Shown: positions 1 through 8,126 of the stretch, in pieces
Numbering within the stretch: position 1 is the stretch's first letter
Layout of the letters: each line of letters begins with the position of its first letter
Assembly (NCBI GenBank): GCA_021802595.1
Contig: JAJZRT010000068.1
Span: 2,914 to 11,039, forward strand
Direction: 5' to 3'
Origin: Pseudomonadota bacterium
GTDB taxonomy: Bacteria; Pseudomonadota; Gammaproteobacteria; Burkholderiales; Thiobacillaceae
DNA length: 8,126 nucleotides
The notes under the pieces: generated by a model
The model's input: only the letters and a program-made list of their open reading frames with translations
What the model was told of the DNA's origin: nothing
Databases searched by the model: none
Translations under genes and position numbers: made by a program

Positions 1-895
1 CGGCGCATTCCGGACGACCGACAACCTCTCGCGCATGCAGGAAAACGCGCGTTATGCCCTCGATATGATGAGCCGCGACATCCGCATGGCCGGGTATGTC
101 GGGTGCGGGAACATGGCCTCCATAACGGTGAAAACCATCGCCAATCCGCCCGTTCCGGCGATGACCATCGGCAACGCCCTGATCGGCTACAACAGCGGCA
201 CGGGCTGGACGAATCCGACCACGATTACACGGCTGGCGAACACGGACGTCTTGTCGGTCATGGGCGCGTTCAGCGGTGGCATCAACCTGACAGGCAATCT
301 TGCGCCCCAGAACGCCAACGTGCAGATCAATGGCAACCCGGATGGCTTCCAGGCAGGCGAGGTGCTGGTGGTCACCAATTGCGTGAATGCCGATGTGTTC
401 AAGGCAACCTCGGTATCGAACGGCGGCACGACGGTTACGATTGCCCATTCGAGCAGCAGCAATACCGGCAACCGTGTGGGTACCTATGGAAAAGACGCCT
501 TCGTCATGCGGATCAACCAGTACACGTATTTTATCGGGACGCCCACAGCCACATCGACACGTCCCAACCCCCCTCCGTCACTCTATCGAGTGGGGCTGGA
601 TGGCAATCCCGAGGAACTGGTCGAGAACGTACAGGACTTGCAGTTCAAGTATGGCCTCGATACCAACGGCGACGGCGCGGTCGACAGCTACAGTTACACG
701 CCTGGAAACTGGGCCCAGGTGGTGAGCGTCAAGGTGAGCCTTCTGATGCGCAGCCCCGATGACAACCTTTCAACGTCGACCCAGTCCGTCACGTTCGACA
801 ACGGTAGCACCGGCATATTCGCCGCGCCCGACCGCAGGCTTTATCAAGTGTATTCGGCCACCGTGGGCGTGCGCAACCGCCTGCCGCCCATGTGA
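1..895 (+). CDS. pilW: PilW, type IV pilus minor pilin (5'-truncated by window edge)
   Basis: Minor pilin of the type IV pilus, thought to form the tip-priming complex with PilV, PilX, PilE, FimU and PilY1 in the inner membrane and periplasm. The open frame runs from base 2 with no start; the first in-frame Met (base 35) is internal, because coding similarity begins before it. The prepilin leader and hydrophobic helix therefore lie outside the window, and 297 residues are visible. Family signs are the QENARYALDMMSRDIRMAGY block with GCGN just after it, a second cysteine in VVTNCVNADVF (probable disulfide), the FKYGLDTNGDGAVDSY segment at 644-691, and the C-terminal DRRLYQVYSATVGVRNRL. The DxNxDxxxD stretch at 659-685 resembles an EF-hand-like calcium loop. 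The TGA lies 3 bases before pilX, implying one transcript. Identification is by family pattern and operon position. Confidence 0.9.
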   Translation, partial: GAFRTTDNLSRMQENARYALDMMSRDIRMAGYVGCGNMASITVKTIANPPVPAMTIGNALIGYNSGTGWTNPTTITRLANTDVLSVMGAFSGGINLTGNLAPQNANVQINGNPDGFQAGEVLVVTNCVNADVFKATSVSNGGTTVTIAHSSSSNTGNRVGTYGKDAFVMRINQYTYFIGTPTATSTRPNPPPSLYRVGLDGNPEELVENVQDLQFKYGLDTNGDGAVDSYSYTPGNWAQVVSVKVSLLMRSPDDNLSTSTQSVTFDNGSTGIFAAPDRRLYQVYSATVGVRNRLPPM

Positions 896-898
896 GCG

Positions 899-1468
899 AT
901 GAAGACCATGCCTACCCCAACTCCCACTTCCCAGCACGGCGCGGCACTGATCACCGGGCTGATTTTCCTCGTCGTGCTGACCCTGATTTCCCTGTCGGCC
1001 ATCAAATCCACGTCGCTCGAAGAGCGCATGGCGGGCAATGCGCGCGACCAGGACGTGGCCTTCGAGGCGGCCGAGGCCGGCATACGCGATGCCATGAAGA
1101 GTCTTCCTACCCTGTCACCCGCATCCGCTTTTGCGGCAGGGTGCGCGAACGGCTTGTGCCTGAACGACCCCGTTACGCCGGTCTGGACGACTATTACCGC
1201 CAACAATGATTGGGGCTCGTCCAAGACGAAGGCCTACACGGGGGTGAACCTCACCTTCGACAATAACAGTACCCCCACACCGCTACCCAACCAGCCCCGC
1301 TACATCATCGAGCTGATTCCCGATACCGTTCCGGCTTTTGGATCCAGCGGGATGATCGGAAAGGGGATCACCTCAGGCGCTCAGTTGATTCCCTACCGTA
1401 TCACTGCGCGCGGATGGGGCATTACAGGACAAACCCAGGCCACCGTACAAGCTACGGTTACCTATTGA
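899..1468 (+). CDS. pilX: PilX, type IV pilus minor pilin
   Basis: Minor pilin of the tip-priming complex, 189 residues, in the PilX_N family. A short basic/polar leader ends HG at residues 13-14, and the predicted PilD cleavage site is G14|A15. It is followed by a hydrophobic helix (ALITGLIFLVVLTLISLSA) and the hallmark block LEERMAGNARDQDVAFEAAEAGIRDA. Mature residue 5 is Thr rather than the Glu of most pilins, which as I recall is normal for PilX-type proteins. The C-terminal half is a variable globular domain with a close cysteine pair (CANGLC). The start at 899 is 3 bases after the pilW stop and has no strong Shine-Dalgarno sequence; the in-frame ATG at 908 is an alternative that would leave the mature protein unchanged. 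Translational coupling to pilW is likely. Confidence 0.9.
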   Translation: MKTMPTPTPTSQHGAALITGLIFLVVLTLISLSAIKSTSLEERMAGNARDQDVAFEAAEAGIRDAMKSLPTLSPASAFAAGCANGLCLNDPVTPVWTTITANNDWGSSKTKAYTGVNLTFDNNSTPTPLPNQPRYIIELIPDTVPAFGSSGMIGKGITSGAQLIPYRITARGWGITGQTQATVQATVTY

Positions 1469-1485
1469 AACGTAGGGAGCATCCC

Positions 1486-4400
1486 ATGACGATCTTCATC
1501 CGCAAACCTCTCGTTCTGGCACTGGCGGCAGCCCTCGGGGCAAGCAGTTCCGGCGTGGCCAGTGGCGCATTGCTGGGCCTGAGCCAGGTGCCGTTGTTCG
1601 TCTCAGGATTGAAAGCCAACGTATTGCTGATTTTCGGCAATTCCAACGCCATGGATGAAGATCCCACCGGCCTGGCCGTGGGGAGCGCCGACCCGACCAG
1701 CAAATCGGAAATTGCCCGCACGGCCGCCCGCAGCCTGGTGACGAAATACACCGGCCAGATCAACATGGGCCTGATGGCCTATCAGCAAAGCAACGTGGCG
1801 CATGATTGGCTGAATCAAAGCCCGTACGACGCCAGCTACGATCCGGCCAACTACGACCCGGCGTGGACGGGAGCGCGAGACAGCGCAACCCACAAAAAGT
1901 ACAAGATCCCGAATCCAACCAGTCCGAACGCTGCGGGAACGTGCACGACGTCGAGCGGGACCAAGGTTGACTGTATCTATTACAACGTCAATCTTCCTTA
2001 TTACTCCGGAAACCCGGCAGGCAACATCTTCTGCTATTCCGCCACCAATGGATCGAGCAGCTATGCTACCTTTCCCGGCGACCATACAAGCTATGCGTGC
2101 TATGGCACCAAGACGGGCACTTCGGATGCGGCGCCCGGCGCTTCGGGTGCCGGCTACGGTTCATTCCAGTTCAACGGGACGTTTGGACCGACCGATAGCG
2201 ACTATGCGCAGGCGATCGATGACTTTGGCCAAAGGCTCGCATCGACCGATTCCGGGCCGACCTGGTTCTCCAATGGCAGCCCCGGCAAGGGCTATCTGCA
2301 TGTGCCGATCGCGAATCTGGACACGACGCAAGCCGCGAAACTCAACCTCAAGCTGGCGACCGAGGTTGTACCTACCCGTAGCGGTTCGGGTACATGGAAC
2401 GACAACCCGACCAATATTTCGGGCGGCAATACCTGGAACAATCCCAACGCGCCCCTGATCAATGCGGGCCTGACGCCCATTACGGGAACGTTCATGACGG
2501 CCAAGGATTACTTCGACGGCGCCACGACGAATTTTGGATCGTCGCAAGGCGGGCCGCAGTCGGCACCCCCTAGCTCATGCAACAAGGACTTCGTGGTGTT
2601 TCTGACGAACGGGCTGCCCAGCGTGACCGCCACCGGCGGCAGCGTCACCTCGCAGTATCAGCCAGGCCAACCGTATGCGCCGACCGAGGTGGCGAACGCA
2701 GTGGCCGCGGTGACCAACCTGAACAGCGGCTCGCGTCCTGTCAAAACCTATGTCATCGGTTTCGCGCTGCCCGAGTTCACGAACAATTACTTCGTCAACA
2801 ATCCGCCCAATCCGCTCGATCAAATGGCGGCGGCTGGCGGCACCACCACGGCTTCGTACGCCAACAGCCTGACTTCGCTGAATTCGACGTTCAGCACCAT
2901 TTTCAGCAGCATCATTGCGCAATCGGGTGCGGCGGCCGCCGTGGCGATGACATCCGGCTCGGTCACGGCCGGCGGGATAATCTACCAGGGTCAGTTCAAC
3001 TCGTCCGACTGGTCGGGTGACATGATCGCCTACAATACCAACTCCGGCACGGGCGCTGTCACCACGGTCGCGTGGCAGGCGGGCACGGTGCTCAACGGTC
3101 AGAACTATGGCACCGGCCGCAACATCATCACCTACAAGCCCAGCACGGCGAGCGGCATCCCCTTCCGCTGGCCGGTCAACCCGGCCAGCCCGACATCGAG
3201 CGAACTCGATACCAGCCAGACGACGGCGCTGACGAGCAATCCGGCCCTCGATGCCACCAATACGAGCGACACCGGGGCGAACCGGCTGAACTTCCTGCGT
3301 GGGCAAACCGGGATCAACGGTTTCCGTTCGCGTTCTAGTGCGCTGGGTGACATCGTCAACTCGGCCCCCTCTTATGTGGGGGCGCCCGCATTCAACTATC
3401 CGGACAATCTCGAGGCGGCGAGCTACTACGCCTTCCGGTCCACGTATTCCAGCCGCACACCGATGATCTATGTGGGCGCCAACGACGGGATGCTGCATGC
3501 GTTCGATGCTGCAACTGGGCAGGAAAAGCTGGCCTATGTACCCAGCAAGATTTACCCGAATCTGGCCCAGTTGACGTCGCCCAACTACAGCCACCGCTAC
3601 TACGTCGATGGCTCGCCGACGGTTGTCGATACGTTCTATGCGGGCGCCTGGCACACCACGCTCGTCGCAAGTTTGGGTGCCGGCGGGCAGGGTCTGTATG
3701 CGCTGGACGTGACCAATCCAAGCACCTTCAGCGAAGCCAATGCCAGTTCGATCGTGAAGTGGGAATACAGCGATGCCGATCTCGGTTATGTCTATGGCCA
3801 GCCGAGCATCGTGAAGCTCAATACGGGACAGTGGGCCGCAGTATTCAGCAATGGCTACAACAATAGCGAGGCGGACGGCAGCGCCAGCACCACCGGCTAC
3901 GCCTACCTGTATATCGTGGACATCGAAACCGGGACGCTGATCAAGAAAATTTCCACCAACACCGGATCGGCCGCGACGCCGAATGCGTTGGCCACGCCTA
4001 CGCTTGTCGACGCCAATGGAGACGGTACGGTGGACTATGCGTATGCCGGCGATTTGCTTGGCAATATGTGGAAGTTCGACCTCTGCAATGCGAACCCCCA
4101 GGGGGCATGTGCCTCCACGGCCAGCGGCTGGGGCGTTCCCTTCGGCACGGGGCCCTCGCCGCTGCCGCTGTTTACCGCCAAGGATGCCAGCAACAACCCT
4201 CAGCCGATCACCAGCGCGGTCGAGGTGAGCCGTTTCTTCAGCGGGGATGGCTACCAGTTGTATTTCGGGACGGGCAAGTATCTCGAAAACGGCGATGTCT
4301 CGACGACCGGTACCCAGACGTTCTATTCCATATGGGACAAGGCTTTGTCGCCCTCCACCATATCCGGACGGAGCGTATTGCAGCCACAAACCATTACCAC

Positions 4401-4941
4401 CAATACAACCATTACCACAGGGACACCGGCTGTCACTACCGTGTATCGCTCGACAAGCAGCAATTCGGTAGCGTGGGACGGACTGGTCCCGAGCGGAACG
4501 ATGCGCGGCTGGTATATGGACCTCAACGTGTCGGGCGAACGGGTTGTGAGCGACCCTTCTTTGTATTCCGGCCGCATTCTGTTCACCACCCTGATTCCAA
4601 ACGCCGCGTCGTGCGGGGGAGGAACGGGCTGGCTGTTGGAGCTCGATGCGGTGACCGGTGCGGCCTTGGGTGGCCCCACGTTTGACGTGAACGGCGACGG
4701 CGTGGTCGACTCGAACGACAATCTCGGCACCGCTGGAGCCTACGCATCGGGAATTCAGACGTCCGCGATTCCCAGCGCGGTGCGCCTGCAAAAGAATCCT
4801 GGTGGCCCGGGTGGAGGATCGATGAACAAGTGGCTCAGCATGAGCAAGAAAAACACAACGACGAATTCGTCACTTCAAAACGTGTTGAACAACCTGCCTC
4901 CGCCAACAAACCGTGCAAGCTGGCGGCAGATTTTCCAATAA
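1486..4941 (+). CDS. pilY1: PilY1, pilus tip-associated adhesin / biogenesis factor (PilC family)
   Basis: Large exported tip adhesin that promotes pilus assembly and, in Pseudomonas, takes part in surface sensing; 1151 residues. The start at 1486 is chosen for the AGGGAG at 1474-1479 and because it gives a good signal peptide (MTIFIRKP, then a hydrophobic core, then VASGA). Residues about 45-385 look like a divergent von Willebrand A domain: NVLLIFGNSNAM (45-56) and FVVFLTNG (369-376) occupy its metal-site motifs. Inside it are C153, C163, C183 and C205. From about residue 620 the Neisseria PilC/PilY1 beta-propeller follows, with LGDIVNSAPSYVG, MIYVGANDGMLHAFDA, YYVDGSPTVVD, GGQGLYALDVTNP and a calcium loop D842-N844-D846-D850 before YAGDLLGNMWKFDL. 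A second loop of the form DxNxDGxxxxxD is at 1067-1078. The end, ASWRQIFQ, is family-typical. I see no RGD tripeptide like that reported in P. aeruginosa PilY1. A TAA lies just before the pilY2-like gene. Confidence 0.93.
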   Translation: MTIFIRKPLVLALAAALGASSSGVASGALLGLSQVPLFVSGLKANVLLIFGNSNAMDEDPTGLAVGSADPTSKSEIARTAARSLVTKYTGQINMGLMAYQQSNVAHDWLNQSPYDASYDPANYDPAWTGARDSATHKKYKIPNPTSPNAAGTCTTSSGTKVDCIYYNVNLPYYSGNPAGNIFCYSATNGSSSYATFPGDHTSYACYGTKTGTSDAAPGASGAGYGSFQFNGTFGPTDSDYAQAIDDFGQRLASTDSGPTWFSNGSPGKGYLHVPIANLDTTQAAKLNLKLATEVVPTRSGSGTWNDNPTNISGGNTWNNPNAPLINAGLTPITGTFMTAKDYFDGATTNFGSSQGGPQSAPPSSCNKDFVVFLTNGLPSVTATGGSVTSQYQPGQPYAPTEVANAVAAVTNLNSGSRPVKTYVIGFALPEFTNNYFVNNPPNPLDQMAAAGGTTTASYANSLTSLNSTFSTIFSSIIAQSGAAAAVAMTSGSVTAGGIIYQGQFNSSDWSGDMIAYNTNSGTGAVTTVAWQAGTVLNGQNYGTGRNIITYKPSTASGIPFRWPVNPASPTSSELDTSQTTALTSNPALDATNTSDTGANRLNFLRGQTGINGFRSRSSALGDIVNSAPSYVGAPAFNYPDNLEAASYYAFRSTYSSRTPMIYVGANDGMLHAFDAATGQEKLAYVPSKIYPNLAQLTSPNYSHRYYVDGSPTVVDTFYAGAWHTTLVASLGAGGQGLYALDVTNPSTFSEANASSIVKWEYSDADLGYVYGQPSIVKLNTGQWAAVFSNGYNNSEADGSASTTGYAYLYIVDIETGTLIKKISTNTGSAATPNALATPTLVDANGDGTVDYAYAGDLLGNMWKFDLCNANPQGACASTASGWGVPFGTGPSPLPLFTAKDASNNPQPITSAVEVSRFFSGDGYQLYFGTGKYLENGDVSTTGTQTFYSIWDKALSPSTISGRSVLQPQTITTNTTITTGTPAVTTVYRSTSSNSVAWDGLVPSGTMRGWYMDLNVSGERVVSDPSLYSGRILFTTLIPNAASCGGGTGWLLELDAVTGAALGGPTFDVNGDGVVDSNDNLGTAGAYASGIQTSAIPSAVRLQKNPGGPGGGSMNKWLSMSKKNTTTNSSLQNVLNNLPPPTNRASWRQIFQ

Positions 4942-4950
4942 GGGGCGATG

Positions 4951-5301
4951 ATGAAACGGATAGCAGCGATACTGGTTTTGCCGGCCATGTTGTTCAACGG
5001 CGAGACGTATGCCATGACCCGGGTTGACGCCGGCACAGGCGCGGACAGCCGCGCCGCGGCGTCCACACCGAGCCAGGTGCGGCAAAGCGGCAAGCTCGAG
5101 GCGATTTATGCCGGTGCCAGCAAGCTCGTGATTGGCGGCGTGACCTATGCGTACAACCCGCTGACGACCATCGTCATGGTGAATGGAAAGCGCAGCACGA
5201 TCAGTGATGTGCGCAGCGGCGAAACGGTACAGTTTCAGACCGTGTCGCAAGGCGCGCACCAGCCTGCCTTGCTGACATCGATGAGTGTGCAGAGACGATG
5301 A
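4951..5301 (+). CDS. pilY2: PilY2-like small exported accessory protein
   Basis: Small exported protein of 116 residues in the position of pilY2 (between pilY1 and pilE), where P. aeruginosa has a protein of similar size needed for normal pilus biogenesis; its biochemical role is not established. The N-terminus [21 protein letters not shown] is a plausible Sec signal peptide. The rest has a low-complexity linker (about 25-45) followed by a beta-rich domain with alternating hydrophobic strands ([34 protein letters not shown]), like small OB-fold or DUF5666-type domains. Two ATGs stand in tandem (4948 and 4951); I prefer 4951 because AAGGGG at 4940-4945 is only 2 bases from the first. The TGA falls 17 bases before pilE. 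The gene symbol rests mainly on synteny and size. Confidence 0.7.
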
Positions 5302-5318
5302 TCCGGGAGCGAGCCGTG

Positions 5319-5744
5319 ATGAAACCGATCCAAAACTTCAAATTCCATTCGGGGGTCACTCTGATCGAGTTGATGATCGTGGTGGCCATCATCGGCATCC
5401 TGGCAGCCATTGCGTACCCGAACTACCAGGATTATGTGCGACGGAGCAAACGTGGCGATGCGCAGGCAATCATGACGGAAGATGCGCAGTTTCTCGAGCG
5501 CTACTTCACGACGAATGGCACGTATACCGGCGCGGTGTTGTCTGCGAACCAATCCCCTAAGAGCGGAACGGCAGATTACAACATCACCCTGCCGGTCGCA
5601 AACTTGACTGCGACGACCTATACCATACAGGCAACGCCAACCGGAACATTTAACGACCCGCTGTGCGGGACGCTGACGGTTGACCAGACAGGCAACCGGA
5701 CCGAATCGGGAACCGGTAGTCTGACAGACTGCTGGAAGAACTGA
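5319..5744 (+). CDS. pilE: PilE, type IV minor pilin with class III signal
   Basis: Pilin-like protein of 141 residues, last gene of the pilus operon, probably the minor pilin that links the tip-priming complex to the shaft. The N-terminus is textbook: a short leader ending HSG (10-12), PilD cleavage at G12|V13, then [20 protein letters not shown] with Glu at mature position 5, and [16 protein letters not shown]. Mature residue 1 is Val rather than the usual Phe. Two cysteines near the end (PLCGT and DCWKN) can close the D-region disulfide loop. The start at 5319 is preferred because CGGGAG at 5304-5309 precedes it by 9 bases; an in-frame ATG at 5298 overlaps the upstream stop but gives an awkward leader. 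It could in principle be a ComP- or major-type pilin, but the synteny favours PilE. It ends 37 bases from the stop of the convergent PEP-CTERM gene. Confidence 0.9.
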
Positions 5745-5757
5745 GCTGTCCCGTGCC

Positions 5758-5800
5758 CGGCGCAGGCGTGAGGGCCGCCGATTACTTCTTTTTGTTGTTG
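5758..5800 (+). terminator. Weak candidate terminator of the pilus operon
   Basis: After the pilE stop, CGGCG (5758-5762) can pair with CGCCG (5776-5780), and four bases later comes a T-rich run, CTTCTTTTTGTTGTTG (5785-5800). The stem is only 5 bp with a 13-base loop, so this is a weak intrinsic terminator at best. The T-run is the complement of the Asn/Lys codons ending the convergent PEP-CTERM gene, so it may be there for coding reasons alone. Confidence 0.22.
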
Positions 5801-5958
5801 CGATTTCTGGCCCTGACCAGTAGTCCTGCAGCGGCGCCGATTCCCAAAAGCCAAAGGGCGCCCGGTTCCGGGATGGGCGCGGGCGTGACAGCAATTTTGT
5901 TAAACGCGAGAACGGGAAGTGCGGTCGCGGCCAGAAGGAATCCTAAGAGTTTGCGCAT
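5782..5958 (-). CDS. Short PEP-CTERM sorting-domain protein (58 aa)
   Basis: Exported microprotein predicted to be processed by an exosortase (EpsH/XrtA family). The whole protein is a signal peptide (MRKLLGFLLAATALPVLA, 1-18), a spacer of about ten residues (FNKIAVTPAP, 19-28) and a C-terminal sorting signal: I-P-E-P (29-32), GALWLLGIGAAAGLLV as transmembrane segment (33-48), and a basic tail R-A-R-N-R-N-N-K-K-K ending in TAA. Order and spacing match the PEP-CTERM domain (PEP motif, hydrophobic helix, Arg/Lys cluster). GGAG at 5968-5971 stands 9 bases before the ATG, and a sigma-54-type promoter lies further upstream, so this is unlikely to be the remnant of a longer gene. Leucine codons include several CTT plus TTA and CTA, unlike the CTG/CTC-rich neighbours. 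Such proteins usually accompany exopolysaccharide production. Almost no mature domain remains after processing, which is odd. Function unknown. Confidence 0.85.
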   Translation of the reverse strand: MRKLLGFLLAATALPVLAFNKIAVTPAPIPEPGALWLLGIGAAAGLLVRARNRNNKKK

Positions 5959-5967
5959 GATGAGGTT

Positions 5968-5971
5968 CTCC
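5968..5971 (-). promoter_or_regulatory. Shine-Dalgarno of the PEP-CTERM gene
   Basis: On the - strand GGAG is followed by 9 bases and then ATG. It fixes the start of the 58-codon gene and supports its being translated despite its small size. Confidence 0.7.
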
Positions 5972-6041
5972 AGCTTGGAATTGATTTATCGTTAAGCAGC
6001 CAAGATGCGAACCGGCTTGTCGCCAAATGGCCTGCGTTTAT

Positions 6042-6060
6042 CCAGCAATTCTCATGCCAG
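6042..6060 (-). promoter_or_regulatory. Sigma-54 (RpoN) -24/-12 promoter for the PEP-CTERM gene
   Basis: The - strand reads CTGGCATGAGAATTGCTGG. It fits the sigma-54 consensus TGGCAYR-N4-TTGCW at every position: TGGCA is at 6059-6055 and TTGCT at 6048-6044. The invariant GG (6058-6057) and GC (6046-6045) are separated by exactly 10 bases, as sigma-54 RNA polymerase requires. The predicted transcription start is near 6033, giving a leader of about 75 bases to the ATG at 5958. It points at the PEP-CTERM gene and no other start lies between. Sigma-54 promoters need an enhancer-binding activator; PrsR (with sensor PrsK) is the known candidate for PEP-CTERM genes in Proteobacteria, but no activator site can be named here. 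Confidence 0.75.
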
Positions 6061-6082
6061 ACCTGGGCTTCCTCAGGAATTG

Positions 6083-6178
6083 CTGAACAAGTCCTTCGAC
6101 AAGCTCAGGACGAACGGCAAGTTGTTGATTCCGTTCGTGGTGAGCTTGTCGAACCATGAGCGGAATCAACTTGTTCAG
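6083..6178. repeat. Inverted pair of REP-like palindromes
   Basis: Two copies of a REP-like unit with the core TTCGACAAGCTCA face each other. The arm at 6093-6117 matches the reverse complement of 6131-6155 at 21 of 25 positions. The right-hand unit is also a hairpin by itself: 6127-6141 pairs with 6153-6167 (two positions would be G-U in RNA), extended to 6118/6173 by a 3-base bulge, around an 11-base loop. The left-hand unit has a short stem, GTCC (6091-6094) with GGAC (6108-6111). An outer 9-bp perfect inverted repeat (CTGAACAAG 6083-6091, CTTGTTCAG 6170-6178) closes the structure, and fainter symmetry continues to about 6069 and 6194. Such REP pairs are scattered through many proteobacterial genomes and are linked to RAYT (TnpA-REP) enzymes. 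The core motif is familiar from memory; copy number cannot be seen here. Confidence 0.75.
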
Positions 6179-6275
6179 TTCTTCCCTCAAGGAATCTCAA
6201 TTACCAGCAAACTGCGGCTCCAGTATACCGGCCGCCCTATCTTCTCAATCCGCGATGCAAGAAACGATTAAGCCG
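6179..6275. other. Non-coding stretch between REP pair and ispH
   Basis: I see no gene here. Short + strand frames crossing it run into the REP element or the ispH antisense and have no ribosome binding site. The only possible signal is a weak sigma-70-like pair on the - strand: TTGAGA (6248-6243) and TATACT (6227-6222) with a short 15-base spacer, pointing toward the REP pair and the PEP-CTERM gene. Confidence 0.5.
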
Positions 6276-6295
6276 CATGCATGCCGGCATGCATG
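6276..6295. repeat. Perfect 20-bp palindrome just downstream of ispH
   Basis: CATGCATGCC followed by GGCATGCATG is an exact inverted repeat without a loop, three bases beyond the ispH TGA. It can form a 3'-end hairpin for the ispH operon transcript. After it the - strand reads CGGCTTAATCGTTTC, with no clear U-tract, so a strong intrinsic terminator is not supported; 3'-end protection, a poor terminator or a protein-binding site are alternatives. Confidence 0.55.
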
Positions 6296-6298
6296 GCA

Positions 6299-7255
6299 TC
6301 AGCGATTCTTGTGGGCGGTTTCTGTGGTGTCAGCCAGGCCTTTTGGCAGCGGGAACCCCACGTTTTCTTCAGCGCCCTTCAAGTGAGTAACCTGTCCTGC
6401 CCCGGATCGGGTCAGACATGCGATGACGTCCTGTACCAGCACCTCGGGGGCGGAAGCGCCGGCCGTCACGCCGACATGCTGCTTGCCCTCCACCCACTGC
6501 GGGTCGATTTCGCCGGCGTTGTCGACCATGTAGGCGGGCACGCCCAGGTTTTCGGCCACTTCCCTCAGGCGGTTCGAATTCGAACTGGTCGGCGACCCCA
6601 CCACGATCACCACGTCGCTTTCCGCGGCAAGTTTCTTGACGGCGTCCTGGCGGTTCTGTGTGGCGTAGCAGATGTCGTCCTTTTTCGGGCCGGCGATATT
6701 CGGGAAGCGCGCGCGCAGGGCCTCGACCACGCGCGCGGCGTCGTCGACCGACAGTGTGGTCTGGGTGACGTAGGCGAGTTTGCCGGGATCGCTGACGCAC
6801 AGCGCGGCGACGTCCTCCGGCGTTTCGACCAGGTACATGCCGCCGTTCGACTGGCCCAGGGTGCCTTCGACTTCGGGGTGCCCCTTGTGGCCGATCATCA
6901 CGATCTCGAAACCCTTGTCGCGCATCCTGCTGACTTCGACGTGGACCTTGGTGACCAGCGGGCAGGTGGCGTCGAACACGTTCAGCCCACGTGCCTCGGC
7001 CTCCAGGCGCACGGCCTGCGACACGCCGTGCGCGCTGAAGATGACGGTGGCGCCGGTGGGCACTTCGGCCAGTTCCTCGACGAAGATCGCGCCCTTGGCC
7101 TTGAGGTCATTGACGACGAAGGTGTTGTGCACGACTTCGTGGCGCACGTAGATCGGTGCGCCGAATTTTTCCAGGGCACGCTCGACGATGGCGATGGCGC
7201 GATCGACGCCGGCACAGAAGCCGCGCGGGTTGGCAAGCAGGATGGTGGGGGTCAT
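6299..7255 (-). CDS. ispH: IspH, 4-hydroxy-3-methylbut-2-enyl diphosphate reductase (LytB)
   Basis: Last enzyme of the MEP isoprenoid pathway: a cytoplasmic [4Fe-4S] protein that reduces HMBPP to IPP and DMAPP. It is 318 residues, against 316 in E. coli. The three cluster cysteines are present: C14 in [11 protein letters not shown]98 in [10 protein letters not shown] and C196 in [11 protein letters not shown]. Substrate and proton-relay motifs are intact: HEVVHN (H43), GHPEVEG (H126, E128), [16 protein letters not shown] and [10 protein letters not shown]. The start at 7255 is chosen because [16 protein letters not shown] aligns with known N-termini and GGAA stands 5 bases before it; the 14 extra in-frame codons upstream overlap the end of fkpB. 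It lies 13 bases after fkpB and is probably the last gene of an (ileS)-lspA-fkpB-ispH operon. The convergent layout with pilE is the same as in Pseudomonas. Confidence 0.97.
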
Positions 7256-7268
7256 GGGCGTTCCAGTG

Positions 7269-7706
7269 TCACAGGATGCGGTCGATTTCCACTTCAAATT
7301 CGATCGATAGGTCGGCGAGCGGATGGTTGAAGTCGACCTTCACCGCGTCGCCGCCGATTTCCAGGATGCGGCCGGCCAGCGTCTGGCCATTGGGCATGGA
7401 AAATTCGACCAGCTGGTCGACCGCTAATTCCAGGTCGGTTGGCAGGTCGGCATTCGGCAGCGTCTGGATCAGCTCGGGCTGGCTCAAGCCAAAGGCCTGC
7501 CAAGGTTCGAGCAGGAATACGTGGCGTTCGCCGGGAACGAGATCGATCAGCCACTGCTCCAGCGACGGCGCCAGGGTGCCGTCGCCGAGCGTCACGGTTT
7601 CGGGTTCGGCGTCATCGAAGTTGGACACGATGTCGTCGCCACCGCGCGGGCGCAGGGCATAGCGCAGTTGCAGCGTATCGCCTGCGGCGACGGCAGGTGC
7701 ATTCAT
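7269..7706 (-). CDS. fkpB: FkpB (SlpA), FKBP-type peptidyl-prolyl cis-trans isomerase
   Basis: Cytoplasmic SlpA-type FKBP of 145 residues (E. coli FkpB has 149), a prolyl isomerase/chaperone with an inserted IF domain. Domain order: N-terminal FKBP strands ([12 protein letters not shown], 9-20), the [21 protein letters not shown] block (about 40-60), [18 protein letters not shown] (67-84) leading into the IF insert, then the hallmark [18 protein letters not shown] (125-142) that closes the fold. The start ATG at 7706 overlaps the lspA stop in an ATGA, so the two are translationally coupled. The open frame continues upstream through lspA in another frame, but that part is shadow. The frequent partnership of fkpB with lspA and ispH is conserved; why it sits there is not known. 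Confidence 0.95.
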
Positions 7707-8126
7707 GGCTTGCTGGTGGCGTGCTTGCCGTGCAGACTGTCCCAGATCAGCAGGGCGGCGCCGACGGTGATGGCGGAGTCTGCGACGTTGAAGGCCGGCC
7801 AGGCGAAACTTTTGTAGTGGAAATACAGGAAGTCCACCACATGGCCGAGCACCACGCGGTCGATCGCGTTGCCGAGGGCGCCACCGAGCACCAGCGCCAG
7901 CGCAAAGGCCAGGCGCGACTCGTGCGCATGGCTTTTCAGCAGGCGGACGATGATCACGGTGGCGATGACGCCCACCGCAACGAAGAACCAGCGTTGCCAG
8001 CCGCCCGCGTTGGCCAGGAAGCTGAATGCCGCGCCGGTGTTGTGCACCCGCACCAGCGAAAAGAACGGCAGTACCGGGATGGCTTCCTGGTAGTCGAGCG
8101 TGGACGACACCCACCATTTGGTCAGG
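7703..8126 (-). CDS. lspA: LspA, lipoprotein signal peptidase (5'-truncated by window edge)
   Basis: Inner-membrane aspartic peptidase (signal peptidase II) that removes the signal peptide of diacylglyceryl-modified prolipoproteins. 140 residues are visible; the start and first membrane segment lie beyond the window, since the frame is open to the edge with LTKWWV, which matches the DxxTK region after the first helix. A GTG at 8110 is internal. Conserved blocks are [33 protein letters not shown] and [15 protein letters not shown]; the two catalytic aspartates are encoded at 7859-7861 (IDR) and 7778-7780 (ADS). Three hydrophobic segments remain visible. The TGA overlaps the fkpB ATG by 4 bases. 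In this neighbourhood ileS is expected immediately upstream, outside the window. Confidence 0.96.

Follow-up and report, generated by a model that had tools for sequence, protein, structure and literature searches.

A sigma-54 promoter of a short PEP-CTERM gene with a palindromic repeat upstream and without the predicted PrsR box of its orthologues

The PEP-CTERM locus

The window, by which we mean the whole 8,126 nt stretch of DNA analysed here, contains a gene encoding a 58-aa PEP-CTERM protein (Table 1). Its neighbours ispH, fkpB and lspA share its strand. The opposite strand carries a type IV pilus cluster made up of pilW, pilX, pilY1, a gene for a 116-aa protein and a gene for a pilin with a ComP-type domain that is named pilE here. 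The protein has the C-terminal PEP, hydrophobic stretch and basic tail of its class and exceeds the curated cut-offs of both the Pfam and the NCBIfam model, which upholds the gene call of an earlier interpretation made from the DNA alone (the sequence-only reading).

Table 1. Features in and around the promoter region of the PEP-CTERM gene
Feature	Position	Strand	Details
58-aa PEP-CTERM protein gene	5782..5958	-	PF07589, 26.9 bits (cut-off 20.7); TIGR02595, 25.1 (cut-off 16)
Expected transcribed leader with GGAGAAC ribosome-binding site	5959..6034	-	Start at ~6033-6034 predicted from the -12 position
Sigma-54 -24/-12 element TGGCATGAGAATTGCT	6044..6059	-	GG 6058-6057, GC 6046-6045, spacing GG-N10-GC
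REP/MITE-like repeat with terminal inverted repeats and central palindrome	~6071..6191	.	Inverted repeats I1-I3
Interval from the repeat to the ispH stop codon, the place of the box in relatives; box absent	6192..6298	-	
Perfect 20-bp palindrome CATGCATGCCGGCATGCATG directly behind the ispH stop	6276..6295	.	I6

The protein consists almost entirely of sorting signals. Judged by eye, the signal peptide is predicted to be cut at LPVLA/F near residue 18, leaving about 11 residues between the likely cut and PEP, and the same interval in the orthologues is about 6-11 residues. A 48-aa protein of the same design, with approximately 5 such residues, is encoded in G030 (L060), also under a box and sigma-54 promoter of the kind described below. 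In a comparison of nine sequences with dS near saturation, dN/dS was approximately 0.10 for the PEP-CTERM part, which was the most constrained, 0.26 for the signal peptide and 0.31 for the linker. As the coding sequence appears constrained, the gene is likely to have been useful at least until recently.

Besides the window's own match, 17 other proteins were returned at E <= 0.01. Relatives matching over the whole protein are at L001-L005, in Hydrogenophilales and Thiobacillus assemblies, and L006-L008, which match it only in part, were set aside. No relatives were found in viral contigs. When the 117 genomes of the family of G003 were searched with a profile, 11 matched at 1e-6, and the eight with the gene in the same place form the orthologue set used here; weak matches in G030, G037 and G060 and a second match in G063 lie outside this syntenic set. 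Among 399 genomes sampled from the order, three matched the profile, G003 being one of them.

At all eight loci, ispH is upstream on the same strand, and pilE, the gene for the 116-aa protein and pilY1 are convergent. The gene fkpB is present at seven of the loci, lspA at four and pilX-pilW at five, with the others falling past the locus ends. The most closely related neighbour genes are those of L001 (IspH 94%, PilE 82%) and L003 (IspH 93%, PilE 75%). Together with the Hydrogenophilales and Thiobacillus origin of the whole-protein relatives, these point to a Thiobacillus-like host and not to a Zoogloea-like one.

The core sigma-54 element

The sequence-only reading had reported a near-perfect sigma-54 promoter with exact GG/GC spacing on the correct strand before the PEP-CTERM gene. 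The element TGGCATGAGAATTGCT does fit TGGCAYR-N4-TTGCW exactly, with the GG-N10-GC spacing that defines such promoters, and in a pattern scan it was the sole exact match in the whole window. An exact match arose in 1 of 200 dinucleotide shuffles of the window. No gene was recognised between the promoter and the start codon, in line with the earlier description. The distance of 75 bases given there fits the interval between the ATG and the expected transcription start (~6033); measured from the ATG, the GC pair is 87 nt away and the GG is at -100.

The strict TGGCAYR-N4-TTGCW pattern has 116 matches in the eight relatives (~24.3 Mb), whereas its backward version has 7. Chance therefore does not account for most of the clade's strict matches, and a sigma-54 regulon is visible. 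Together with the shuffles, these counts agree with the view that a chance match of this quality is unlikely.

A sigma-54 matrix was built from the clade's own PEP-CTERM promoters, using 24 reference sites and leave-one-out scoring; the sites include the eight orthologues, of which six were found by pattern. With this matrix the window core scores 12.4 bits, the lowest of 25, the reference sites having scores of 13.2-23.7 that are flattered because 22 of the 24 were chosen by exact pattern. This is above the 95% point for random sequence (7.4 bits) and is rare by chance, with P = 0.008 per random 340-nt stretch. Scans of positions 5700-6400 returned one sigma-70-like site, at 6333-6305 within the end of ispH, and no terminator, and an RNA-family search gave no match.

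Conservation of the promoter in syntenic orthologues

GG-N10-GC is found at the matching place in 8/8 syntenic orthologues, with the GG at -64 to -120 from the ATG, so the promoter call has passed the check on conservation of GG/GC that was suggested with it. The 116 strict matches include none of the eight orthologous promoters, in which conservation extends to GG/GC and a small number of further positions. As the bare GG-N10-GC is frequent, occurring two to four times per 340-nt upstream region in the orthologues and three times in the window, the argument from conservation rests on its place and on the surrounding GGC..G.A...TGC pattern, which is present in similar form at the matching place in all eight.

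Alignments of the window promoter and leader with L001, L003 and L016 each beat 300 of 300 random sequences. For the other orthologues, the number of random sequences (of 300) that did as well was 1 for L018, 9 for L002, 23 for L005, 48 for L004 and 63 for L021; L004, in which a run of N separates box from promoter, was aligned apart from the rest. The weak alignments with distant orthologues indicate that these have kept GG/GC and little else.

The predicted PrsR box

Haft et al. (2006) described a composite element before 99 of 167 proteobacterial PEP-CTERM genes, consisting of a 17-nt motif 1 that ends in TTTACA and a sigma-54 motif 2 (PMC1569441). As given in that report's account of the motifs, the spacer between them has a mean of 62.8 nt (32-92), motif 2 is on average 71 nt before the start codon, and phylogenetic profiles tie both motifs to PrsR, PrsK and PrsT. 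Thiobacillus denitrificans is among the genomes tabulated there. The window resembles this element in its motif 2, in the single PEP-CTERM gene downstream and in its long non-coding region. It differs from the element as described in lacking motif 1, the predicted response-regulator box, and in having a repeat directly upstream instead.

In all eight orthologues the predicted PrsR box is present, with six exact copies of GTCGnnTTTYTTTACA and variants in L004 and L018. The GG is 100-112 nt below the first base of the box, or ~126 nt in L004 across the run of N. From the end of the box to the GG is about 84-96 nt, and about 110 nt in L004; this spacing reaches or exceeds the upper end of the range given in PMC1569441, for which the maximum is 92.

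No box with up to three mismatches was found anywhere in the window. With a box matrix, the 340 nt preceding the window gene reach at best -8.5 bits, compared with a mean best of -6.0 for random 340-nt sequences and 19.1-34.7 for the 24 reference boxes, and the best score across the whole window is 3.6 bits, within pilY1. When positions 6186-6298 were compared with seven orthologues (L004 left out), the summed similarity was reached by 109 of 500 random sequences. The proposal that PrsK/PrsR controls the window copy is thus not supported, as the box, a defining feature of that regulon found in 8/8 orthologues, is absent here.

In the 117 family genomes, the composite of box and sigma-54 promoter occurs at 22 sites in 19 genomes, and the backward control gave 0. 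An ORF with a C-terminal PEP motif follows 20 of these sites; of the other two, one is followed by a PEA variant and one (L045) by a different gene. The eight relatives have 25 exact boxes, against one backward-control match. An ORF flagged as PEP-CTERM-like, using a permissive text pattern, follows 23 of the 25, and a motif 2 of at least 12 bits follows 15. Two exact boxes (L133, L149), in G004 and G005, precede a 466-aa ORF that is not flagged. As there are 78 PEP-CTERM matches in the eight relatives, the exact box marks only part of such genes.

PrsK and an exosortase are encoded in all eight relatives, and PrsR is over the cut-off in each of the five of them that were searched for it. The PrsR model gave 30-42 matches in each of these five; many include the activator domain, others the receiver domain only. 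RpoN is present in 8/8, over the cut-off in seven. In the eighth (G004:C102:2821-4225), rpoN matches as two pieces that overlap, both below the cut-off, as a result of a frameshift or an assembly error.

Comparison with the Aquincola pepA promoter

In Aquincola tertiaricarbonis RN12, pepA is RpoN1-dependent, and its promoter, for which the start has been mapped, has TGGCAC and CTGCTT motifs (PMC9850573). Insertional inactivation of prsK abolished floc formation, and neither prsK nor prsK-prsR restored it (PMC9850573). In the account of pepA given there, RpoN1 dependence was tested and PrsR dependence was termed probable. Of the dependence on RpoN and PrsK/PrsR stated in the sequence-only reading, the RpoN part is therefore matched by pepA, and the PrsR part reaches only what PMC9850573 calls probable. 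Both promoters have -24/-12 elements before a PEP-CTERM gene, TGGCAC / CTGCTT for pepA and TGGCAT / TTGCTG in the window. Unlike that of the window, the pepA promoter is stated in PMC9850573 to have a predicted enhancer upstream. The next gene also differs: prsT follows pepA, whereas a convergent pilin gene follows the window's PEP-CTERM gene.

The upstream repeat

The near end of the ~120 bp repeat is 12 nt above the -24 GG. Full or partial matches to it were found in at least 39 of the 117 family genomes, a count in which at most seven candidates were scored per genome and many matches are partial; the match in G084 is 95% over 111 bp. The window copy could be aligned with 14 other copies from relatives. 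We take the repeat to belong to the REP/BIME or MITE-like palindromic repeats, which it resembles in its size, its terminal inverted repeats, its central palindrome and its dispersal, with several copies per genome in many relatives. The repeat had no match at the eight orthologous loci. When 6060-6310 was compared with plasmid records, two partial matches of ~65 bases were returned, both inside the repeat. Literature searches found no report of such repeats in Thiobacillus, where the match concerned another organism by its title, and no 'REP element' among the matches listed for REP elements combined with sigma-54 and enhancers.

A 14-nt inverted repeat (86%) links the -12 region (6038-6051) with the promoter-proximal end of the repeat (6077-6090), and its two arms also pair when 6030-6190 is folded as single-stranded DNA. 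In this stretch, the window's CAGCAATTCC is not shared by most of the other copies. A shared inverted 9-mer was seen in 1 of 5000 random 35-mers, a test that was chosen after the fact. The inverted repeat is possibly the product of templated mutation. Donation of the -12 sequence by the repeat was rejected, as L016 (CCTGCTAGATAAA) aligns with the window -12 without a repeat.

A promoter probably separated from its regulon

On the evidence of its sequence and its orthologues, the window element is an inherited sigma-54 promoter of a short PEP-CTERM gene, of the RpoN/PrsK/PrsR regulon type of the proteobacteria. It is of a known type, a variant of a known element with the box missing and a repeat upstream. 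Sigma-54 promoters need an activator and are held inactive without it, and the window copy is therefore likely to be without normal PrsK/PrsR control and to be silent, weak or differently activated.

In the relatives, PrsK would sense a signal, and PrsR would presumably bind the GTCGnnTTTYTTTACA box ~100 nt upstream, a step extended to this clade from the model in PMC1569441. Through DNA looping, PrsR would then open RNA polymerase-sigma-54 at GG-N10-GC. In the lineage of the window, where the REP/MITE-like repeat adjoins the promoter on its upstream side and the box is missing, PrsR control would probably have been lost, leaving the promoter silent, weak or otherwise activated. We put the probability of this reading, an inherited sigma-54 promoter that lost its box with the repeat upstream, and with it PrsR control, at about two in three. 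The constraint on the gene suggests that loss of the box may be recent or that the gene is still somehow expressed. Since many PEP-CTERM genes are without the box, both in the 2006 survey, as reported in PMC1569441 (99 of 167 with it), and in the relatives (25 exact boxes, 78 matches), its absence alone is no proof of silence.

It is unlikely, though the best placed of the alternatives, that PrsR still controls the window promoter through a diverged box, for which the candidate is TTAATCGTTTCTTGCATCG. Sigma-54 enhancers tolerate changes in distance, which would allow such a box. With the repeat omitted, a multiple alignment sets TTAATCGTTTCTTGCATCG on the boxes of seven orthologues (L005 left out), and among single local alignments of the region the best one, to L003, was equalled by 47 of 500 random sequences. 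However, TTAATCGTTTCTTGCATCG is the sequence that scores -8.5 bits, below the random mean and far from the reference boxes, and the summed similarity of 6186-6298 to the orthologues is not beyond chance. A box surviving in place as TTAATCGTTTCTTGCATCG is therefore suggested by one alignment and not supported by the matrix and shuffle tests.

Slightly less probable than a diverged box is that a mobile palindromic repeat severed the promoter from its PrsR enhancer and brought it under another activator, so that it now depends on a different activator of sigma-54 or on a site within the repeat or palindrome. The core has stayed intact and, unlike that of any of the eight orthologues, is an exact match to the general sigma-54 consensus, and the many PrsR-model matches with an activator domain in the relatives provide candidates for such regulon rewiring. 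Against it, no known activator site was identified in the window, and by the clade matrix the core is the lowest of the 25.

We consider it improbable that faulty assembly at a repeated element produced the upstream junction and that the actual genome carries a normal box. Metagenome contigs can be mis-joined at repeats, ispH reads 11 residues past its usual end, and the junction is known from a single contig; an identical protein is known from one 13,767-base contig (P0001), leaving no second copy against which to check it. Beyond the repeat, however, ispH, fkpB and lspA follow in the expected order and direction, so any assembly fault would be confined to a few hundred bases. That the sigma-54 match is due to chance and the gene uses another promoter is very improbable: although bare GG-N10-GC is common, the start site is a predicted one and the alignments with L004 and L021 are not beyond chance, the GGC..G.A...TGC-like sequence at the matching place in every orthologue, the excess of strict matches in the relatives and the confinement of the one sigma-70-like site to the ispH end all argue against it.

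The action of PrsR through the box is a prediction in PMC1569441 and PMC9850573, as far as these treat it, and the Thiobacillus-like syntenic loci add support to the 2006 model (PMC1569441). As sigma-54 promoters are held inactive without an activator, the orthologue set, with eight members that have the box and one that does not, amounts to a natural test of whether PrsR acts through that box. Should the rewiring reading be true, an enhancer-dependent promoter would have changed regulon, with unrewired orthologues intact for comparison.

Sequence around the end of ispH

A second GG-N10-GC in the window, at 6286-6270 on the minus strand, overlaps the 20-bp palindrome. With the clade sigma-54 matrix it scores 11.8 bits (P about 0.01 per 340 nt), only slightly less than the real promoter, and it continues as GGCTTAAT, which resembles the GCTTAAT of several orthologues.

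The 11 additional residues of IspH are encoded in 6299-6331. Similarity of IspH to its relatives ends at residue 307 or 308 at seven of the eight loci and at 312 in L005, and, set against L018, the window appears to lack one base ahead of the usual ispH stop. L005 has, at 6321-6519 between its PEP-CTERM gene and pilE, a second piece resembling the C-terminus of IspH.
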